Shown here: piece after piece, positions 1 to 64,000 of the stretch
Layout: each line of letters starts with the position of its first letter
Numbering within the stretch: the first letter of the stretch is position 1
Assembly (NCBI RefSeq): GCF_000011905.1
Contig: NC_002936.3
Location: 62,001 to 126,000 of the forward strand
Source of the DNA: Dehalococcoides mccartyi 195
Lineage (GTDB): Bacteria; Chloroflexota; Dehalococcoidia; Dehalococcoidales; Dehalococcoidaceae
Reading direction: 5' to 3'
Length of the DNA stretch: 64,000 bases
Translations under genes and position numbers: made by a program
Notes under the pieces: generated by a model
The model's input: the letters and a program-made list of their open reading frames with translations, nothing else
Databases searched by the model: none
What the model was told of the DNA's origin: nothing

Positions 1-1169
1 TCCGCCGCACCGACCTGCTCTATATACCGCTTCACGATAACATCGCAGAACTTCTCGTCAAGCTCAATGGTGGCGCAGGAGCGGTCGGCCTGTTCACAGG
101 CCATGAGCGTGGAGCCTGATCCACCGAAGGGATCGAGTACCAGCGTATTTGTCATGCTGCTGTTCATAATAGGATAAGCCAGCAGCGGGATAGGCTTCAT
201 TGTCGGGTGGTCGCCATTCTTTTTTGGTTTGTCGAACTCCCAGATGGTCGTTTCCTTGCGCCCACTGTACCACTGATGCTTGCCGCTTTTCTTCCAGCCG
301 TAGAGCACAGGCTCGTGCTGCCACTGATACGGAGAACGCCCCAGCACCAGCGATTGCTTTTTCCAGATACAGCAACCGGACAAATAAAAACCGGCATCCG
401 AAAAGGCTCTTCTAAAATTCAGCCCTTCGGTGTCGGAATGGAAAACGTATATGCTGGCGTCATCCGCCATAACCGCCTCGGTGTTCTGGAAAGCTGCCAG
501 CAGAAAATTGTAAAAAGCATCGTTTGCCATGTTGTCGTTCTTGATTTTTCCGGCGCTGCCTTCGTAGTTTACATTATAAGGCGGGTCTGTGATGACCAGA
601 TTAGCTTTGCGGTCATCCAAAAGGACGGCGAAGGTTTCTGCTTTGGTGCTGTCTCCGCAGACCAGCCGATGCCGACCGAGTGTCCAGAGGTCGCCGAGCT
701 TAGTTACCGGCGGCTGCTTGAGCTCCTCATCAACATCAAAATTGTCATCGTGCAGACCATCTTTGATGCTGCTTTTGAATAGGTCATCCAGTTCGGACGG
801 GTCGAAGCCCGTTAGCGAAACATCGAAATCGGAACCTTGCAAGTCAGCAATGAGCAGCGCCAGCTTATCTTTATCCCAATCGCCGGATATTTTATTGAGC
901 GCCACATTGAGCGCCTTTTCCTTTGTCTCCGTCAGCTCGACGACGACACACTCCACCTCGGTGATGCCCATATCGATGAGCACCTTCAAACGCTGATGTC
1001 CGCCAACGACACGTCCGGTGGCCTTATTCCAGATGACCGGCTCGACGTATCCGAATTGTTCAATGGAGCGCTTTAGCTTATCGTATTCATTATCACCGGG
1101 CTTCAGGTCTTTACGTGGATTGTAGTCAGACGGGATAAGCTGCTCAATTTTCAGTTTTTCTATCTGCAT
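1..1169 (-). CDS. ParB-like / beta-class DNA methyltransferase (3' end outside window)
   Basis: Partial gene: it starts at the ATG at 1169 and runs off the left edge (about 389 codons visible). The N-terminal part (residues 1 to about 130) is a ParB/sulfiredoxin-like domain with GGHQR at about 56-60. The rest is a DNA methyltransferase with the catalytic motif DPPYN at about 195-199 and, later, the AdoMet-binding motif FGGSGST. The motif order (DPPY before FGGSG) is that of the beta class, which methylates N6 of adenine or N4 of cytosine. Such fusions are common in Firmicutes prophages beside terminase and metK. The first 26 bases overlap the end of metK, which suggests coupled translation. 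The likely role is to modify phage DNA against host restriction; the target site cannot be read from the sequence. Confidence 0.9.
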   Translation of the reverse strand, partial: MQIEKLKIEQLIPSDYNPRKDLKPGDNEYDKLKRSIEQFGYVEPVIWNKATGRVVGGHQRLKVLIDMGITEVECVVVELTETKEKALNVALNKISGDWDKDKLALLIADLQGSDFDVSLTGFDPSELDDLFKSSIKDGLHDDNFDVDEELKQPPVTKLGDLWTLGRHRLVCGDSTKAETFAVLLDDRKANLVITDPPYNVNYEGSAGKIKNDNMANDAFYNFLLAAFQNTEAVMADDASIYVFHSDTEGLNFRRAFSDAGFYLSGCCIWKKQSLVLGRSPYQWQHEPVLYGWKKSGKHQWYSGRKETTIWEFDKPKKNGDHPTMKPIPLLAYPIMNSSMTNTLVLDPFGGSGSTLMACEQADRSCATIELDEKFCDVIVKRYIEQVGAA

Positions 1170-2328
1170 ACGCTTCAGCCGCCTTTCTTAGTTCGTTGTA
1201 TAGCCTCATGCTGGTATCCTCCCACGGGAACAAGCAGGAATTGAAGTGCCCGTAAGTCGCGGTGTCCTCGTAGATGGCGTTACGCAAGACCAGCTTTTCG
1301 ATGATTGCCGCCGGACGCAGATTGAACACGGACATCACAATCTCACGCAGAGTCTCGTTGGAAAGAGCGCTCGTGCCAAATGTGTCGATGTCCACAGCCA
1401 CGGGGTCAGCCTTTCCGATGGCATAAGAAAGAGCGACTCCGCATTTATCCGCGAGGCCGCTCCAGACGATATTCTTTGCGATGTACCGCGCCATATAAGC
1501 GCCGCTGCGGTCGACCTTCGTTGGGTCTTTGCCACTGAACGCTCCTCCGCCGTGGAGAGCAAGCCCTCCGTAGGTGTCCACCATCATCTTTCGACCAGTC
1601 AAGCCAGTGTCAGCAGCGGGACCGCCCTCAACAAATCTGCCGGAGGGATTGACGAAGATTTCAGTATCATCATCAAACGGGAAGTCCTCAAAGCACTGCC
1701 AGAGAACATTCTGCTTGATATCCGAATAAAGCTGCTCCTGTGTCTTACTGGCTTCATGCTGAACGGAAACCACGATTGTTTTTACACGCTTCGGCTTTTC
1801 ATCCTCGTATTCGACCGTGACCTGCGCCTTGCCGTCCGGCAGAATGCCTTTCACGATTTTATCCTTGCGGACGGTATCTACGCGTTTACAGATACGATGC
1901 GCCAGCACCAGAGGGAGCGGCAGCATCTCGCGGGTTTCGTTGGTGGCGTAACCGTAAACGGTGCCTTGATCGCCAGCGCCGATGGAAGCATAACGTTCCT
2001 CGCTGCCATTTCTGGCTTCGAGCGCAGTGGTCACTCCTGCGCTGATGTCGGCGCTCTGCTTGTGGACGAACACAAAGACAGTAAACTTCCACGGATTGTA
2101 GCCGACCTTTCGGAGGACTTCGCGCACCTCCCAACGGATATCAACTTTGCCGTCACAGGTGATTTCGCCCGCAACGATGATTTTTCCCTTGGTCGCCATT
2201 ACTTCGCAGGCGACGCGAGCGGATTTATCTTTTCTGAGACAGGCATCCAGAATGCTGTCGGCGATGAGGTCGCACAGCTTATCCGGGTGCCCCATGCATA
2301 CACTTTCGGCGGTTTTGTAAGTAGTCAT
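1144..2328 (-). CDS. metK: S-adenosylmethionine synthetase (phage-borne)
   Basis: A full-length 394-residue AdoMet synthetase, which makes S-adenosylmethionine from ATP and methionine. Family motifs are intact: GHPDKLCD near residue 13, GAGDQGTVYGYATNET near 118, and the phosphate-binding loop HGGGAFSGKDPTKVDRS near 260. The start overlaps nothing; the stop overlaps the start of the downstream methyltransferase by 26 bases, and the terminase gene ends 3 bases upstream. This context (small terminase, metK, ParB-methyltransferase) is typical of Clostridia-type prophages, so this is probably a phage gene that feeds methyl donor to the linked methylase, not the chromosomal housekeeping metK. Confidence 0.93.
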   Translation of the reverse strand: MTTYKTAESVCMGHPDKLCDLIADSILDACLRKDKSARVACEVMATKGKIIVAGEITCDGKVDIRWEVREVLRKVGYNPWKFTVFVFVHKQSADISAGVTTALEARNGSEERYASIGAGDQGTVYGYATNETREMLPLPLVLAHRICKRVDTVRKDKIVKGILPDGKAQVTVEYEDEKPKRVKTIVVSVQHEASKTQEQLYSDIKQNVLWQCFEDFPFDDDTEIFVNPSGRFVEGGPAADTGLTGRKMMVDTYGGLALHGGGAFSGKDPTKVDRSGAYMARYIAKNIVWSGLADKCGVALSYAIGKADPVAVDIDTFGTSALSNETLREIVMSVFNLRPAAIIEKLVLRNAIYEDTATYGHFNSCLFPWEDTSMRLYNELRKAAEAYADRKTEN

Positions 2329-2331
2329 ATT

Positions 2332-2889
2332 TTATTTTCCTCTCCGGGCGGTCAAAAGCCGTTCCATAACGTCATCTTGCGGATTCGAGCCGCTGTATTC
2401 GCCGGTGCAGTTTTCCTTCACGATCTGGAAAATCTCATACCACAGGCGGTTTGTTTGACTCATGTAGTTTTGTCCCATCGCCACATACGGGCTTTGGATA
2501 GCGTTGCCGGTAGTAGGATGCCGCGCCAAAAAGCCGAAACTTGACACCGCTTCCTCGCATTGAATCCAGCGCGCCACGCTCATAGCGTAACGTTCCAGTA
2601 GCTGGGGAGAAACGAGTGCAGCGCAGCCTCGTGCATTGAGCCATGTCCATGTGTTTTTATATATTTCAGCGGCGGCAAGCGTCGTACCGTCCTTTTGCTC
2701 TGCCGACAGCATCTTGTTCGGTTCCGGCATTTCACAACCTTCAAGCGCAGGCGCGTCAGTGAACTCCATCACCGTCAGCTTCCTGCCGCCCGGATTACCG
2801 GCGGATATTTTGTCGGCGAGAGGCTTCTTTTTGGCGCCAGCACCGACTCTGGCACCGCCTCTACAGGTGCCGTCTTTCGCCATATTCAT
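2332..2889 (-). CDS. Phage terminase small subunit (P27-like)
   Basis: A 185-residue protein with a basic glycine/alanine-rich N-terminus (RGGARVGAGAKKK) and the pattern AAEIYKNTWTWLNARG followed by SPQLLERYAMSVARW. This resembles P27-family small terminase subunits, which recognise phage DNA for packaging. The ATG at 2889 has an AAGGAG sequence just upstream; a GTG at 2892 and an ATG at 2883 are alternatives. It lies 3 bases upstream of metK in the same direction. A large terminase is expected beyond the methylase, outside the window. The family call rests on pattern and context rather than on one diagnostic residue. Confidence 0.75.
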   Translation of the reverse strand: MNMAKDGTCRGGARVGAGAKKKPLADKISAGNPGGRKLTVMEFTDAPALEGCEMPEPNKMLSAEQKDGTTLAAAEIYKNTWTWLNARGCAALVSPQLLERYAMSVARWIQCEEAVSSFGFLARHPTTGNAIQSPYVAMGQNYMSQTNRLWYEIFQIVKENCTGEYSGSNPQDDVMERLLTARRGK

Positions 2890-2989
2890 CACACTCCTTT
2901 TTAACTTGGGCTATTCAACCCTTTGAAACTGCGTTTTTCAACACGAAGCCCCACGCCGCTGTCCGTTTTGAATAGTTTTAGAGATTTGA

Positions 2990-3346
2990 CTACCCCCACC
3001 GGTCACCACTTTCAGCAGTAATTCGGGAGTGACAGGATTTACATAGAGCCATCAGATTACTCTTTTCATTGCTACCGCCTTTGGAGAGCGGGAGGATGTG
3101 GTGGACCTCCTCGGCAGGCGTCAGCTTGCCTTGCTTATCGCACTCCTCACAGAGGGGATGCAACTTGATGTAGCGGTCACGGATGCGCTTCCAGCTTCTG
3201 CCGTAGCGTTTGTTGGACTTAGGGTCTCGTTCGTACTGGTTGTACTGTTTGTCCACGACCTTTTGATGCTCGGCGCAGTATTGCTCACGCTCAGCGAGCC
3301 GACCGCAGCCGGGGTAGGCGCAGGGACGCTTTGGTTTATATGGCAT
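2990..3346 (-). CDS. HNH endonuclease (phage)
   Basis: A 118-residue HNH nuclease. It has CAYPGC plus YCAEH near the N-terminus, then CEEC, and the core EVHHILPLSKGGSN...NLMALCKSCHSRI in the last 40 residues. The paired histidines and the CxxC pairs are the metal-binding beta-beta-alpha fold. Small HNH proteins of this kind sit beside terminase genes and help in packaging or cos cutting. A strong ribosome site (AAGGAGGTGA) lies 5 bases upstream of the ATG. A terminator-like hairpin separates it from the upstream gene, so it may begin its own transcript. Confidence 0.9.
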   Translation of the reverse strand: MPYKPKRPCAYPGCGRLAEREQYCAEHQKVVDKQYNQYERDPKSNKRYGRSWKRIRDRYIKLHPLCEECDKQGKLTPAEEVHHILPLSKGGSNEKSNLMALCKSCHSRITAESGDRWG

Positions 3347-3372
3347 GGGTTCACCTCCTTGGGCACAAGAAA

Positions 3373-3400
3373 AGCCCTGCGGGATTGCTCCCGCAAGGCT
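3373..3400 (-). terminator. Intrinsic terminator after the DUF1492-like gene
   Basis: Inverted repeat with a 7-bp GC-rich core (TGCGGGA / TCCCGCA), one A/C mismatch and an outer AGCC/GGCT pair, with a TTGC loop. Read on the minus strand it is followed by TTTTCTTG. It lies just downstream of the gene ending at 3454 and upstream of the HNH gene. Confidence 0.65.
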
Positions 3401-3453
3401 CTCTTAGATTCTTTCTTCCTGATTATAATGATATCAGGAGTGGCACGTGTCTT

Positions 3454-3888
3454 TCAGTGTCTTTTTGTGTCTACTTCATTGGGAGCAGGAATTCTGCAGT
3501 CATCCAGTGCCCTGGTGTGGAGCTTATGAATGTAGCGAAGGTCATAGCCCATATCCACCGCAATCTTCTCCCAAGAGAGGAAGCAGAGATAACGCTTCTC
3601 CAGTAAGGTCTGGTGCTCCGGATTCACCACAGCCTTGATGACACTCATGATTTCTTTCTTGAGATCAACCAGCATGTCGATGTCATGATTAATATCATTC
3701 TGGAGATCAACGATCTTGCAGATGGCATCAGCCATGCGGGAGGTTGAACCGCTGGGGTTTCTTGGCATACCAGTCATGACAGACGTGCAGGTCGTTGCCA
3801 GATCATTCAGTGAATCAACCTGTTGGAGTTTGGACTTGATACGCATGTCCAGATAACGCGCCTGAGAAAGGTAGGTCTTAGTATTCAT
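3454..3888 (-). CDS. DUF1492-like phage regulator (sigma-70 region 4-like)
   Basis: A 144-residue protein. The N-terminal half is a helical segment rich in heptads (YLDMRIKSKLQQVDSLNDLA, then DLQNDINHDIDMLVDLKKEI). The C-terminal part reads LEKRYLCFLSWEKIAVDMGYDLRYIHKLHTRAL, a helix-turn-helix like sigma-70 region 4 or ArpU. Such proteins act as late-gene transcription regulators in Firmicutes phages. It overlaps the upstream 64-codon gene by 11 bases. The function is inferred from this fold and its position before packaging genes; the promoter it would act on was not identified. Confidence 0.75.
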   Translation of the reverse strand: MNTKTYLSQARYLDMRIKSKLQQVDSLNDLATTCTSVMTGMPRNPSGSTSRMADAICKIVDLQNDINHDIDMLVDLKKEIMSVIKAVVNPEHQTLLEKRYLCFLSWEKIAVDMGYDLRYIHKLHTRALDDCRIPAPNEVDTKRH

Positions 3889-4072
3889 AACGCACCTTTT
3901 CCTTTCTCAGTTTGGTGATGAGTATTTCCGGATCAACATTCGTCAGGACACTAAACCAATCAGAACGAAAGAAGCGTTCGATGCTGGCAAGCTCCTGCTC
4001 ATTGTCGTGCAGCCGGTAGTCCTTGACCGCTTGTAGCACGATGGCGTTTGCTAATTCTTGATAAGGGTCCAT
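3878..4072 (-). CDS. Small phage protein of unknown function
   Basis: A 64-residue acidic/helical protein with the pattern ELANAIVLQAVKDYR near the N-terminus and RFFRSDWFSVLTNVDPE in the middle. Very similar short genes are commonly seen between the SNF2 helicase and the DUF1492-type gene of Clostridia prophages. It overlaps the downstream gene by 11 bases. I do not recognise a catalytic motif and no function is assigned. Confidence 0.7.
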   Translation of the reverse strand: MDPYQELANAIVLQAVKDYRLHDNEQELASIERFFRSDWFSVLTNVDPEILITKLRKEKVRYEY

Positions 4073-4130
4073 AATCTGTACCTCCGGATTTTTATTTATC
4101 TCGGATTGGCACGGATTGTCATTGATTGTC

Positions 4131-5495
4131 TCAGACTTGCAGGTCGGCCTTTACAGCAGCTATCAAGGCGGCTTGAGTGCTGTCCTTCTTGGATAACACC
4201 TTCAGAATCCGCTCGTCGATGGTGTCTTTGGCCACAATGTGCTGCACCACAACCGTTTCAGCGTTTTGCCCCTGTCGCCACAGGCGGGCGTTGGTCTGCT
4301 GATATAATTCTAGTGACCAGGTCAGCCCGAACCAAACAATACAGGAACCGCCACTCTGCAGGTTTAAACCATGACCGGCAGAGGCGGGGTGGATCAGTGC
4401 TACGGGTAATTCGCCAGCGTTCCACTTTCGGATACTGTCGGCGCTGTCCAGTTTGGAGAACGGGATATGGAGTTTTTGTAGACGCTCTGTAATGCGGGCA
4501 AGGTCATGCTTGAACCAGTAAGCCACAAGAATCGGCTTGCCACTGGCCGCTTCGATGATATTCTCAAGTGCATCCAGTTTTCTGTCATGGATAGTGAAGG
4601 TGTCGCCATCGTCCGTGTAGATCGCACCATTAGCCAGCTGGCATAACTTTCCGGTGAGCGCAGCAGCATTTGCAGCGGTGATGTCTCCGTCAGGGAGTTG
4701 CAAGACGAGATCCTGCTTCAGCTCGTCATAACGCTGGCGCTCCTCATCAGAGAGGCGGACGGTGTATTCGCTGCTGACCAACTCCGGCATTTTCAAAAGG
4801 TCGGTAGACTTCATGGAAATGGTGATGTCGGAGATCTTGTCATAGATGCGTTGTTCCGCTCCGGATAGAGGCTTGTAGCTGAAGATGACCTGTCCGTTAC
4901 GTTTATCTGGCTGGAAGTAATCCAGTCGGTAGTGGCTGATAAACCGTCCGAGGCGGGCACCCATATCCAGAAGCCTGAACTCAGCCCAGAGGTCCATGAG
5001 GCCATTTGCGGAAGGGGTACCCGTGAGGCCGATGATACGCTTGACTTTGGGCCTCACCTTCATCAGAGCCCGGAAGCGTTTAGCCTGATAATTCTTGAAG
5101 GAGGATAGCTCGTCAACCACAAGTGTATCGAAGTTGAATGGCAGCTTACTTTCTTCAATAAGCCACTGGACATTTTCTCTGTTTATGATGTAGATGTCAG
5201 CGGGTTTGATAAGGGCCGCACGACGCTCTGCTTCAGTGCCGACTGCAACGGAGCAGATGAGGTTCTGGAGATGATCCCACTTATCTGCTTCAGCAGGCCA
5301 TGTATCCCGTGCCACTCGTAGTGGTGCAATAACCAGAATGCGGTGTGCCTCGAAGCTGTCAAACAATAGGTCGTTCAGCGCCGTCAGTGTGATGCTCGTT
5401 TTGCCAAGACCCATATCGAGTAAAACAGCGGAGATGGGGTGCTCCTCGATGTAGCGGGTGGCGTATATCTGGTAGTTATGTGGTTCGTATTTCAT
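4131..5495 (-). CDS. SNF2/DEAD-type helicase (phage)
   Basis: A 454-residue superfamily 2 helicase. Motif I (DMGLGKTSIT) is near residue 25, motif II is DELSSFKN instead of the usual DExH, motif III is GLTGTPSANGLMDLW, and motif VI is QTNARLWRQGQ near the C-terminus. The start was placed at the ATG at 5495 because it has GGAGGG 7 bases upstream and the domain starts at once; a longer reading frame to 5699 only mirrors the overlapping VRR-NUC gene. Overlap with that gene is 20 bases. The VRR-NUC/SNF2 pair is a standard part of phage replication modules, probably for replication-fork or recombination processing. Confidence 0.88.
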   Translation of the reverse strand: MKYEPHNYQIYATRYIEEHPISAVLLDMGLGKTSITLTALNDLLFDSFEAHRILVIAPLRVARDTWPAEADKWDHLQNLICSVAVGTEAERRAALIKPADIYIINRENVQWLIEESKLPFNFDTLVVDELSSFKNYQAKRFRALMKVRPKVKRIIGLTGTPSANGLMDLWAEFRLLDMGARLGRFISHYRLDYFQPDKRNGQVIFSYKPLSGAEQRIYDKISDITISMKSTDLLKMPELVSSEYTVRLSDEERQRYDELKQDLVLQLPDGDITAANAAALTGKLCQLANGAIYTDDGDTFTIHDRKLDALENIIEAASGKPILVAYWFKHDLARITERLQKLHIPFSKLDSADSIRKWNAGELPVALIHPASAGHGLNLQSGGSCIVWFGLTWSLELYQQTNARLWRQGQNAETVVVQHIVAKDTIDERILKVLSKKDSTQAALIAAVKADLQV

Positions 5496-5757
5496 CAAGA
5501 AACCCTCCAATCTGCTGCTCGTCATCAAGGACATAAACCTTGAAGCCAAGCACGCGTAATAATTTGTGCCTTGCCAGCTGAAGTGGTCTGGGCTTTTCGC
5601 CTGGAGCTTTAACTTCAACAAAAGCGATGTGACCACCCGGTAGAAGCACGATGCGGTCAGGCATCCCGTCAAATCCAGGACTCGTGAACTTTGGTGCAAT
5701 GCCTCCGGCAGCTTTGACTGCCATAACCAGTTTTCGTTCGATTGCTTTTTCTCTCAT
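5476..5757 (-). CDS. VRR-NUC domain nuclease (phage)
   Basis: A 93-residue single-domain VRR-NUC protein of the PD-(D/E)xK superfamily. The core is visible as GGIAPKFTSPGFDGMPDRIVLLPGG followed by HIAFVEVKAPG, where the D of MPDR and the ExK of FVEVK are the metal-binding residues. The ATG at 5757 is preferred because GGAGAG lies 7 bases upstream; ATGs at 5763 and 5811 are in the same frame. It overlaps the helicase gene downstream by 20 bases. Stand-alone VRR-NUC proteins cut branched DNA and usually sit beside an SNF2 helicase in phages, as here. Confidence 0.88.
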   Translation of the reverse strand: MREKAIERKLVMAVKAAGGIAPKFTSPGFDGMPDRIVLLPGGHIAFVEVKAPGEKPRPLQLARHKLLRVLGFKVYVLDDEQQIGGFLDEIRTT

Positions 5758-5786
5758 TTTCATTCTCTCCATCAGGATTTTTATGG

Positions 5787-5889
5787 ATGGGTTAACCTCG
5801 ATGCATGTCATATATAAAACTTTTCTTAGAGCTATTTTTTTAGTCCTATAGAGACTTTTTGTATATGACCTTAATCGAGGTTAACCCAT
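5787..5889. repeat. Imperfect 33-bp inverted repeat in the prophage
   Basis: Two 33-bp arms (5787-5819 and 5857-5889) match as inverted copies at 29 of 33 positions; the outer 16 bp, ATGGGTTAACCTCGAT, are exact. The 37-bp spacer is A+T-rich. It fills the only sizeable gap between the primase gene (stop at 5896) and the VRR-NUC gene. The left arm overlaps the alternative N-terminal extension of VRR-NUC, which supports the short start. It could be a transcript-end hairpin, a protein-binding site or a small element. Confidence 0.75.
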
Positions 5890-5895
5890 AGCCAA

Positions 5896-8169
5896 TTAAT
5901 TCAAGAAATCCTCAAAATCTCCGTCATCGATCTTAAGCCTCAGCCCTGCAAAGAACCGCTTGTTTTTGACATTGATACGGCCATACCCAGCAGCCTCCAG
6001 TGCAGAATAGAAGTCTGTCGTGCTGCGGATATATTCATTTGTGTCAACGCAGTAATTCCGATACGCCCGATAAAGTGAACTGGAGCTCTCTCGATAGCTT
6101 GCATCAAGCTCGCATTTCTCCTCAAGAAAATGGCCAAACCAGTCGTTTTGCGACCGGTACTCCGTTATGGCTTGCTGCACGCACACCGGCACAGGAATTT
6201 TGTAATCCAGCGCAATGACCTTCTTGGCACCCTCAATCACCCATGCCAGAATGCTCTCGCCAGCGTTCTGATAGAGGTACTCGCCATAGTTCTTGATGTC
6301 GCTGCTACCTTCAATCTTGGCGTCGAAGGGTATAACAACCAATCTGCGCCAGATCCCGTCATCAGAAGCGCTGACCTTTGGCAGGTGGTTAGTATAGAGT
6401 ACCAGCGTATGGCAGGGCGTGAAGCTGAACGGGTCCTTGTACTTCTTTTCGGCGAACACATCATCGGTTGAGCAGAGTTGCTTGACGGTGGAGTCATTGA
6501 GCCGAGCGCCTTCCTGTATCTCGGCAGCGATTAGCAGGCGCTTGCCCTTAACCTCGGCCATTTCCGGCTTGATGTTTCGGCGGCATCCAACCGTCAGAGT
6601 GTCTGCAGAGATGTTGCCGCTATAAAGGCCAAGCACACGGGAGATGGCGTTCCAGAAGGTGGATTTGCCGTTGCGTCCACCACCATAGGCAATGATCAAA
6701 GCTTCCACATAGACCTTGCCAATGGCAGCGAGCCCGCAGATCATTTGCACATAGTCGATTAGCTCCTGATTGCCGCAGAAGATGAGGCCCAAACTGTTCT
6801 GCCAGATCTGTTCACCCTTGGAACTGGGCGAAACGGAGGTCATTTTCGTAATGAAGTCATCAGGTGAATGCTCTCTGGCTCCTGTCATCCCTTTGCGTAG
6901 ATCGTAAGTAGCAGCAGGCGTACAAAGAAGAAAGCAGTCTGCATCTAAATCACGCGGCGAGATTTCAAGCATTGGACGGGATTCCTTCAGCGTCGCGGTA
7001 ATATTCTTTGAGTCTCGTCTGCGAATGGCGAAGGACTGATATGCCTTGGCTGAAAGGAAGGCCCGATAAGCTTCGAGCTGTGTTTCGTTCATCAGCGACT
7101 CAGCCTTTGCCTTTGAGGCATTTTCGAGGATATCTTGAGCACCATTTTCCGTCAGCAGTCGCATCGCTGACTGCAGATCCTTTGTGGCTTCCTCCAATTG
7201 GCGGCGGGTCAGCTCATGAGCGACTGCCTGTGCGCCCGGTTCGCTTTCTTGCCAGTAATGGCTGGTGTAACGGATAAAGTGCGTAGCCGGTGAATACCGT
7301 AGTTCACCAGAGAAGTATTTCGCTAGCACCTCTGCCTGTCCTACATCGGAGAAATCGCCCGGCATATAGGACGTCGGGTCGTTGTAGACCTCCGGAGAAA
7401 CATAGCCGTCCTGCTGCTGTACCTTTGAAAAGAAGCGCTGGGCGCTATGCCAGATGGTCATAAGTTCAGCTTCCTCGAGCGGAGGTGAGCATTTTGCGGC
7501 TTCCTCTAAGAAGCACTGAAAAGCGGCGTCGCTGTCACCGTATTTTTTGATGACCCGACCGGCAAAGCGGGACATGGTGGCGTTTCGACTTCCTTCTGGT
7601 ATAACTTGAGTGGAACGATGGCCACCTGCCATATCAGTATCGAACTCTTCGCCCTCCAGAAACTCGCTCAAGTTCATGCTGCCGGTGTAGATTTCAACTT
7701 CGGGAGAGGTCGTTCCGAAGAAGAAACGTGCAGCATCCAGCGCCTTGGTATCGAAGTACGGAAAGATGGCGTTGACCAGCTTTTTCATATCGCTGTAGCA
7801 AGCCGCGTTTGTAAGGTGGTCAATGGGAAATAATACGTGGTATTTGGGTCGAGCGGGCTTTCCGTTTTTCTCGCGCATATTGTAGCGGCTATAATGAACG
7901 GCAAAGGTGACACCGGGGAACGCCTCCATGACATCGGCGGGAAGCACCCAATCTTCCGGTTGCTCTGAGTGATCATTGTCGCAGTCCACCGGTAGGCAAT
8001 TGCTACCGATGAAGTTTTCACCATTCCGATAGCTGTTCCGGTACTCAGCGCACACATAGTCATGGCCAACAGCTGCGATCAAAGAACTTGCATCAATGAC
8101 CTCGACCATGTGTGGATAAGAGCAGTTGCCGGGGTTGCCGATGAAGTCGGCGTGATAAAGAGTGAACAT
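5896..8169 (-). CDS. Phage primase/helicase, P4 family
   Basis: A 757-residue replication protein. The N-terminal third contains PVDCDNDHSE near residue 60 and RPKYHVLFP near 130, an archaeo-eukaryotic-like primase region. The middle holds the D5/P4 N-terminal helical region. Walker A is AYGGGRNGKSTFWN near residue 500, followed by KRLLIAAEIQEG (Walker B-like) and FTPCHTLVLYTNHLP (sensor). It primes and unwinds phage DNA in the same module as the polA gene. It abuts the next gene with its start codon (8169) shared with the stop of that gene. Length and motif order are normal for the family. Confidence 0.88.
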   Translation of the reverse strand: MFTLYHADFIGNPGNCSYPHMVEVIDASSLIAAVGHDYVCAEYRNSYRNGENFIGSNCLPVDCDNDHSEQPEDWVLPADVMEAFPGVTFAVHYSRYNMREKNGKPARPKYHVLFPIDHLTNAACYSDMKKLVNAIFPYFDTKALDAARFFFGTTSPEVEIYTGSMNLSEFLEGEEFDTDMAGGHRSTQVIPEGSRNATMSRFAGRVIKKYGDSDAAFQCFLEEAAKCSPPLEEAELMTIWHSAQRFFSKVQQQDGYVSPEVYNDPTSYMPGDFSDVGQAEVLAKYFSGELRYSPATHFIRYTSHYWQESEPGAQAVAHELTRRQLEEATKDLQSAMRLLTENGAQDILENASKAKAESLMNETQLEAYRAFLSAKAYQSFAIRRRDSKNITATLKESRPMLEISPRDLDADCFLLCTPAATYDLRKGMTGAREHSPDDFITKMTSVSPSSKGEQIWQNSLGLIFCGNQELIDYVQMICGLAAIGKVYVEALIIAYGGGRNGKSTFWNAISRVLGLYSGNISADTLTVGCRRNIKPEMAEVKGKRLLIAAEIQEGARLNDSTVKQLCSTDDVFAEKKYKDPFSFTPCHTLVLYTNHLPKVSASDDGIWRRLVVIPFDAKIEGSSDIKNYGEYLYQNAGESILAWVIEGAKKVIALDYKIPVPVCVQQAITEYRSQNDWFGHFLEEKCELDASYRESSSSLYRAYRNYCVDTNEYIRSTTDFYSALEAAGYGRINVKNKRFFAGLRLKIDDGDFEDFLN

Positions 8170-8492
8170 CAGTCGTTCACCTCCGATGCGCCATCCTCCA
8201 GTACCTTGGTGATGAATTTAAGTGCGGTGATGATTGTTTCAAGCTCGCAGTCACCACCAAGAGACACCTCTATGCCATCTGTGCCATACGGACCAATCAG
8301 ATGCGCTTCAATGTCAGTGCCTCCGGCGTTCTCGATGCGAAAGTAAGTACGGCTGCCGTGGCCGGAATCTCCACCCTTATAACCGTTGGTGCCAGCTTCG
8401 ACTTCGAGAACATTTGCGCTGTATATATCACGGCTAAAAGTCGTGATAGTGGTGCCGTCGATATTTCTTTCCTTTTCTGTGATAGCGTACAT
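8169..8492 (-). CDS. Phage protein of unknown function
   Basis: A 107-residue protein with a beta-rich pattern (TTITTFSRDIYSANVLEVEAG) and a glycine-rich middle (GYKGGDSGHGSRTYFRIENAGG). No catalytic motif is recognised. It lies between the DUF4406-like gene and the primase gene in the prophage operon, touching both (2 bases from the upstream stop, 1-base overlap downstream), so it is translated in the same unit. Related small proteins occur at this place in Clostridia phages; function unknown. Confidence 0.72.
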   Translation of the reverse strand: MYAITEKERNIDGTTITTFSRDIYSANVLEVEAGTNGYKGGDSGHGSRTYFRIENAGGTDIEAHLIGPYGTDGIEVSLGGDCELETIITALKFITKVLEDGASEVND

Positions 8493-8494
8493 GA

Positions 8495-8914
8495 TTAAAC
8501 CTCCTCGCAGTTTTCATTAAAGTAGCGTAAGCGGTAGTTCTTCCACTTGGCTCTCTTGATTTCAGCCGACATACCAGCTGAGATGGTGCTGCCGAACACC
8601 CAGACCTCTGTACATTTGCTCATTAAGGCGTTGCCGAAGAATAGCCCAAGCTGGCGTTCGGCTGGAATGTTTTCGTTCAAAAACTGTGGAAACAGCAAAT
8701 GTGGTGCAATGGGAATGAAGCCCTTGTCCACGGCGAATCGGCTGTAGCGCTGTGCAGCCTTTACGTTTCCTTCTACATCTCCAGAAAAGGGAGAGCAGAT
8801 ATAGACAATTGGCCTGAATGCCCGAAGCGCCTGTTCTTCTTTTTCGACAGCAGACAATGCTTCGTAGGCGGTTGGGTCGTAGTAACCCTCGCTGTTAAAT
8901 TTATCAATGCTCAT
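8495..8914 (-). CDS. DUF4406-like / nucleoside 2-deoxyribosyltransferase-like protein
   Basis: A 139-residue protein whose C-terminal 100 residues read IVYICSPFSGDVEGNVKAAQ, GFIPIAPHLLFPQFL and CTEVWVFGSTISAGMSAEI. This is the pattern of DUF4406 and the nucleoside deoxyribosyltransferase fold, where the SPF-SGD loop and the PH..FP loop shape the nucleotide pocket. The ATG at 8914 is chosen because GGAGG precedes it; a TTG at 8926 would add four residues. In phages such proteins may act in nucleotide salvage or modification, but no substrate can be read here. Confidence 0.78.
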   Translation of the reverse strand: MSIDKFNSEGYYDPTAYEALSAVEKEEQALRAFRPIVYICSPFSGDVEGNVKAAQRYSRFAVDKGFIPIAPHLLFPQFLNENIPAERQLGLFFGNALMSKCTEVWVFGSTISAGMSAEIKRAKWKNYRLRYFNENCEEV

Positions 8915-8994
8915 TTTGACCTCCAATCCGGGCGGGCTTTTTGTCCACCTCTATTACCCAATGGAGGTCAAAAACGGGTTTGAACGAAAAAGGC

Positions 8995-10935
8995 TCAATC
9001 TTTTTTATAAAAATCTGTCTCGTAGCCATCGGCGCGGAGCAGCAGTCCCTTAGCCCAAGAAGGTGTTCGGCCCATCTGCTCACAGACTGCTTTCAGAGAC
9101 ATCCGTGGATCAGCTTCGATGACGATTTCGTCGTGGACGTGCATGACGATGGAGCAGTGCTGGAGTGTTTGCATGGCGTTGCAAAGGATGTCGCGGGCAG
9201 TTGCTTGTACGATGTTTTCCACGAACTTCGGTCCGTAGGAATCCAGTCGCTCCCACTTCTTCGTAGCACCAACACCTTCGTAGGTGATGCACTGCCCGCC
9301 GAACTTGTTTTCACCGATTCGCGGCTTCACATAGGCAAGCCGCCTGCCGGAAGGAAGCGTAATGAAAAGCATCCCACTCTGGCAGGAGAAAGTGATCCCA
9401 TGCGTCGAGTTGGTGCGTTTATAGCGAACAGCCTCCATAGCGGCCTTGTCCACATCCCACCAGAATTTCACGATGCACGGATTGGCTTGCCGCCATGCGT
9501 CAACCAGCTGAGGGAGTTCGTCCTCTTCAAGTCCCATATCAAGAGCGCCCATTGCTTTGAGCGCACCGACGGAACCACCATAACCGAGGGCGAGTTCAGC
9601 AATCTTGCCTTTTTGACGTAGGTGACCGTTGATGCCATGTTTTTCAACCGGCACCTTGAACATCTGCGATGCGGAGGCGCAGTAGATATCCCCGCCCTTG
9701 GCAAACACATCCTGTCGCCACTCTTCACCAGCCATCCACGCAATCACACGGGCTTCGATGGCGCTGAAGTCTGATACGATTAGCCTAGCTCCGGCCTTTG
9801 GGACGAAGGCGGTGCGGATAAGCTGCGACAGCGTGTCCGGCACATCCTCGTACAGCATTTCAAGTGCATCAAAATCACCGAAACGCACAAGGGCACGCGC
9901 TTCGGCCAAGTCCTCCAGATGGTTCTGAGGGAGGTTTTGCATTTGAATAAGCCTGCCTGCCCAGCGCCCGGTCCGATTGGCACCAAAAAATTGAAACATC
10001 CCACGGGCGCGACCATCGGTACAGACCGCATTCTCCATTGCCTGATACTTACGAACCGATGACTTGGCAAGCTGCTGCCTGAGCGATAGAACGTCTGCAA
10101 GATCCAGAGGTGCTGTTTTGAGTAACTCGGCGACAATCTTTTTTCCAAGCGTGTCGGTCTCCATGCCATTGTCGGCAAGCCATTGCTTCATCTGCTGTAC
10201 GGAGTTCGGATTGTCCAGCTCCGTCAGATGCTTCATCGCGGTTGTGAGCTCTGAACGGGAGCGACCATCCATTGCGATAGCCTCTTGGACCAGTGTCATA
10301 TCCAGCGCCACACCTCGGTCATTGATCTCCTGGTCGAGGTGGTATTCGTCCCAGATACTATCCTGAACCGGGAACCTGGTGAGCTTTTCTTGAATGGACA
10401 TTTCAGTTTCAATATCACGGATGTTATATTTCTTAAATGCCGACCATTTATCGGGTGCGTGATAGAGGTGATTCCGGGTGCGCTGTCCATTGGATTTCGT
10501 TGGAGCACAAGGCTGGCTGAAGTATTTGATGAGATCCTTACCTTCGGTGAGTTTCTGCTTGTCCAGCTTAAGTACCGAGCCGACGCCTTCCAGCGACAGA
10601 GGCAGCCCCATCGTCGCTGCCCATACCATTGAACATTTCCATGAGGCAGGGTTGATGTATTTGCCGGTGGGGAGTCCAAGAAAGCGAGACAGGCAGATCC
10701 GTTCAAAGTTTGCGTTGAATGCCCACTTGATCACCGTTTCATCCGTGAGTGCGGTGATAACATCGCTGGGCAGCTTCTCCCCGCTGGTAAGGTCAACGAC
10801 CTGAACCTCGCCGCCGTCGACGCTATAACCGAAAAGCAGTATCTCGAAATCTGGTGATTCGACATAGCGGTATACACCTGATTTGGCTAGATTGGCGCTG
10901 CTATAGGTTTCAATATCTATTGAGAGTGATTTCAT
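8995..10935 (-). CDS. Phage DNA polymerase, family A
   Basis: A 646-residue polymerase I-type enzyme. It opens with a 3'-5' exonuclease-like domain (SIDIETYSSANLAKSGVYRY) and has the polymerase motifs A (SDFSAIEARVIAWMAGEEW), B (RQKGKIAELALGYGGSVGAL) and C (MHVHDEIVIEAD). The acidic residues of A and C that hold the two metals are present. It lacks a 5'-3' exonuclease domain, as phage versions do. It is the most upstream complete large gene of the prophage operon; the DUF2815-like gene that normally precedes it is truncated at 11.23 kb. Confidence 0.92.
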   Translation of the reverse strand: MKSLSIDIETYSSANLAKSGVYRYVESPDFEILLFGYSVDGGEVQVVDLTSGEKLPSDVITALTDETVIKWAFNANFERICLSRFLGLPTGKYINPASWKCSMVWAATMGLPLSLEGVGSVLKLDKQKLTEGKDLIKYFSQPCAPTKSNGQRTRNHLYHAPDKWSAFKKYNIRDIETEMSIQEKLTRFPVQDSIWDEYHLDQEINDRGVALDMTLVQEAIAMDGRSRSELTTAMKHLTELDNPNSVQQMKQWLADNGMETDTLGKKIVAELLKTAPLDLADVLSLRQQLAKSSVRKYQAMENAVCTDGRARGMFQFFGANRTGRWAGRLIQMQNLPQNHLEDLAEARALVRFGDFDALEMLYEDVPDTLSQLIRTAFVPKAGARLIVSDFSAIEARVIAWMAGEEWRQDVFAKGGDIYCASASQMFKVPVEKHGINGHLRQKGKIAELALGYGGSVGALKAMGALDMGLEEDELPQLVDAWRQANPCIVKFWWDVDKAAMEAVRYKRTNSTHGITFSCQSGMLFITLPSGRRLAYVKPRIGENKFGGQCITYEGVGATKKWERLDSYGPKFVENIVQATARDILCNAMQTLQHCSIVMHVHDEIVIEADPRMSLKAVCEQMGRTPSWAKGLLLRADGYETDFYKKD

Positions 10936-10996
10936 AGTTGACCATCCTTTTATAAGGAAAGGCGGTAAAGAATTTCTCTACCGCCGTCCACAGTTT

Positions 10997-11170
10997 TTAC
11001 TTGAAGTCCCGCATTCGTTTTTCGTGATACTCTTTATCACGAGCTTCGCGCTCTTCGTCACGTTTTGCCCTCTTGCGATCGCCTCGAATGCTCTGAATCA
11101 TTGAGATCAGGAACGTGACACAGAGAGCTGAGTACAATCCTAAAAGGATGTTTAGTAAAATCGTTGTCAT
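10997..11170 (-). CDS. Small phage membrane protein
   Basis: A 57-codon gene. The protein starts MTTILLNILLGLYSALCVTF, a single membrane helix, and ends in a charged Arg/Lys/Glu-rich tail (RGDRKRAKRDEEREAR). It sits between polA and the truncated DUF2815-like gene, in the same direction. The helix-plus-charged-tail design is clear, but function is unknown. Confidence 0.6.
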   Translation of the reverse strand: MTTILLNILLGLYSALCVTFLISMIQSIRGDRKRAKRDEEREARDKEYHEKRMRDFK

Positions 11171-11187
11171 TGGTTTACCGTCCTTTC

Positions 11188-11232
11188 TTAAGACAAAAAG
11201 TCGTCATCATCGTCTGTTGCGAAATCGGACTC
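11188..11232 (-). pseudogene. C-terminal remnant of a DUF2815-like phage gene
   Basis: The minus strand reads SDFATDDDDDFLS and a stop at 11188. DUF2815 (ssDNA-binding-like) proteins end in such an acidic tail and are normally encoded directly upstream of phage polA. Only about 13-15 codons remain; beyond about 11227-11235 the sequence fits a plus-strand helicase instead. The exact breakpoint cannot be set because both strands can be read for a few codons. Confidence 0.55.
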
Positions 11233-12357
11233 GGCAGTTTTAAGTCTACCCTCACCAGTTTGGCCCTTTGCCACTTCGGAGACTTTGATTCCCGGCATAT
11301 CCCTGCTTCTTGGGTTGATACCGATAATGCTTTAGAAAAGCTGATGTTCTTATGCAAGGATGCCCCTCTTCTTATTGATGACTGGGCACCGGGGCAGGAC
11401 GCGGGAAAAGCCCGCCAGCTGGAAACAAGAGCGGAGCGTATTGTCAGGGCCCAGGGCAACCGCCAGGGCAAAGGGCGCTTAAGATCTGATACATCTGCCC
11501 GCCCGAGCTATATTCCCCGCGGTATGCTCATTACATCAGGGGAGCAACTGCCTTCCGGCCACAGCCACACTGCCAGGCTCTACACGGTAGAGCTGGAACG
11601 TGAGGATATAGATATCAATAACTTAACTACCGCGCAGCAAAACACCCCGTATTATCGCCAGGCAATGGCCCACTACTTAACTTGGCTTTCAGGTAAATGG
11701 GATTCTATTAAGAAATCCATCCCGGATGATTTTTTGGCGTTAAGGGGTCAAGTTATGAATAAAGGCCTTCATGCACGGTTGCCTGAGGTTATTGCTCTAC
11801 TTTGCTTAGGGCTTAAGTATGGGCTTGATTTTGCAGTGGAATGCGGAGCCCTCACCCTTGAGGAGTCTAACGAGGTTTGGGAAGAAGGGATGAGTGCATT
11901 TATTTCACAAGCAACAGACCAAGGATCTAGAGTTGAAGAAGAGCGGCCGGCAAAACGTTTTATTGAGATACTTAATTCACTAAAAGAATCAGGATCCGCG
12001 ATACTTGGCGATAGGAATGATGACTGTATAAGGCAAGTGGGCCCGGCACAAACACTGGTTGGGTGGAATGATCAGCAAAACGGACATGTCCTTATACTTG
12101 GCCAAACTGCATATAAAGCGGTTAAAGATCATTGCCGTCGCACTGATGAACCCTACACTATCAAATACAATGCGGTTATAAAAGATTTGAGAAGAATGGG
12201 GTATATAGACTGCCCCAGTCAAAAAATAGCTACTCATAATGTCTGTATAGCCAATGGGCAAAAAAGAGTACTCAAGCTTAGGAAAGTATTATTAAATGAA
12301 AGAGAAAATAATGATGAAAATAACGCTTTTTCCGCGCCGGGCCCTCTTATGTTGTAA
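11227..12357 (+). pseudogene. 5'-truncated DUF927-type helicase/primase
   Basis: About 376 codons of a plasmid/phage replicative helicase. The readable part begins at its Walker A-like loop (GLGSFKST), then HFGDFDSRHIPASW, TDNALEKLMFLCKDAPLLIDDWAPG (Walker B and sensor region) and RAQGNRQGKGRLRSD. Family members have several hundred residues before this loop, which are missing. The frame stays open to 12357, so the C-terminal part is not otherwise damaged. An ATG at 11164 is in frame but the residues from it come from the prophage side, so it is not a credible start. The gene lies directly before the GTGTAGA array, consistent with a replication initiator/helicase of a plasmid-like element. 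Confidence 0.75.
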
Positions 12358-12360
12358 AAG

Positions 12361-12578
12361 GTGTAGAGGTGTAGAATGATGTTTTTTCCAAACGTAACTT
12401 ACGTACTCTACACTTTTTTAAAAAAAGGTGTAGAAAAGTGTAGAGAGAAGTGTAGAGTTGGTGTAGAGATAGCGTAGAGCGTTTAAAGCTAAAACAGTAA
12501 AAATAACAAAAAGGTGTAGAAGTAGTGTAGTAAACGTAAAGTAAAGCTAAAAAGTAATTAAATTCTACACTTCTACAC
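12361..12578. repeat. Iteron-like GTGTAGA array
   Basis: Ten exact GTGTAGA words: seven on the plus strand (12361, 12369, 12428, 12438, 12450, 12461, 12514) and three inverted as TCTACAC (12407, 12564, 12572). Near-matches are GCGTAGA at 12472 and GTGTAGT at 12525. Successive starts from 12428 to 12472 are 10, 12, 11 and 11 bp apart, one helical turn. The block is A+T-rich, carries a second direct repeat (TAAAGCTAAAA at 12484 and near 12542), has no gene, and follows the truncated helicase. This is the structure of an initiator-binding iteron array, or else of a multi-site operator. Confidence 0.75.
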
Positions 12579-12627
12579 TAAAAACTATAAGAGACCACTG
12601 AAAAACAAAAATGTTAAGGAGACTGAA

Positions 12628-12981
12628 ATGGACAATAAGGCACAAAATGACAGTTTACCGGTTAAAATCCTTAAAACAATAATTAAAAATCTAGTTATTC
12701 TCTTTCCAACCATTGTGATGGCATTCCTCACTCTATGCATGGCCGGGGGGATATTTGCACCGCCGCTTCTATTCTTCCCTGAATACATAGAAAAACTAGC
12801 AGAGTTACTTAACGCAAAAACCGGAGCAGAGCTATTCATACTAAAACTCCTTCCTGTTTCCAGCTTAGTTGCGATTTTGGCTTGCTCTGTTGTTTTTATT
12901 CGGCGTGCAGCCATTGTGTCAAATGAAGTATCCAATGCATGGCTTGAGAAACTAGGTTTGAATAAAAAAGGAGAAGACTAA
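12628..12981 (+). CDS. Small membrane protein of the integrated element
   Basis: A 117-residue protein with two hydrophobic helices, one around residues 20-50 (NLVILFPTIVMAFLTLCMAG) and one around 72-92 (LKLLPVSSLVAILACSVVFI). Between them lies a short amphipathic loop. It has AAGGAG upstream of the ATG at 12628. It opens a run of closely spaced plus-strand genes that leads to the serine recombinase (next gene 4 bases on). Family and function are not recognised. Confidence 0.7.
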   Translation: MDNKAQNDSLPVKILKTIIKNLVILFPTIVMAFLTLCMAGGIFAPPLLFFPEYIEKLAELLNAKTGAELFILKLLPVSSLVAILACSVVFIRRAAIVSNEVSNAWLEKLGLNKKGED

Positions 12982-12985
12982 GGCA

Positions 12986-13225
12986 ATGATAAGCAATACT
13001 GTTAAGGAAATGTTGAATAGCCCGGATGTCGAGAAACAAAAACTCGGCGTAGTGATGGCAATGTCGGAAACCATGTCGGCATGCGTTAAAGAGTTGGGCG
13101 TACAAGAAGAATATAGGCCAAAGGTACTGGAGATGCTTCTATCAGGGGGTGAAACGCTAGGTGTGGACGGATCGGTAGGCGTTTTGTTTTCCATCATGGA
13201 CCAACGAAAAGCAAGGAGCAACTAA
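12986..13225 (+). CDS. Hypothetical protein before the recombinase
   Basis: A 79-residue soluble, mostly helical protein with no recognised motif (VKEMLNSPDVEKQKLGVVMA near the start). The stop codon at 13223-13225 is followed at once by the recombinase ATG at 13226, so the two are almost surely co-translated. That close pairing suggests a partner or regulator of the recombinase, but this is inference from spacing only. Confidence 0.65.
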   Translation: MISNTVKEMLNSPDVEKQKLGVVMAMSETMSACVKELGVQEEYRPKVLEMLLSGGETLGVDGSVGVLFSIMDQRKARSN

Positions 13226-13843
13226 ATGAAAGTAGCTCTATACGCCAGGGTATCAACTAAAGACAAAGAGCAAAACCCGGAGCTGCAGCTCGCAGCGCTT
13301 CGTAAATACTGTGCCGACAATGGTTGGGAAATCTACCGGGAATATACAGATGAGGCTTCTGCATCAGATTTTACCGGGCGCAAGGCTTGGACGGCGCTGA
13401 TGAAGGAGGCCCAACTGAAAAAGTTCAATGTTCTGCTTGTCTGGAAACTTGACCGAGCTTTTAGATCTGTGATCCATGCCGTAAATTCCATGCAGATGCT
13501 TAATAGCTATAATGTCGGTTTTAAATCTTATATGGACTCCGGCATTGATACCACTACTCCAATGGGGAATTTTGTTTTCTCCATAATGACGGCGGCCGCA
13601 GAACTGGAGCAATCAACTATAAGACAAAGAGTTAATGCCGGAATTGCTTATGCAAAAGAGAATGGCACCAAATCAGGCAAAGCAATCGGTCGGCCGAGAA
13701 AGAGTATCGACTTCACAAAAGTTTTGGAAGCGTTCAATCGCGTGGAAATGAATTATACCAGGGCAGCCCGGCTTTTAACCGAGCAAACCGGGGTAAAAGT
13801 AACCCCGGGCTATGTTTATAACCAAATCAAGCGAGGTGGCTGA
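13226..13843 (+). CDS. Serine site-specific recombinase (resolvase/invertase type)
   Basis: A 205-residue small serine recombinase. The catalytic serine is S10 in YARVSTKD, with R8 beside it; the arginine-bearing region VWKLDRAFRS is near residue 72 and the regulatory-helix segment MTAAAELEQSTIRQRVNAG is near 115-135. The last 45 residues form a helix-turn-helix (AARLLTEQTG...TPGYVYNQIKRG) that binds the recombination site. Length is that of resolvases and invertases, not of large integrases. It could resolve element dimers or act in integration at a site such as ssrA, as described for Dehalococcoides rdh islands; its target is not visible here. Confidence 0.9.
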   Translation: MKVALYARVSTKDKEQNPELQLAALRKYCADNGWEIYREYTDEASASDFTGRKAWTALMKEAQLKKFNVLLVWKLDRAFRSVIHAVNSMQMLNSYNVGFKSYMDSGIDTTTPMGNFVFSIMTAAAELEQSTIRQRVNAGIAYAKENGTKSGKAIGRPRKSIDFTKVLEAFNRVEMNYTRAARLLTEQTGVKVTPGYVYNQIKRGG

Positions 13844-14004
13844 TGTTTTTAACAAAGAAAATGCTTTATATGTTTGGGGTGATCTATTTCCTATTGGGGG
13901 CTGCGCTTGTTTCCTTATTGGCAGGTTATAACATTTGGTTCGTCGTATGTTTTACCGCTAGCTTTATCATCCAGATGATTCTTCTGTGGGTTAGGAGGCG
14001 ATAA
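13843..14004 (+). CDS. 53-residue membrane protein
   Basis: This short gene overlaps the recombinase stop by one base (TGATG). The protein starts MFLTKKMLYMFGVIYFLLG and has two hydrophobic helices separated by AGYN, ending in WVRRR. Its last codons contain the AGGAGG that serves as ribosome site for the next gene. Overlaps on both sides support it as a real, coupled gene. Function unknown. Confidence 0.6.
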   Translation: MFLTKKMLYMFGVIYFLLGAALVSLLAGYNIWFVVCFTASFIIQMILLWVRRR

Positions 14005-14008
14005 AGAT

Positions 14009-14266
14009 ATGGTACTTGCGGCAAAAGCCAGAAAAGCGTTGATGGAATTTAATATTGCCCTTGATGATCTGCATGACCCCCTTTTTGCCGGGCTTATTGA
14101 ACAAGTTGAAAAGTGCAGCGGGCCCGCAGGGTGTGACAACTGCCCTATGAAGAATAAATGCCAAGGGCTTTGGGATCAGGCAGTCTCCCGGATTAATGGC
14201 GGTATGAAGATTGATGATTTTCTATATTACTATAACGAATTCAAAAATATGGAGGGGCAGAAATGA
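14009..14266 (+). CDS. Small cysteine-containing protein
   Basis: An 85-residue protein with the cluster CSGPAGCDNCPMKNKC in the middle, a four-cysteine pattern that could hold zinc or an iron-sulfur cluster. Helical segments flank it. An AGGAGG ribosome site lies 8 bases upstream and the stop overlaps the next start by 4 bases (ATGA). It belongs to the recombinase gene run; no family is recognised. Confidence 0.65.
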   Translation: MVLAAKARKALMEFNIALDDLHDPLFAGLIEQVEKCSGPAGCDNCPMKNKCQGLWDQAVSRINGGMKIDDFLYYYNEFKNMEGQK

Positions 14267-14553
14267 GGAATATCTTTAAACTGGATTACACCCTTGTTTC
14301 CAAAGATGATCCGTTATGGCTTAAGATACGTGCGCATCCTCTGGTATTAGAAATACGACGGGTAATAGGCAAAAAACGAGATAGCATCCTCTATAAAAGT
14401 GGACCAAAATTATGGAGAAGGTTTTGGAGAACGTTAATTATGACACGCATATTCTTGAAATTGTTTTATTATAAAAACACCTTTGGGTATATCAAGAATT
14501 TTTTACTTTTTTGGAGCTACCACTGGGAAAGGTATAGGAGGATAATTAAATGA
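14263..14553 (+). CDS. Hypothetical basic protein ending the recombinase operon
   Basis: A 96-residue protein, strongly basic and aromatic (KLWRRFWRTLIMTRIFLKLF, later FLLFWSYHWERYRR). It overlaps the preceding gene by 4 bases, so expression is likely coupled. There is no clear membrane helix of full length and no known motif. It is the last gene before a gene-free stretch that holds two hairpins. Confidence 0.55.
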   Translation: MRNIFKLDYTLVSKDDPLWLKIRAHPLVLEIRRVIGKKRDSILYKSGPKLWRRFWRTLIMTRIFLKLFYYKNTFGYIKNFLLFWSYHWERYRRIIK

Positions 14554-14872
14554 GTTTCTAATTACATATTATTCGAGTCTGATTTGTGATATGAAGGCGC
14601 ATATTATACCATAAACAAAAAGAGTCAGGGGATCATTTTTCTGCCATTAAAAATGATCCCCTTAAGGTGCCGCTTGAGATACCCTTTTGGCAGTAGAAGA
14701 CACCTTTACGATTCAAACTGAGATGTTTTCGGCACTTTTAGAGACACTTTAGATTTTAGACGGGGAGTTCAGCCCTCTGCGTTACCCCCAACTCCTCGTC
14801 TAATGTGTATATATGCCTCGATAGATACTTAGCATCGCTGAGCTATAATCGTGTGTACAGGGGCAAAAGAAA
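14554..14872. other. Gene-free stretch with two strong hairpins
   Basis: No credible gene is seen. A perfect 13-bp stem (GGGGATCATTTTT and its inverse, 8-base loop) spans 14628-14661 and could end the recombinase operon. A second inverted repeat spans 14756-14803: 14-bp arms beginning TTAGACG with one mismatch and a 20-base loop. Between the two lies unassigned sequence; a small RNA cannot be excluded. Confidence 0.6.
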
Positions 14873-14898
14873 AAAGGGGAGTTTAACAACTCCCCTTT
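14873..14898 (-). terminator. Terminator of the rdhAB operon
   Basis: A perfect 11-bp stem, AAAGGGGAGTT with its inverse, and a 4-base loop. Read on the minus strand it runs into a T-rich tract (TTTTTTCTTTTG). It lies 22 bases beyond the rdhB stop. Confidence 0.85.
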
Positions 14899-14920
14899 CA
14901 ACATTGCGGATCAAAAGATT

Positions 14921-15205
14921 TTATTCCTTCCTGCCGCTATATGTGCGCCATACAATAAGGTTTAAGATGACAGCCAGTGTGCCAAAGACGCCAAGGTACA
15001 TAAAGGCACTCTGATACTCCATCTCCACGCTCATAGAAGAATACATATGCTGGAAGATAGAGGATACCAAAAGCAGGCTTAGCGCCATAAGGGACCATTC
15101 CCACCATTTAAAACTTATATTCTTAAACTGGGTATAGGTAATAAACCATATTGCGGCACCGCCAATAAGCATACCGACTAAAAAGTAGTATAAAGCACCA
15201 CCCAT
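14921..15205 (-). CDS. rdhB: Reductive dehalogenase membrane anchor
   Basis: A 94-residue integral membrane protein with three hydrophobic helices (YYFLVGMLIGGAAIWFI; LMALSLLLVSSIF; AFMYLGVFGTLAVILNLIVW). Length, helix count and the position 23 bases after rdhA fit the RdhB anchor that holds the catalytic RdhA on the outside of the cytoplasmic membrane. The conserved-looking segment WWEWSL precedes the second helix. It is followed by a good terminator, so rdhA-rdhB form a two-gene unit. Confidence 0.92.
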   Translation of the reverse strand: MGGALYYFLVGMLIGGAAIWFITYTQFKNISFKWWEWSLMALSLLLVSSIFQHMYSSMSVEMEYQSAFMYLGVFGTLAVILNLIVWRTYSGRKE

Positions 15206-15228
15206 AATAATCTATTCCATCCTTTCTC

Positions 15229-16911
15229 TTAAAAAATATCTACGCTTGCGCCGCGTATTGGGTTTTCTGAGGCCCACCATTCATCCCTGCTTGGTGAGTA
15301 GCGCGGGCCGTAGCCGAAGGCTCCTTCCATATTCTTAAAGAAACCGTTAAAAACGGGCGTAGTGGCAACAGTGGACTTGACCAAGTTGTGCACCCAGGAG
15401 TTATTGCTCATAGTGAAGAAGGGGCAGACGGCCTCACAGATGGTACAGTTAATGCATTTGTGATAGTCAAGGTGCCAGCCCTCATAACCGCTTACGCAAT
15501 CCCAGTGTGGTGAGTCATAGCGCGGCCCTTCATGCGAGATAGCTTGGGTAGGACAATGCTCGGCACAGATGCCGCAGGTCTTACAGAACTCGCGGATACC
15601 GGCATCTATAGGCTTGGTGGGGGCAAGAGGCAGGTCGGTAAGCATCCTTAGGGAACCCTTGGTGTTGGAACCGTAGCGGGGCTCAATAATGCTTGATACG
15701 CGTGATTGTTCCCCAAGGCCACTTAAGTTGCCGAAGGCACTGCCCGGACCCCAAGCTTCAACTCCACCACCCATCGAGTTATAGCCAAGGCCTGCAATGA
15801 ATTGCTGAATGCGTGCCTCAACCTCTGTAAAGAGGGGATAGGCAATACAAGAGCATGGGTCCATAGGTATAGAGTGTGCATATTTAAAGCGCTTCTCAGG
15901 GAGCATGATGGTATAGGTGAAGATGTTATCCAGTGCATTGGGTACTGCTATCTTATCATCACCGCCAAAGCGTTTGTAGCTGTAATGCCCCTGGTCTGCA
16001 GGGATATCTTCAAACACAATGGGTATGGCATAATTATCTACTGGGACCGGATATTCAATGTATTCAGCCATATTTGTAATCGTATACCAAGGCCCGAGGC
16101 AAAAGGGCTGGACTTTGGCATAGAAGATTTTCTTCACGTTATCCGTTATCTTAATGGCGCCAACGGAAGAAGCCCCGAAGTAGCGCGCGGCGGTGCGCAT
16201 GATTAACAGGTTCTCTTCAGGCGTACCCTCCCACTTCGGGTAGTTGGTGGTTTTGATATCTGCGTGACCAAATTCATGCAAGCCGTTTATTCCATTCATG
16301 GTTCGCATAGAGAGATAAGGCCTAGAACCTTCATAGCGTCCATAAAGCGGGTTCTCCCAGCAATTATGTGAGCCATTCGTGGCGGCATATATTAGGGCAT
16401 CTTCCCTGCGGTCGCCATAGCCCAGTTCACCAGGGTCATAATCTGGATCAATATTTTCCTTCATCCAGTCTATGCCTGATTTTATAAAGGCACTATCACG
16501 GTATTTTTTACCCTGTAATTCTATTTCTAGTTTTGAATCAACAATGGTATGTCTTCTACCTGTATAGGTTGGAGACAGGTAATCCTCAGGTAAGAAGTAT
16601 GCTCCCTGGTTGTTCCAACCGCTGTATCTTTTTATAAGGCTCCAATCTATATTACAGGTTGGATCCTCATGATCACGCGTGGTAACCCACCATGGATGAT
16701 TGTTTACTTTATTAGCGTGGTCACCCTCTAAAGCTTTACCTGCTGACAGCAGGTCATCAACATCTTTAAACTCATGCGGCAGGTTATTCTCTGCAAGTAC
16801 TGCGGCACCCAGTGCCCCCGCACCGGCTCCTGCCAAACCTAATCTCTTCATGAAATCACGCCTTGTGACTGTAGAATGATATTTTTCACTCATACTTTTA
16901 AAATACCTCAT
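15229..16911 (-). CDS. rdhA: Reductive dehalogenase catalytic subunit
   Basis: A 560-residue corrinoid/iron-sulfur reductive dehalogenase that removes halogen from organohalides as terminal electron acceptor. A Tat signal (TRRDFMKRLGLAGAGAGALG) lies near residue 16. Two [4Fe-4S] motifs are intact in the C-terminal part: CKTCGICAEHCP and, after a distant Cys, CINCTICEAVCP. The enzyme is complete in length. The first ATG (16911) overlaps the stop of a leader ORF; the family-typical start MSEKYHS lies six codons later and has only a weak ribosome site. The substrate cannot be told from sequence. A divergent MarR-type gene with an operator dyad suggests repression control. Confidence 0.95.
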   Translation of the reverse strand: MRYFKSMSEKYHSTVTRRDFMKRLGLAGAGAGALGAAVLAENNLPHEFKDVDDLLSAGKALEGDHANKVNNHPWWVTTRDHEDPTCNIDWSLIKRYSGWNNQGAYFLPEDYLSPTYTGRRHTIVDSKLEIELQGKKYRDSAFIKSGIDWMKENIDPDYDPGELGYGDRREDALIYAATNGSHNCWENPLYGRYEGSRPYLSMRTMNGINGLHEFGHADIKTTNYPKWEGTPEENLLIMRTAARYFGASSVGAIKITDNVKKIFYAKVQPFCLGPWYTITNMAEYIEYPVPVDNYAIPIVFEDIPADQGHYSYKRFGGDDKIAVPNALDNIFTYTIMLPEKRFKYAHSIPMDPCSCIAYPLFTEVEARIQQFIAGLGYNSMGGGVEAWGPGSAFGNLSGLGEQSRVSSIIEPRYGSNTKGSLRMLTDLPLAPTKPIDAGIREFCKTCGICAEHCPTQAISHEGPRYDSPHWDCVSGYEGWHLDYHKCINCTICEAVCPFFTMSNNSWVHNLVKSTVATTPVFNGFFKNMEGAFGYGPRYSPSRDEWWASENPIRGASVDIF

Positions 16912-16973
16912 TTAAAAAAAGCTTTTCGCACTTTGGCGTCTGTCATGCGGTAGTCCGCAAGCCAAGTATCCAT
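16908..16973 (-). CDS. 21-residue leader ORF coupled to rdhA
   Basis: A short ORF begins at ATG 16973 with a perfect ribosome site (AAGGAGG, 6 bases upstream). It encodes a basic peptide starting MDTWLADYRM and ends at a TGA whose first two bases overlap the first rdhA ATG (ATGA). Neither rdhA start has a comparable site of its own, so ribosomes probably reach rdhA through this ORF. It could be a translational coupler or a regulatory leader peptide. No homology is known to me. Confidence 0.55.
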   Translation of the reverse strand: MDTWLADYRMTDAKVRKAFFK

Positions 16974-17073
16974 AACATGCCTCCTTGAAATGTTTACTCA
17001 ACGGGAAGGTTTGTTAAGTAGAAGATAGCACCTTGGAAAGCGCACGTGCCACGAAAGAATGAAAAAACAATAT

Positions 17074-17123
17074 TAAAAGTTTACTAAAACTTTTATTGAA
17101 AATTTATTAAATTAGAATATAAT
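17074..17123 (+). promoter_or_regulatory. Promoter and operator dyad of the MarR-type gene
   Basis: A perfect dyad TAAAAGTTT-N4-AAACTTTTA spans 17074-17095. It abuts a promoter with TTGAAA at 17096-17101, a 16-base spacer and TATAAT at 17118-17123, pointing to the MarR-type gene. The dyad also lies about 100 bases upstream of the rdhA leader on the other strand, so a single bound regulator could control both directions. Confidence 0.65.
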
Positions 17124-17176
17124 AGTCACAAAACGAGTTAGTTGGAGAATTAGATTGGGAGGGACGTGAGTAAAAA

Positions 17177-17710
17177 ATGGGAAACGAGCGTGATATGGAT
17201 TTAAATAACATTAAGCAGCAGGAAGATAGAATTAATACCTACGGGGAAGAGTATGTAAATCTCTCATTAATGAGTATAATAACACTTATTGGAACCATAG
17301 CAATGCGAAACTACAAATATACTATGGGTGAGTATAGTGAAAACCTAACACCGAATGAGAGCAGTTTACTTATGGAAGTATATTTTAGAGAAGAAATCGG
17401 AATCATTGACGCATGCAGGGCAACTGGTTTAAGCACTGAGAATGTCTTGCATTTATTCTCTAATATATATAACAAAGGCTACCTAAAGAAAGTAAAAAAG
17501 GGTAAGAAAACTTATTATAGTATCGCAGATAACCCACCGGGGGATTGGCAGGATGTTTTAGAAGGTTATCAAAAAGCAACAGATGCTTGTAACTATTTTT
17601 GTAAAGACTTAAGTGATGAAAAGAAGCAAGAAATTTGGGATATGCTTTTGGATATAAGGCATAATGTGAATGATTACCATGTTCGCATGTCAGGCATTAG
17701 CTTTCTCTAA
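17177..17710 (+). CDS. MarR-type regulator next to rdhAB
   Basis: A 177-residue protein with a winged-helix pattern: LTPNESSLLMEVYFREEIG, then IDACRATGLSTENVLHLFSN (recognition helix region) and NKGYLKKVKKGKKTYYSI (wing). It is transcribed away from rdhA, a layout common for MarR-type regulators of Dehalococcoides rdh operons, several of which act as repressors. The C-terminal 60 residues are helical and may form the dimer. The ribosome site GGGAGG is rather far (about 14 bases) from the ATG. Ligand and sign of control are not known. Confidence 0.82.
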   Translation: MGNERDMDLNNIKQQEDRINTYGEEYVNLSLMSIITLIGTIAMRNYKYTMGEYSENLTPNESSLLMEVYFREEIGIIDACRATGLSTENVLHLFSNIYNKGYLKKVKKGKKTYYSIADNPPGDWQDVLEGYQKATDACNYFCKDLSDEKKQEIWDMLLDIRHNVNDYHVRMSGISFL

Positions 17711-17740
17711 ACTGCAGCAAACCCCATCACCATTGCTTAA

Positions 17741-17759
17741 GGGAGAGACCAACTCTCCC
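17741..17759 (+). terminator. Hairpin after the MarR-type gene
   Basis: A 7-bp stem (GGGAGAG / CTCTCCC) with a 5-base loop, 31 bases after the stop. It has no T-run, so it is a weak or factor-dependent terminator at best. Confidence 0.4.
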
Positions 17760-17854
17760 CCGTCTCCCCATTAATAGCCAGAAATTACCTTCACAAACCC
17801 TACCCTCAAAATCAAGCAATATTTACGAATAAACACCAGGCAAAAAAGAGGGGC

Positions 17855-17876
17855 TCACAAACCAATTGGTTTGTGA
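17855..17876. promoter_or_regulatory. Perfect 22-bp palindrome
   Basis: The half site is TCACAAACCAA followed by its exact inverse. A related half (TTCACAAACC) stands about 65 bases to the left. It lies 30 bases beyond the stop of the orphan gene that ends at 17906, so it may be an operator, or a hairpin that ends transcription from that gene. Confidence 0.55.
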
Positions 17877-17905
17877 AGGAGAATCTGCCTGTACCAAGCA
17901 GTATA

Positions 17906-18883
17906 TTATATTACTTCTTCATCGGTTGCCTTTTTAATACAATACATGCTTTTAAAATATTTTGAAGCCGCAATTAGTAGAATGGCTACTTTTTCATATG
18001 TGTTTGGTAGTGTTGGTTTAACCGAGAAGTGAATCGCATTTCTAGAGTCACGCAGAATATCGGACCAAACCATAATACTATTTAACGCACCGTTTGAAAT
18101 TCCAGTTTTGTCTCTCACAGTTTTTAATTCTTTTCTATTGTACATTTCAACTATCTTGCTGATTTTACTCATAATTGTAATTGGCTTATCACTTGCTTTA
18201 AAACGTGCAACGTCTTCTTCACTCTTGGATCCGAGCTTAACCATGTATTGCATGATGGAAACCCCAAGTTCTAACCATGCGCCTTCCATGGCTTTTCCAA
18301 GCATTACAACTGCGGGTCTGTATAAATTTCCTTTAAAGCAAGCGATAGAATCTTTGATAGCTTCAATAATTTCTTCGTCAGCCCCGGCAACTCCCGCTTC
18401 TAACAGATAAAGATCTGCATCCATTAGGGCAAAGTCATCATTAGTTCTGCTGGAGACCGAGAAGATAAAACGGTTTGGAAATGTATATCGGTACTCATCG
18501 AAACTCCATCCCCCAGAATGCCCCCCGCCCCTTTGGTACACAGTAGTCCACGCCTGATGGAAACCTTCAGTGCGATAGGAACTAGTAGGCATAACTATTC
18601 CAGAATAAATTAACGCGTTTAACGCTTCGTGAAAAGCAAGGGTAAAACTTAAACTTTCTGCCACTTCCTTAACTAAAACATCAGTTTCAGTGAACGAAGG
18701 ATGTATTATTACTTCTCCGGGTTGTTCGGCATGTTGCTGCTGTAAAAATTGTTTACAGATGTCTTCTGGATTATACTCGTTATTTCTGGGTATACCTAAA
18801 ATAAATGCTTTTGCGATGGCTATCTTATGATGATCTACTTTAACCTGTTCTAAGATCTTCCCTTCATTTTTATCTCTCGGCAT
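17906..18883 (-). CDS. Hypothetical protein, HEPN/DUF4145-like C-terminus
   Basis: A 325-residue soluble protein of unknown function. The middle has an aromatic/glycine-rich stretch (YQRGGGHSGGWSFDEYRY). The C-terminal half is helical and contains KGNLYRPAVVMLGKAMEGAW and later LRDSRNAIHFSV, which resembles the R-x4-H region of HEPN or DUF4145 proteins; those often occur in defence and mobile DNA. I see this as a weak resemblance only. It stands alone between the rdh cluster and the IS element, with its promoter region close to the IS end. Confidence 0.6.
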   Translation of the reverse strand: MPRDKNEGKILEQVKVDHHKIAIAKAFILGIPRNNEYNPEDICKQFLQQQHAEQPGEVIIHPSFTETDVLVKEVAESLSFTLAFHEALNALIYSGIVMPTSSYRTEGFHQAWTTVYQRGGGHSGGWSFDEYRYTFPNRFIFSVSSRTNDDFALMDADLYLLEAGVAGADEEIIEAIKDSIACFKGNLYRPAVVMLGKAMEGAWLELGVSIMQYMVKLGSKSEEDVARFKASDKPITIMSKISKIVEMYNRKELKTVRDKTGISNGALNSIMVWSDILRDSRNAIHFSVKPTLPNTYEKVAILLIAASKYFKSMYCIKKATDEEVI

Positions 18884-18933
18884 CTGATCTACTCTTTATT
18901 AAGCGATAAGGTATTATAATGCCTATTTTGACC

Positions 18934-19793
18934 TTACCCCGGAATTAGCGCACCCTGCATTAGAGCCTTCGCAGTTATATTAGCATACTCCTTTGGCGTA
19001 GTTCCGTTCAATGCGCTGTGCGGTCTGACTTCGTTGTAGTCTCTCCGCCACTCTTCGATAACACTACGGGCATGGTCCAAGCTGAGAAACCAGTTCGTAT
19101 TCAAGCACTCATCCCGTAATCTCCCATTGAAACTCTCGATATACGCGTTTTCAATAGGTTTCCGGGTCTTATGAAGTTCAGCCTTACTCCTTTGCGATAT
19201 GCCCATTCATCCAAGGCACGTCCGGCAAATTCCGGACCATTGTCAACCGTGATGCTTTCAGGCAGTCCCCTCGTTTCTGATAGCCGGTCAAGTACTCCCG
19301 CTACTCTGCGGCCTCCCAGTGACGTATCCACCTCTATCGCCGGACATTCCCGCGTGTAGTTATCAACGATGGTAAGCGCCCGGAAACGTCTGCCGGTAAT
19401 AATACTGTCTGTTACAAAATCCATCGACCATCTCTCGTTCGTCCGACGCGGTGAAGGTAATACAATACGTAATCCGGCGGATCCTTTCCTTTTCCGTTTC
19501 TTTCTTAATGCCAACCCTTCCTCACGGTATAACCGTTCTGTACGCTTATGATTTACAACTAATCTTTCCCGTTTCAACAATATGTGCAGTCGAGGGCTGC
19601 CAAACCTCTTTCGTTGCTCCGCCAGTTCACGCAGCCGCTTACGCACCATAGCGTCATTATCCGGTTTCGGTCGGTATTGATAGACCGACGTTGATATATT
19701 AACCAACAGGCAAGCTCTTCTGATACTTAGCCCAAGGTTCTCCCTGACATGAGAGACCGCTTGCCGCTTAACCTCGGGCGTCAGAAGTTTTTT
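18934..19793 (-). pseudogene. IS3 transposase OrfB, frameshifted
   Basis: The DDE transposase part (rve domain) of the IS. Residues up to WAYRKGVRLNFIRPG are in one frame; the continuation KPIENAYIESFNGRLRDECL is in another. The switch is at about 19162, where one base is missing in CCCGGAAACC. Catalytic pieces are visible: NERWSMDFVTDS (first D), VDNGPEFAG (second D) and the ESFNGRLRDE region (E), the last one lying after the break. The natural entry is by -1 frameshifting from orfA. Confidence 0.85.
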
Positions 19794-20047
19794 GAGAGCA
19801 GTTCCTTCAGCGCCAGATTATCCAGCGCCTGGTCGGCTACAAGCTGCTTAAGACGACGGTTTTCGGCTTCCAACGATTTCAACCGTTTCAGATCGCTGAC
19901 GGTCATCCCGGCGTACTTCGCCTTCCAATTGTAGTAAGTAGCCTCGCTCATACCATGTTTGCGACAGAGATCGGCTACCTTAGCGCCGGCTTCGCCTTCC
20001 TTCATTACGGCGATGATCTGTTCTTCAGTGTATTTTCTGGCTTTCAT
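19781..20047 (-). CDS. IS3 transposase OrfA
   Basis: An 88-residue DNA-binding subunit. The N-terminal helix-turn-helix reads KYTEEQIIAVMKEGEAGAKV and HGMSEATYYNWKAKYAGM; it is followed by a leucine-zipper-like segment LKRLKSLEAENRRLKQLVAD. The end carries the slippery heptamer A-AAA-AAC (19793-19787) just before its stop, the usual site of -1 frameshifting that makes the OrfAB transposase. The gene itself is intact. Confidence 0.9.
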   Translation of the reverse strand: MKARKYTEEQIIAVMKEGEAGAKVADLCRKHGMSEATYYNWKAKYAGMTVSDLKRLKSLEAENRRLKQLVADQALDNLALKELLSKNF

Positions 20048-20156
20048 GAGTCCTCCTGGTGTTTTTATTTTACCAGAAGACTCTAAGTCATCGTGTAGCT
20101 GTTTTCGGGGGTAAGGTCAATTTCCATACAAGTATATAAAAGGTATTTATATTTAC

Positions 20157-20252
20157 TTAGAATATCTTCATAACAGAACCCACAATGTTACTAACCACAC
20201 CGATAAAGAGCATGGCCAGTCCTATAACCACGCCACCACTCACCACAAACAT
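20157..20252 (-). pseudogene. Possible C-terminal fragment of a membrane protein
   Basis: A 31-codon frame reading MFVVSGGVVIGLAMLFIGVV then a short tail ending KIF and a stop. It encodes one clear membrane helix and lies just inside the right flank of the IS, back to back with the integrase fragment. It may be the tail of a longer membrane protein cut at the junction near 20250, or a chance frame. Confidence 0.35.
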
Positions 20253-20475
20253 TTGCTATAGAGCTAATATCATCGATGCTAAACCGGGACCGCATACGTT
20301 TCGTCATACAGCTGCTATTAATTATCTACGTAATGGGGGAGATGAGTTTACCTTGCAGATAATGCTCGGGCATACTACCCTTGCCATGACCAGGCGTTAT
20401 ACTAGCACTCTTGGAACTGAAGATATGATGAGAGTGCATAAAAAAGTAAGCCCGGTTGATAACCTAAAGTTGTAA
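20250..20475 (+). pseudogene. C-terminal fragment of a tyrosine recombinase
   Basis: About 72 codons. The fragment PGPHTFRHTAAINYLRNGG carries the HxxR box, LQIMLGHTTLAMTRRYTS carries the second His and the nucleophile Tyr (RRYT). The catalytic core before the HxxR box and the arm-binding domain are missing, and the codons before about 20250 do not look like an integrase. It is a relic of an integrative element that once used this place, left between the IS and the next terminator. Confidence 0.8.
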
Positions 20476-20538
20476 TAAAACTAGTGGTATAATAATACAA
20501 GAGTTAGATTACAGATTTAGGAATAAAGGGGTGAGCAT

Positions 20539-20628
20539 GTGCTAAAGGTAATAGTATCTGGTATATGTATTTCATATATAATCACCTATTGGTTTATCCC
20601 CCAAATTTTAAATACGTTTGGAATATAG
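20539..20628 (+). CDS. 29-residue membrane peptide (tentative)
   Basis: A GTG-started frame after AAGGGGTG. The peptide begins MLKVIVSGICISYIITYWFI, one membrane helix, and its stop is 4 bases before a strong hairpin terminator. Ribosome site, helix and terminator together make it plausible; no homologue is known to me. Confidence 0.4.
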   Translation: MLKVIVSGICISYIITYWFIPQILNTFGI

Positions 20629-20632
20629 TGCA

Positions 20633-20663
20633 AAGGAGGCCGAGTATTTTACTCGGCCTCCTT
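20633..20663 (+). terminator. Strong hairpin terminator
   Basis: A perfect 14-bp stem (AAGGAGGCCGAGTA and its inverse) with a 3-base loop. The T-tract is short (ACTTATC), so efficiency is uncertain, but the stem is the strongest in this part of the window. Confidence 0.7.
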
Positions 20664-20720
20664 ACTTATCGTGCACCAATGCGATATTTTTACCTAGGTG
20701 ATTTATAGCTACATCATCTC

Positions 20721-20969
20721 TTATTTATTGCTTAGGAACTGTGCTACTATTTGAATTAAAAAACCGCCAGCTAATAAAAAGAAACCTGATTTCTGCCTAA
20801 ATTCCAAAGTTAGCTCAATGAATAAAAATTTCGGAGTGGGTTCATCTATTTGAAGTGCCCCTAACTCATTTCTTCTATAGGAAACGCCATATTTATATAA
20901 GAGTATAGTACCAATTAAAGATACTACGAGCCCGATAATATTTAGAAACTGCATTTTAAAGCACCACAT
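20721..20969 (-). CDS. Small two-helix membrane protein
   Basis: An 82-residue protein with helices at about 7-26 (FLNIIGLVVSLIGTILLYKY) and 62-78 (FFLLAGGFLIQIVAQFL) and an acidic/charged loop between. It starts 5 bases after the stop of the upstream 153-residue membrane protein, so it is the third gene of an HTH-membrane-membrane cassette. No family is recognised. Confidence 0.65.
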   Translation of the reverse strand: MWCFKMQFLNIIGLVVSLIGTILLYKYGVSYRRNELGALQIDEPTPKFLFIELTLEFRQKSGFFLLAGGFLIQIVAQFLSNK

Positions 20970-20974
20970 TTATC

Positions 20975-21436
20975 TTATTTTGGCATTCTGTCTTTATATT
21001 TAGGGTCTTTACGCAGAACTTTTTCAGCGTCTTTAACCCACTTGCGGATGATTTTGGTAGCTTTAAGAGGATCTTTAGCCGGTATCCAGAAGATTTGCCA
21101 CCCGCCAGGAAGATAATGAGGTGGCTGAAAAAGCTTCATTTCAATGTCATTATTAAATGGGCCGAAGAATTCGTCTGTTTCCATACACCATAGCCAGTAA
21201 TAATCCCGGAGCTGCCCCCATTTAATCAAGTTATAAATAATAAATGCTGATCCACTTATGAAGTAAAGTAATATTGGCGTCCAACTATTAGCTACTCCGG
21301 TGATCATGCAAATGATAGCAGCAATAATTAAAACTAGTCCTAATAATGACCTTCCTCTGGTGTCTAGTGATAATATGCCAGCAATTATAGATAAAGCTAA
21401 AACTCCAACAAATACCCAGCCAATCAAATCCCACAT
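20975..21436 (-). CDS. Membrane protein with a C-terminal cytoplasmic domain
   Basis: A 153-residue protein. Three hydrophobic stretches fill the first 75 residues (DLIGWVFVGVLALSIIAGIL; LLGLVLIIAAIICMI; ILLYFISGSAFIIYNLI). The remainder is a soluble tail with WCMETDEFFGPFNNDIEMKL and a basic end. Its ATG overlaps the stop of the XRE regulator by one base (TAATG), so the two are coupled. Function unknown. Confidence 0.68.
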   Translation of the reverse strand: MWDLIGWVFVGVLALSIIAGILSLDTRGRSLLGLVLIIAAIICMITGVANSWTPILLYFISGSAFIIYNLIKWGQLRDYYWLWCMETDEFFGPFNNDIEMKLFQPPHYLPGGWQIFWIPAKDPLKATKIIRKWVKDAEKVLRKDPKYKDRMPK

Positions 21437-21621
21437 TAGAATTCAATTTCCTCTGGTTTAATATTAAGAGCCTTTGCTAGTTTCCGGATAGTAATAAAAC
21501 TTGGATTTTGCTTACCATTTTCAAGTCTGTTAACCGTATCCGCTCCTATACCTGCTTGTTTCGCTAATTCAGCTTGGCTCCAGAAATTATCTAATCTATG
21601 GTCTCTTAATGCTTTTATCAT
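21436..21621 (-). CDS. XRE-family helix-turn-helix regulator
   Basis: A 61-residue single-domain regulator. The HTH reads WSQAELAKQAGIGADTVNRL ENGKQNPSFITIRKLAKAL, the usual XRE layout with ENGK after the recognition helix. It leads the cassette with two membrane proteins. A TGTGA-N7-TCACA dyad (21679-21695) and GACTTAATTAGTC stand just upstream and may be its own operators. Small XRE proteins coupled to membrane proteins are frequent on mobile DNA. Confidence 0.85.
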   Translation of the reverse strand: MIKALRDHRLDNFWSQAELAKQAGIGADTVNRLENGKQNPSFITIRKLAKALNIKPEEIEF

Positions 21622-21678
21622 AGCAATATCATACGACTTAATTAGTCAATGCACAATAATCCTATATCTGGGAATATT

Positions 21679-21695
21679 TGTGACAAAGTATCACA
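21679..21695. promoter_or_regulatory. Candidate operator dyad upstream of the XRE gene
   Basis: TGTGA and TCACA stand 7 bases apart, 58 bases upstream of the XRE start, overlapping the end of the next gene. A second dyad, GACT-TAATT-AGTC, lies between it and the start. Both could be binding sites for the XRE protein; this is by position only. Confidence 0.4.
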
Positions 21696-23795
21696 TGCCT
21701 ATAGACCGCCGGACACTCTTTGGGATATATGGCTTAAACTTCGGCGCCTTAGTCTGGACAAACTTAATTTCAGGGTCGTCCTTCAAATTTATTTTAGCTG
21801 TGGTAACGCCCATGTTCTGTGTAAGATTGGTGGGCGGTTTTTTACCTCTGGTGAAAAATGTCTCTTCAGGAGTTCCTTCCAGTCTCGGGGCATCTTCAGG
21901 CGGCTGGAAAACTATATCCACCTTGCCATTGGCTCGCTTTATATACCAGACAGGACGCTGATCGTCACCACTGCCCAAAGCCCCCTGTCTCCATGCTACA
22001 TCTCCGTTTTTCAGTTTAGGACGGGCAGTAGATGAGGTTTCATCACTGTCATTTCTTCTATTTTCGTGCCTGTAATCAAAATCTGGCGGCTTAATGCGCT
22101 GAGGGTCAACCCTCGGCGGCGGGTTATCCGGTGGATTAAGGGTAGGAACCCTCGGTGGCGGCACCCTTTCACCTCTGGATGGCGGTATCCGGCTGCGCAG
22201 GCTGGTATAGTCACCTCCGCCAGTGTGCAGTTTCCTTTCCAGTGTTTTAGCGGTAATTTTGGTTTTGCTCATATCACCAAAATTAGGCATACGCACAGGC
22301 AGTTTTCGTAACTCACGCTGGATAACTTTTGCCCGGCGTTCTATTTCACCCTCAAGCCGTCTGCGTTCGGTATCAAATGCTTTTGTCAGCCTGCCGGCTA
22401 CGATTAAGGCACTGGCACGTCCATCTTTTCCGGCTGTCATGGCCGCTGATCGGGCAGCTGCTATTGACTGCTGCTCAGCACGCAATAATTCCCTTACTTC
22501 AGGCACTAGATCTGGAGCTATTTGCCGGGCAGCTTCTAAACGGGCTGCGTTGGACATATTCCTTTCATCCAGTAACTCTTCCAGTTTCTCCGCCAGTTTT
22601 GGGGATTTTTCACGTATCTCAGCCAGTAAAGCCTTTTGGGTATCGGCTTCAGAGGTAAAGACCTTTTCAATCTTACCCGCTAGCTCCGGATTAGATTTAG
22701 TTAGGGCTTCATAGTTAATTTTCTTTTGCAGGTTCGGGACAAAAATATCCCGGACTGTATTGTAGATACCGCGAGCCTTCAGTTTATACAAATCTGCCAG
22801 AGTAGGGGCTTTGGCTCCAATGCCAAGATCAAGCTCGCCGCCCAGTTTGCTCACCATAGCGGTAAAGCGATCCTGTTTTTCAAAGCTGACCACTGTCCGG
22901 TTCAATAAGCTGTAAAGCTGAGTACTGGGAGCTTCCATAGTAATGCCTTCAACCTTGACTGTATTGATAGGCGCATTCAGCCTTTTGAATCCTGCATCGG
23001 CTTTTTTCCAGCCCAATTCAGATATGTCAGCAATATTTTTCCACAAACCATTTTTGAGTTGGGATACGGTGTAATGGCTAGATACCTTACTTACCTTAAC
23101 ATCATTCGCCGTATAGCGGCGGGATATATCAGCAATATCATTAGCGGTCTTTTCCGGGGTAGGAGACTGAATATCCAAATCCCCGGGCTTTCTGCCCCCG
23201 GTGAATGTATATTCAGCGGTACTGCCATAAAGTACATTATCAGGATTCTTACGCATATATGCTATGAAATCCTCATCCATACCTCTGGGCAGCGATTCTA
23301 CTTTGCCTATTACCTGGGAGAGTGGACGAGGTTTAAGCGTATCTGCTTTGCCGGCCAGTGCTCTGGTAATCTCCAGGCTTTTTTCGAACCAGTCCGGAGT
23401 AACCATTTGTAGCAGGGGAACATTGATTTTCTTCCCATCCGGGCCGACAGTGTTTAAAACTACCGGTTTACCCCTGTCATCCAGTACAGGTATAGCCCGG
23501 CTGCCAGGAGTCATCAAGGCTTCGTCTTCTATATACTTGGCGTATTGCTTAAATACAGGGTATATTTCTCCGGTAGATTTATCGCTTTTAACATAACTCC
23601 AGGCCTTAGATGCCATTTCATCCATACTTCTTGCATCTGAAATTGCATTTGGCAGGCGTGATAATCCTGAATTATAGAAGATGGCGAAAGTAGGTGTTTC
23701 CTTAATCTGCCCAACTACTACTCTACCCTCTCCATACACCTTTGTGCCGGAAGGTAGGAACCCTACAACATTGGGGCTGGCTTTACCTATTACAT
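21691..23795 (-). pseudogene. Large 5'-truncated protein with a nucleotidyltransferase-like motif
   Basis: About 700 codons remain of a longer gene; its only start candidates (a TTG at 23808) lie inside rdhA-derived sequence, so the N-terminus is lost. At about residues 194-213 it reads YGSTAEYTF...PGDLDIQ, fitting the hG[GS]-x13-DhDh signature of the Pol-beta-type nucleotidyltransferase fold (bases 23170-23229). A charged helical region follows (KVFTSEADTQKALLAEIREK), then a proline-rich segment (PPPRVPTLNPPDNPPPRVD) and a C-terminal domain. Such size and repeats fit a phage or conjugative-element structural protein with an embedded enzyme domain. The family is not recognised and the function is unknown. 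Confidence 0.6.
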
Positions 23796-24293
23796 TCCCG
23801 TGGGGCAACTATTTGTTCTCCTGAGTATGGTATGCAACTGGTATGCATGGATATGCTGATTACAGACATGCCTCTAACTCCCACTAAACCTATTGATGCC
23901 GGTATTAATAAGTTCTGCTATACCTACAAAATATGCGCGGAAAGCTGCCCGTCCGGTGCTCTATCTATGGATACGGACCCGGTTTATGATGTAGACCCGG
24001 AATGGCGCCCCGGAGCTTTGGATGTACCTTATGCTCATAAAGCCTGGCATATGAATAACTATAGGTGTTATTTCTGTGCTCAGTGCCATGCTGTTTGTCC
24101 TTTCAGCACAACCAGAGATGCTTCTATTCATAATTTTGTCATGGGAACTGTTACTACTACCAGTATCCTGAATGGTTTCTTTGCCAATATGGAGCGCACC
24201 ATGGGGTATGGGCTGAAGAATCCGGATAGCTGGTGGGACCATGATATCCCGCTGTTTGGTATTAGCACCAAATTCACCGAAAAACGGGGCTAA
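23796..24293 (+). pseudogene. rdhA: 3' fragment of a reductive dehalogenase gene
   Basis: About 165 codons of the C-terminal part of an RdhA. Homology starts at SRGATICSPEYG and goes through DMPLTPTKPIDAGINKFC, the iron-sulfur region, and the typical end (SILNGFFANMERTMGYG). The first [4Fe-4S] motif is CYTYKICAESCP: the second cysteine is a tyrosine (TAC instead of TGC), so it has decayed further since truncation. The second motif CYFCAQCHAVCP is intact. No Tat signal or corrinoid-binding core remains. The left boundary abuts the large minus-strand gene, an illegitimate junction. Confidence 0.88.
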
Positions 24294-24341
24294 GAGCAGG
24301 TTGCTCGCCTGTATGCGTAAATCATAATTTATTTACTAACT

Positions 24342-24372
24342 TTGGCAGGGGCTTACAGTAAGCCCCTGCCAA
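24342..24372 (+). terminator. Perfect hairpin after the rdhA fragment
   Basis: Fifteen-base arms (TTGGCAGGGGCTTAC and inverse) around a single central base. There is no T-run. It lies 14 bases before the radical SAM start codon, so it could also affect translation of that gene. Confidence 0.6.
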
Positions 24373-24385
24373 AGGGGTGGAGTAT

Positions 24386-25237
24386 ATGAGTCTAACTGAT
24401 ATACCAAAGAAAGCCGGGTCATTCAGCGAGATGGGATACAAACTGCCGGTACCTGATAATAATCCGGCTGGCGGTATCCGCAAGTCATCTCCCGGTACCA
24501 ATATATATCACATTTCCTATACCCCCCAGACAAAAGAAGTCTCCCTGTTTTTTTGGGGATGTAATTTCTCTTGCCGGGGTTGCCTGAGTAAAAAAGGAAC
24601 AGGTAATTACCTGCTGCCGGAGAATATTCATCTTTTTAGGGATAACCCTGCTGAAACCGTTCAGCCCCCGGTGCATTTTCTAAGCGTGGCGGATGTATTG
24701 AGCATTCTTGGAGGTTTAGATATACAGACGGTACTGTTCGAAGGGCAGGAACCTTCCTTAGATGAATCACTGCCGCAATTAGCTAAGCTTATTCATACTG
24801 AGTTTAGAACCCAAAATATTCTATGCAGCAATATCAATAAACTGGTCTTGCTTGATGATATTGACTGCATACAATTAAGTCTGAAAGCGGTCACTGACAG
24901 CCTTCACCTGGATTACACCGGTAAATCAAACAGGAATGTTTTAAATAATCTCAAGTATCTTCATGCGGCTGGCAAAAAATTATCTATCGCTTCGGTATTA
25001 ATCCCGGGTTATATAGATAAAGATGAAATAGAACTGATTGCGGGTTTTATTTCGGATATAAATCAAGGGTTACCTTTCAATATCCTCCCTTATTTCAAAG
25101 CAGGACAGAATAAGTGGAGATGTCCAACTATAAGTGAAATGGAAGACTCGGAACGCATAGCCAGAAAGTATCTTACTCATGTATATGCCTGGCGCGGTGA
25201 TGAAGAAATTAAGTATGAAGTAATGAAGATTTATTGA
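24386..25237 (+). CDS. Radical SAM protein 1
   Basis: A 283-residue radical SAM enzyme. The cluster motif is FFWGCNFSCRGCLSK (CxxxCxxC) near residue 62, preceded by IYHISYTPQTKEVSLF. Downstream are VLFEGQEPSLDE (in the place of the GGEP strand), IQLSLKAVT and SVLIPGYIDKDEIE, the barrel strands seen in activase-type members. The ATG at 24386 is used because of the GGGGTGG ahead; a GTG at 24377 is in frame. It overlaps its paralogue by one base. Target unknown; the neighbourhood (rdhA fragment, iron genes) gives only a weak hint at a maturation or anaerobic-modification role. Confidence 0.85.
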   Translation: MSLTDIPKKAGSFSEMGYKLPVPDNNPAGGIRKSSPGTNIYHISYTPQTKEVSLFFWGCNFSCRGCLSKKGTGNYLLPENIHLFRDNPAETVQPPVHFLSVADVLSILGGLDIQTVLFEGQEPSLDESLPQLAKLIHTEFRTQNILCSNINKLVLLDDIDCIQLSLKAVTDSLHLDYTGKSNRNVLNNLKYLHAAGKKLSIASVLIPGYIDKDEIELIAGFISDINQGLPFNILPYFKAGQNKWRCPTISEMEDSERIARKYLTHVYAWRGDEEIKYEVMKIY

Positions 25238-26049
25238 TGAATACACAGGTCTTTCATATAGGCTATTGCCCTGAACTAAAGGAAGCCACACTCCACTACT
25301 GGGGTTGCAATTTTAAATGCCGGGGGTGTTCCTGCCAGAAACTGATATGGGACTGGATGTTAGAAGAGTTTTTAGATGCCAGAGATGCAGAGCCTTTGGA
25401 AATTGCAGATGCTCCGCACAGGTTTCTGAGCATTAGTGAGATAAGTGCGGCTCTGGAAAAATTGGAACTCCGGAGAGTGCTGCATATGGGACAGGAAGCA
25501 ATACTGGACCCTGCTTATCCGGTACTGGCAGAGATGATACATAGAAGATTTGGATGCAAAAATGTGCTCTTAACAAACGGGTATGAGATGCCCGACCTCA
25601 GGCACACTGATAAAGTGGAATTCGGGATTAAGGCCATAACTAACGGATTGCATCGCCACTATACCGGTAAATCAAATAAGAGGGTTCTGCGGAATTTCAA
25701 GGAGATATACAACTCAGGCGTAGAGATGGTGATTGAGTCGGTATTTATTCCCGGTTATATAGATGTTGCCGAAACAGAAAGAATTGTCGACTTTATTGCG
25801 GGGGTAGATAAAAAACTGACTTATGTGTTGTTACCCTACTTCAAAGCTGGAAATAACCCGTGGCGCCGGCCTACACCTGCTGAAATGGAAATGGCCGCTA
25901 ATATTGCCCGGAAGAAACTAACGAATGTGTATTTTTTCAGAGGAGATGAAGACCTGCAGTATAAAGTCATAAGTATTTTCCCTGAAGCGGGCAGCAATAC
26001 AGAGCTGGAGATATCTGAAACCCATTGTGGTGTCTTAAATCCGGTATAA
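25237..26049 (+). CDS. Radical SAM protein 2 (tandem paralogue)
   Basis: A 270-residue radical SAM enzyme with HYWGCNFKCRGCSCQK (CxxxCxxC plus one more Cys two residues on). It parallels protein 1 in many segments: HYTGKSNKRVLRNFK versus DYTGKSNRNVLNNLK, VFIPGYIDVAETERI versus VLIPGYIDKDEIELI, and YFKAGNNPWRRPTPAEME versus YFKAGQNKWRCPTISEME. The ATG shares a base with the upstream stop (TGATG), so the pair is co-translated. Two divergent, coupled paralogues suggest a heterodimer or successive reactions. No substrate can be assigned. Confidence 0.85.
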   Translation: MNTQVFHIGYCPELKEATLHYWGCNFKCRGCSCQKLIWDWMLEEFLDARDAEPLEIADAPHRFLSISEISAALEKLELRRVLHMGQEAILDPAYPVLAEMIHRRFGCKNVLLTNGYEMPDLRHTDKVEFGIKAITNGLHRHYTGKSNKRVLRNFKEIYNSGVEMVIESVFIPGYIDVAETERIVDFIAGVDKKLTYVLLPYFKAGNNPWRRPTPAEMEMAANIARKKLTNVYFFRGDEDLQYKVISIFPEAGSNTELEISETHCGVLNPV

Positions 26050-26196
26050 GACCGCAGTGTCAGGTAATTATCCAGGGAGTGGTTATGATGCCTGCCTCCT
26101 AATCCCCGGGGCAGCTTCATTAGGAATAAAGATTGTTCTGCCCGGCGTTTTACTTTAGCAGAAATACCTTAGCAAAGTATCCGGCAGAACAGATAG

Positions 26197-26715
26197 ATGG
26201 AGAAAACATTGAATAATAAGCTCGTTAGGGCATTACTGATTACTTCTCCCCTGATAATAATCGCACTTGTCAGTGTTGGCTTTTCGCTGAATGAATCTAT
26301 AACTTCACTAAATAACGAAGATTCCAGTGCCACGGCGGTTATCTCCCAGCCCGAACCTGCAGAGGTGATTACGCCTCCGGTTCAGATTGCAGCCCGGGTT
26401 TTATACGAGGAATACATATCTAACCAGACAGCGGCGGACATTAAATATAAAGGCTCTTTGGTGGTTGTGCAGGGTGTGCTTAGCGGAATCTGTCCTGCCA
26501 CGAGCACACTTCAGTGGGTCACTTTGGAGACAGATGGTCAAAATGCATTTGTAAAATGCCAATTATCGGGTGATTTTACGTTCCTTAGTTCTATAAATGA
26601 TTTGATTGGCCAGACGGTTACTATTGCGGGAATATGCCAGGGATTCTCCGGCTCTTACCTAATCATCGATGAGATTTATACAAATGATCTCCCGACCCAT
26701 ACAGATTTGGGCTGA
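26197..26715 (+). CDS. Membrane-anchored OB-fold (tRNA_anti-like) protein
   Basis: A 172-residue protein. One N-terminal helix (LLITSPLIIIALVSVGFSL, residues 13-31) anchors it, followed by a linker rich in Ser/Glu/Pro. From about residue 65 it reads ARVLYEEYISNQTAADIKYK and GSLVVVQGVLSGI, the pattern of the tRNA_anti-like OB-fold domain of small extracytoplasmic proteins. Its ligand is not known. It stands alone between the radical SAM pair and the response regulator. Confidence 0.72.
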   Translation: MEKTLNNKLVRALLITSPLIIIALVSVGFSLNESITSLNNEDSSATAVISQPEPAEVITPPVQIAARVLYEEYISNQTAADIKYKGSLVVVQGVLSGICPATSTLQWVTLETDGQNAFVKCQLSGDFTFLSSINDLIGQTVTIAGICQGFSGSYLIIDEIYTNDLPTHTDLG

Positions 26716-26813
26716 AATAAGGCAGGGAGCGGCTGGCCATAATTGGTTGACTTAACGTAACGTAATAATTATATTGGTCACGTTTCATAAACTGGAAAGG
26801 TGATGACCCGTAA

Positions 26814-27524
26814 ATGGAAACCCTAGATTGTCCTAATAAGATTGATACAAACCTAGACGGCTACATTATAAGCGTTGTCATAATAGATGATCATGAAATA
26901 GTACGGCAGGGCTTGATGGCTATGCTCAGGCGGGAAGATGGGCTTTGCCTGGTCGGTGATGCATCTGATGCTGTTACCGGACTAAAGTTGATTGATGCTA
27001 CCAATCCGGATGTAGTTTTGCTGGATATACAGCTAAATAATTCGGATATGGACGGATTTTCGCTGGCGAAACAGATTAAGAGTAAATCACCGGATAAAAT
27101 AGTAATAATGCTGACTGGTTTTGATTCGGCGCTTTACTTGATAGAATCACTCAGAACTAGACTGGATGGGTTCGTTCTAAAGGAGCAATCCGGCGCTATC
27201 ATAGCCGGTGCAATTAGAATGGCATATGCGGGTGTAGGCGCTTGGGATACACGGATTTTGCACCGGGCACTTGTAAACCGGCTGAAAGCGCATACCGGGG
27301 ACACTATTGATAATTTAGGTATTAAGGCTGATATAGACCTTAATGATAAAGAACGGATGGTTTTCAATCTTCTGGCGCGGGGGTATTCAAATAAAGACAT
27401 TGAAAGTACGTTAAAATATACTGCCAGTACAGTCAAAAAATATGTGTACACCTGTATGAAAAAATTCGGGGTTTCCAACCGCACGCAATTGGCTCTTATA
27501 GCTAACAGTACCGGAGTAAAATAA
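26814..27524 (+). CDS. LuxR/NarL-type response regulator
   Basis: A 236-residue regulator. The receiver domain begins SVVIIDDHEIVRQGLMAML (acidic pair DD near residue 24) and has the phosphorylated Asp in PDVVLLDIQLNNSDMDG and the switch Lys in GFVLKEQS. The C-terminal output domain reads LNDKERMVFNLLARGYSNKD IESTLKYTASTVKKYVYTCM, a LuxR-type helix-turn-helix. An about 18-residue extension precedes the receiver. No cognate kinase lies next to it, so it is an orphan in this window; a kinase ends the window at 63 kb but far away. Confidence 0.88.
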   Translation: METLDCPNKIDTNLDGYIISVVIIDDHEIVRQGLMAMLRREDGLCLVGDASDAVTGLKLIDATNPDVVLLDIQLNNSDMDGFSLAKQIKSKSPDKIVIMLTGFDSALYLIESLRTRLDGFVLKEQSGAIIAGAIRMAYAGVGAWDTRILHRALVNRLKAHTGDTIDNLGIKADIDLNDKERMVFNLLARGYSNKDIESTLKYTASTVKKYVYTCMKKFGVSNRTQLALIANSTGVK

Positions 27525-27827
27525 ATTTATACAATCAGTCCGGTTTGGGCTTACGGCTAAAGGCAGATGTGCCTTTGAAGCATATCATAAAGCCATAAAT
27601 AAGGTATCGGACGGGATAAATGATACTACTAAGGCTTGGGAATTCAGATAATTATGCTAAGGTTGAATTGGCTAAGGAATAAGTTCCCAAAGCTTTGGGA
27701 ACTTATTCCTTAAGGCGGGCAGGGATTTACGTATGTCTGCCAGGACCAAAAATCCTGATAGACAGCAACCTTTCCAGGCTGGCAGATTGCAAGGAATTTT
27801 TTCTGGGGTTTACCTTTTAATATGTTT
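27525..27827. other. Gene-free stretch after the response regulator
   Basis: About 300 bases without a credible gene. The only clear structure is the perfect palindrome at 27674-27711. The right end is the transition to the iron-uptake genes transcribed toward it. Confidence 0.6.
27674..27711. repeat. Perfect 38-bp palindrome
   Basis: Arms of 19 bases, AAGGAATAAGTTCCCAAAG and its exact inverse, with no central spacer. It could fold as a long hairpin and end transcription from either side, since converging genes flank it (response regulator on the left, feo genes on the right). Confidence 0.85.
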
Positions 27828-28022
27828 CTATATTAACCCCCCGTCGCTTTGTTTTTTTGTAAAGCTGTCCGGCTGTTTTGCTGCCTCGCATTGTGAACAG
27901 GTCTTATCCTTTCCACCCAGTTCGCAGCAGGTACAGCCGCCACTTTTAGCGGAGCTGGTGACCTGACGGATAATTATTCCGGTTACCAACAGGCCTATTA
28001 TTACAATTACCACTGTTTCCAT
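27828..28022 (-). CDS. FeoB-associated Cys-rich membrane protein
   Basis: A 64-residue protein with one N-terminal helix (VVIVIIGLLVTGIIIRQV) and a cytoplasmic tail with GGCTCCELGGKDKTCSQCEA, five cysteines. Small proteins of this design are regularly encoded right after feoB and are thought to help ferrous iron import or act as its FeoC-like partner. It is 15 bases beyond the feoB stop in the same operon. Confidence 0.85.
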   Translation of the reverse strand: METVVIVIIGLLVTGIIIRQVTSSAKSGGCTCCELGGKDKTCSQCEAAKQPDSFTKKQSDGGLI

Positions 28023-28037
28023 GCTATACCTCCCGGT

Positions 28038-30068
28038 TTAACCCAGCCCGAGCAGCCGCCCGACCTGGTATATCAGTACTGCTACTACCCAGCCTAATAT
28101 AATGCTGTAGCCGATAGCAAAAGATGTCCATTTCCACGAGTTTGTCTCCCTCTTTATTGCCGCAATAGCCGCAATGCAGGGGATATAAAGCAGGGTCATG
28201 GTCATGAAAGAATAAGCGGAGAGTGCTGTCCATGAGCCGGCGATAGCGGCGGTCAGTCCCGCTTCCTCAACTCCATAGACTACACCCAGTGTCCCCACCA
28301 CTACCTCTTTGGCCAGAATACCGAAGAGCAGGGCGATACCCGCTTCCCAGAAACCGAAGCCGGCAGGGGCAAAAACCGGTGCGATAAAGCTGCCTATCCT
28401 GCCCAGAATGCTCTCCTGGCTGGCATATTCTACCCCGAAGGGCAGGTTGGACAGCACCCAGACCAGAACTACAACCGCCAGAATAATAGTTCCCATTTTG
28501 CGCAGGAAGGTGTAACTCCGGTCCCACATATTGGTAAGGGTGCTCCTGAGGGTGGGTATGCGGTAAGGCGGCAGCTCCATGACAAAATGAGATGATTCAC
28601 CTTTGAAAAGGAATTTCTTAAAGAGCATACCCATAATGATTGCCAGAATAATACCCAGCAAGTACAGGGAGAAAATGATTATGCCCTGATTGGCGCTGAA
28701 AAACGCTCCGGCAAAGAGGACATAGACCGGCAGCCGGGCGGTACAGGACATCAGGGGGTTAATCAAGATAGTAATCAAGCGGTCATTTCTGTTGCCCAGT
28801 GTCCGGGTGGCCATAATGGCCGGTACGTTGCAGCCAAATCCCAGAATAAGGGGCATAAATGATTTCCCATGCAGGCCCAGTTTGTGCATAAAGCGGTCCA
28901 TGACATAAGTTGCCCGGGCCATATAGCCGCTGTCTTCCAGCAGTGATAGGGCCAGGAAAAGCAGGATAATATTCGGCAGGAAGACAATCACCGAACCCAC
29001 CCCGCCGATAATACCGTCTACCGCCAGCGAGGTGACAAAATCCGGGGCGGAAATAGCTGTCAGACCTGTGCTGACCACCCCCCCGAGCCAGCCGAAAAGC
29101 TGGTCAACCAAATCTGCCAGCGGAGAACCCAGGGCAAAGGTCAGCTGAAAAACCGCAAACATTGCCAGGAAGAAAACGGGAATACCCAGCAGGCGGTGGG
29201 TCAGTATCCGGTCAAGTTTATCCGAGAAAGACTGCTTCTGGCTGGACGGTTTAACCACAATTCCCGTCAGAACCTGGCTGATGAACTGGTAACGGCGTGC
29301 GGCAATCAGGGAAGCCATGTCTTCACCCAGTTTATCTTCCAAGCGTTTGACGGAGGCATCCCGCTGTGCCACCAGCTGGCCGGTCTGGCCGTACTTGCCG
29401 ATAACCTTCCAGATATTCTGGTCGCCTTCCAGGATTTTGATTGCCAGCCAGCGGGGAATAAACTTATCTGCCAGACTCGGAATAGTCTTAATGGTCTGGG
29501 CCAGAGCGCTAAGCTCCGCCTCAACCTCCCTGCCGTAGTCTATTTTTAGCGGCTCGCGGTTATTAGACCCGGATTGATTAAGAGCGGCTGTTACCAGTTC
29601 TTTCATACCTTCTTTGCGGCAAGCCGTAGTGGGTATTACCGGTATGTCCAGCCGCTTGGAAAGCTCAGCGGTGTCTATTTTTATCTGTTTGGCGCTGACT
29701 TCGTCGTACATATTCAGGGCCAGCACTACCCGGGCTCCCATCTCCATCATCTGGACGCTCAGGTACAGGTTACGTTCCAGATTAGTTGAATCCAGCACGT
29801 TTACCACAATATCCGGCTTCTCCAGCAGGACAAAATCCCGGGCTATAATTTCGTCTTCGGAATAAGCTCCCAGGCTGTAAGCGCCCGGCAGGTCTACGAC
29901 CTGTATTTCCCGGCCGCCGAAGCTAAAGCGTCCTTCTTTCTTTTCAACTGTCTTACCGGGCCAGTTGCCCACGTGCTGGCGGGCACCGGTAAGGTTGTTG
30001 AATACAGTTGTCTTTCCGCAGTTGGGATTGCCCGCCAGCGCAACCACAATTGATTTGCTGTTAATCAT
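28038..30068 (-). CDS. feoB: Ferrous iron transporter FeoB
   Basis: A 676-residue Fe(II) transporter with an N-terminal GTPase. The G1 loop is [20 protein letters not shown]3 is [16 protein letters not shown], and G4 is LNMYDE. The C-terminal half is a polytopic membrane domain with two Gate motifs, one visible as [16 protein letters not shown] and the other as [13 protein letters not shown]. The start is ATG 30068, which overlaps the feoA stop (ATGA) and has GAGGTGGGG ahead; a longer frame upstream is an artefact of overlap. Operon: DtxR-FeoA regulator, feoA, feoB, Cys-rich protein. Confidence 0.95.
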
Positions 30069-30373
30069 TTCCCCACCTCTTTGCAGAGGGCTGTGCCGCA
30101 TAAGTTAGTAATACCTAACTCATGGCTAAATTTTTTTATACTGTCAGCCTCTTCAACCAATACCTGCAGGGCAACCCCGCGTCCCAGGGCTAAACGGGTG
30201 TCATTAACAGATATAATGAGCGGCCCGCCCGTATCGTTCTTCACTACTTTTACCCGGCAGCCGTCTACCAGTCCCTGCTCAAGCAGCTCCTGTTTCAGGT
30301 GCTCGCTACCGTGGATATCCCTGATGACAGCCGTCAAACCGGACTTGACCAGACCAAGCGGCAATCTTTCCAT
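30065..30373 (-). CDS. feoA: FeoA-domain protein
   Basis: A 102-residue protein with the SH3-like FeoA domain: [33 protein letters not shown], ending in [16 protein letters not shown], the usual FeoA closing strand. FeoA supports FeoB iron transport. It has a C-terminal extension of about 25 residues with two cysteines (NLCGTALC) that most FeoA proteins lack. It overlaps feoB by 4 bases and the regulator by 1 base. Confidence 0.9.
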
Positions 30374-31089
30374 CAGGCGCCCACCTCCACATAGATTTGA
30401 GCGGCCTCGTCTTTTCTCAGGGTCAGGTGATAGCCTTTTACATCTACTTCTACCGGGTCACCCATAGGGGCGTGACCTTCCATTTTAATCTCTGCACCGG
30501 GGGTAACGCCCATGTCAAGGACACGGCTTTTCAGCGCCTTGTCAGAGGCAATGCGGATTACCCGCCCCCGTTCTCCGACCTTGAGCTCATTTAGAGCTCT
30601 GATTGGTTTCGTTTCCATAGGGTTAGTCTCCTTGTTACTTTGCACTCGGCTCAAATTATTTATAGCGGGAGTATGTTTTTGACTGACATTTTTAGCACAG
30701 TTCATGCAATCGGTTGATTCCAGAAAATGCATCAGGCGGTTCATGGTGTGCTTGCTGACAACGTGCTCCATGAGGCAGGCATCCTTTTCGGCTATTTTGG
30801 CATCAACGCTGAGCACTTCGGTCAGGAACTGTTTTAGCTTGCGGTGTCTCCAGCGCACTTCCACGGCCATAGCTTTGCCGCTGGCGGTAAGCTCTACCGG
30901 ACCATATTTTTCCTGAAGCACCAGCCCGTGTTTTTTCAGGTATTCTATCCCCTGGGTTACGGTGGCTTTGGCTATGCTAAGTTTGGCGGCAATATCCGTC
31001 ACCCGGATTTCATTTACAGACTCAGACAGGGACAGCATTGTCTCCAGGTAGTCCTGCATGGCCGGAGTAATTGCGCTTATGTCAGTCAT
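30373..31089 (-). CDS. DtxR-type iron regulator fused to a FeoA domain
   Basis: A 238-residue protein. Residues 1-75 form the winged-helix DNA-binding domain (YLETMLSLSESVNEIRVTDI AAKLSIAKATVTQGIEYLKK); 75-130 form the metal-binding/dimer domain (AEKDACLMEHVVSKHTMNRL). Then a linker with CMNC and a full C-terminal FeoA/SH3 domain (GERGRVIRIASDKALKSRVL DMGVTP). Such proteins repress iron uptake when Fe(II) is bound. The start of the operon carries an exact dyad at 31108-31123, so autoregulation is likely. The fused FeoA domain is large compared with the SH3 tail of classical DtxR. Confidence 0.88.
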   Translation of the reverse strand: MTDISAITPAMQDYLETMLSLSESVNEIRVTDIAAKLSIAKATVTQGIEYLKKHGLVLQEKYGPVELTASGKAMAVEVRWRHRKLKQFLTEVLSVDAKIAEKDACLMEHVVSKHTMNRLMHFLESTDCMNCAKNVSQKHTPAINNLSRVQSNKETNPMETKPIRALNELKVGERGRVIRIASDKALKSRVLDMGVTPGAEIKMEGHAPMGDPVEVDVKGYHLTLRKDEAAQIYVEVGA

Positions 31090-31107
31090 TCAAGCACCTC
31101 CATAATA

Positions 31108-31123
31108 GTTAGGCTTGCCTAAC
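31108..31123 (-). promoter_or_regulatory. Iron-box-like operator of the feo operon
   Basis: A perfect dyad GTTAGGC-TT-GCCTAAC, matching the core of IdeR/DtxR boxes (TTAGG...CCTAA). It lies 19 bases upstream of the regulator start and next to TATAAA on the minus strand, so a bound repressor would block the promoter. Confidence 0.75.
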
Positions 31124-31305
31124 ATTTATAATATAGCAGGTTATTTTTTCCTATGCAAGTGGTTTTTTAGGTAATGCTGGCGGCTGATGAGGGAAATAAA
31201 GACAACTGGATTGGGAATGTTTTATATTGAGGAAAGTAGCTTTACCGTAAGACTTATAAGCAGGCAAACTGTGGGTTGCGGCTTTTTTATTAAACAGAAG
31301 TTTAA

Positions 31306-31329
31306 GGGGGGCGGTACAGACCGCCCCCC
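31306..31329 (-). terminator. Terminator of the ferritin-like gene
   Basis: A 10-bp GC stem (GGGGGGCGGT and inverse) with an ACAG loop, 12 bases beyond the stop codon on the minus strand. Confidence 0.8.
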
Positions 31330-31340
31330 GTGTAACCGGT

Positions 31341-31646
31341 TTATTTCTTGTGTTTTTCTATCTCTTCTTCTACTTCTTTAGCCCCGTCGGCGTAAAAGGA
31401 TTCTTCGTCAGGTGCAAGTTCTTTGAGAAGTCTGAGGAATTCACCTGCGTGTACTTTTTCTTCATTGGCAATATCTCTGAGTACTTCTATGGCAAGCCTG
31501 TTGGTAGTGGATTCGGCCAATTGCAGGTATAACTGAATGGCTTCGTATTCGGCCGCTACCATAAACCTTATTGCCCGGATAAGTTCTTCATTGCTTAGGG
31601 GCTGGCTTTTGGCCAATCCTGAAAAAGGTGTTCCAAACTCTGGCAT
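31341..31646 (-). CDS. Encapsulated-ferritin-like (EncFtn) protein
   Basis: A 101-residue two-helix ferritin-like protein. The iron ligands are seen as AAEYEAIQLYLQLAE in the first helix (E and Y positions) and IANEEKVHAGEFLRLL (ExxH) in the second. Two short chains pair to make one four-helix ferritin site. In EncFtn proteins the tail targets the protein to an encapsulin shell; the end here, AKEVEEEIEKHKK, is the same kind of charged tail. No encapsulin gene is present in this window. It has an AGGAGG ribosome site. Confidence 0.78.
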   Translation of the reverse strand: MPEFGTPFSGLAKSQPLSNEELIRAIRFMVAAEYEAIQLYLQLAESTTNRLAIEVLRDIANEEKVHAGEFLRLLKELAPDEESFYADGAKEVEEEIEKHKK

Positions 31647-31747
31647 TGTATCCTCCTGCTCAAAATATTGTTACAACCCTTTAATTATAATACACTTTTG
31701 CGGCTCTGGAGACACCTGTTTTGGTAAAAGTGACCGGGGGAATGGTA

Positions 31748-32902
31748 TTAGCCGGAAACAGCTTTTTTGTTTGCGGCTATGTCTCTGGCTGTGTCCAGGT
31801 CTTCGGGGCGGTTGATATTGAAAAAACTGCGGTGTTCGGGGTCAAAGCGGTTAATCTCAGGTTCTTCTATATATCTTGTGTGCAGGCGGGCAAGTAAATC
31901 ACTGACGGCCAATTTGCCCTGGCTTAACAGGCTAAGGGCTTTTTCACCGGCTGATTTAGAGTAAATGGCATGCAGGGGTTCAGGTTTTTGCCCAAGTCTG
32001 GGTACGACAGCCTCAAAGCCTGCCACCTGGTCTTTCATATACTCCAGCAGAGCCCGGTTGAGGAAGGGCATATCGCAGCCTACCACCAGATTAAACTGGG
32101 ATTTTGAGGCCTTAAGACCGCTGTAAATACCGGCCAGAGGCCCTTTTTCCGGCAGGATATCCCGCACTATTTTTATGCCGGGTAGCGGCTGTATTTTTGC
32201 ATCTGCCTGGCCGTAAGCGGTAACCACCAGAATTTCCCGCCCGTAACCGTTAAGGTTAGCTACCGCCCTTTCCAGCAGGGTTTGCGAATCTAAGGTGGCG
32301 CTAATTTTATCCCTGCCCATGCGCTTGCTTTTGCCGCCTGCCAGTATAATGCAGCTTATATCCGTCTTGGCAGGCGGGGTTTTAAAAAAGGCGGGGTGTA
32401 TATCCGGGTCGGCCTCTATATCCTGTATGACAAAAATATTTTCGGACTCCTCCGGGGCGAAGGCGGCCAGAAACTTTTGAAGCAGGGATTTGCGGACTAC
32501 GGAGACAGTATAAGGTGCTTTCCGGTAAGCCAGACGGGCTTGTCCGGCCAGCCCCTTGCCGGCTATCTCCAGGTGTCCCATTTCATCCAGGAAAATAACC
32601 TCATAGCCAGTCCGGAGAGCTTCCTTGATGGCGTTACAGGCGAAATCAAGCCCGCTTTGGAGGATAGAGTATCTGCCAACCTTTTCACCCTGGAAATCAG
32701 CCGGAGGGTTAGTCAGGCTGAAAACAGCCTCTGCCGAAGTGCGGATATCGGTAACCGTGTAACCTGTTTTGGTGTCTTCCTGAAACACAGGGTGGCAGAT
32801 AATGCCGCCGGTTTTAAAACCGTACTCCCGCAGGTACCGGGCATATCTCTGGCAATGTGAGCTTTTTCCGCTGCCCACTTCTCCGGTGATAATAAGGTTC
32901 AC
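31748..32902 (-). CDS. mobA: NTPase - MobA fusion (molybdenum cofactor guanylyltransferase)
   Basis: A 384-residue fusion. Residues 1 to about 175 form a THEP1-like nucleoside triphosphatase with Walker A TGEVGSGKS (7-14) and VIFLDEMGHLE as Walker B. From about 183 it is MobA, which attaches GMP to molybdopterin: IILAGGKSKRMGRDK (nucleotide-binding loop), GPLAGIYSGL and VVGCDMPFLN (metal Asp). Its gene abuts the membrane gene and the molybdoenzyme operon, whose cofactor it likely completes. The NTPase part may act as in NTPase/MobB proteins; its exact job is not known. Confidence 0.88.
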   Translation of the reverse strand: MNLIITGEVGSGKSSHCQRYARYLREYGFKTGGIICHPVFQEDTKTGYTVTDIRTSAEAVFSLTNPPADFQGEKVGRYSILQSGLDFACNAIKEALRTGYEVIFLDEMGHLEIAGKGLAGQARLAYRKAPYTVSVVRKSLLQKFLAAFAPEESENIFVIQDIEADPDIHPAFFKTPPAKTDISCIILAGGKSKRMGRDKISATLDSQTLLERAVANLNGYGREILVVTAYGQADAKIQPLPGIKIVRDILPEKGPLAGIYSGLKASKSQFNLVVGCDMPFLNRALLEYMKDQVAGFEAVVPRLGQKPEPLHAIYSKSAGEKALSLLSQGKLAVSDLLARLHTRYIEEPEINRFDPEHRSFFNINRPEDLDTARDIAANKKAVSG

Positions 32903-33592
32903 CTAACCTCCCAGATGAAATACTGCCGGAATAACCCAGCACGATATCACTGTCACGGCTGAGGTTATGTAGTACGCGCGGGGATAGCTGGTTTTGAAAT
33001 TGGCCAGTTTGGGCATACCGAATTTGCCCAGATAGTAGCCTATGGCCAGGGTAATGCTGCCAGCCAATGCCACCGGCCAGCCGGTGCTTATTATGGTGTC
33101 TATCTTGCCGGCCATATCCAGCATAGGCCATTTGCCCATACCGAATACAGAGGCGATAACCGCATATAATACTATACCCAAAGCACCTGACAGAAAGCCG
33201 GTAGTTATCTGGGCAAGGAGGTGCTTTTCCATAGCTTTTTTGAAGATAAAGGCCACCGCTCCAAAGGCAACCGCCTCCATTATGATGGCGACTGCCGGGT
33301 TAATTACATAAGCCGAAAAGACCGGCTCGCCGAATATCAGGGCGGAGAAGGGTTTAAAAGCGGCTGCAATAACGCCCAGCAGGGGGATAAGGGCGGGTTT
33401 TCTGGTAATGCTCATAAATATAGCCATAAGGGATATAGCTAAGCCTCCCATAACCGCACCTTGATAGGTAAAGTGGATTGCGTGCAGGAAACCCCCCAGT
33501 GCCATTTCCAGAAGCCCCCAGACAGAGCCGATGACGGCCAGGGTCAGAAGGGCGGGGATACGGTTTTTTTCAGGGTTTAAGTATATGCTCAT
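32903..33592 (-). CDS. Membrane protein between mobA and the molybdoenzyme genes
   Basis: A 229-residue polytopic membrane protein with about six helices (for example LLTLAVIGSVWGLLEMALGG and VALAGSITLAIGYYLG). The ATG at 33592 is chosen for its AAGGAG site. It lies between a MobA fusion and the molybdopterin oxidoreductase, 22 bases after the latter. An ECF-type or metal/cofactor transport role is possible from context and topology but there is no diagnostic motif. Confidence 0.7.
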   Translation of the reverse strand: MSIYLNPEKNRIPALLTLAVIGSVWGLLEMALGGFLHAIHFTYQGAVMGGLAISLMAIFMSITRKPALIPLLGVIAAAFKPFSALIFGEPVFSAYVINPAVAIIMEAVAFGAVAFIFKKAMEKHLLAQITTGFLSGALGIVLYAVIASVFGMGKWPMLDMAGKIDTIISTGWPVALAGSITLAIGYYLGKFGMPKLANFKTSYPRAYYITSAVTVISCWVIPAVFHLGG

Positions 33593-33614
33593 AGTTAGTC
33601 TCCTTGTACTTTGG

Positions 33615-36600
33615 TTAGGTATTAACTTTTTCCAGTCTGACCTTGGTATCATAAAAAACGGCACTGCCCCCGATGGTATCCACCAGACAGGTATTTTTCA
33701 GGTGGGGGTCTACCCTCATGGCGGCGTTGGCGTTCACCCCCTTGGTGCGTTTGGCCTCACCCGGAATAAGCTCACCGTCAATGGTGATATCCAGCCCGCC
33801 GTAGGCGAAATGGCCGTATCCCAGTGAAAAGGCTACTACCCCGGGGCGGATACCCTGCATAATATTTAGTTTGGCGTTCATAGGCCATTCCTGACCGTTC
33901 CGCAGATTCCAGACGCCCCTGGGATTGCTTTCGGATACCACCCTGACTATATCTGTTTTGGTCAAGCCAAGCCTGTCTGCATCAGCTTGGTTAATCAGTA
34001 TCGTGTTTTCAGGCAACAGGGGGTTCAGATAATAATTGCCGGCGGTGGTAGGGGTGCGGGCAATCTCCCTGTAGGTAATCAGGTTTAAGTCATAGCCGTT
34101 TTTCTCATCATTCAGCTCCTGCCCGTAGCAATCCCGCCCGGCGGTAATATAGCAGGCATGGCCGGGGATGGGTTCACCCGTCTGCGAGTTTTTGACTTCG
34201 GTAGTTTTTTCCAAAAATACGTTGAACAGGCGGCCGTATTTGTTGCCCAGCTGCTGGTTGGCCGGGTAGCCACCCTCATAGTCCTGAAAGCGGCCGCCCC
34301 GGTTTAGCATATAAACAACCTTTGGCCAGTTTTCACCCGCCAGGCTGCTCCAGCGTTCAAGGTTGTAAATATTATCCGGCAGATGGCGTCTGGCCTGGGT
34401 AAATATGCGTATTTCTTCTTCGTCTGCATCAGGCACAGCATCAGAGCCGTCAGCTTTTTCGCCGAAAGCCAGATTAGCCGCCATTCTAATGTAGAGGTCA
34501 TCAAAGTGGTTAAGGGGTATGCCGTTACCCAGCCCGTCCGGCCCGAAGCCCGGCAAGCCCATTTTTTCGGCCAGCCCCAGCAGCATGGTTTCCATGGAAA
34601 GGGGCATGTCCTGACCGAATACTTTCACTATTTCCACCAGCGGGGCAATAGCAGGCTGTCTGACCGGCTGGGATTTAAAGGGGATAGTATTCTGGCTGCC
34701 GGCAAATTCCCAGCGTTCCATATTGGTCAGGTCCGGGAAGATATAATCTGCATACATGGAGGTTTCACCTACCACTATATCGGTAACAACCAGCAGGGGC
34801 AGTTTTTCCGGGTCTGACAGAAACTCCAGAGCGGTATGCCCGGCCGGGACTACGTAAACAGGTGAACCCATATGCAGGAAAAGAGCCTTGATAGGGTAGG
34901 GATAGGCATCTCCGGCCGAGGGGATAACCTCCTGATAAACATCCTCCGAAAGGGGATACCAGTTCCGCTTGGCCGGATAACCCTGACTCTTAAACAGGGT
35001 GGTATCTTCGTATATATGCCCGTACCTTACTATATTTATGCCGGAGGGAGTAAGGGCGCCGAGCTTCATCTTGCCCAGATTAAAAGGGCCGCCGGCTTTG
35101 CTGCCGCTGATATCATAGGCAGAGCCTTTGAGCATGCCGCCCTGCCAGTCATAGTTGCCTATAAGCATATTCAGGTTCCACCAGGCAAGGGCGTTATAAA
35201 AGCCGTTGGTATGCTGGCTGACTCCCCGGTGGACATCCGCTGCCGCTTTTTTGCCGTGGCTGGTAAATTCGCTGGCCGTTTCGGCAAGGTCATCCGCCTT
35301 TACCCCGCAGATTTCAGCCCATTCCTCCAGAGTGTGGCTGGAGGCTTCGTCCCGGAGTATCTGCAAACTGCTTTTTACCCGCAAACCGTTTATAACGGTG
35401 TCAATGAGCAGCTCACCTTCAGCCGCATTTACGGTATCATTCGGGTCAAACCGGGCGGGTTCTCCGTTTTTCATAATCAGCGGGGTATCAAAGCCGAAGC
35501 TGCCCTGTTCCAGGCCGATATCCGAAGCCCGAAGAAACCTTTCGGCCTTGCCTTCGGCATCTATCTTTACCAGCCAGGTGGAGCCGCTCCAGGTGGGCTC
35601 TCCGTCTGCATCAGCGGCGGCTTTGTTGGCATTGGCTAGGTATTTGGCGTTATAGCGGTTGTTATCAAATATCCAGCGGATTAAAGCCAGTGCCAAAGCC
35701 CCCTCGGTACCGGGTTTAGCCGGAAGCCATTTCCAGGCCTTTGAAGCGGCCTTGGAGAAACGCGGGTCTGCCACCGCATATTTCATCCGGCCGCTGTCCA
35801 GCCCGTCTGCTATACGCATGGCGCGGCTGGTTGGGCCGAAGCTGGCCTCAAAGGGGGATGCGCCGGTGAAGATGACAAATTCGCTTTTGCCTATATCGGC
35901 CATCCAGTAAAATTTATCACCTTCTATAAATTCGCCGGTTGCGGAATCAAACTTGGCACTTAAGGCCTTGGCTGACTGAAATAAACTGCCCTGGCAGACT
36001 GTGGTATGTCCATGAGCGTTTATAGAACCCATGGCGTCATGGGTAAAGCGTTTTATAAAATCCACCCGTCCGCCCTGGGTCCGCCCGAACATATAGCAAA
36101 AGCCGTTGTTTTTCAGCCCAAGGTCAGGGTGGTTGGGGTCTATAAATTTATCCAGATAATCCCGGTATTTTTCTTTAAAGGCCTCTACCAGAGCTGTTTT
36201 TTTAGTTTCATCTTTTTCAGCCCAGATAGCCTTTATATCAGTGTTAATGGCTTTTGTTACTTCGGGGGAGCGCAAGGCCCAGATATCTTTTAAGCCTTCC
36301 ACGTTCCGGTTTTCTTCACCGGGTACGTTTGAAAAAAGTTTGCCGCCGCTGGCTATTTCTTCTACTGCCTGGTCAAAGGGGATGCTCTTCCATTTGTTTG
36401 AGCCGCGGGGGCCGTCACGCTTTATTACCTTGACCAGACGGAACGGGTCATACGAAGTTTGGGCACCCGAATGCCCTTTGGGGCAGATGCTGGCGTCTGT
36501 CAGGGCAGAGGTAGTTACCGGTGTTTTATAATCCAGCTGGGGCATCATATTCCAGGGGCTGAACGGGTTTCCGTCCACCTTGGCAATGACCCCGTCAACC

Positions 36601-36827
36601 AGCTTTACTTTTATACTGCACTGGGTGGCACACTGCTGGCAGGTGCTGTAGATAATATCTTCGGGCCTGGATAAAGAATAATCATTGTCGCCCAGGATCT
36701 TTCTGGGGTGGGTCACCAGCTCGCAGCCGGACAGCAGGGCAGTACCCCCCAGCAAAGCGGAAACCTTTATAAAATTAGCCCAGGTTATGCCCCCGGAGGG
36801 GTTTTTGGCTTGCCTTTCATTATTCAT
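33615..36827 (-). CDS. Molybdopterin oxidoreductase catalytic subunit (PsrA/TtrA-like)
   Basis: A 1070-residue CISM-family enzyme. The N-terminal cluster motif is CQQCATQCSIKVKLVDGVIA...CPKG near residues 65-125. The metal ligand is probably the Cys in GHTTVCQGS near residue 275. The C-terminal domain (cofactor cap) includes TKTDIVRVVSESNPRGVWNL. Length matches large members such as tetrathionate or arsenate/polysulfide reductases. The N-terminus has a hydrophobic signal ending LLSGC (lipobox-like) but no twin arginine, while the Fe-S partner does have one. Operon: Fe-S subunit, NrfD-like subunit, this protein, then the membrane protein and mobA. The acceptor or donor is unknown. Confidence 0.9.
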   Translation of the reverse strand: MNNERQAKNPSGGITWANFIKVSALLGGTALLSGCELVTHPRKILGDNDYSLSRPEDIIYSTCQQCATQCSIKVKLVDGVIAKVDGNPFSPWNMMPQLDYKTPVTTSALTDASICPKGHSGAQTSYDPFRLVKVIKRDGPRGSNKWKSIPFDQAVEEIASGGKLFSNVPGEENRNVEGLKDIWALRSPEVTKAINTDIKAIWAEKDETKKTALVEAFKEKYRDYLDKFIDPNHPDLGLKNNGFCYMFGRTQGGRVDFIKRFTHDAMGSINAHGHTTVCQGSLFQSAKALSAKFDSATGEFIEGDKFYWMADIGKSEFVIFTGASPFEASFGPTSRAMRIADGLDSGRMKYAVADPRFSKAASKAWKWLPAKPGTEGALALALIRWIFDNNRYNAKYLANANKAAADADGEPTWSGSTWLVKIDAEGKAERFLRASDIGLEQGSFGFDTPLIMKNGEPARFDPNDTVNAAEGELLIDTVINGLRVKSSLQILRDEASSHTLEEWAEICGVKADDLAETASEFTSHGKKAAADVHRGVSQHTNGFYNALAWWNLNMLIGNYDWQGGMLKGSAYDISGSKAGGPFNLGKMKLGALTPSGINIVRYGHIYEDTTLFKSQGYPAKRNWYPLSEDVYQEVIPSAGDAYPYPIKALFLHMGSPVYVVPAGHTALEFLSDPEKLPLLVVTDIVVGETSMYADYIFPDLTNMERWEFAGSQNTIPFKSQPVRQPAIAPLVEIVKVFGQDMPLSMETMLLGLAEKMGLPGFGPDGLGNGIPLNHFDDLYIRMAANLAFGEKADGSDAVPDADEEEIRIFTQARRHLPDNIYNLERWSSLAGENWPKVVYMLNRGGRFQDYEGGYPANQQLGNKYGRLFNVFLEKTTEVKNSQTGEPIPGHACYITAGRDCYGQELNDEKNGYDLNLITYREIARTPTTAGNYYLNPLLPENTILINQADADRLGLTKTDIVRVVSESNPRGVWNLRNGQEWPMNAKLNIMQGIRPGVVAFSLGYGHFAYGGLDITIDGELIPGEAKRTKGVNANAAMRVDPHLKNTCLVDTIGGSAVFYDTKVRLEKVNT

Positions 36828-38001
36828 TGCCGGTTTCCTCATCTCCAATTCTGACAGGTATCAGTTTCATCATCCTGGCCACCATGTAAAATACCAGAAT
36901 GGCTGCGGCCGTCACCCCCGCTGAAAGCGCCCATTCGGGCAGGGTGGGTATGTAGCTGTCTATATATCTGCTGTCTATAATGGGGCTGGATAAAAAGTCT
37001 GCCCCGGCCACTACCTGAGCCGGAATGATAAAATTCAAACGGGCAACAGCCGCCCCCAGAAGCACCAGCACACCTACACTCAGCCCCCAGGCCGGTTTTT
37101 TGGATAAGCCGGGTTTAACCAGAATGGTGATTAGAGCTGCCATGGCTACCACAATGCCCAGACCCATCTGGACTATCCAGAAGCCGTACCAGTACTGTCC
37201 GAACATTATATAGTTGGCGGCTTCGATAGTGGGCGGGGTGGCGTCATATATGCCCACAAACAGCACCGAGCCTATTATGTAGGTAATGGCAAGCAGTAAA
37301 ATCATGGTGGAAATTACCATAGTCCTGGCCAGGCGGGGGTAACCGGGGCTTTTTTTATCTCCGTACAGGGCAACTATAATGCGTGACAGGGCGAACCCGG
37401 CGGACATACCGAAGATAGGGAAGAGTACCGGAAAAAGACCCACGCTCCAGAATGAATGTGAAGACTGGGTGCTAAGGGTAAATCCCACCGCCCCGCTGGC
37501 AATAACTGCTACCGGGAAACCCAAAATCATCAGCCATTTTACTACCGGTTCTTTGGGGAAAGGCAGGCGTTTTTGGGGCATAAACAGAACGAATAAAATT
37601 GCGGCCGTAGCCAGGGCAATCAGGGTATAAATCCAGACAGACCAGGCCAGCACCGAATCAAAGTTAGGGTGCAGAAATACGTTCATTACCCGTTCGGGGC
37701 GGCCTTCGTTGATAAGAATATGCACCAGACCGGCACCCAGACTGGTCAGCGAAGCCAGCATAAATATCTTGCCCGTGCCGGTAAAGGTTTTAACCTTAAA
37801 AAGCAGGTCCAGCGAGGCTATAAAAAACATACCGGCTGCGGTACTGGCAAAAAATACGTAGAGTGCCATCCACAAGCCCCAGACTACGAAACTGCCCAGT
37901 CCGAGCATCTGCTGACCGTTGTTGAGGAGCATCAGGAATCCCCAGACTCCGGCCGCCAGGGAAAGGATTAATATACCCAGGGCTATCCTTTTCCAATTCA
38001 T
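36820..38001 (-). CDS. NrfD/PsrC-type membrane subunit
   Basis: A 393-residue polytopic protein of about ten helices that would anchor the Fe-S and catalytic subunits and exchange electrons with quinone or protons. Motifs include GGNxG-poor NrfD features such as FFASTAAGMFFIASLDLLF and LINEGRPERVMNVFLHPNFD. The last codons overlap the start of the catalytic gene by 8 bases. It lies 20 bases after the Fe-S gene. As D. mccartyi has no respiratory quinone, a direct protein-to-protein or proton path is more likely than quinone exchange; that is inference. Confidence 0.88.
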   Translation of the reverse strand: MNWKRIALGILILSLAAGVWGFLMLLNNGQQMLGLGSFVVWGLWMALYVFFASTAAGMFFIASLDLLFKVKTFTGTGKIFMLASLTSLGAGLVHILINEGRPERVMNVFLHPNFDSVLAWSVWIYTLIALATAAILFVLFMPQKRLPFPKEPVVKWLMILGFPVAVIASGAVGFTLSTQSSHSFWSVGLFPVLFPIFGMSAGFALSRIIVALYGDKKSPGYPRLARTMVISTMILLLAITYIIGSVLFVGIYDATPPTIEAANYIMFGQYWYGFWIVQMGLGIVVAMAALITILVKPGLSKKPAWGLSVGVLVLLGAAVARLNFIIPAQVVAGADFLSSPIIDSRYIDSYIPTLPEWALSAGVTAAAILVFYMVARMMKLIPVRIGDEETGNE

Positions 38002-38021
38002 GGTTTGCGGTACTCCTCCCC

Positions 38022-38960
38022 TTAAAATAAATAATAAACTGAAGGGTCAGTGCCCAGCTCTGATTTAAGCTGGATAATGCCCGGGTTGGCTATCAGTTCC
38101 GAAACCAGGCTGTCAGGGTCATTGGCATCACCGAAGTAGTTTACCCGGCCGATGCAGGTGGTGACACAGGCCGGCAGCATGCCCTTTTCCAAGCGGTGCA
38201 GACAGAAATGGCATTTTCTGGCATTGCCGATGGGTGAGTCCCGTTTGGGGGTGCGTGAATGTTGGTAGCCGTATTCAAAACTGGGGGCACTTTGCCAGAC
38301 CCCGCCTTGCTCATAACCCAGCACCAGGCCGGAGTCCTCAGGTTCGTCTTCCAGATAGTTATCGCCGTAGTCCATAGTCCGGGCAACATAAGGGCAGGCC
38401 ACTATGCAAAAACGGCAGCCTATGCAGCGGTGATAGTCAATTACCACTATCCCGTCCGGCTGTTTAAAGGTGGCACCCACCGGGCAGACTTTGGTGCAGG
38501 GGGGATTGTCACAGTGCATGCAGGGGCGGGGAGTGAAACGCCGGGAGACATTAGGGTACTGGCCCATCTCTTCGTCCATAACAAAGCGGTATATCACCCC
38601 CGGAGGGAGTTTGTTTTCCGAGATGCAGGCTTCGGTGCAGGCATGACAGCCGACACATTTCCTAAGGTTTATTACCATAGCCCAGTGGCGTTCGGCGGCT
38701 GGTTTCTGCATGGCCCGGCGCAAATCTTCCTGCATCCGGATAAGGGGGTCTTCCTTAACAGGGCTGGGAAGGAAAGTGGTTTCTTCCGGCGGAAAGCTGG
38801 CCGCAGAGGGGGGTGCAACAGCCGCTTTGAAATTCTGAGTGCCTTCGTCCAGCTTTATTATAGCTGCCAGACCCAGCACACCACCGGAGCTTTTTATAAA
38901 ATCCCTGCGGGTTGGAGGGGGAGTTGACTGGGAATTTCCCTGTTTACGTTTATCTGTCAT
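38022..38960 (-). CDS. Tat-exported four-cluster iron-sulfur subunit (PsrB-like)
   Basis: A 312-residue ferredoxin-like subunit with a Tat signal ([18 protein letters not shown] near residue 18). Four [4Fe-4S] motifs are visible: [37 protein letters not shown] and CHFCLHR...CVTTC. It moves electrons between the membrane subunit and the catalytic subunit. It is the first gene of the operon, with the motif at 39071-39112 and the dyad at 38992-39007 upstream. The signal suggests the complex faces outward. Confidence 0.93.
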
Positions 38961-38991
38961 CGCTCACTCCTGCCATACTTGATACTTATCT

Positions 38992-39007
38992 AACAAGATA
39001 CCTTGTT
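38992..39007. promoter_or_regulatory. AACAAG-N4-CTTGTT dyad
   Basis: A perfect dyad with 6-base arms and 4-base centre, the geometry of FNR/CRP-type sites, located 32 bases upstream of the Fe-S subunit start and so within the likely leader or promoter. Confidence 0.45.
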
Positions 39008-39070
39008 TAGTTTGGCTGTTCCGGAGATTAGGGGTGATAGATATTGCGAGGCTGGGGTATTATCTTGGGG

Positions 39071-39112
39071 TACCAAGTAGTATTAGTTCTTAGGTACTAG
39101 TACCACTTGGTA
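39071..39112. promoter_or_regulatory. Operator with long inverted repeat, shared with the hup promoter
   Basis: Seventeen-base arms (TACCAAGT.GTA.TAGT) inverted with two mismatches around 8 bases. Inside lies a 21-base word (39080-39100) that matches the one at 49716-49736 in 18 positions. Its core dyad TAGTT-N6-TACTA is one mismatch from TAGTA-N6-TACTA. It lies about 120 bases upstream of the Fe-S subunit gene. Confidence 0.7.
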
Positions 39113-39252
39113 GAGTATAATGAATACAACACCTCGCTGTCAATTTACTCTGATTCGCTTTTGGCCTTATAATTACTATAGCACAGTTTTGGGGGTGCAT
39201 TTGGCCAGATTTACTCATGAAATATATCCGGTATTACTCTGCTTTACGCGCG

Positions 39253-39279
39253 TTGACGCTTTTAGGGTATTGGTATAAT
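39253..39279 (+). promoter_or_regulatory. Candidate promoter of mrp
   Basis: TTGACG and TATAAT separated by 15 bases, with TGG before the -10 box as in extended -10 promoters. It lies about 150 bases upstream of the start codon of mrp. Confidence 0.5.
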
Positions 39280-39429
39280 ATTACTAACGGGCATATGCTC
39301 ATAATAACAGAGTAAATTCCGGACTGCAAACTGGTATTTATTGATGTGGTGCAGTTATGCTAAGTGAACCTGACGGCGGGGCTGGCAGGTGTAGGTTTTA
39401 AATAAAATACACGGGAGAATATCTGGATT

Positions 39430-40416
39430 ATGTCTACTGAAGCTGAAATACGGGAAATACTGGGGAAAGTAAAGGTCGCAGCGGCTGGAACTACCCTGGC
39501 CGAGCTTAATCTGTTGCGGGAGGTTACGGTTCAGCCGGATAAAATAGCAGTCAAAGTAGCCAGCGCCGGTTTATCCGAAGACAGCCGGCAGATTTTGCGG
39601 CAGGAAATAGAGCTGGCTCTAAAGCCGGTACTTAAAAAACAAACCCTTGAGATTGAGTATATTACAGTGCCTCTGAAAGATCTCAACCGGGTTAAAAAAG
39701 TAGTGGCTGTTATGAGCGGCAAGGGCGGGGTAGGGAAATCCCTTATAACAGGTTTGTGTGCGGTGGCCTTAAACCGTCAGGGGTACAGGGTGGGCATACT
39801 GGATGCCGATATAACCGGCTCAAGTATACCCAAAATGTTTGGTGCCAACCAGAAGATTATAGGTAACGAAGAGGCTATTTTGCCGGTTCAATCCCGCGGG
39901 GGTATTTCTTTGGTATCCACCAGCTTATTATTGACTAATCAGGATGATGCCGTTATCTGGCGCGGGCCGCTTATTTCCAAGATGATTAACCAGTTCTGGG
40001 ATGATGTACTCTGGGGAGAGCTGGATTACATGGTGGTGGATTTGCCTCCCGGTACCAGTGATGCCGCACTTACGGTCTTACAGGCGCTGCCTATTTCGGG
40101 TATTCTGGTTGTTTTCACCCCTCAGGGTCTGGTGGAGATGGTGGCCAGAAAAGCGGTGAGCATGGCCAAAAAAATGGAAAAACCCATTATCGGTTTAGTG
40201 GAGAATATGGCTTATCTGAAAGTCCCCGAACTGGATAAAAAGATTGAGGTTTTCGGTGCCGGACACGGCGAAGAGTTGGCCAAATCAATAGGCGTGCCTT
40301 TTATAGGTCAAATGCCCTTGGACCCTGCTCTGGCGGCCTTATGCGATAACGGGAATATTGAAAAGTACCAGCACCCCTTGCTGGATGAGCTGGAAAAGGC
40401 TATTTCCCGCTCATAA
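39430..40416 (+). CDS. mrp: Mrp/NBP35-type iron-sulfur carrier ATPase
   Basis: A 328-residue P-loop ATPase. The first 90 residues are an MIP18/DUF59-like domain; then VMSGKGGVGKSLITGLCAVA (deviant Walker A) near residue 97 and LDADITGSS. The scaffold proteins that carry [4Fe-4S] clusters to apo-enzymes often have CxxC near the C-terminus; none is seen here, which is not unusual for bacterial Mrp. It sits next to enzymes rich in iron-sulfur clusters and has its own terminator. Confidence 0.9.
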   Translation: MSTEAEIREILGKVKVAAAGTTLAELNLLREVTVQPDKIAVKVASAGLSEDSRQILRQEIELALKPVLKKQTLEIEYITVPLKDLNRVKKVVAVMSGKGGVGKSLITGLCAVALNRQGYRVGILDADITGSSIPKMFGANQKIIGNEEAILPVQSRGGISLVSTSLLLTNQDDAVIWRGPLISKMINQFWDDVLWGELDYMVVDLPPGTSDAALTVLQALPISGILVVFTPQGLVEMVARKAVSMAKKMEKPIIGLVENMAYLKVPELDKKIEVFGAGHGEELAKSIGVPFIGQMPLDPALAALCDNGNIEKYQHPLLDELEKAISRS

Positions 40417-40436
40417 TAAAGTCATAATCAAGATAA

Positions 40437-40469
40437 AAGGGCAGACCTAAGAAGGTCTGCCCTTTTTTT
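40437..40469 (+). terminator. Terminator of mrp
   Basis: A perfect 12-bp stem (AAGGGCAGACCT and inverse) with an AAGA loop followed by a T-run. Confidence 0.92.
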
Positions 40470-40517
40470 ATATTCGTTTAAAACTGAGGCTAAACCTGTT
40501 TTAACCATGTTTTTGGC

Positions 40518-40883
40518 CTAGAGGAAGAGTATTACCCCCAGTATGGCCAGCTCCAAAGCTATGGCATAAGCGGCCACTACTGACCAGTTTTTCTGCTGGA
40601 CAAAGTAACCGGGGCTGTTTATGGCTGAATAAATAAACATACCGGTTGCCAGCAGATACAGGCTTTCCCCCCAGCTCTGTTCAGACAGCAAGCCTGTACC
40701 TGCCAGAATAAGCATAAGGGCGGTGGCAAATTCGGCAGCTGAGCGGAGTATGAGCTCATACGTACCCCACCTGGATTTATAGCCTTTGTTGGGGTCCTGG
40801 AGCGCCCGCCGGTTAAGGTTTTCTCTCCACTGGAAAATAACAAGCACACCGATAACTATTGAAAATATTGCTGCAAAGCTCAT
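40518..40883 (-). CDS. Small membrane protein
   Basis: A 121-residue protein with four hydrophobic helices (AAIFSIVIGVLVIFQW; AAEFATALMLILAGTGLL; SLYLLATGMFIYSAI; YAIALELAILGVILFL). The loop after the first helix is basic (RRALQDPNKGYKSRWG). It is a stand-alone gene converging on mrp. Family not recognised. Confidence 0.72.
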   Translation of the reverse strand: MSFAAIFSIVIGVLVIFQWRENLNRRALQDPNKGYKSRWGTYELILRSAAEFATALMLILAGTGLLSEQSWGESLYLLATGMFIYSAINSPGYFVQQKNWSVVAAYAIALELAILGVILFL

Positions 40884-40985
40884 TTAATCCTCCCTGCCTG
40901 CCGGGTAGAGTAAGCTCAAGTGGGGTGCTAAGTAGCCCCCTATATTTAAAGTATAGCATGTAAAAGGCCGGGGATAATATAAAAA

Positions 40986-41003
40986 GGGGGGAATACTCCC
41001 CCC
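40986..41003 (-). terminator. Terminator of the DegV gene
   Basis: GGGGGG and CCCCCC around AATACT, followed on the minus strand by TTTTTAT, 34 bases beyond the stop. Confidence 0.75.
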
Positions 41004-41036
41004 GCTCAATTAAATACAGTATCTTATATATGATTA

Positions 41037-41876
41037 TCAAGATTCCCTGTAGGCCACCCAGAGGGTGCCGGGGCCGCCGTGAGTCCCCAGAACAGCTCCC
41101 AGCTGGGCAAGTATAGTCTGGTCTTTGGGGAAAATATCACTAAGCATATCAGCCAGTTTATGGGCGGTTTCCGGGGTAGTAGAATGGATTACGCTGAAAT
41201 CAGCTATGTTTTTACCTGTTTTGGCAAACTCCACCAGCCGCTCCAAACCTTTGGCGGTATTGCGTACCCTGCCGCAGGGCTGGTATTCGCCGTCTGCCAC
41301 TGTCAGTACGGGTTTTACCCCCAGCAGAGAGCCCATAAGTATTTTGGCTTTGCCAAGCCGCCCGCCCACCTGAACATACCGCAGGGTATCAAAAAAGCCC
41401 ATCAGCTTTATCTTGGGTATGCTGTTCTTGCAGTCTTCCACAATCTCCCCCAGCTTTTTGCCTGAACGGGAGGCTACGGCAGCCGCCTTGATAATAAGCC
41501 CCATGCCCATGGAGAGCAGACGGGAATCTATAACCTCTATGGGGCAGCTTACGCCCGAAAGTTTGGCGCCCTCTATGGCGGACTGGTAAGTGCCGCTGAA
41601 TTTAGAGGAAATGTGGATGGATACAATGCCGGTGGTATTATCTTTAGCCAGCTCACGGTAGACATTGGCAAAATCTTCGGGGCTGGGCTGGGAGGTTTTG
41701 GGGTGGATGCCGCCGTGTATCAGCCTGTGAAAAAAGGTTTCCTTATTTATATCCACACCGTCACGGAATACTTCAGTGCCAAAATGGACGTAAAGAGGTA
41801 CAACCGTAATCCCCAGATTTTTTACCAGGTCAGCCGGTAAATCAGCAGTGCTGTCAGTGACTATTTTAATGGTCAT
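41037..41876 (-). CDS. DegV-family fatty-acid-binding protein
   Basis: A 279-residue DegV protein. The N-terminal signature is KIVTDSTADLPADLVKNLGI, the VHFG-EVFRDGVDI segment follows, and later SIHISSKFSGTYQSA and VIDSRLLSMGMG. DegV/FakB proteins hold a fatty acid and present it to the kinase FakA. The ATG at 41876 is used because the family starts right there; the frame extends 40 codons upstream without a domain. A FakA partner is not in this window. Confidence 0.9.
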   Translation of the reverse strand: MTIKIVTDSTADLPADLVKNLGITVVPLYVHFGTEVFRDGVDINKETFFHRLIHGGIHPKTSQPSPEDFANVYRELAKDNTTGIVSIHISSKFSGTYQSAIEGAKLSGVSCPIEVIDSRLLSMGMGLIIKAAAVASRSGKKLGEIVEDCKNSIPKIKLMGFFDTLRYVQVGGRLGKAKILMGSLLGVKPVLTVADGEYQPCGRVRNTAKGLERLVEFAKTGKNIADFSVIHSTTPETAHKLADMLSDIFPKDQTILAQLGAVLGTHGGPGTLWVAYRES

Positions 41877-42073
41877 GTGGAATTTACTAACTCCTTGTTG
41901 AAATTTATGGGCAGTTCCCACAGTATACTGGTATAACACTTTTGTGTAAAATTTTATTAATATAATTAGACAAATGGTAATATTTTGAATATTCATTACA
42001 GATAGCTTTTATCCGTCTGGAAGGCGGGTATGTTATGATAAATACCAACTAAGCTTTACCGGGGAGTGGGCGA

Positions 42074-43375
42074 ATGGAGTTTCAGATTTGGGGTTATCTG
42101 GTTTTTGCACTTAGTCTGGTGGCTTTGGTGCTGGCATTCCGGGTGATGCGGCGCAAGCGGCTGGTAGATGATATACCCACTTCGCGTACCCAAGAGGTAT
42201 TTATCGGTCTGGTTGAGCTTAAAGGCAGGGCTGAAAGCGAAAATCCTTTTACCGGCTTTCTTTCGGCTAAGAAGTGCGTTTACTATCATTATAAAGTAGA
42301 GGAACACTGGTCACGTCTGGTGACTGAAACTTATACCGATGCTAAGGGGCATGTGGGTGTCCGTACCCGGCAGGAGAGCGGCTGGACACAGGTGGCCTCC
42401 GGCAAAGAGATGCAGCCGTTTTACCTTAAGGACGAAACGGGGATTATCCTTATACAGCCGGAGGGGGCGGATATCCAGCCCCAAACCCTGTTTGACCAGA
42501 CCTGCGGCCGGAGTGACCCGCTGTACTATGCCAAAGGCCCGCAGGGGAGTATAGCTAATTCTGACCACCGGCGCCGTTTTACCGAGGAAGCTATCCCGCT
42601 GCATGCAGAGCTTTACATAATGGGACAATCCCGGGAACGGGGGGATATAGTTGCCCCTGAAATAGCCAAAGACAAATCTGCCCCTATGTATGTGATTTCC
42701 ACCCGGACTGAGAAGCAGATAAGCCGCAGTTACAGCGGCTGGTTCTGGTTCTGGATAATCCTGGGTTTGCTGGTATCTTTAGGCAGCGGGTTACTTTTGT
42801 CTCAGCAGGGTGCTGAGGGTTTTAATCCGGGCTGGGGTGCGGTTTGGTGGCTGGGGTTTTATCTCTTTGGCTGGCTGCTGGGCTGGCTTTGGGCGGGTTA
42901 TAACAGTCTGGTGGGGCTTCGGAACAGGGTTTGCCAGGGATATGCCCAGGTGGATATACAGCTGAAACGCCGTTTTGACCTGATACCCAACCTTGCAAAG
43001 AGTGTAGCGGGTTTTTCTAAGCATGAGCATGAGCTGCAGGAGATGCTGGCGGAAGTACGCACTATCTCCAAGGTAAACGGGCAGGATACTACGGATATCC
43101 GGAGTGCCTCTGCCATACTGGTTTTTAATATGGAAAAATACCCCGAACTCAAGGCAGATACTCTCTTTCTGAAACTCCAGGAGGAACTGGCGGCTACCGA
43201 GTCTCGGATAGCTTTGGCTCGTGACTACTATAACTCTATAGCTACTTTTTATAATACCCGCCGTGAGATATTCCCTGACCGTCTGCTGGCCGGGATTTTT
43301 GGCTTTAAAGAGCGGGTGCTTATAAATGCCAGTGACCTTGAGCGGACAGCCCCTGAGGTGAAACTGGCAGAATAA
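42074..43375 (+). CDS. GIDE-like domain fused to LemA
   Basis: A 433-residue membrane protein. The first helix is YLVFALSLVALVLAFRVM, then a GIDE-type domain (residues 30-200) with GLVELKGRAESENPF and KCVYYHYKVEEHWSR. Two more helices (WFWFWIILGLLVSLGSGLLL; LGFYLFGWLLGWLWAGYN) and then a LemA domain with NSLVGLRNRV, VDIQLKRRFDLIPNLAKSV and IALARDYYNS. The GIDE domain is shared with eukaryotic mitochondrial E3 ligase MUL1 but lacks a RING here. The role is unknown; LemA-GIDE fusions are known in bacteria. Confidence 0.82.
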   Translation: MEFQIWGYLVFALSLVALVLAFRVMRRKRLVDDIPTSRTQEVFIGLVELKGRAESENPFTGFLSAKKCVYYHYKVEEHWSRLVTETYTDAKGHVGVRTRQESGWTQVASGKEMQPFYLKDETGIILIQPEGADIQPQTLFDQTCGRSDPLYYAKGPQGSIANSDHRRRFTEEAIPLHAELYIMGQSRERGDIVAPEIAKDKSAPMYVISTRTEKQISRSYSGWFWFWIILGLLVSLGSGLLLSQQGAEGFNPGWGAVWWLGFYLFGWLLGWLWAGYNSLVGLRNRVCQGYAQVDIQLKRRFDLIPNLAKSVAGFSKHEHELQEMLAEVRTISKVNGQDTTDIRSASAILVFNMEKYPELKADTLFLKLQEELAATESRIALARDYYNSIATFYNTRREIFPDRLLAGIFGFKERVLINASDLERTAPEVKLAE

Positions 43376-43437
43376 AAAAAGTTCTGGGCAATACTTGCTG
43401 GCGGACAGGCGTGGTTAGAAAGTGAGGTACGGCAGGC

Positions 43438-45357
43438 ATGAGGAGATTTTTTCAGGAAAAGCCGGGTGCAGTGGAATTTTTGTTGCCGGCAATGGTTTTT
43501 ACCCTGGCGGTGAGTCTGTTTCCGCTATTCAGTTCAGGTATGACCTGGATACTGGGTGACCGCTTCGGGCAGGGGGCAGGGGTGCTGGGACTAATTGCCC
43601 TTGTTATTTTCGGTCTGTCCTTTCTGGCTAAGCCTCTGCGCGGTTTGTTATGCAGTTATAAAGCCATTATTTTCAGTGCCGGCGGAGTGGCCATACTCAG
43701 CCTGCTGGCCCAGATAGGCTTTGCCGAGCCTCTGATAAACTTTATCTGCTCTGCTTTGGGTCTGTCTCTCTTTGCTGTTTTTTTGGCGGTTTATCTGGAT
43801 AGTGCCCGGGTGCGGGGGGCATCTTCAGTGGGGCATTTCGGGGCGGGGGTTGTCTTCGGCTTACTGCTGAATGCCGCTTTGTCTGCCGGATTTGGCACTT
43901 ATGACCTGGTAAACCAGCCTTCGGTTTTTCCCTTGCTGATTAGTGCTGTGATAGCGGCGTTTATATTATTTTTGCTTAGTGTGCATATGCCTCTGGCAGA
44001 GGGACCGGCTGCCAGTAACAATGGCTTGGGCTGGCTGGTGATAGGGCCATTCCTGTTTTTAGAACTGGTAGTTTTCGGCAATATTGCCCGGCTGTCTGCC
44101 CTCAGCGGTTTTTCCAGCCCGGTTGCTTCTTTATTTGTGCTGGGGGCTTTATCACTGGGTTTAGTGGGCATACTCTGGGTGTTTTCACTCAACCAAAGGC
44201 ATATAAGGCTGCTGTCCATGATTGCCAGCCTGTTTTTGATACTTTCCCTGACCGGTATTTCAGGCGGAGTGGCGGCTATAAGTCTTGCCCAGCATTTTCT
44301 GGGGCAGCTGGCATTGATACTCCTGTTCGGGGTGATTCTCCGCTATATTGGCGGCAGAATGGCTGAGGGGCAGCCTGAAAGCCTGAACTTGCCTAACGGG
44401 CTGGGCATGATTTTATTCGTTGTGCTCCTGCTGGGGTATTATGCGGTGTATCAGGTGGCTGTGCCGTATGATAATACAGTCTTGGAGCTTGTGGCCGGGC
44501 TTATGGTGGTGGTTTTGGGCTTGTATTCAGGGCGGGAGTGCCTGCCTCTGCTGGACTTTAAGGGTGAACGCTTTATTTTGCCGACTATGTCCATACTGCT
44601 CCTGACGCTGCCCCTTTTAGGTTTGCTTACCTATAAAACGCCTCCGGCTGCACCTCAGTTTAGCGGCACTCTGCGTATTATGACTTATAATTTACATAAC
44701 GGGTTTAATACCCAGGGTAAGCTGGATTTGGAAGCTCTGGCCAGGGTTATTGAAGACAGCGGGGCGGATGTGGTGGCCTTACAGGAAATTTCCCGCGGTT
44801 GGGTGATAAGCGGGCGGGTGGATATGCTGGAGTGGCTTGCCCAGCGGCTGAATATGCACTTCGCTTTTGGGGCTACTGCCGGTGAATACTGGGGGAATGC
44901 CATATTATCCAAATATCCCATACTGGATACCCACAATGTCAGTCTGGAAAGTGAAGGTCTGCCTATCAAACGGGGCTATCTGAACGCTGTACTGGATTTG
45001 GGTGTCAGGTATCTGTACCTGGCGGCTACCCATTTGCACCACGTGCCCGAAGAAGGGGAGGTGAGGGTTATTCAGGCAGAGGAGCTGGCAGATTTTTGGC
45101 ACCATGCCCCCTCTACTGTAATAATGGGTGATTTCAATGCCGAACCGGATTCAGCGGAGATAGCTATACTGCGGCAGGCAGGCTTTTCTGACAGCCTGGA
45201 GGGGCAGACTTCGGTTCTTACTTACCATGCGGCAGATTTATACCAGAGAATAGATTATATCTGGGCTTCGCCTGATATAGAGTATCTGGATTCTTATACT
45301 GTATTTAGTCTGGCCTCAGATCATCTGGCTATTATTGCCGATATACGGCTTTCCTGA
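43438..45357 (+). CDS. Membrane protein with endonuclease/exonuclease/phosphatase domain
   Basis: A 639-residue protein. The first 400 residues form about eleven membrane helices. The C-terminal 240 residues are an EEP-fold domain: LRIMTYNLHNG, DVVALQEISRG (metal Glu), NAILSKYPIL, TVIMGDFNAEPDS and LASDHLAIIADI (catalytic Asp-His), on the outer side if the helix count is right. Similar proteins act on phospholipids or nucleotides. The start codon has a GAGG-type site; it is 62 bases after the LemA gene and may share its transcript. Confidence 0.85.
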   Translation: MRRFFQEKPGAVEFLLPAMVFTLAVSLFPLFSSGMTWILGDRFGQGAGVLGLIALVIFGLSFLAKPLRGLLCSYKAIIFSAGGVAILSLLAQIGFAEPLINFICSALGLSLFAVFLAVYLDSARVRGASSVGHFGAGVVFGLLLNAALSAGFGTYDLVNQPSVFPLLISAVIAAFILFLLSVHMPLAEGPAASNNGLGWLVIGPFLFLELVVFGNIARLSALSGFSSPVASLFVLGALSLGLVGILWVFSLNQRHIRLLSMIASLFLILSLTGISGGVAAISLAQHFLGQLALILLFGVILRYIGGRMAEGQPESLNLPNGLGMILFVVLLLGYYAVYQVAVPYDNTVLELVAGLMVVVLGLYSGRECLPLLDFKGERFILPTMSILLLTLPLLGLLTYKTPPAAPQFSGTLRIMTYNLHNGFNTQGKLDLEALARVIEDSGADVVALQEISRGWVISGRVDMLEWLAQRLNMHFAFGATAGEYWGNAILSKYPILDTHNVSLESEGLPIKRGYLNAVLDLGVRYLYLAATHLHHVPEEGEVRVIQAEELADFWHHAPSTVIMGDFNAEPDSAEIAILRQAGFSDSLEGQTSVLTYHAADLYQRIDYIWASPDIEYLDSYTVFSLASDHLAIIADIRLS

Positions 45358-45378
45358 GGATATCTGGGTAATAAAAAA

Positions 45379-45400
45379 AAGGCGGTAAAAGCCCGCCCTT
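45379..45400. terminator. Weak bidirectional hairpin
   Basis: GGCGG and CCGCC around TAAAAGC between two converging genes, preceded by an A-run and followed by CTT. It is short, so the call is tentative. Confidence 0.45.
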
Positions 45401-45425
45401 GTAAGTCCGGTATTTATAGCCGGGG

Positions 45426-45908
45426 TTACTTGATGTCCAGCTCTGCCTTCATCATTTCCACCACCCGGTTTACAGCCTTGTCTACTGCCGGGGTAAGCTC
45501 AAACCCCGGTGCCATACTGCCGGGCTGGATACCGTAGATTATAATATCCTTTGGCAGGGCGTCATGGTATTTGGCCAGATTAAGTATTTCCATCAGCCCC
45601 ATCTGGTGGAAAGAGATATCTATTTTCTGCTCGGTTTTGATATCTTCGGGGCGGAAGCGGTATATCATGCCGGGTTCGTCTCCGCCGTGAACCGCATCCA
45701 GTATAAATATTTTTTCACGCCCGGATATCACGTCCAGTAAATCCATGGCGGCGGTGCCGCCGTCATACAGCTCCACATCTTCAGGAACAGGAAACCGGGA
45801 TAGCCGCTCTATGCAGCGTACCCCGGCACCTTCATCACTCAAGAGTATATTGCCTGTACCCAGGACCAATATAGGTTTGGGAGATTCACTCCCCGGATTA
45901 AAAAACAT
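45426..45908 (-). CDS. hupD: Hydrogenase maturation protease
   Basis: A 160-residue NiFe-hydrogenase protease. The N-terminal signature is ILVLGTGNILLSDEGAGVR; the metal-binding Glu (DEG), Asp (YDGGTAAMDLL) and His (DAVHGG) are in place. It removes the C-terminal peptide of HupL after nickel insertion. The ATG at 45908 lies 2 bases after the hupL stop; a longer frame would overlap hupL. Operon hupX-S-L-D. Confidence 0.9.
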   Translation of the reverse strand: MFFNPGSESPKPILVLGTGNILLSDEGAGVRCIERLSRFPVPEDVELYDGGTAAMDLLDVISGREKIFILDAVHGGDEPGMIYRFRPEDIKTEQKIDISFHQMGLMEILNLAKYHDALPKDIIIYGIQPGSMAPGFELTPAVDKAVNRVVEMMKAELDIK

Positions 45909-45910
45909 AC

Positions 45911-47491
45911 TTAGTATACGCGGAAGCGGCTGATTTCGTTGCCGGTGGGAGAGACCAGGTGAACGGCACAAGCCAGACACGGGTCAAACGAGCGGACAAT
46001 ACGAACCAGCTCAAAGGGATTGTCATTATCACGTACCTTAGTACCGATAAGCGCCTGCTCCACCGGACCGTAAACACCCTGATTATCCTTGGGCGAACAG
46101 TTCCAGGTGGTGGGCACTACGCACTGGTAGTTGCTTATTTTGTGGTTTTCAATCTTTATCCAGTGGCCGAGAGCGCCGCGGGGGGCTTCCCAGAGGCCCA
46201 TGCCTTCGGCAGTTTCGGGTATTTCATAATCAGCAATAACCGGTTCGCCAATCTTGAGTTCCATCAGCCACTTGACCATTTCGTCAGCCACAATCTTGCA
46301 TTCCAGAGCACGGGCGGCATGTCTGCCGAGGGTGCTGAAGAGGGCAGCAGGACCGGCACCGAAATGGGACAGGGTATCATTCACCATCTGCTGAACCAAG
46401 GGGTCACCGGATACGTAGTTGACTACCATACGGGCCAGAGGGCCTACTTCGTAGGGAGTGCCATCGTAGCGGGGGGCTTTAAGCCAGGAATAGCCGTCAG
46501 CCTTGGTAAATTCAGGTTCGGTTACCTCGTTCAGGGGATATTCAGTAGTATCACCCTTGAACCAGCTGTATTTGATGGATTCGGTAATCTTGCTGGGGTC
46601 AAAGGTGCGGTGAGCCAGGTCAGATGCGGAAACCACACCCTGAGTGAACAGCCTCTGGCGGGTAGCCAGATTAGTGCCGCTGGCCTCAAGGTCAAACACA
46701 CCATAGCTGAGCAGGTTGCCGCAGCCCACACCGATACCGAAGTAATCAGGATAGGACTCAGCTACTGCAATAACGTCAGGTATGTATACATTATCAATAA
46801 AGTTGCGCAGGGTATTCAGCTTGCTCATAAAGTTTGAAATGCTGTCTATGCTGGGGTGTGAAGTAACACCGCCGGCAACCACTGCCACGCTGTGGGGCAG
46901 ACGGCCGCTGTAAATGGCGGACATTTCATGAGCCAGGCGGCGCATATTCAGGCCTTCAACATAATGGGCAACTGCGGCCTGGGCTACCTTTTTGGGCAGG
47001 CGGTAATCACCTTCGTATCTGGGGTAGAAAGGCGCCAGCATGGACATATCACCGGCAGCCAGAGCCCGGGCAATGAAATCTTTAACTTTCAAAAGTTCAG
47101 GGTCAGTGCCGTCATAATCTGCTACTTCGGTTACGTCTACATAGTCCAGAGCGGCCAAATGGTAGAAATGGACTATGTGAGAAGCAATGTAGTTGGCACC
47201 CTGAATAAGGTTGCGGAGTATCCGCCCGTTATTCGGTATCTTGTCAGCTACACCAAAGGCAGAGTCCAGGTTTAAAGCGGCGGTAGTGCCGTGGGAGGTG
47301 GGGCAGACGCCGCAGATGCGCTGGGTAATGTGAACAGCATCACGCGGGTCACGGTCCTTCATAAATATTTCAAAGCCGCGGAACAGAGTGCCGACACACT
47401 TGGCATCCTTAACCTCGCCGCCGTCTACGGTGGCTTCGATTTTTAGATGACCTTCAATCCTCGTTATGGGGTCAATTACTATCTTCTGCAT
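45911..47491 (-). CDS. hupL: NiFe uptake hydrogenase, large subunit
   Basis: A 526-residue large subunit holding the NiFe centre. The L1 motif RICGVCPTSHG is near residue 63, and the C-terminal L2 motif is DPCLACAVH, followed by a 15-residue tail (LVSPTGNEISRFRVY) that HupD cuts off. The start is ATG 47491, preceded by GGAGAA. The enzyme oxidises hydrogen on the outer face of the membrane; electrons pass through HupS and HupX. D. mccartyi uses hydrogen as its only electron donor. Confidence 0.96.
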   Translation of the reverse strand: MQKIVIDPITRIEGHLKIEATVDGGEVKDAKCVGTLFRGFEIFMKDRDPRDAVHITQRICGVCPTSHGTTAALNLDSAFGVADKIPNNGRILRNLIQGANYIASHIVHFYHLAALDYVDVTEVADYDGTDPELLKVKDFIARALAAGDMSMLAPFYPRYEGDYRLPKKVAQAAVAHYVEGLNMRRLAHEMSAIYSGRLPHSVAVVAGGVTSHPSIDSISNFMSKLNTLRNFIDNVYIPDVIAVAESYPDYFGIGVGCGNLLSYGVFDLEASGTNLATRQRLFTQGVVSASDLAHRTFDPSKITESIKYSWFKGDTTEYPLNEVTEPEFTKADGYSWLKAPRYDGTPYEVGPLARMVVNYVSGDPLVQQMVNDTLSHFGAGPAALFSTLGRHAARALECKIVADEMVKWLMELKIGEPVIADYEIPETAEGMGLWEAPRGALGHWIKIENHKISNYQCVVPTTWNCSPKDNQGVYGPVEQALIGTKVRDNDNPFELVRIVRSFDPCLACAVHLVSPTGNEISRFRVY

Positions 47492-47521
47492 TTTCTTCTC
47501 CAAAGGTAAGATTACGGTCTA

Positions 47522-48586
47522 CTAACCCTTTTTTGCGGCATTCCGCTTGGCTTTTTTAGCAAGTTCTACGGCTGCTACACCGGCAGTCAGTACCACGGCA
47601 GTACCGGCAATACCGATAGCCAGTTTGTCAGTACTATTGATAACAGGCGGTGCTTCAAACATGGGAGAAACCGCATCCGGGAAGCCGGGGTGGGCACAGC
47701 CGATACACGGAGAATCAGCTTCTACGCACCAGCGGGTTTTATTGTTCCAGAGCCTGTCAGAACAGTCAGCATAGGTCACCGGACCTTTGCAGCCTACCAG
47801 GAACAGACAGTAAGGCTCGGACAGTTTGGTGGCAAACAAACCCTTTTCGTAGTGACCGCGGCGCGGGCACTGGTCATGAAGGAGTTTGCCGTAATAAGCC
47901 TTGGGGCGGCCCATCTTATCAAGGTCAAGTGCGTCAAGTCCGCTCATAAGTATGGTAGCCAGAGTGCCCACTACCCAATCCGGATGAGGAGGGCAGCCGG
48001 GCAGGTTTACAACCGGGGTAGTTATATTATGGTCTTTAAGAATTTCTTCAAGAGCCTTGGCACCGGTGGGGTTGGGGGCGGCAGCGGTGATGCCTCCGAA
48101 GGCGGCACAAGTACCGGCAGCCACAATGGCCAGTGCCTTGGGAGCCAGATTCAGTACATGCTCCAGTATGGTGATACCTTCGCCGTTCTCTTCGCCTACC
48201 TCAGCATAAATCCCGTTATCTTTGAGGGGTACAGAGCCTTCAAGTACCAGTACAAACGGCCCTTTGGCCACGGTATCGGTGATAGTGCTCATAGCCAAAT
48301 CACCCTGAGCGGCCATGATAGTGGGGTGGTACTGCATGGATACATGAGTACCGGGGACTACCGAAGTAAGCAGCAAATCCTGGATGGTGGGTGAAACAAC
48401 GTTGATAGTAGAGATAGTGCATCCGTTGCAGCCCGCACCCTGGAGCCATATTACCGGGATTTCTTTCAAAGCCTCGGCAAACATTTTTTCAAATTCGGGG
48501 AGCTTCAAAGCACCCAGACTGAGGGCGGCGGTAGAGCCGGCGGCTAGCTGTACAAAATCCCGTCTAGTAAGTTTAGTATTAAACAT
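47522..48586 (-). CDS. hupS: NiFe uptake hydrogenase, small subunit
   Basis: A 354-residue iron-sulfur subunit. The Tat signal TRRDFVQLAAGSTAALSLG is at residues 8-26. Cluster ligands: WLQGAGCNGCTIS (proximal), GTCAAFGG and PGCPPH, then RRGHYEKGLFA and CLFLVGCKGP for the other clusters. The end has a membrane helix (LAIGIAGTAVVLTAGVAAV) with a basic tail, anchoring the enzyme. It is co-transcribed with hupX and hupL. Confidence 0.95.
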   Translation of the reverse strand: MFNTKLTRRDFVQLAAGSTAALSLGALKLPEFEKMFAEALKEIPVIWLQGAGCNGCTISTINVVSPTIQDLLLTSVVPGTHVSMQYHPTIMAAQGDLAMSTITDTVAKGPFVLVLEGSVPLKDNGIYAEVGEENGEGITILEHVLNLAPKALAIVAAGTCAAFGGITAAAPNPTGAKALEEILKDHNITTPVVNLPGCPPHPDWVVGTLATILMSGLDALDLDKMGRPKAYYGKLLHDQCPRRGHYEKGLFATKLSEPYCLFLVGCKGPVTYADCSDRLWNNKTRWCVEADSPCIGCAHPGFPDAVSPMFEAPPVINSTDKLAIGIAGTAVVLTAGVAAVELAKKAKRNAAKKG

Positions 48587-48639
48587 TTTTCCTACTCCAT
48601 TCCAAAGTGGTTCTTTTGTCTAAACCCGCTTACGCCGGT

Positions 48640-49443
48640 CTAGTGCTTGCCAGCCTTGTTTTCAGCATGCTCGGCATCGTGTGCCTGCGCCTGAATTCTG
48701 CGGCCGCGGAAATACCATATGCCAACCATCAGCGAAGCTACTATAGAGATTTCCAAAGGTATGTTGCCCAGGAATTCTCTGGTGAAGCTGGGGAAGAACT
48801 CATTCTCATGCATGTCAAAGCCGATTTTTTCGGGTTCAACACTGCTTAAATACAAAACATGAGTACCGCCGGCTTCTTTTTCGCCGTAAACATAGGGGTA
48901 ATATCTGTCAGGGTCATTTGCAAGTCTTTCATAGGCTTCGGCCAGCAGGTCAGCCCGTTCGCCGAATTTGATAGCACCGGTGGGGCAGGTAGCTGCACAA
49001 GCCGGTTCTACACCGTTTTCCACTCTGTTCCAGCACATGGTGCATTTGGTGATTTTAGCCCAGTTGTCATCCCACTCAAATTTGGGGATTTGGAAGGGGC
49101 AGGCGTTCTGGCAGTAACGGCAGCCGAAGCATTTGTCCTGATCCCAGACTACTGCACCGGTAGGCCGTTTGTGGAGGGCACCGACCGGACATACCGAAAC
49201 GCAAGCCGGTTCATAGCAGTGCAAACACCTCTTGTGAGCGAAAATCCAGTTAAGTTTTCCGTCTTCTTCAATCTCCCTGCACTCCAGCAGGTTGTAGTTG
49301 AATGCGTTCTGTTCCAGGGGATTGGTCACTTCAGGACTGAAAGTTGTCTTGACAGCAGGGTTTTCGTTCCACTGTTTACAGGCTACCTGACAGCCTCGAC
49401 AACCAGTACATCTAGTGGTATCAATCAGCATTCCATTAGGCAT
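48640..49443 (-). CDS. hupX: HupX: ferredoxin-like subunit with C-terminal membrane helix
   Basis: A 267-residue protein with four [4Fe-4S] motifs: CTGCRGCQVAC, CLHCYEPACVSVCP, CFGCRYCQNACP and CTMCWNRVENGVEPACAATC. The last 40 residues include one membrane helix (LEISIVASLMVGIWYF). It has no Tat signal, so it is either cofolded with HupS or carried along (hitchhiker). HupX is part of the organohalide respiration complex with HupLS in Dehalococcoides. It is the first gene of the operon. Confidence 0.92.
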   Translation of the reverse strand: MPNGMLIDTTRCTGCRGCQVACKQWNENPAVKTTFSPEVTNPLEQNAFNYNLLECREIEEDGKLNWIFAHKRCLHCYEPACVSVCPVGALHKRPTGAVVWDQDKCFGCRYCQNACPFQIPKFEWDDNWAKITKCTMCWNRVENGVEPACAATCPTGAIKFGERADLLAEAYERLANDPDRYYPYVYGEKEAGGTHVLYLSSVEPEKIGFDMHENEFFPSFTREFLGNIPLEISIVASLMVGIWYFRGRRIQAQAHDAEHAENKAGKH

Positions 49444-49681
49444 TCCTGTTGCCCCCCTTGTGCTTTAATCTCTAAAGGGCCTCGCCCTGTATTGCATAAA
49501 CCAAATGATACTGTGCAGGTATTTTACAAAAAAGGTATAAAACCCATATTGTCTAGAATACCTCTAAACACCACCTGCGTGCAACCTGCAAAGTTCTAAT
49601 ACTTTCTTTCGGTTGTCCGCCGTTAGCACTAAGCCTTTTTTTCTGCCAGAGGCAGGCAGAATTTCAGTTTTTAACTGATGT

Positions 49682-49736
49682 ATTGTAACACACAGGTTTT
49701 TACATCGTCAAAGGGGTATTAGTACTTTGATACTAG
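49682..49736 (-). promoter_or_regulatory. Promoter and upstream dyad of the hup operon
   Basis: On the minus strand: TTGACG (49711-49706), an 18-base spacer and TACAAT (49687-49682). Directly upstream of the -35 box is the perfect dyad TAGTA-N6-TACTA (49720-49735), about 50 bases before the likely start of transcription. The 21-base word around it (49716-49736) recurs in 18 of 21 positions before the molybdoenzyme operon. The leader to hupX would be about 230 bases. Confidence 0.7.
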
Positions 49737-50133
49737 GTCTTAATCGTAAGGCCGAAAAATATTACCTATTATTTTATAAAAGATTATAAGGAAGTAGAGG
49801 TGCCGGGCTTATATATTAACAGGCAGCTTCGCACACTCCTTCAGATTGCCTGCTGAGCGAAGAATTTTAACACCCGTAATACTGAGTGTCAAACAGGTGT
49901 TTGCTTCGTGAGCTATGCGGCAGGCAGAAAATATAAAGATGAATTGACTACAAAGATGAAAGTATCAGGGCAAGTCAGGGGAAATTTGCGGGATAAACGG
50001 GAGGGTACGCCTCTGGTCAGATAACTATCATGCGTACTCTGGGGTTTTAAAAAACAGTTATTAGCCGGATAAATCTGGCTCAGGTTACCAAGGAACAGGC
50101 TTTCTAGAGCCGTACACCGCCAGCAATCATAAA
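49737..50133. other. Gene-free stretch beyond the hup promoter
   Basis: About 400 bases between the hup promoter and the terminator of the exporter genes. I see no gene and no clear repeat or RNA structure. Confidence 0.5.
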
Positions 50134-50164
50134 AAAGCCGCTCTGTTCTGGACAGAGCGGCTTT
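50134..50164 (-). terminator. Terminator of the ABC exporter operon
   Basis: A perfect 13-bp stem (AAAGCCGCTCTGT and inverse), 5-base loop, T-run on the minus strand. Confidence 0.9.
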
Positions 50165-50187
50165 ATGTTTTAACCCAAAGAATTTTG

Positions 50188-51261
50188 TCAGGTATAAAGG
50201 CGCAGGGCAGAGTTTGACATGCGTTTGACTACGTTGGAAACCACTGCCAGCAGTATAGCCACCAGTATCACGGTTATACCTGCGTTCAGGGCTATGTCAG
50301 ACCAGCCGGCATCATAAATACTCAGGTCTACTACCGGTTTTAAGATGTAATAGGTGGGGAAGAAGTAACCTATCCACTGGGGTATCTGGGGGAAAAGGTA
50401 AATGAAAGCCGGTCCGAAAAGGAGCAGCCCGCCGAACTTCCAGACGGCAAAAAGGGTGTTCATATCCTTTATAAAGGCACCTGCCAGAAGCCCCAGCAAA
50501 GAGGCCATGAGCGAACCCAGTATTAGCATCAGTACCAGCGGCAGAGGGGCATTGCCGAAAGCTGAGTTCATACCGAGTATAATAAGCCCCATAATTAAGC
50601 CCAGCAGAGTGCCTATGGCCCCCTTGGCGGTAAATATTTCGCCCAGAGTGGCCGGGGTGATATTGACTGCTTCCAGAGTGCGTTTTTGTTTTTCATCTAT
50701 AAGGGAACTGGCCGGCAGCATCAGCCCGCTGAAGAACATGGCCATGAGTACCACGAAGGGAAACAAACGGTCAGACCAGGGTACGTTCTGCTCATCTCCC
50801 AGTGAGATGGAGTTTATCTCCACCGGCACTTCCGCCCCGGTAATCTGTCTGGCGGTATCAGCCAGCACCGCCGGGATAATCATGCGGTTTTTAGCCAGGC
50901 TTTCCCCCCAGACATAGGCACTAGCCTTGAGGGTATTGGTCTGGATAAGGGCGGTATCAAAATCTGCCGGCAGTACCAGCCCCATGTCTACCGCACCGCT
51001 TGTAGCCGCCTCTTTAAGGGTGGCTTCGTCAGGATATTCCTTAATAAGCAGGGTGCTGTTTTCTTTCAGCAGGCTTACAAGCTGGGAGCTGCCCAAATCA
51101 GTCAGCCCCAGCTTGGGTTTTTCCGAAAAAATATTGCCGAAAGCCAGAGATATAAACAGGGAAATAAGTATGGGGGTTACCACTACCATTATAAAGGTAA
51201 CGTCCTTAGGGCCGTGGATTACTTCGCGGTTAAAAAGGGTGATGATGTGCTTTATGCTCAT
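50188..51261 (-). CDS. ABC-2 type permease 1
   Basis: A 357-residue exporter permease of the ABC-2 (NatB-like) type: an N-terminal helix (IMVVVTPILISLFISLAFG), a large extracytoplasmic domain of about 150 residues, then five helices with the signature region SSLIDEKQKRTLEAVNITP. Its start overlaps the previous permease stop by 4 bases. The gene itself is intact, but the ATPase of the operon is broken. Confidence 0.88.
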   Translation of the reverse strand: MSIKHIITLFNREVIHGPKDVTFIMVVVTPILISLFISLAFGNIFSEKPKLGLTDLGSSQLVSLLKENSTLLIKEYPDEATLKEAATSGAVDMGLVLPADFDTALIQTNTLKASAYVWGESLAKNRMIIPAVLADTARQITGAEVPVEINSISLGDEQNVPWSDRLFPFVVLMAMFFSGLMLPASSLIDEKQKRTLEAVNITPATLGEIFTAKGAIGTLLGLIMGLIILGMNSAFGNAPLPLVLMLILGSLMASLLGLLAGAFIKDMNTLFAVWKFGGLLLFGPAFIYLFPQIPQWIGYFFPTYYILKPVVDLSIYDAGWSDIALNAGITVILVAILLAVVSNVVKRMSNSALRLYT

Positions 51262-52316
51262 TGGTAACGCCTCCGCAGGACAACAATACCGGCTGCTACT
51301 ATTACGGCGGTAAAGCCCAGCAGGATAAGCAGGTTTCCGCCCACTACGCTTAGGTCTGCCCCGTAGTTAACCACCCGGTTTACGGTATCTGTCAGGTAGT
51401 ACGAGGGTATTACCTTAGCCCAGCTGCTTATCAGGCCGGGGAACATTATGCCCATGCCGGGTATAGCCAGAATGATAAACAGCAGCATACCCCAGGCGGT
51501 CACTGACATAAGGCTCTTGGTAAGCGAGGCCAGCAGGAAGCCCAGCCCGGTTACCATAAGGCTGCCCAAAATAAGCACGCTTAAGGTTATAAGCGGCTGG
51601 GAGCTGAACCCCCCGACCAGCAGCATAAAGAGCACCACCTGCCCCAGTGCCATGCCAACCCCTATTATACCTTTGGCGGCAAAGAGTTCGGGTACGCTCA
51701 TAGGGGTTACCAGCAGGGCTCTGGCCGTACCCTGTTCGTTTTCTTCGGCTATCAGGCTGGCCAGGCTGAGTATTTCCATCATAAGTATAAATATGGCCAG
51801 CAGGGGTACCATCCGGTTGCGCATGGGTATCTGTTCACCCAGCATATCCTGTCCCATTACCTGCTCGTTGGTATCAAAGGTAATTGACTGGCCGGTCTGG
51901 ATATATGAAAGCTCTTTCACCAGGCTGATTATGGCATCCCGCAGCTCAAGCGGGGCAGATGACGAATAATAGATATCTATTTCAGGTTTGCCGCCTGAAG
52001 CCCAAACCTGCATGATATCTTCGGGCAGGGCAATAACTGCCTGGGTATCCCCGTTTTCCACTGCGGTTTTGGCATCTTCCAGCGAGTCATAGTTGGAGAG
52101 GCTGTTTGCCGGGTCTGCCACCAGTACTGAAAATGCCGGCGGCATGACCGGGGCGTATATACCCGCTTTAAGCTGTTCGTCCACTTTGTTGGGCATGATG
52201 AAGAAGATAATTATATAAAATACCAGCCCGACAATAGTCATCAGCATATAAAAGCGGTTTTGTAGGAAAAGGGAAAAATCCTTTCTCAGCAGGGCTTTTA
52301 TAATGCGAAAGTTCAT
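51258..52316 (-). CDS. ABC-2 type permease 2
   Basis: A 352-residue paralogue of permease 1, with MLMTIVGLVFYIIIFFIMP as first helix, the extracytoplasmic domain, then SLIAEENEQGTARALLVTPM and four more helices. The start overlaps the ATPase stop by 4 bases. Two permeases of this type pair in one exporter. Substrate unknown; drug or lipid export is typical. Confidence 0.88.
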   Translation of the reverse strand: MNFRIIKALLRKDFSLFLQNRFYMLMTIVGLVFYIIIFFIMPNKVDEQLKAGIYAPVMPPAFSVLVADPANSLSNYDSLEDAKTAVENGDTQAVIALPEDIMQVWASGGKPEIDIYYSSSAPLELRDAIISLVKELSYIQTGQSITFDTNEQVMGQDMLGEQIPMRNRMVPLLAIFILMMEILSLASLIAEENEQGTARALLVTPMSVPELFAAKGIIGVGMALGQVVLFMLLVGGFSSQPLITLSVLILGSLMVTGLGFLLASLTKSLMSVTAWGMLLFIILAIPGMGIMFPGLISSWAKVIPSYYLTDTVNRVVNYGADLSVVGGNLLILLGFTAVIVAAGIVVLRRRYQ

Positions 52317-53179
52317 TCGGTCAGCCTCCGTCCGGTTATCTTTATAAAGATATCTTCCAGAGTGGCTTCTTCGCTGTGCAGGGTCAGCACCTGTTCGCTA
52401 TCAAGGAGCTTGCTGACCTCTGCGGAGGTTTTGCCGGTATCCAGGGCAATCTCTCTGTTTTCCAGTTTTCCGTCCGGGGTTTTTATTTTGGCCACCAGGG
52501 AACGTTTGCCGTACTGCTGTTTTAAGTTAACCGGGGTATCCAATGCGGCAATAGAGCCTTCGTTGATAAAGGCTACCCGGTCACACAGTTTGTCTGCTTC
52601 CCACATGTCATGGGTGGTTAAAAATATGGTTGCCCCCCGTTTGCGTTCTTCCAGTATGATGTCCCGGATAGATTCTGAAGATACGGGGTCAAGCCCGGAA
52701 GTGGGTTCGTCCATAAAGAGTATGCTGGGGGTGTTTACCAGGGAGCGGGCTATCATAAGGCGCTGTTTCATGCCCTTGGAGTAACCGGCCACCTTGTCTT
52801 TTTCCCGTCCGGCCAGCCCCACCCTTTTTAAAAGGGCATAACCGTCAAAGTTTTTCACCCCGAAAAGGTCAGCAAAAAGCTGGAGGTTTTCCAGAGCGGT
52901 CATTTGTTCGTACAGATTGGTCTGTTCAAAACAGATGCCTATCCGCCGGTGGATTTCCTCGGTATCCTTGGCCACATCAAATCCCAGCAGGGTAGCCCGG
53001 CCGTCCTTCGGTTTGAGCTGGCCGGTCAGCATTTTCTGAGTGGTGGTTTTACCTGCCCCGTTGGGACCCAGAAAACCCAGAATTTCACCCTATCCAACCT
53101 CAAAACTTATCCCGTTTACCGCTTTGAGGTCTCCGTACCAGTAGCTTAGCTTTTCTACTGAAATTGATATTTGACTCAT
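52313..53179 (-). pseudogene. ABC exporter ATPase with an internal amber stop
   Basis: The full reading from ATG 53179 gives 288 codons of an ABC ATPase (Walker A GFLGPNGAGKTT, signature GYSKGMKQRLMIARSL, Walker B ILFMDEPTSGLDP), but codon 30 is TAG (53092-53090), just before Walker A (EVG-stop-GEILGFLGPNG). The codon replaced is probably Lys or Glu. The next possible starts (ATG 53032) lie after Walker A and cannot give an active ATPase. So the exporter should not work in this strain unless the stop is suppressed or the base is a sequencing error. Confidence 0.85.
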
Positions 53180-53190
53180 CAGTTACTCCT

Positions 53191-53815
53191 TCAGCCGGTT
53201 TTTGCCTGAATATTTTGGCGGGTTGGAATAGGGCAGGCATCGTTTTTGAAAAAGCCGTACATCATTATCCGGGAAAGCCCCATCATCAGGTTTATTTTGT
53301 CTTTGGAGGGTTCAAATAAGGCGGCGTTGGCATTAAAGCCGTCACGCATTATTTTAAGGTAAATAAAGGCGGTTTCTTCGGAGATGGACGGGTCTACGTA
53401 TCCTTCGGCTTTGCCGTCCGCTATCAGTTTCTGCCACATGGGCTGAATTTCTTTCTGGTAGATTTCCTGTATCAGAGCGGCCACATCATCGTCCATGTAC
53501 ACCAGTTTTTTCAGTATCTCTTCCGGCATTTTTCCGGCCATATCATTTTTGTTGGAGAGTATCAGCTGTATTTTGTCAGGGAAGGGCAGGGAGCCGGCCA
53601 TAATGCTTTTTGCCTGAGCAATGTTGTCATCTATTATTTTTTTTACTACCCCCTGTACCAAAGCTTTTCTGCCCCCGAAATTGTTGTAAATGGTAGTGGG
53701 GGAAACTCTGGCCTTGCGGGCAATATCTTCCATACTTACTTTGCCGGCATCATGTGAGTTCAAAAAAAGGTGGGTGGCGGCCGAGATTATTTTGTCACGG
53801 CTGGCAGTGCTCTAT
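53191..53815 (-). pseudogene. TetR-family repressor with a damaged start
   Basis: The protein reads STASRDKIISAATHLFLN then KVSMEDIARKARVSPTTIYN NFGGRKALV, a normal TetR helix-turn-helix, and a typical C-terminal ligand domain up to 53191. The codon before STAS is a stop (TAG) and no ATG/GTG/TTG exists between it and the middle of the first helix. If one A is removed from ATAGAGC (53815-53812) the gene begins ATG-AGC-ACT, so a one-base insertion in the start codon is likely. The first usable start, a TTG at 53763, would lose the first helix. It lies 11 bases before the exporter operon. Confidence 0.7.
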
Positions 53816-53860
53816 TTGGTTCTGGTCAAGGGAATTTGCTCCCCCTTTGGAATATAATAC

Positions 53861-53886
53861 TGTAGTAATGCTATAACTTTACTACA
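53861..53886. promoter_or_regulatory. TetR-type operator dyad
   Basis: Perfect arms TGTAGTAA and TTACTACA with a 10-base centre, about 50 bases upstream of the repressor start. Its place and size suit autorepression. Confidence 0.65.
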
Positions 53887-53966
53887 ATTAAGTCAATATC
53901 TTCCGGGAAATATTTTTTGCGAACAGGTGCTGCCATAGGGAATAGTCAAGTGGTTTAAATACAAAA

Positions 53967-53983
53967 GGGGGCTTTTAGCCCCC
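53967..53983 (-). terminator. Terminator of the DJ-1-like gene
   Basis: GGGGGC and GCCCCC around TTTTA, 26 bases beyond the stop on the minus strand, followed by a short T-run. Confidence 0.75.
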
Positions 53984-54008
53984 CGTTTTATTTCAGATGG
54001 TGCGGTAT

Positions 54009-54551
54009 CTAAACCAGCATTTCGTCACGTACCACCTTAGCGGCCTGGGGTTTGGCAAACATATCCATAAGGGTCAGGGCAAAATCCATGGCGGCCTGGG
54101 GGCTTCGCCCGGTAATAAGTTTGCCTTCCACCTTTACCCGCAGGTCACAGGCAGTACAGCCTTTTAGCAGGTGCTTAACCCCCGGATATATGGCAACTTC
54201 TTTGCCGTTTATTACCCCGGCCCGGGAAAGGACGGCCGGCCCGGCGCAGATAGCTGCCAGATATTTGCCTTCGGCGTGGGCGCTGCGGATAAGCTCAAGC
54301 ACCCGCTGGTCTTTGCCCATATTTATAAAGCCGGGATTGCCGCCGGGCAGAACCAGCACTTCGTAGTCGCTGCTTTTCAGCTCATCTATACCCAAATCCG
54401 GCATGATGCGGATTCCCCTTGAGCCGCCGGTAAGACCGTTTTTAAGCCCCACTATTTTTACCTCAAGGTCTGCCCGCCGGAGGATATCCGTAATGGTGCA
54501 AAACTCTATTTCTTCAAAACCTTCGGCTAACAAAACGGCAAAACGGCTCAT
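54009..54551 (-). CDS. DJ-1/PfpI-family protein
   Basis: A 180-residue protein with the flavodoxin-like DJ-1 fold. The elbow AAICAGPAVLSRAG carries the reactive Cys; the Glu of LAEGFEEIEFCTI (near residue 15) that lowers its pKa is present; VLVLPGGNPGFINMG is the strand before. Members act as glyoxalase/deglycase, chaperone or protease-like. ATG 54551 follows GGAGGAAAAT. It is a single gene with its own terminator. The exact activity cannot be told. Confidence 0.9.
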   Translation of the reverse strand: MSRFAVLLAEGFEEIEFCTITDILRRADLEVKIVGLKNGLTGGSRGIRIMPDLGIDELKSSDYEVLVLPGGNPGFINMGKDQRVLELIRSAHAEGKYLAAICAGPAVLSRAGVINGKEVAIYPGVKHLLKGCTACDLRVKVEGKLITGRSPQAAMDFALTLMDMFAKPQAAKVVRDEMLV

Positions 54552-54720
54552 ATTTTCCTCCGAAAACGAATAAAAATAGTTATGCCCGCACGCGGTCGAG
54601 TAATACCTTTGGAGGGTTAACATTATATTCCAGAAACACGCCGAAGTGAAATCTGCCGTTTCAGCTATAAAAGCATAGCCTTTCAAGCCTTGTTAATGAA
54701 CGGCTAATGCTTGCCGTTTC

Positions 54721-54749
54721 TTGACAGTCCAATGGGGCTAAGATAGAAT
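54721..54749 (+). promoter_or_regulatory. Promoter of the pyruvate carboxylase operon
   Basis: TTGACA, a 17-base spacer and TAGAAT, about 95 bases upstream of the pycB start. The leader contains no obvious structure. Confidence 0.75.
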
Positions 54750-54844
54750 TAACTTCACTTCCAGCTTTTTTGCCTCAGTATTTTCAGATGTCCTTTCTGA
54801 GCTAATAGCAACCGGATTACTAATATAGACGGTAGGTTAATAAT

Positions 54845-56599
54845 ATGGGTATAAAGATAACAGATACCACTCTGCGGGATGCGCACCAGTCACTGATAGC
54901 TACCCGGATGCGTACCCGTGACATGATTGATATTGCCGCCAAGCTGGATAAGGTCGGCTTTTATTCACTGGAGGTCTGGGGCGGCGCTACCTTTGACTCC
55001 TGCATCCGCTTCCTGAACGAAGACCCTTGGGAACGCCTGCGCCTTATACGCCAGAAAGCTCCCAATACCCCCCTCCAGATGCTTCTCCGCGGGCAGAATC
55101 TGGTGGGATACTGTCACTATGCAGATGATGTAGTGCGTGAGTTTGTCCGTTTGTCCGTTAAAAACGGCATAGATATTTTCCGGGTTTTTGATGCCCTGAA
55201 TGATACCCGCAATATGGAAGTTTCCGTTCAGGCGGCCAAAGAACTTAAGGCTCACGTTCAGGGTACTATCTGCTATACCACCAGCCCCATTCACACCGTA
55301 GAAAATCTGGCCGAGATGGCAGTGGAACTGGAAAAGATGGGCTGTGATTCTATCTGTATTAAAGACATGGCCGGGCTTATTACCCCCACCGCTGCCGCCC
55401 AGCTGGTAAAATCTATAAAAGCCAAGGTCAAACTGCCGGTAGACCTCCACTCCCACTGCACCAGCGGCATGGCACCTCTGGCTTATTATGCCGCGGCCGA
55501 GGCCGGGGTGGATATAATAGACACCGCCTTCTCCGCCTTTGCCTGGGGTACGTCCCAGCCCACTACCGAAAGTTTCGTGGCCGCTTTTCAGGGTACGAAA
55601 CTGGATACCGGGCTTAATCTGGAACTGATGAGCGAAATAGGTGAGGAGTTTAATAAAATAAGCTCTACTTACCGCTGCCTTTATACCTGCGAAGCCACCC
55701 AGCCGAGTATCGGGGTGCTTCTCCACCAGATACCCGGCGGTATGATTTCAAATCTGGTCAGCCAGCTTCGCCAGCAGAATGCCTTTGACAAACTGCCGCA
55801 GGTACTGGCCGAAGTACCCAAAGTAAGGGCGGATTTGGGCTACCCCCCGCTGGTTACCCCGTCAAGCCAGATTGTAGGCACGCAGGCTATTTTAAATGTG
55901 CTGAGCGGTGCCCGCTACAAACAGGTTACCAAAGAAACTAAAAATTACCTGCTGGGGTATTACGGCAAAATACCCGGTGCGGTAAATGAAGAAATACGCA
56001 AAGCTATTATCGGTGATGAAAAACCCATTAGTGTCAGGCCGGGGGCTTTGCTTGAGCCGGAACTGCCCAAGATGAAGGCCGAAGGTGAAAAGCTGGGTAT
56101 ACTCAAAACCGAAGAAGACCTTTTGACTTATGCCATGTACCCTGAGGTAGCGGCCAAGTTCCTCAAGGGTGAGTGCAAGGAAGAGTGCCTTTTGCCGTCC
56201 ACCCCTGAAGCAGCCAAAGTTGAAGCCAAAACCGAAGCTAAATCCGCTCCGGTCTTTAATGGTTCGGCTGAATACAGCGTTGAGGTAGACGGAGAAGTCT
56301 TTACGGTCAAGGTTTCCGCTAAGGCCGGTGCGGTTGGCGAAGCCCCCAAAGCTGCCAAGCCTACGGCCTCACACCCCGGGGCAGTTGTCTCCCCCATGCA
56401 GGGTATGCTCCTTTCCCTGAAGGTGAAGGAAGGGGACAAGGTTAGCGAAGGTGAAGTGGTGGCCACCATTGAGGCTATGAAGATGGAAAACGATGTTACC
56501 GCCGCTGTCAGCGGGGTAGTTTCAGAGATATATGCTTATGAGGGCGAAGTGGTGGGCAGCAAAGACGTAATTATGGTGATTGAGCCAGATGCTAAATAA
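54845..56599 (+). CDS. pycB: Pyruvate carboxylase subunit B (carboxyltransferase and biotin carrier)
   Basis: A 584-residue protein. Residues 1 to about 290 are the carboxyltransferase barrel ([20 protein letters not shown] at the start; [15 protein letters not shown] for the metal site), followed by the conserved carboxylase domain, a Pro/Ala-rich linker and a biotinyl domain with EAMKMEND near the C-terminus. With pycA it makes oxaloacetate from pyruvate and bicarbonate. An oxaloacetate decarboxylase or methylmalonyl-CoA role is possible for such subunits, but no beta/gamma sodium-pump genes are here. Overlap with pycA is 11 bases. Confidence 0.9.
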
Positions 56600-58085
56600 A
56601 ATACTGGTTGCCAACAGGGGTGAGATAGCCATACGTATTATGCGCGCCTGCCGTGAGCTGGGCATAAAGACTGTTGCCGTTTATTCCGATGCTGACAAAG
56701 GCGCTCTTTTTGTAAAGTATGCAGACGAAGCTTATCATATTGGCCCTTCCCAGCTGTCTGAGAGCTATCTGAATATAAAAAAGATAGTCTCGGCTGCCAA
56801 AAAAGCGGGGGTAGACGGGGTTCACCCCGGATACGGTTTTTTATCTGAAAACCCCGGTTTTGCACTGGCTCTGGAAAAGGCCGGCATCAAGTTTATAGGC
56901 CCCAGCAGCCGGGTTATAGAGCTGATGGGCAACAAGATTGCCGCCAGACGTGAAATGAAAAAAGCGGGTGTGCCGGTACTGCCCGGTACCGAGGGCTGTG
57001 TTTCCGGTATTGAGCAGGCCACCGAAGCGGCCGCGGCTATCGGTTACCCGGTTATTATCAAACCCAGCGGCGGCGGCGGCGGTATCGGTATGCGGGTGGC
57101 AAACGGCCCGGACGAGCTTAAAGATGCCATAGAATCCTCCCAGAAAGTAGCCGGAAATACCTTTGGTCTGGCCGAAGTCTATATTGAAAAATACATATCC
57201 AATCCCCGCCATATAGAGATACAGATAATGGGTGATTCACAGGGGAATGTGGTTTATCTGGGTGAGAGGGAATGTTCTATCCAGCGGCGTTATCAGAAAC
57301 TTATTGAAGAAGCCCCTTCACCGGTCATCACCCCCGAACTCCGCAAGAAAATGGGCGAAGTGGCTATCAAGGCCGGCAAGTGGGTTAACTATGAGGGTGC
57401 CGGTACTATTGAATTTATCTTTTCAAACGGCCAGTTTTACTTCCTTGAGGCCAATACCCGGGTGCAGGTGGAACACCCTGTTACCGAAATGGTTACCGGC
57501 ATAGATATAGTCAAAGAACAGATAATGGTAGCCTCCGGAGATGAGCTTTCTTTCAAACAGGAAGACGTCCAGATGCGGGGTTGGGCTATAGAGTGCCGCA
57601 TAAACGCCGAAGACCCCTTGAATGAGTTTGCCCCCTCGGCGGCCAAACTAAAGGGTTACCGTTCACCCGGCGGTATCGGGGTGCGGGTGGACAGCGGCGT
57701 TCATACCCGCTATAACATACCTTACCTGTATGACCCCATGATATCCAAGCTGATTGTCTGGGGACGTACCCGCGAAGAAGCCATAGCCCGTATGCGGCGC
57801 GCCCTTTACGAATACATTATAGTAGGGGTGAAGACCAATATCCCCTTCCACAAGGCGGTTCTGGTTAATCCCAATTTTGTGGCCGGGAATTTGCATACCC
57901 ATTTCATTGAAAAAGAAACCACCCTGCTTGATGAGATGAAGCGTATCATGAGTGAAGAACAGCCGCTGGAAGAGAAGCTGTCCGAAATATTTGACGATAC
58001 CCGGAGGATTGCCGCTATTGCGGCGGTTGCCGCTCTGACCCAGCTTCCGGCTGAAATTGATGAAGATGAGATAACCGGCGTTTAA
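56589..58085 (+). CDS. pycA: Pyruvate carboxylase subunit A (biotin carboxylase)
   Basis: A 498-residue biotin carboxylase that uses ATP to load CO2 onto the biotin of pycB. Motifs: [20 protein letters not shown] at the start, [15 protein letters not shown] (ATP-grasp glycine loop), [16 protein letters not shown] (metal/ATP site) and [10 protein letters not shown]. The ATG at 56589 is preferred over the TTG at 56580. It overlaps pycB by 11 bases and its stop overlaps the convergent next gene's stop by 4 bases. Confidence 0.93.
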
Positions 58086-58369
58086 AGGTTTTTCTTTAAA
58101 CGCCCAATCTCTTTCTGGATTTCCTTGTTTTCCCAGTCACTTTCGTCACGCATGAAGCCGAAAACACTCAGGAAGTGAAAAATCAGCCCGATACCCCAGC
58201 CCCCCAGGGGGAAAATAAACCAGGGGTATGAACTGCCGGTAAATGCCCAGATACCTATAAGCATCAGGTTTATCACTATATAAACCGACAGGTGATTGTA
58301 AAAATCCTTCTTTTCCTTGACCCTTTTCTGGGCAATACGGTAGATTTCGTCATCAGTCAGCTGTTTCAT
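58082..58369 (-). CDS. 2TM-domain membrane protein
   Basis: A 95-residue protein. [20 protein letters not shown] leads into the first helix ([14 protein letters not shown]), then [20 protein letters not shown] is the second, and a charged tail ([16 protein letters not shown]) ends it. This is the 2TM domain seen in sensor kinases and as stand-alone proteins. Function unknown. Confidence 0.85.
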
Positions 58370-58452
58370 GTTATCTGCCTTCCTTCACCCAGAATTATGC
58401 TTTATTTCACTGGGGTTATCAAGCCTTTAGAGCTAAATCCGGGCACAAAAAA

Positions 58453-58477
58453 ACTGCCGGGTTTTAAAGCCGGCAGT
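58453..58477 (-). terminator. Terminator of the Fe-S/FAD oxidoreductase gene
   Basis: An 8-bp stem (ACTGCCGG and inverse) around a 9-base loop, followed on the minus strand by seven T. Confidence 0.9.
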
Positions 58478-58503
58478 CTGCAAATGCTATGAATTATCTG
58501 CTA

Positions 58504-60303
58504 TTAGAAAAGTTTAGCCACAGCGGCAGCTATTATCATAAGGCCTATGGCAACAGGCAGAATCCGGATAGCGTAGTTGTAAACGCCGTTCTTTTCCTCC
58601 AGAGCGGTTATCTCTGCCTTGCGTTTCTTGGCGGCGGCTTCATAACCATAACCGCTGGTAATGGCATCCCAGTAGCAGGCGTCTACGCACCGTCCGCAGT
58701 AGGTGCAGCTGGAGGTATCCAGACTATAGTCATGTACCTGATGAACAATATCACACCGCAGACATCTCTGGGCTTCCTTCTTGGCAGCTTCGGGAGACAG
58801 AGTTTTTTCAATCTCCACTTTGTCGCCACCGGCCTGTTTTACCAGACTAAGCTCTACCTGAGAGCGGTTTTGACCCTTAGGTTCGTTAAGGGGTTTGATA
58901 TTTTTTTCAGGCGGGGCCAGAGTCTCATCCAGATTGCCTTCGCCCCCCAGATATTTGTCAATCAGACCGGCTACCGAACGTCCGGCGGCCATAGCCTCAA
59001 TGACCGAGCGGGCACCGCTGATGCCGTCACCGGCGGCAAATACGCCGGGCTGGACTACGGAAAGATAATCCGCCCCCGGTTTTTCATTGGGAGTAACCGT
59101 AGTGATAACTGTATCTGCCGCTATAAAGCGGCGGGTATCATTTATTATCTCATAATGGAGTTTATTTTCTTTGTCATATCCGTAAGAGCGGATACGGAAA
59201 AGTTCTACTCCCTCAATTTTGCCGTCCAGCCTGACCAGCTTTGCAAAATCCAGTGAGGGATGAACAGTCACACCTGCATCTATAGCCCGGTCTACTTCCT
59301 CCGGGGAGGCTTCCTTGCTGCCGGCGTGGCGGCTGCAAACCAGATGCACCTCTGAGACCCCCAGGCTCTTAGCGGCAAAGGCACTGTTGTAAGCTTCGCT
59401 GCCGCCGCCTATTATTACTACTTTGTCACCCAGGCTTTCTTTGGTGGAGGATTTTATATTCTTAAGGAAATCACTGCCCTGCATCAGGTCTGATTCAACG
59501 GTTTCATCACAGGGAAGGAGCAGCCCTTCGTCCAGACCGAGTACGCCGGTGGAAAGCAGAACCGAATCGTAGCCCTGTTTTAACAGGGTCTGTACGGACT
59601 GCACCTGGCAGGAGGTATGGATGGTTACGCCCAGGTCGGTGATGGCCTTAATTTCTTTATTGAGTATATCTTTGGGCAGCTGATGCTCGGGTATACTGTA
59701 AAACATCTTGCCGCCGGCGTATTCCATAGATTCAAATATAGTTGCTTCGTGCCCCAGCAGGGTCAAAAAGTAGGCTGAGGTAAGCCCGGCTGGGCCGGAA
59801 CCGATAATAGCTACCTTTTTGCCGGTGGAAGGGGCAATTTTAAGGTTATTTTTCCAACTGCCGTCGTCATTTTCAGCGGCATATCTCTTTAAAGCCCGAA
59901 TGGCAATAGGCTCGTCAAATTTCTGGCGCTGGCACTCCAGTTCACAGGGGTGGAAACAGACATAACCGCACACTGAAGGGAAGGGTATCTTTTCTCTCAT
60001 AACAGCAGTGGCAGCCGGGGCGTTGCCCTCAGCTACAAAGCGGACATAGCGGGGGATATCCAATCCGGCGGGGCAGGCGCGGGTGCAGGGAGCGGTGCCG
60101 ACCCGTTTGGTGGGTGTCTTATCCCTGTCCAGTTTGATAGCATCTACCGGGCAGATGCTGGCACAGCGGTTACATCCGGTGCAGCGGCTCTGTGTCCAGA
60201 AAAACTCACTGCCGGCGGTGCGCTTGGTAGAAACTACCTTGCCGTCCTGTTTGATTTCTTCAGCCGGTTCCATTTTGTCTGCAGGTGCTTTTGTTTTGGC
60301 CAT
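58504..60303 (-). CDS. GltD-like Fe-S/FAD oxidoreductase with membrane anchor
   Basis: A 599-residue protein. It has a [4Fe-4S] site CTGCNRCASICP near residue 40, then the GltD-type cluster domain (CTRACPAGLDIPRYV, CGYVCFHPCELEC), FAD and NAD(P)H folds with VAIIGSGPAGLTSAYFL and KVVIIGGGSEAYNSA, and a C-terminal ferredoxin site CTYCGRCVDACYWDA after CLRCD. The last 20 residues are a membrane helix (ILPVAIGLMIIAAAVAKLF). It could move electrons between NAD(P)H, ferredoxin and the membrane; the partner is not known. The ATG at 60303 is used. Confidence 0.85.
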   Translation of the reverse strand: MAKTKAPADKMEPAEEIKQDGKVVSTKRTAGSEFFWTQSRCTGCNRCASICPVDAIKLDRDKTPTKRVGTAPCTRACPAGLDIPRYVRFVAEGNAPAATAVMREKIPFPSVCGYVCFHPCELECQRQKFDEPIAIRALKRYAAENDDGSWKNNLKIAPSTGKKVAIIGSGPAGLTSAYFLTLLGHEATIFESMEYAGGKMFYSIPEHQLPKDILNKEIKAITDLGVTIHTSCQVQSVQTLLKQGYDSVLLSTGVLGLDEGLLLPCDETVESDLMQGSDFLKNIKSSTKESLGDKVVIIGGGSEAYNSAFAAKSLGVSEVHLVCSRHAGSKEASPEEVDRAIDAGVTVHPSLDFAKLVRLDGKIEGVELFRIRSYGYDKENKLHYEIINDTRRFIAADTVITTVTPNEKPGADYLSVVQPGVFAAGDGISGARSVIEAMAAGRSVAGLIDKYLGGEGNLDETLAPPEKNIKPLNEPKGQNRSQVELSLVKQAGGDKVEIEKTLSPEAAKKEAQRCLRCDIVHQVHDYSLDTSSCTYCGRCVDACYWDAITSGYGYEAAAKKRKAEITALEEKNGVYNYAIRILPVAIGLMIIAAAVAKLF

Positions 60304-60501
60304 ATATGTCTCTTCTACAAAATATTTAAGCCGATATTTAAAAGACCTAGTTCCTGATATTATACTTGCAACATATAGTACATTGTCAATCTGCAAGCTC
60401 ACCTGTGAGCCAAACTGCTCTATTCTACCACCCATTTAATTCTTTATCCACCCGGCTTTTGAAGCAGCTGTTTTTTGGGCAAAATGCGGCTAAAATAAGT
60501 A

Positions 60502-60530
60502 TTGACAAAACAGAAATAACTAATTAAAAT
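60502..60530 (+). promoter_or_regulatory. Promoter of the B12-riboswitch operon
   Basis: TTGACA, 17 bases, TAAAAT, placed about 15 bases ahead of the riboswitch. Confidence 0.85.
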
Positions 60531-60544
60531 CAAGTCTAATTGAA

Positions 60545-60735
60545 TATGGTCTGCCGGTGCTTTGTAACAAAAGCTTAAAAGGGAAGCCTGTTAGAATCAG
60601 GTGCGGTCCCGCCGCTGTATACGGGGACGAAAACTGGAATACGCCACTGTTTCATTAAAATGAAGCGGGAAGGCCCGGTGAGTAGGTTGAGCCGTAAGCC
60701 AGAATATCTGCCGGTATAGAGTTTCGCGGAAAATG
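60545..60735 (+). promoter_or_regulatory. Cobalamin (B12) riboswitch
   Basis: The aptamer shows its landmark pieces: GGTGCGGTCCCGCCGCTGT, CGCCACTGT (GCCACTG core), GAAGCGGGAAGG and the B12 box AGCCAGAATATCTGCC (about 60698-60713). Together with the terminator/antiterminator that follows, it should stop transcription of the two downstream genes when cobalamin is plentiful. Confidence 0.9.
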
Positions 60736-60765
60736 GCCGTGGGAAATGGTAAATCCCTGAGCCGA

Positions 60766-60821
60766 AAGGTTTGGGGTTTTATTTTTTTTAATCCTCAAAC
60801 CTTGGTGGTTTGGGGATTTTT
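60766..60821 (+). terminator. Riboswitch expression platform
   Basis: A terminator stem (60790-60818, AATCCTCAAACC with GGTTTGGGGATT, TTGGT loop) with T-run. The segment AAGGTTTGGGGTT at 60766-60778 can instead pair with its left arm, forming an antiterminator. This gives a clear on/off switch. Confidence 0.88.
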
Positions 60822-60838
60822 TTATTATGGGGGGAAAT

Positions 60839-61864
60839 ATGAAAGCGGTCTTGCTGGAAGAACCGGCTAAACTTAGCCTGGCGGAGGTGGACACTCCGTC
60901 CTGCCCCAAGGGTGGTGTGCTCTTGGAGGTAGCCTGCTGTGCAATCTGCGGCACAGACGTAAAGATGTTCCGGCGGGGACACCGTGACCTTAAGTATCCC
61001 CGGATACTGGGGCATGAAATAGCCGCTGTGGTAGCCTGCTCTGAACACCCTGATTTCAAGGCGGGTGACAGGGTGCAGGTTTATCCGGGTATTGCCTGCG
61101 GGGTCTGCCCGCTTTGCCTGCAGGGCAGGGAGAATTTGTGCGGGCAGGTGAAAATAATCGGTTTTAATTATGACGGGGGCTTGGCCGAATATATGGCACT
61201 TCCCCCTGAAAGCCTGCCTGGCGGGCTTAACATAATACCTGAGAATGTTTCAGACGAAGAAGCCTCTCTGGCTGAGCCGCTTGCCAGCTGTATCCACAGC
61301 CAGTCTGTTAGCCGGGTGGGGGACGGAGACCGGGTGCTGGTGCTGGGGGCTGGGCCTTTAGGTCTTTTACAGGCCATGCTCGCCCGGCATAACGGGGCGG
61401 AAAAGGTGCTTATGGCCGAAGTCCTGCCTGACAGGGTGTGTGGGGCGGAACTGGCCTGCCCTGACGGGGTGATAGATTTGGCAAAGACCAGCCTCAGGCA
61501 GGGGGTTTTTGAGCAGACCGGGGGGGCGGGGGTAGATGTGATTTTGATTGCCAGTTCGGGGGTAGAAGTGGGAGAGCTGCCCTCTGTTTTGAGCCCCGGC
61601 GGGCGGATAAATTTCTTTTCCGGTCTGCCTAAAGACCGTTCTGAATTCAGCCTGGACGCCAACACTATCCATTACCGGGAGCTGGCCTTGAGCGGCTCTT
61701 ACGGCTCTACTCCAGCGGATAATACCCGGGCGCTTAGCCTGATAACGGATGGGATTATACCTGTAAAAAGGCTTATCAGCCGGGTAACGGGTATTTCAGA
61801 TATAGAGGAGGCTTTTCTGGGGGTGGAAAAGCTAAAAGGCCTTAAAACCATTATCAAATTTTAA
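60839..61864 (+). CDS. Zinc-dependent medium-chain dehydrogenase, B12-regulated
   Basis: A 341-residue MDR-family dehydrogenase like threonine or sorbitol dehydrogenase. The catalytic zinc residues are in CAICGTDVKMF and YPRILGHEIA; the structural zinc loop is ACGVCPLCLQGRENLC; the NAD site is VLVLGAGPLGLLQAMLA. ATG 60839 follows GGGGGGAAAT. It is the first gene under the cobalamin riboswitch and is followed after 20 bases by the TrpD-like gene. The alcohol substrate is unknown; a role in making or using a cobamide side chain or lower ligand is inferred from the riboswitch only. Confidence 0.85.
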   Translation: MKAVLLEEPAKLSLAEVDTPSCPKGGVLLEVACCAICGTDVKMFRRGHRDLKYPRILGHEIAAVVACSEHPDFKAGDRVQVYPGIACGVCPLCLQGRENLCGQVKIIGFNYDGGLAEYMALPPESLPGGLNIIPENVSDEEASLAEPLASCIHSQSVSRVGDGDRVLVLGAGPLGLLQAMLARHNGAEKVLMAEVLPDRVCGAELACPDGVIDLAKTSLRQGVFEQTGGAGVDVILIASSGVEVGELPSVLSPGGRINFFSGLPKDRSEFSLDANTIHYRELALSGSYGSTPADNTRALSLITDGIIPVKRLISRVTGISDIEEAFLGVEKLKGLKTIIKF

Positions 61865-61884
61865 TAAAAAAGAGGGAAACAAAA

Positions 61885-63009
61885 GTGGACGAAAACAGGG
61901 TAAAAAATTTCGGGGCTGTCATAAGCCGCCTTATTTCAAAGGAAAATCTTAACCGTGAAGAAGTAAAAGACTGTTTCTGCCAGATAATGCGGAATGAACA
62001 GCCTGACCTCCAGCAGGGTGCCTTTATGGCCGCCCTAACCGCCAAGGGTGAAACAGCACCGGAGATAGCCGGTGTCTGGGAAGCTATATATGAGCAGGAT
62101 ACGGTAAGGGTTAAGCCTTTGGTAAATAAACCTTTGGTGGATAACTGCGGTACGGGCATGGACAGCCTGAAGACCTTTAACATCAGCACGGCTGCTTCCA
62201 TTGTGGCGGCGGCGGGCGGGGTGGTACTGGCAAAACACGGTGCCAGAGCCCTTTCCGGCAGCTTAGGGACTATTGATATGCTGGAATCACTGGGTGTTGA
62301 CGTGGAAACAGACGTGGAGACCGTCAGGCGGAGTATTGAAACGGCGGGTATAGGCATTTTTAACGGCATGAGCGCCAAAGTTCACCCCCAGGCTCTTTTC
62401 CGTATCCTTTCCCAGATACGTTTCGGGACTACCCTTAATATTGCCGGTTCGCTGGCAAACCCGGCTTTGCCCCGTTATGCGGTCAGGGGGGTATATTCAG
62501 CCGAACTATTGCAGCCGGTGGCCGAGGTGATGCGTGAGATAGGTTATAAAAAAGCCCTGGTTATCTACGGCTCTGCCCCCGGCGGCCGGGGAATGGATGA
62601 ACTTTCCGTTTTGGGCGAAAGCCGCATTGCCGAGCTTGGCGAAGACGGGCAGATTATTAACTACAGCTTGTCTCCGGCAGATTTTGGTTTAAAACCCGGC
62701 CGGACGGAGGATATTCTTACTTCGGGTGATAAACAACGCGAAACCCTGCGGCTTCTCCGTATTCTTTCTGGCGGTGAAAACGGGGCTGCTTTTAACGCGG
62801 TTTGTCTGAATGCCGCTCCTGTTTTTTATATAGCCGGTGAGGCTGACAGCCTTCAGCAGGGTTATGCTAAAGCGGCGGAGATAATCCGTTCCGGTGCGGC
62901 TATTGCCAAGCTCCGGCAGTGGGTGCAGACCCAGAATTCCAACCCCCAAGCCGGTCTTGCCCGGCTGGACAGCCTGCTGGCTGAACTGGACGGAACAAAG
63001 GTCAGCTAA
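61885..63009 (+). CDS. TrpD-like phosphoribosyltransferase, B12-regulated
   Basis: A 374-residue member of the anthranilate phosphoribosyltransferase fold. The PRPP loop reads NCGTGMDSLKTFNISTAASI where TrpD has GTGGD, then AKHGARALSGSLGTIDMLES where TrpD has KHGNRSVSS..GSADVLE, so the loops differ from true TrpD. The metal site GMDELSVLGESRIAEL keeps the DE pair. No other tryptophan gene is near and a B12 riboswitch controls it, so the acceptor may be a cobamide lower ligand base rather than anthranilate. That is inference; a real TrpD function is not excluded. Confidence 0.82.
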   Translation: MDENRVKNFGAVISRLISKENLNREEVKDCFCQIMRNEQPDLQQGAFMAALTAKGETAPEIAGVWEAIYEQDTVRVKPLVNKPLVDNCGTGMDSLKTFNISTAASIVAAAGGVVLAKHGARALSGSLGTIDMLESLGVDVETDVETVRRSIETAGIGIFNGMSAKVHPQALFRILSQIRFGTTLNIAGSLANPALPRYAVRGVYSAELLQPVAEVMREIGYKKALVIYGSAPGGRGMDELSVLGESRIAELGEDGQIINYSLSPADFGLKPGRTEDILTSGDKQRETLRLLRILSGGENGAAFNAVCLNAAPVFYIAGEADSLQQGYAKAAEIIRSGAAIAKLRQWVQTQNSNPQAGLARLDSLLAELDGTKVS

Positions 63010-63139
63010 GGGTATTTATTTGGGGAAATTTAAAAGCTGGCTTAGAGTGAATCGGTGCTGTTTTTGCAAGCCCACTTGGCTTGCGGGAGAGGTTTAACCC
63101 GGGATGACTTAATATACGTGTTTAATACGTATTAGAAGA

Positions 63140-64000
63140 TTAACCGGTGCTTGGGCTGATGCTGTCAGCGGTTGAGGCCGGTTTAATATCCGCAAACGGC
63201 AGTTCTATACGGAAAGTAGCCCCGTTGCCGGGGGTGCTTTCCGCTGATATTCTGCCATGGTGTTCCTCAATAATGCCATGGCAGATGGAAAGCCCCAGTC
63301 CGGTACCCTTACCGACCTCTTTGGTGGTAAAGAAAGGGTCAAAAATACGTTTGATGTTTTCAGGGCTGATGCCGGGGCCGTTATCTGAAATACTGATTAC
63401 TGCATAACCTTTGCGGCGGCTGGTTTTTATGGTTATCTGGGGGTGTTCCTTAAGGCGCAGGAAGAACTCTGCGTTGATAATAATATTTATTAAAACCTGC
63501 TGTATCTGGAAGACGTCCAGCATTACCCGCGGCAGGTCGGGGTCCAGTTCGGTTATGCAGCGGATATTATTTATCCGGTGGTCATGTTTGCGCAGTTCAA
63601 GCACCTTCTGAATGCTCAGGTTTATATCACCGGCTTCGCGGGTAGGGGTTTGCTGACGGGCAAAAGTGAGCAGATTGCGGACTACTTCAGCCGCCCGCAG
63701 GGCTTCGCGGTGAATAGTCTGGACATCTTCTTTGATTGATTCTTCCAGTTCATTCATCAGCAAAAGTTCGCTGAAGCCGACAATGCCGGTAAGGGGGTTG
63801 TTTATCTCGTGGGCCAGACCGGAAGCCAGCTCGCCTACTGAGGCCATGCGGTCAGTCATGATAAGCTGCTGTTCCAGTTTCTTGTGTTCGGTAATATCCG
63901 CACTGAGTATTATTATGCCCTGGATTTCACCTGAGTAATCACGCAGTACCGCTCCGCTTATCTGGCAGAAATATTCCGTTCCGTCCGGGCGTACACACAG
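63140..64000 (-). CDS. PAS sensor histidine kinase (5' end outside window)
   Basis: About 286 C-terminal residues of a kinase. The visible part begins with the end of a PAS/PAC domain (RPDGTEYFCQISGAVLRDY), then the HisKA domain SVGELASGLAHEINNPLTGI with the phosphorylated His, and the ATPase domain: VLINIIINAEFF (N box), SDNGPGIS (G1), FTTKEVGKGTGLGLSI (G2). The N-terminus continues past the right edge. No response regulator is visible next to it. Confidence 0.92.
   Translation of the reverse strand: MCVRPDGTEYFCQISGAVLRDYSGEIQGIIILSADITEHKKLEQQLIMTDRMASVGELASGLAHEINNPLTGIVGFSELLLMNELEESIKEDVQTIHREALRAAEVVRNLLTFARQQTPTREAGDINLSIQKVLELRKHDHRINNIRCITELDPDLPRVMLDVFQIQQVLINIIINAEFFLRLKEHPQITIKTSRRKGYAVISISDNGPGISPENIKRIFDPFFTTKEVGKGTGLGLSICHGIIEEHHGRISAESTPGNGATFRIELPFADIKPASTADSISPSTG

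Follow-up and report, generated by a model that had tools for sequence, protein, structure and literature searches.

The rdhA motif (WRC-34-1), a structured element directly upstream of reductive dehalogenase genes, was described in 2024 as a weak riboswitch candidate with 18 unique representatives, mostly from Dehalococcoides (PMC11109978). The leader element reported here lies in the same position; we compared the two by description only, and the part of the published account available to us makes no mention of an upstream start codon, a 20-nt tandem register or genes other than rdhA. The ANTAR target RNAs (eut, nas and ami) likewise have a tandem pair of small hairpins, with conserved hexaloops, in the 5' leader; their loops need A1 and G4 according to the part of the source consulted (PMC3369931). 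In contrast, the loops of the present element read G1-A2-R3-A4-G5-A6 (GARAGA) and no terminator was seen; an identity as an ANTAR target RNA was rejected because these loops break the A1/G4 rule. ANTAR domain matches were found in 0 of 11 family genomes, and the control search likewise gave no match. In uORF or leader-peptide coupling (iraD, the ilvB uORF), as here, an SD sequence and a start codon lie upstream of the gene and a stop codon lies near the main start; here, however, the peptide, its frame and its length are unconserved, and the initiation site is fixed against an RNA hairpin. The STAB-SD of cry3A, as the consulted part of its source presents it, is an SD-like site, placed far 5' of the gene, that binds the 30S subunit but directs no initiation (PMC4113751), whereas about half of the elements described here carry a start codon (29/57). 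In the literature searched, which lay outside most subscription journals, we found neither an upstream start codon nor a uORF reported for rdhA.

The leader ORF and the start of rdhA in the window

The window is the whole 64,000-nucleotide stretch analysed, bases 62001-126000 of the 1,469,720-base genome of Dehalococcoides mccartyi 195. Its rdhA product is a reductive dehalogenase (TIGR02486 match, E 1.1e-106), and we take the gene very probably to be tceA. A 21-codon ORF precedes it, with an AAGGAGG site and a 6-base spacer, just as the sequence-only reading had described it (Table 1). When the 160 upstream bases were shuffled with dinucleotides preserved, 8 of 5000 shuffles gave a 10-40-codon ORF that was out of frame, had a comparable ribosome site and ended at -25 to +8. 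Among the 50 window ORFs of at least 150 aa, a coupled ORF of that kind was found for one, namely rdhA. The leader ORF is more than a chance occurrence.

The same reading had the ORF end in an ATGA shared with the first in-frame ATG of rdhA. This overlap of the TGA with the ATG at 16911 exists, but rdhA is likely to start at M7 (16893) instead, because its homologues begin M-x-x-FHST and its orthologues have no start at the position of 16911. With few exceptions, the collected rdhA genes encode the N-terminus M-x-x-(F/Y)H-(S/T)-T-x-(S/T)-R-R-D-F-M-K, and neither of the two closest tceA orthologues, from a sister genus (79% and 76% identity by tblastn; 80% and 77% in a second comparison), has a start codon at the position equivalent to 16911. 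The stop of the leader ORF thus lies 14 nt 5' of the M7 start codon, without overlapping it. In addition, the comparison of orthologous rdhA genes proposed as a check for a conserved coupled ORF went against one: a homologous ORF is missing from the two closest orthologues. These have AAGGAGG and, in the rdhA frame, a GTG; TCCGG-GAGAGA-CCGGA comes next. The leader ORF as a conserved coding sequence was therefore rejected, since frame, length and peptide vary and these two orthologues lack a homologue.

Table 1. Features of the tceA leader and adjoining genes in the window
Feature	Position	Strand	Remarks
AAGGAGG, ribosome-binding site of the leader ORF	16980-16986	-	5' landmark of the leader element
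Leader ORF, 21 codons	16908-16973	-	ATG at 16973; translation MDTWLADYRMTDAKVRKAFFK*
TGGC	16961-16964	-	TGRC box of the element in the alignment to model R1
Hairpin P1, TTGCGG-ACTA-CCGCAT, then GAC	16942-16960	-	tetraloop replaces the family GARAGA
Degenerate hairpin P2, ACGC-CAAAGT-GCGA	16926-16939	-	20 nt from loop 1
GAGGT, weak ribosome site of rdhA M7	16905-16909	-	spacer 11; overlaps the leader stop codon
rdhA, tceA-like reductive dehalogenase	15229-16893	-	554 aa from M7; Tat signal RRDFMK
Small membrane protein gene 3' of rdhA	14921-15205	-	presumably rdhB/tceB, by position

The gene that follows rdhA, which we name rdhB/tceB from its position, had no Pfam or NCBIfam match. On the other side of the leader, a perfect 8-bp inverted repeat, AAAAGTTT-ACTA-AAACTTTT, lies beside a sigma70-like promoter (11/12) (17075-17094 and 17096-17123); this promoter serves a divergent gene of 177 aa (17177-17710, plus strand), also without a Pfam or NCBIfam match, and the repeat is possibly an operator common to that gene and rdhA. 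A second rdhA in the window is a truncated gene, a C-terminal fragment (23742-24293, plus strand). Furthermore, a resolvase gene and transposase-like ORFs, the latter assigned by reading of the translation, flank rdhA (13226-13843 and 18934-20047), which is consistent with rdhA sitting in a mobile region. Searches for relatives of the TceA protein found none in the genome or viral contig collections, from which near records may have been left out.

A conserved element in rdhA leaders

We collected the 5' regions of 146 rdhA genes, most of them in 11 family genomes (148 candidate starts, 146 kept), and 142 were left after near-identical leaders were removed. An AGGAGG-type motif occurred at -105 to -55 in 51 of the 142, compared with 6.9 in shuffles (maximum 14 in 200) and with 4 and 9 in control windows. 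Hairpins with GARAGA loops lay about 28-30 nt 3' of this motif, frequently as a pair exactly 20 nt apart and in some leaders as a set of three; three in a row were seen in leaders L217, L222, L227, L241 and L307. The element of Dehalococcoidales rdhA leaders runs SD, AUG, 7-9 nt, TGRC and two covarying GARAGA hairpins 20 nt apart, and sits roughly 45-75 nt 5' of rdhA. This hairpin element, absent from the sequence-only reading, is the most conserved part of the leader. A second class of rdhA leaders has AGGAGG(TG) at about -65 to -92 without GARAGA hairpins (L002, L007, L010, L015, L055, L057 and L081). An Rfam search of 17 loci gave no match except one cobalamin riboswitch, which lies near another rdhA (L012, 2861-3003) and scores slightly below the gathering threshold, and a search for the transcript start by sigma-70 motif over 64 leaders gave no clear peak.

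The element was found 74 times with a parsed RdhA start and 12 times without; by reading, 7 of these 12 seem to be chance hits within genes, and the other 5 are copies of the element. We kept 69 elements after dropping two as too far or doubtful and three as second matches in one leader, and 57 non-redundant ones remained after removal of those at least 75% identical. The tceA leader stood outside all element sets and outside models R1 and R2, and inside the sets of 146 and 142 leaders. In alignment A1 (24 leaders, tceA left out), 91% of the cells of both hairpins were paired, compared with 79% after shuffling, and the covariation score was 0.472, compared with 0.238 shuffled and at most 0.178 in slid versions. 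All four pairs of P2 varied on both sides, and U-G pairs were common. TGRC was near-invariant in A1 and in A2. Members of A1 and A2 were selected by their loops and inner P1 pairs; these parts are therefore biased and do not count as independent evidence, whereas P2 was unselected in the 57-sequence set. In that 57-leader alignment, P1 was paired in 82% of cells and P2 in 59%; therefore, many leaders have only P1 in register.

These pairs also bear on whether the hairpins act as RNA at all. Two palindromes spaced by exactly 20 bp, close to two turns of the helix, could be operators of a transcription factor on the DNA. Yet G-U type pairs are frequent (13/24 at one P1 pair in A1), the loop keeps its non-palindromic sequence on changing stems, and the element includes a start codon at a set distance; we consider DNA operators extremely unlikely. 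We regard it as very unlikely that the hairpins bind a metabolite, as the published classification of the rdhA motif as a weak riboswitch candidate would have it. A row of two or three short hairpins, 20 nt apart and with almost the same hexaloop in each, resembles repeated protein sites, no junction or pseudoknot was seen, and the downstream genes differ in other families. By analogy with ANTAR systems, the recurrence of nearly the same hexaloop at a constant interval suggests a protein partner.

Searching the 11 family genomes with model R1 gave 30 best loci, of which 27 were parsed, and all 27 precede rdhA. Over the order (156 genomes), strong matches outside the family came from two genomes, G071 and G072; the copies read in G071 lie upstream of rdhA, and the G072 contig ends too soon after the element to show a downstream gene. 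In a class sample of 393 genomes, matches were found in six more genomes from three other families. In those families and in one named Dehalococcoidia record, the element precedes genes other than rdhA, namely genes for solute-binding proteins (DctP, SBP_bac_5), CARDB and others, mostly exported-looking. A scan of genome contigs with the P1 pattern gave 7 matches, 2 of them in Dehalococcoidia. Of the other 5, one, in an Acidimicrobiales MAG (L303, 1374-1437), is element-like (E 8e-6) and has an ATG 8 nt before TGAC; it could be chance.

Upstream start codons and stops

An ATG lay 7, 8 or 9 nt 5' of TGRC in 12, 18 and 7 of the 69 leaders (37/69), and no other position had more than 5, the TGRC-overlapping position aside. 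Among the 57 non-redundant elements, 29 had an ATG at 7-9 nt and 28 did not; the shuffle mean was 3.9, with a maximum of 12 in 2000. At loci preceding non-rdhA genes, the ATG was exactly 9 nt before TGRC in 6 of 9. All three uORF frames occur across the leaders. The ORFs opened by the ATG span 1-3 codons in 9 of the 37 and up to 39 codons in the others, the one exception being in frame with rdhA and reading through into it. Frame and length vary, and conservation thus extends to the initiation site but not to the peptide. A leader-peptide attenuator was rejected, with three frames, widely varying lengths and no conserved peptide or regulatory codons.

The position of the stops was compared between non-redundant ATG uORFs that pass loop 1 and the other frames of the same leaders. 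Stops fell within -25 to +8 of the rdhA start in 16 of 22 uORFs and in 10 of 31 other frames (Fisher p = 0.005), and none of these ATG uORFs was fused to rdhA, compared with 5 of the other frames. In these alignments, stop clustering supports a hand-over of ribosomes in the subset of leaders with long uORFs; the 28 of 57 leaders that lack an ATG at 7-9 nt speak against it.

An SD sequence without a start codon could do something else. An upstream SD-like motif occurs in 62 leaders, and in 37 of these it is followed at 4-10 nt by neither ATG nor GTG nor TTG; many leaders without hairpins keep AGGAGG at -65 to -92. The upstream SD could then be a landing pad for the 30S subunit, of the STAB-SD type. 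Together with the hairpins it would protect the 5' ends of abundant mRNAs, and the start codon would be incidental. The cry3A STAB-SD binds 30S without initiating, in the part of the source consulted (PMC4113751), and the non-rdhA genes downstream of the element are mostly solute-binding or exported-looking. Stabilization is the strongest rival for the leader group because many leaders have the SD but lack an ATG. Nevertheless, the ATG keeps its distance of 7-9 nt from TGRC far more often than chance would give, stops cluster near rdhA, and constant loops on covarying stems suggest a specific binder; we consider mRNA stabilization unlikely.

The tceA leader and its possible role

The features of the tceA leader match the family in spacing: the ATG is 9 nt before TGGC, AGGAGG is 30 nt from loop 1, and the two loops are 20 nt apart. 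Its R1 alignment reads TGGC-TTGCGG-ACTA-CCGCAT-GACA-g-ACGC-CAAAGT-GCGA. This was the best R1 match in its locus, L001 (E 0.065), and in the window (9.7 bits, E 0.89). With R2 the leader scored 13.5 bits (E 0.44) and came third in the window; the top R2 window match, at 59845, looks coding and was taken as chance. The leader was not among the genome-wide R2 matches at E ≤ 10. From the E-values we estimate the chance of an R1 or R2 match at the expected place as roughly 1e-4 to 1e-3. The tceA geometry was reached by 0 of 5000 shuffles, with thresholds set after the tceA sequence had been seen. Furthermore, at the equivalent place both orthologues (L031 and L032) hold a canonical P1. We regard the tceA leader as a probable, degenerate member of the element.

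The weak model scores and degenerate loops, together with a good SD and a nearby stop, are also what ordinary, lineage-specific translational coupling with a chance likeness to the element would give. We find this distinctly unlikely: the position, the TGGC box, the ATG distance and the 30- and 20-nt spacings all fit the family, and both orthologues have the canonical P1. A leader RNA shared across the class, with a site upstream at which ribosomes load, appears to be the better reading.

The tceA hairpins themselves are degenerate. P2 did not form in the minimum-energy fold, and the folding energy of the leader was no better than that of shuffles (z -0.25). A terminator-type attenuator was rejected on this fold, the lone terminator-like match lying 5' of the ORF. 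No significant copy of the leader was found elsewhere in its own genome and none in plasmids or viral contigs, and searches of the family genomes gave short matches only (best E 0.009, in G032).

We give an even chance to the reading that Dehalococcoidia share a conserved cis-acting leader RNA, that the leader ORF represents it in tceA, and that upstream initiation against hairpins sets dehalogenase expression. A ribosome at a start codon covers about 15 nt downstream, and one initiating at the upstream AUG would cover the foot of P1. Because this footprint reaches P1, upstream initiation and folded hairpins would exclude each other. The choice between upstream initiation and the hairpin pair, folded and probably protein-bound, would set dehalogenase expression. 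In leaders with long uORFs, tceA included, a ribosome that has passed the hairpins would stop beside the weak rdhA site and could re-initiate, while in leaders with ORFs of 1-3 codons nothing but ribosome loading could matter.

The tceA leader itself has a strong upstream site with a start codon and a stop within re-initiation distance (-14), and ribosome hand-over by coupling, as the sequence-only reading had it, is plausible there. The conserved upstream start site and the stops clustered near rdhA starts agree with that proposal, but the ORF is not conserved as coding sequence. Coupling may be the main role left to tceA because its hairpins have decayed; delivery of terminating ribosomes to the weak site 14 nt on appears to be the likeliest remaining one. 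More tentatively, and with less confidence than in the leader RNA itself, we propose a class-wide system in which a putative RNA-binding factor on tandem GARAGA hairpins competes with ribosome loading at a decoy start; its regulon would take in many dehalogenase genes along with some others, solute-binding ones among them, and the tceA copy would have decayed to plain hand-over.

The genome of the window has 20 matches to the rdhA family model, and the control of individual Dehalococcoides rdhA genes is poorly known. The leader would be a second control point beside the promoter. As a conserved leader, it offers a testable start codon and hairpins and a place to seek an RNA-binding factor, and the M7 start corrects the likely N-terminus of the dehalogenase in the window. 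Expression of dehalogenases in other hosts normally leaves the leader out, and the leader may bear on that expression.

Follow-up and report, generated by a model that had tools for sequence, protein, structure and literature searches.

A cobalamin riboswitch-controlled gene pair of Dehalococcoides mccartyi, encoding a dehydrogenase and a TrpD-like protein, with a probable accessory role in cobamide lower-ligand assembly

Assembly of the cobamide nucleotide loop is treated as a solved pathway, with CobU, CobT, CobS and CobC as its enzymes. The CobT reaction uses up nicotinate mononucleotide and releases nicotinate, and the ArsAB proteins are CobT homologs that activate phenols. Cobalamin riboswitches usually turn expression off when cobamide is bound, and the bza operons too are often riboswitch controlled. 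Whether Dehalococcoides dechlorinates chlorinated solvents depends on the lower ligand.

Here we describe a pair of genes, coding for a dehydrogenase and a TrpD-like protein, in a window of 64,000 nucleotides (bases 62,001-126,000 of the 1,469,720-base single-contig genome of D. mccartyi 195). The TrpD-like protein likely belongs to the same pathway segment as CobT (TIGR03160, TIGR00303), with which it has in common riboswitch control, frequent adjacency and one dehydrogenase::CobT fusion, but it is of an unrelated family. The idea of a lower-ligand activating enzyme links it with ArsAB; these, however, are CobT-family proteins, which it is not, and no finding pointed to the phenol-type activation that the first-pass annotation had proposed. 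BluB and BzaA-F, which synthesize lower ligands, would likewise feed CobT, but they have no sequence relation to the pair, and genomes with the pair almost always lack BluB and BzaB.

The riboswitch class, the protein fold and the dehydrogenase type are all known, and the novelty, judged from sequence, would be a subfamily of the TrpD superfamily with a cobamide-linked reaction. We know of no demonstrated function of the TrpD-like protein, and we found no publication on its family, its link with CobT or the dehydrogenase::CobT fusion. The literature on DET0125/DET0126, on trpD with a cobalamin riboswitch, or on anthranilate phosphoribosyltransferase in connection with cobamides gave no account of the pair, the contents of PMC8620254 and PMC12452182 lying outside this negative result.

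A two-gene operon behind a cobalamin riboswitch

The operon and its leader comprise the following features.

60502-60530, + strand: sigma-70-like promoter, TTGACA-17-TAAAAT, 11/12 consensus matches
60538-60729, + strand: complete cobalamin riboswitch aptamer, RF00174, 107.2 bits, E 7.4e-26, model positions 1-189/189
60755-60776, + strand: terminator-like hairpin 1, CCCTGAGCC-GAAA-GGTTTGGGG, then TTTTATTTTT
60768-60801, + strand: putative antiterminator, GGTTTGGGG (60768-60776) pairing with CCTCAAACC (60793-60801); second fold, -16.8 kcal/mol, z -3.05
60790-60818, + strand: intrinsic terminator 2, AATCCTCAAACC-TTGGT-GGTTTGGGGATT, then TTTTTTT; core hairpin -13.8 kcal/mol, z -4.2
60839-61864, + strand: zinc-dependent MDR dehydrogenase, 341 aa, ADH_N and ADH_zinc_N domains
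61885-63009, + strand: phosphoribosyltransferase-like protein with a TrpD fold, from a separate clade, 374 aa, GTG start

The first-pass annotation had placed a promoter, a complete cobalamin riboswitch and a terminator/antiterminator in front of only two genes, an MDR dehydrogenase and a TrpD-fold enzyme, and all of these elements were recovered. Domain searches supported both protein assignments. The operon consists of exactly two genes on the same strand, 20 bases apart, and the next gene downstream lies on the opposite strand. As about 0.9 such promoter sites are expected by chance in the region, the promoter is credible because of its position and not because of the quality of its match. 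The aptamer clears the RF00174 gathering score of 31.5 and is the sole Rfam match in the whole window. A cobalamin riboswitch is kept upstream of the same pair in relatives.

The expression platform contains two terminator-like hairpins and one competing helix, with folding z-scores of -3.0 to -4.2. Because the antiterminator is built from the 3' arm of hairpin 1 and the 5' arm of terminator 2, this one helix would open both terminators. Such an architecture fits the usual off-logic of cobalamin riboswitches, from which we infer the direction of switching at this locus. DET0125-DET0126 are reportedly mentioned in a 2009 microarray study by Johnson et al., and a B12 response of the operon may already have been observed there. 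Elsewhere in the genome, sub-threshold cobalamin riboswitch-like matches were seen at 300591-300733 (30.5 bits), shortly before a cbiZ paralog, and at 599386-599501 (24.8 bits), before btuF.

For the dehydrogenase, a start at 60839 (MKAVLL...) is preferable to the mechanical start at 60827, since GGGGGGAAAT precedes it and homologs agree. The protein has the catalytic Cys-His-Glu triad, the four-Cys structural zinc site and the GxGxxG motif of zinc-dependent MDR enzymes, and Cys37, His59, Glu60 and the four-Cys site are invariant in A2. It shares domains, zinc ligands and the Rossmann motif with the MDR polyol/threonine dehydrogenases (L-threonine 3-dehydrogenase, sorbitol dehydrogenase, galactitol-1-phosphate dehydrogenase). 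In contrast to these, it is the constant partner of a TrpD-like gene, and it scores below every NCBIfam equivalog cut-off; the equivalog test for L-threonine 3-dehydrogenase failed by a wide margin (150-160 bits versus a cut-off of 380-458). In six distant partner dehydrogenases (L049, L050, L052, L055, L177, L181), the catalytic zinc-ligand His of GHE reads Glu (GEE/AEE).

Fold, active site and phylogeny of the TrpD-like protein

The only domains found in the TrpD-like protein were Glycos_transf_3 and Glycos_trans_3N. It passes the NCBIfam trpD cut-off (TIGR01245, 286 versus 199 bits), which explains the usual annotation of the gene as trpD; many genomes mislabel TrpD-like genes in this way, and pathway predictions are corrupted as a result. 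In its AlphaFold model (pLDDT 92.9), the predicted structure matches Sulfolobus solfataricus TrpD with PRPP (1zxy; Z 43.7, rmsd 1.8). The fold is that of TrpD, a class IV phosphoribosyltransferase, with Z of about 43 to both the S. solfataricus and the Mycobacterium tuberculosis enzymes.

In structures of M. tuberculosis TrpD, the anthranilate carboxylate is held by R193 (PMC9835598, PMC5537072) and N138 (PMC9835598), and PRPP/Mg is bound by GTGGD, S119 and DE (PMC9835598, PMC5537072). The corresponding positions were compared in an alignment of 65 members of the clade of the TrpD-like protein (clade I) with 42 canonical TrpDs. Three sites of the D. mccartyi gene bear on the comparison.

62242-62244, + strand: codon of Ala120, at the position of the KHGN Asn of canonical TrpD (N138 in M. 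tuberculosis)
62407-62409, + strand: codon of Leu175, at the position of the anthranilate-carboxylate Arg of canonical TrpD (R193 in M. tuberculosis)
62596-62601, + strand: metal-binding DE motif, Asp238-Glu239, conserved in 65/65

The ligands of Mg-PRPP (GTG-D, N117, S119 and DE), common to TrpD and the TrpD-like protein, are kept in 65/65 clade I members; GTGGD has become GTGMD, with a Met at the fourth residue as the only difference. The acceptor side, in contrast, has changed throughout. The KHGN position is Asn in 42/42 canonical enzymes but Ala or Ser in every clade I member (65/65), and the anthranilate-carboxylate Arg, likewise present in 42/42 canonical TrpDs, is Leu in 65/65. Two alignments differ over the counterpart of the canonical Arg, giving Leu175 or Gln177, but in both of them the residue is not Arg. 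Thus, of the altered PRPP and acceptor loops claimed at first pass, the altered acceptor loop stands, and the PRPP site proved intact. Further differences from TrpD near the acceptor pocket are a two-residue insertion (FNGMS) and a new Arg173, which is invariant in clade I, conserved in both odd clades (see below) and displaced by one helical turn relative to the Arg that was lost. Arg173 could bind another, anionic acceptor.

The phylogeny bore out a separation from TrpD. In a tree of 89 sequences, with clades read from the printed tree, the TrpD-like protein fell in a 46-row clade (support 100/98) apart from 30 canonical TrpDs (100/99). A second, normal trpD, whose existence had been raised at first pass, was found elsewhere in the genome, coding for a protein 37% identical to the TrpD-like protein. 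It lies in a complete trp operon with a T-box leader, trpE-G-D-C-F-(DAHP synthase)-B-A, and groups in the tree with other Dehalococcoidia inside the canonical TrpD clade. This ruled out the TrpD-like gene as the only trpD of the genome, and, as far as sequence and context can tell, its product is not the tryptophan TrpD. A plasmid search returned matches only at the ordinary trpD level. One candidate fusion, a 624-residue TrpD-like ORF (L121), was rejected as a reading-frame extension.

Distribution of the pair and its linkage to CobT

Clade I spans at least six bacterial phyla and Euryarchaeota. Homologs with 45-61% identity were found in Chloroflexota, Bacillota, Thermodesulfobacteriota, Spirochaetota, Planctomycetota and Omnitrophota and, among archaea, in Methanothrix, Methanomassiliicoccus and Methanophagales. 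The module reaches methanogens and methane oxidizers, annotated as tryptophan and alcohol dehydrogenase genes. The dehydrogenase gene adjoins the TrpD-like gene in 55 of 62 clade loci (29/33 bacterial, 26/29 archaeal), compared with 0/37 canonical trpD loci; the clade counts include L046 and L185, which lie outside the clade in the tree and have neither dehydrogenase nor cobamide context. Of the bacterial clade loci, 28/33 have a cobalamin riboswitch no more than 2.2 kb away or a cob/hem gene no more than 5 kb away, versus 1/27 canonical loci (Fisher p 6e-11, a value that overstates independence because the loci are related).

Gene order in other phyla ties the pair to CobT and, together with riboswitch control, upholds the link with cobamide biology proposed at first pass. 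Four Dehalogenimonas-like genomes have btu-cbiZ-cbiB-cobD, riboswitch, dehydrogenase, TrpD-like gene, cobT, cobS, (cobC,) cobU. In about 12 Methanothrix loci, archaeal cobT is followed by the dehydrogenase and TrpD-like genes, and a Methanophagales contig has the order cobT, TrpD-like gene, dehydrogenase. Desulfobacterota carry dehydrogenase, TrpD-like gene and cobT (L177), with cobS added in L178 and cobD and cbiB in L179 and L183. In L181, cbiZ lies directly 3' of the TrpD-like gene. The pair sits between cobQ and cobB on an Omnitrophota contig (L047) and inside a full de novo hem/cbi operon of an uncultured bacterium (L049), and it is therefore not limited to salvaging organisms. Finally, genome G652 encodes, directly after the TrpD-like gene, a 716-residue dehydrogenase::CobT fusion (L184:9383-11533, + strand; ADH_N 27-124, ADH_zinc_N 164-284, DBI_PRT 360-697). 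Such fusions usually mark enzymes of one path. MiaB-like, AI-2E transporter, tRNA deacylase and UbiA neighbors of archaeal loci vary between lineages and were judged unrelated.

In D. mccartyi itself the pair does not adjoin cobT. A btu-cbiZ-cbiB-cobD-riboswitch-cobT-cobS-cobC-cobU operon occurs twice in this genome, at ~598-607 kb (L033) and ~629-638 kb (L002, L003), about 31 kb apart. In other Dehalococcoides, the pair is followed at 3.4 kb by a CobB/CbiA-like gene on the opposite strand (L024:11141-12532, L025:10718-12109), a position that falls beyond the end of the D. mccartyi window.

CobT is present in nearly all genomes with the pair; it was missing only from two metagenome assemblies that are incomplete and from a single clade II genome. 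This coexistence rules out the TrpD-like protein as a substitute for CobT; by domain search it is not of the DBI_PRT family (PF02277), and a separate, real CobT is present. Conversely, many genomes of the same order have CobT without the pair, so the pair is optional and not a general requirement for CobT function. BluB was not found above cut-off in any of 38 pair genomes (0/38), and the ThiC-family genes of pair genomes, where classified, were ThiC and not BzaB, with one exception. In genome G327 (L186, L206, L207), which has a TrpD-like gene, two ThiC-family genes stand in tandem, and the second of these exceeds the BzaB cut-off; neither dehydrogenase nor riboswitch was seen adjoining that TrpD-like gene.

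Possible roles of the pair

The TrpD fold and the TIGR01245 score would suit a second anthranilate phosphoribosyltransferase for tryptophan, with the riboswitch incidental. Given a complete trp operon that already includes a trpD, the separate clade, the replacement of the anthranilate-binding Arg and Asn in all members and a cobamide context in many phyla, such a role is scarcely credible. Cobalamin riboswitches are known to control B12-independent isozymes, and the pair might stand in for a B12-dependent enzyme under B12 shortage, as do MetE or NrdAB. Repeated linkage to CobT, one fusion with it and placement inside cobamide operons are not what would be expected of a backup isozyme, and we consider this highly improbable.

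The pair might also serve salvage or clean-up, recycling by phosphoribosyl transfer or pyrophosphorolysis what remodeling releases (alpha-ribotides, odd bases, nicotinate) and returning free base for CobT. Dehalococcoides and Dehalogenimonas live by remodeling (PMC11321594), and cbiZ accompanies the pair in L181 and in the Dehalogenimonas-like operons. However, the pair is also found in the de novo operon of L049, between cobQ and cobB in L047 and, in Methanothrix, next to cobT, with no sign of remodeling there, which makes salvage unlikely. TrpD-type transfer yields beta-ribotides, and the TrpD-like enzyme might supply the CobT donor by making nicotinate mononucleotide or an analogue from PRPP. 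Donor supply would fit established CobT chemistry, the tight cobT linkage and the dehydrogenase::CobT fusion, but it would leave the dehydrogenase without a role, and NAD synthesis already makes the donor; we hold it to be quite unlikely.

We favor, as the probable role, an accessory module in the assembly of the cobamide nucleotide loop (lower ligand), whose task would be to make or convert a substrate for CobT, most likely on the base side. The observations behind this reading are the anatomy of the riboswitch, a separate clade that kept the PRPP site and lost the anthranilate contacts, the fixed partnership with the dehydrogenase, gene linkage to CobT with a fusion in one genome, and the co-occurrence of CobT. 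When B12 is scarce and no cobamide is bound, the antiterminator would form and both genes would be transcribed; with cobamide bound, the terminators would form instead. The TrpD-fold enzyme would bind Mg-PRPP as TrpD does and react with an acceptor other than anthranilate, and the NAD(P)-dependent zinc dehydrogenase would act within the same short path, on one of its substrates or products. We infer that PRPP is the donor and that the pair acts upstream of CobT, which would then join the lower-ligand base, supplied by the pair as such or as a precursor, to ribose phosphate. If true, this CobT-tied two-enzyme module would represent an extra step absent from pathway models, and one that bears on bioremediation, because the lower ligand governs dechlorination by Dehalococcoides.

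Any one specific reaction for the accessory module has a low probability. One conceivable but very unlikely chain is an oxygen-free, Bza-independent route to a benzimidazole-type base. The TrpD-like enzyme would phosphoribosylate a neutral aromatic amine, e.g., an o-diamine, the second amine taking the position of the anthranilate carboxylate. Oxidation of the sugar part by the dehydrogenase would then retain C1 as the ring carbon and release the remainder as a four-carbon sugar phosphate, with the base going on to CobT. Such a route, if true, would mirror BluB chemistry. As D. mccartyi needs supplied DMB to remodel cobamides (reviewed in PMC11321594), the pair is unlikely to provide the whole of DMB synthesis starting from central metabolism.

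Other TrpD-like proteins were also encountered. A second odd clade (clade II) comprises ten sequences (support 100/100; L057, L059, L061, L063, L065, L070, L077, L078, L079, L082), with GTGSD, KKGAR and YLPGEAF motifs and a different acceptor loop. It pairs with an MDR dehydrogenase in 7/11 loci; L070 is under a cobalamin riboswitch, and L057 adjoins hemC-cobA/hemD-hemB-hemL. Clade II may be a relative of clade I with a similar role. A small fourth group (100/100; L046:9989-11107, L156/L185) has neither dehydrogenase nor riboswitch, and its L046 gene lies near genes for a HAD hydrolase and a methyltransferase. On an archaeal contig, a clade II pair and a gene for a RibD-type reductase are close to the gene of a third, very divergent TrpD-like protein (L079:6803-7972). 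In a Dehalococcoidia genome, an mttB trimethylamine methyltransferase gene with the Rfam pyrrolysine-insertion element PYLIS_3 (L032:2106-3545) lies near a clade II pair.
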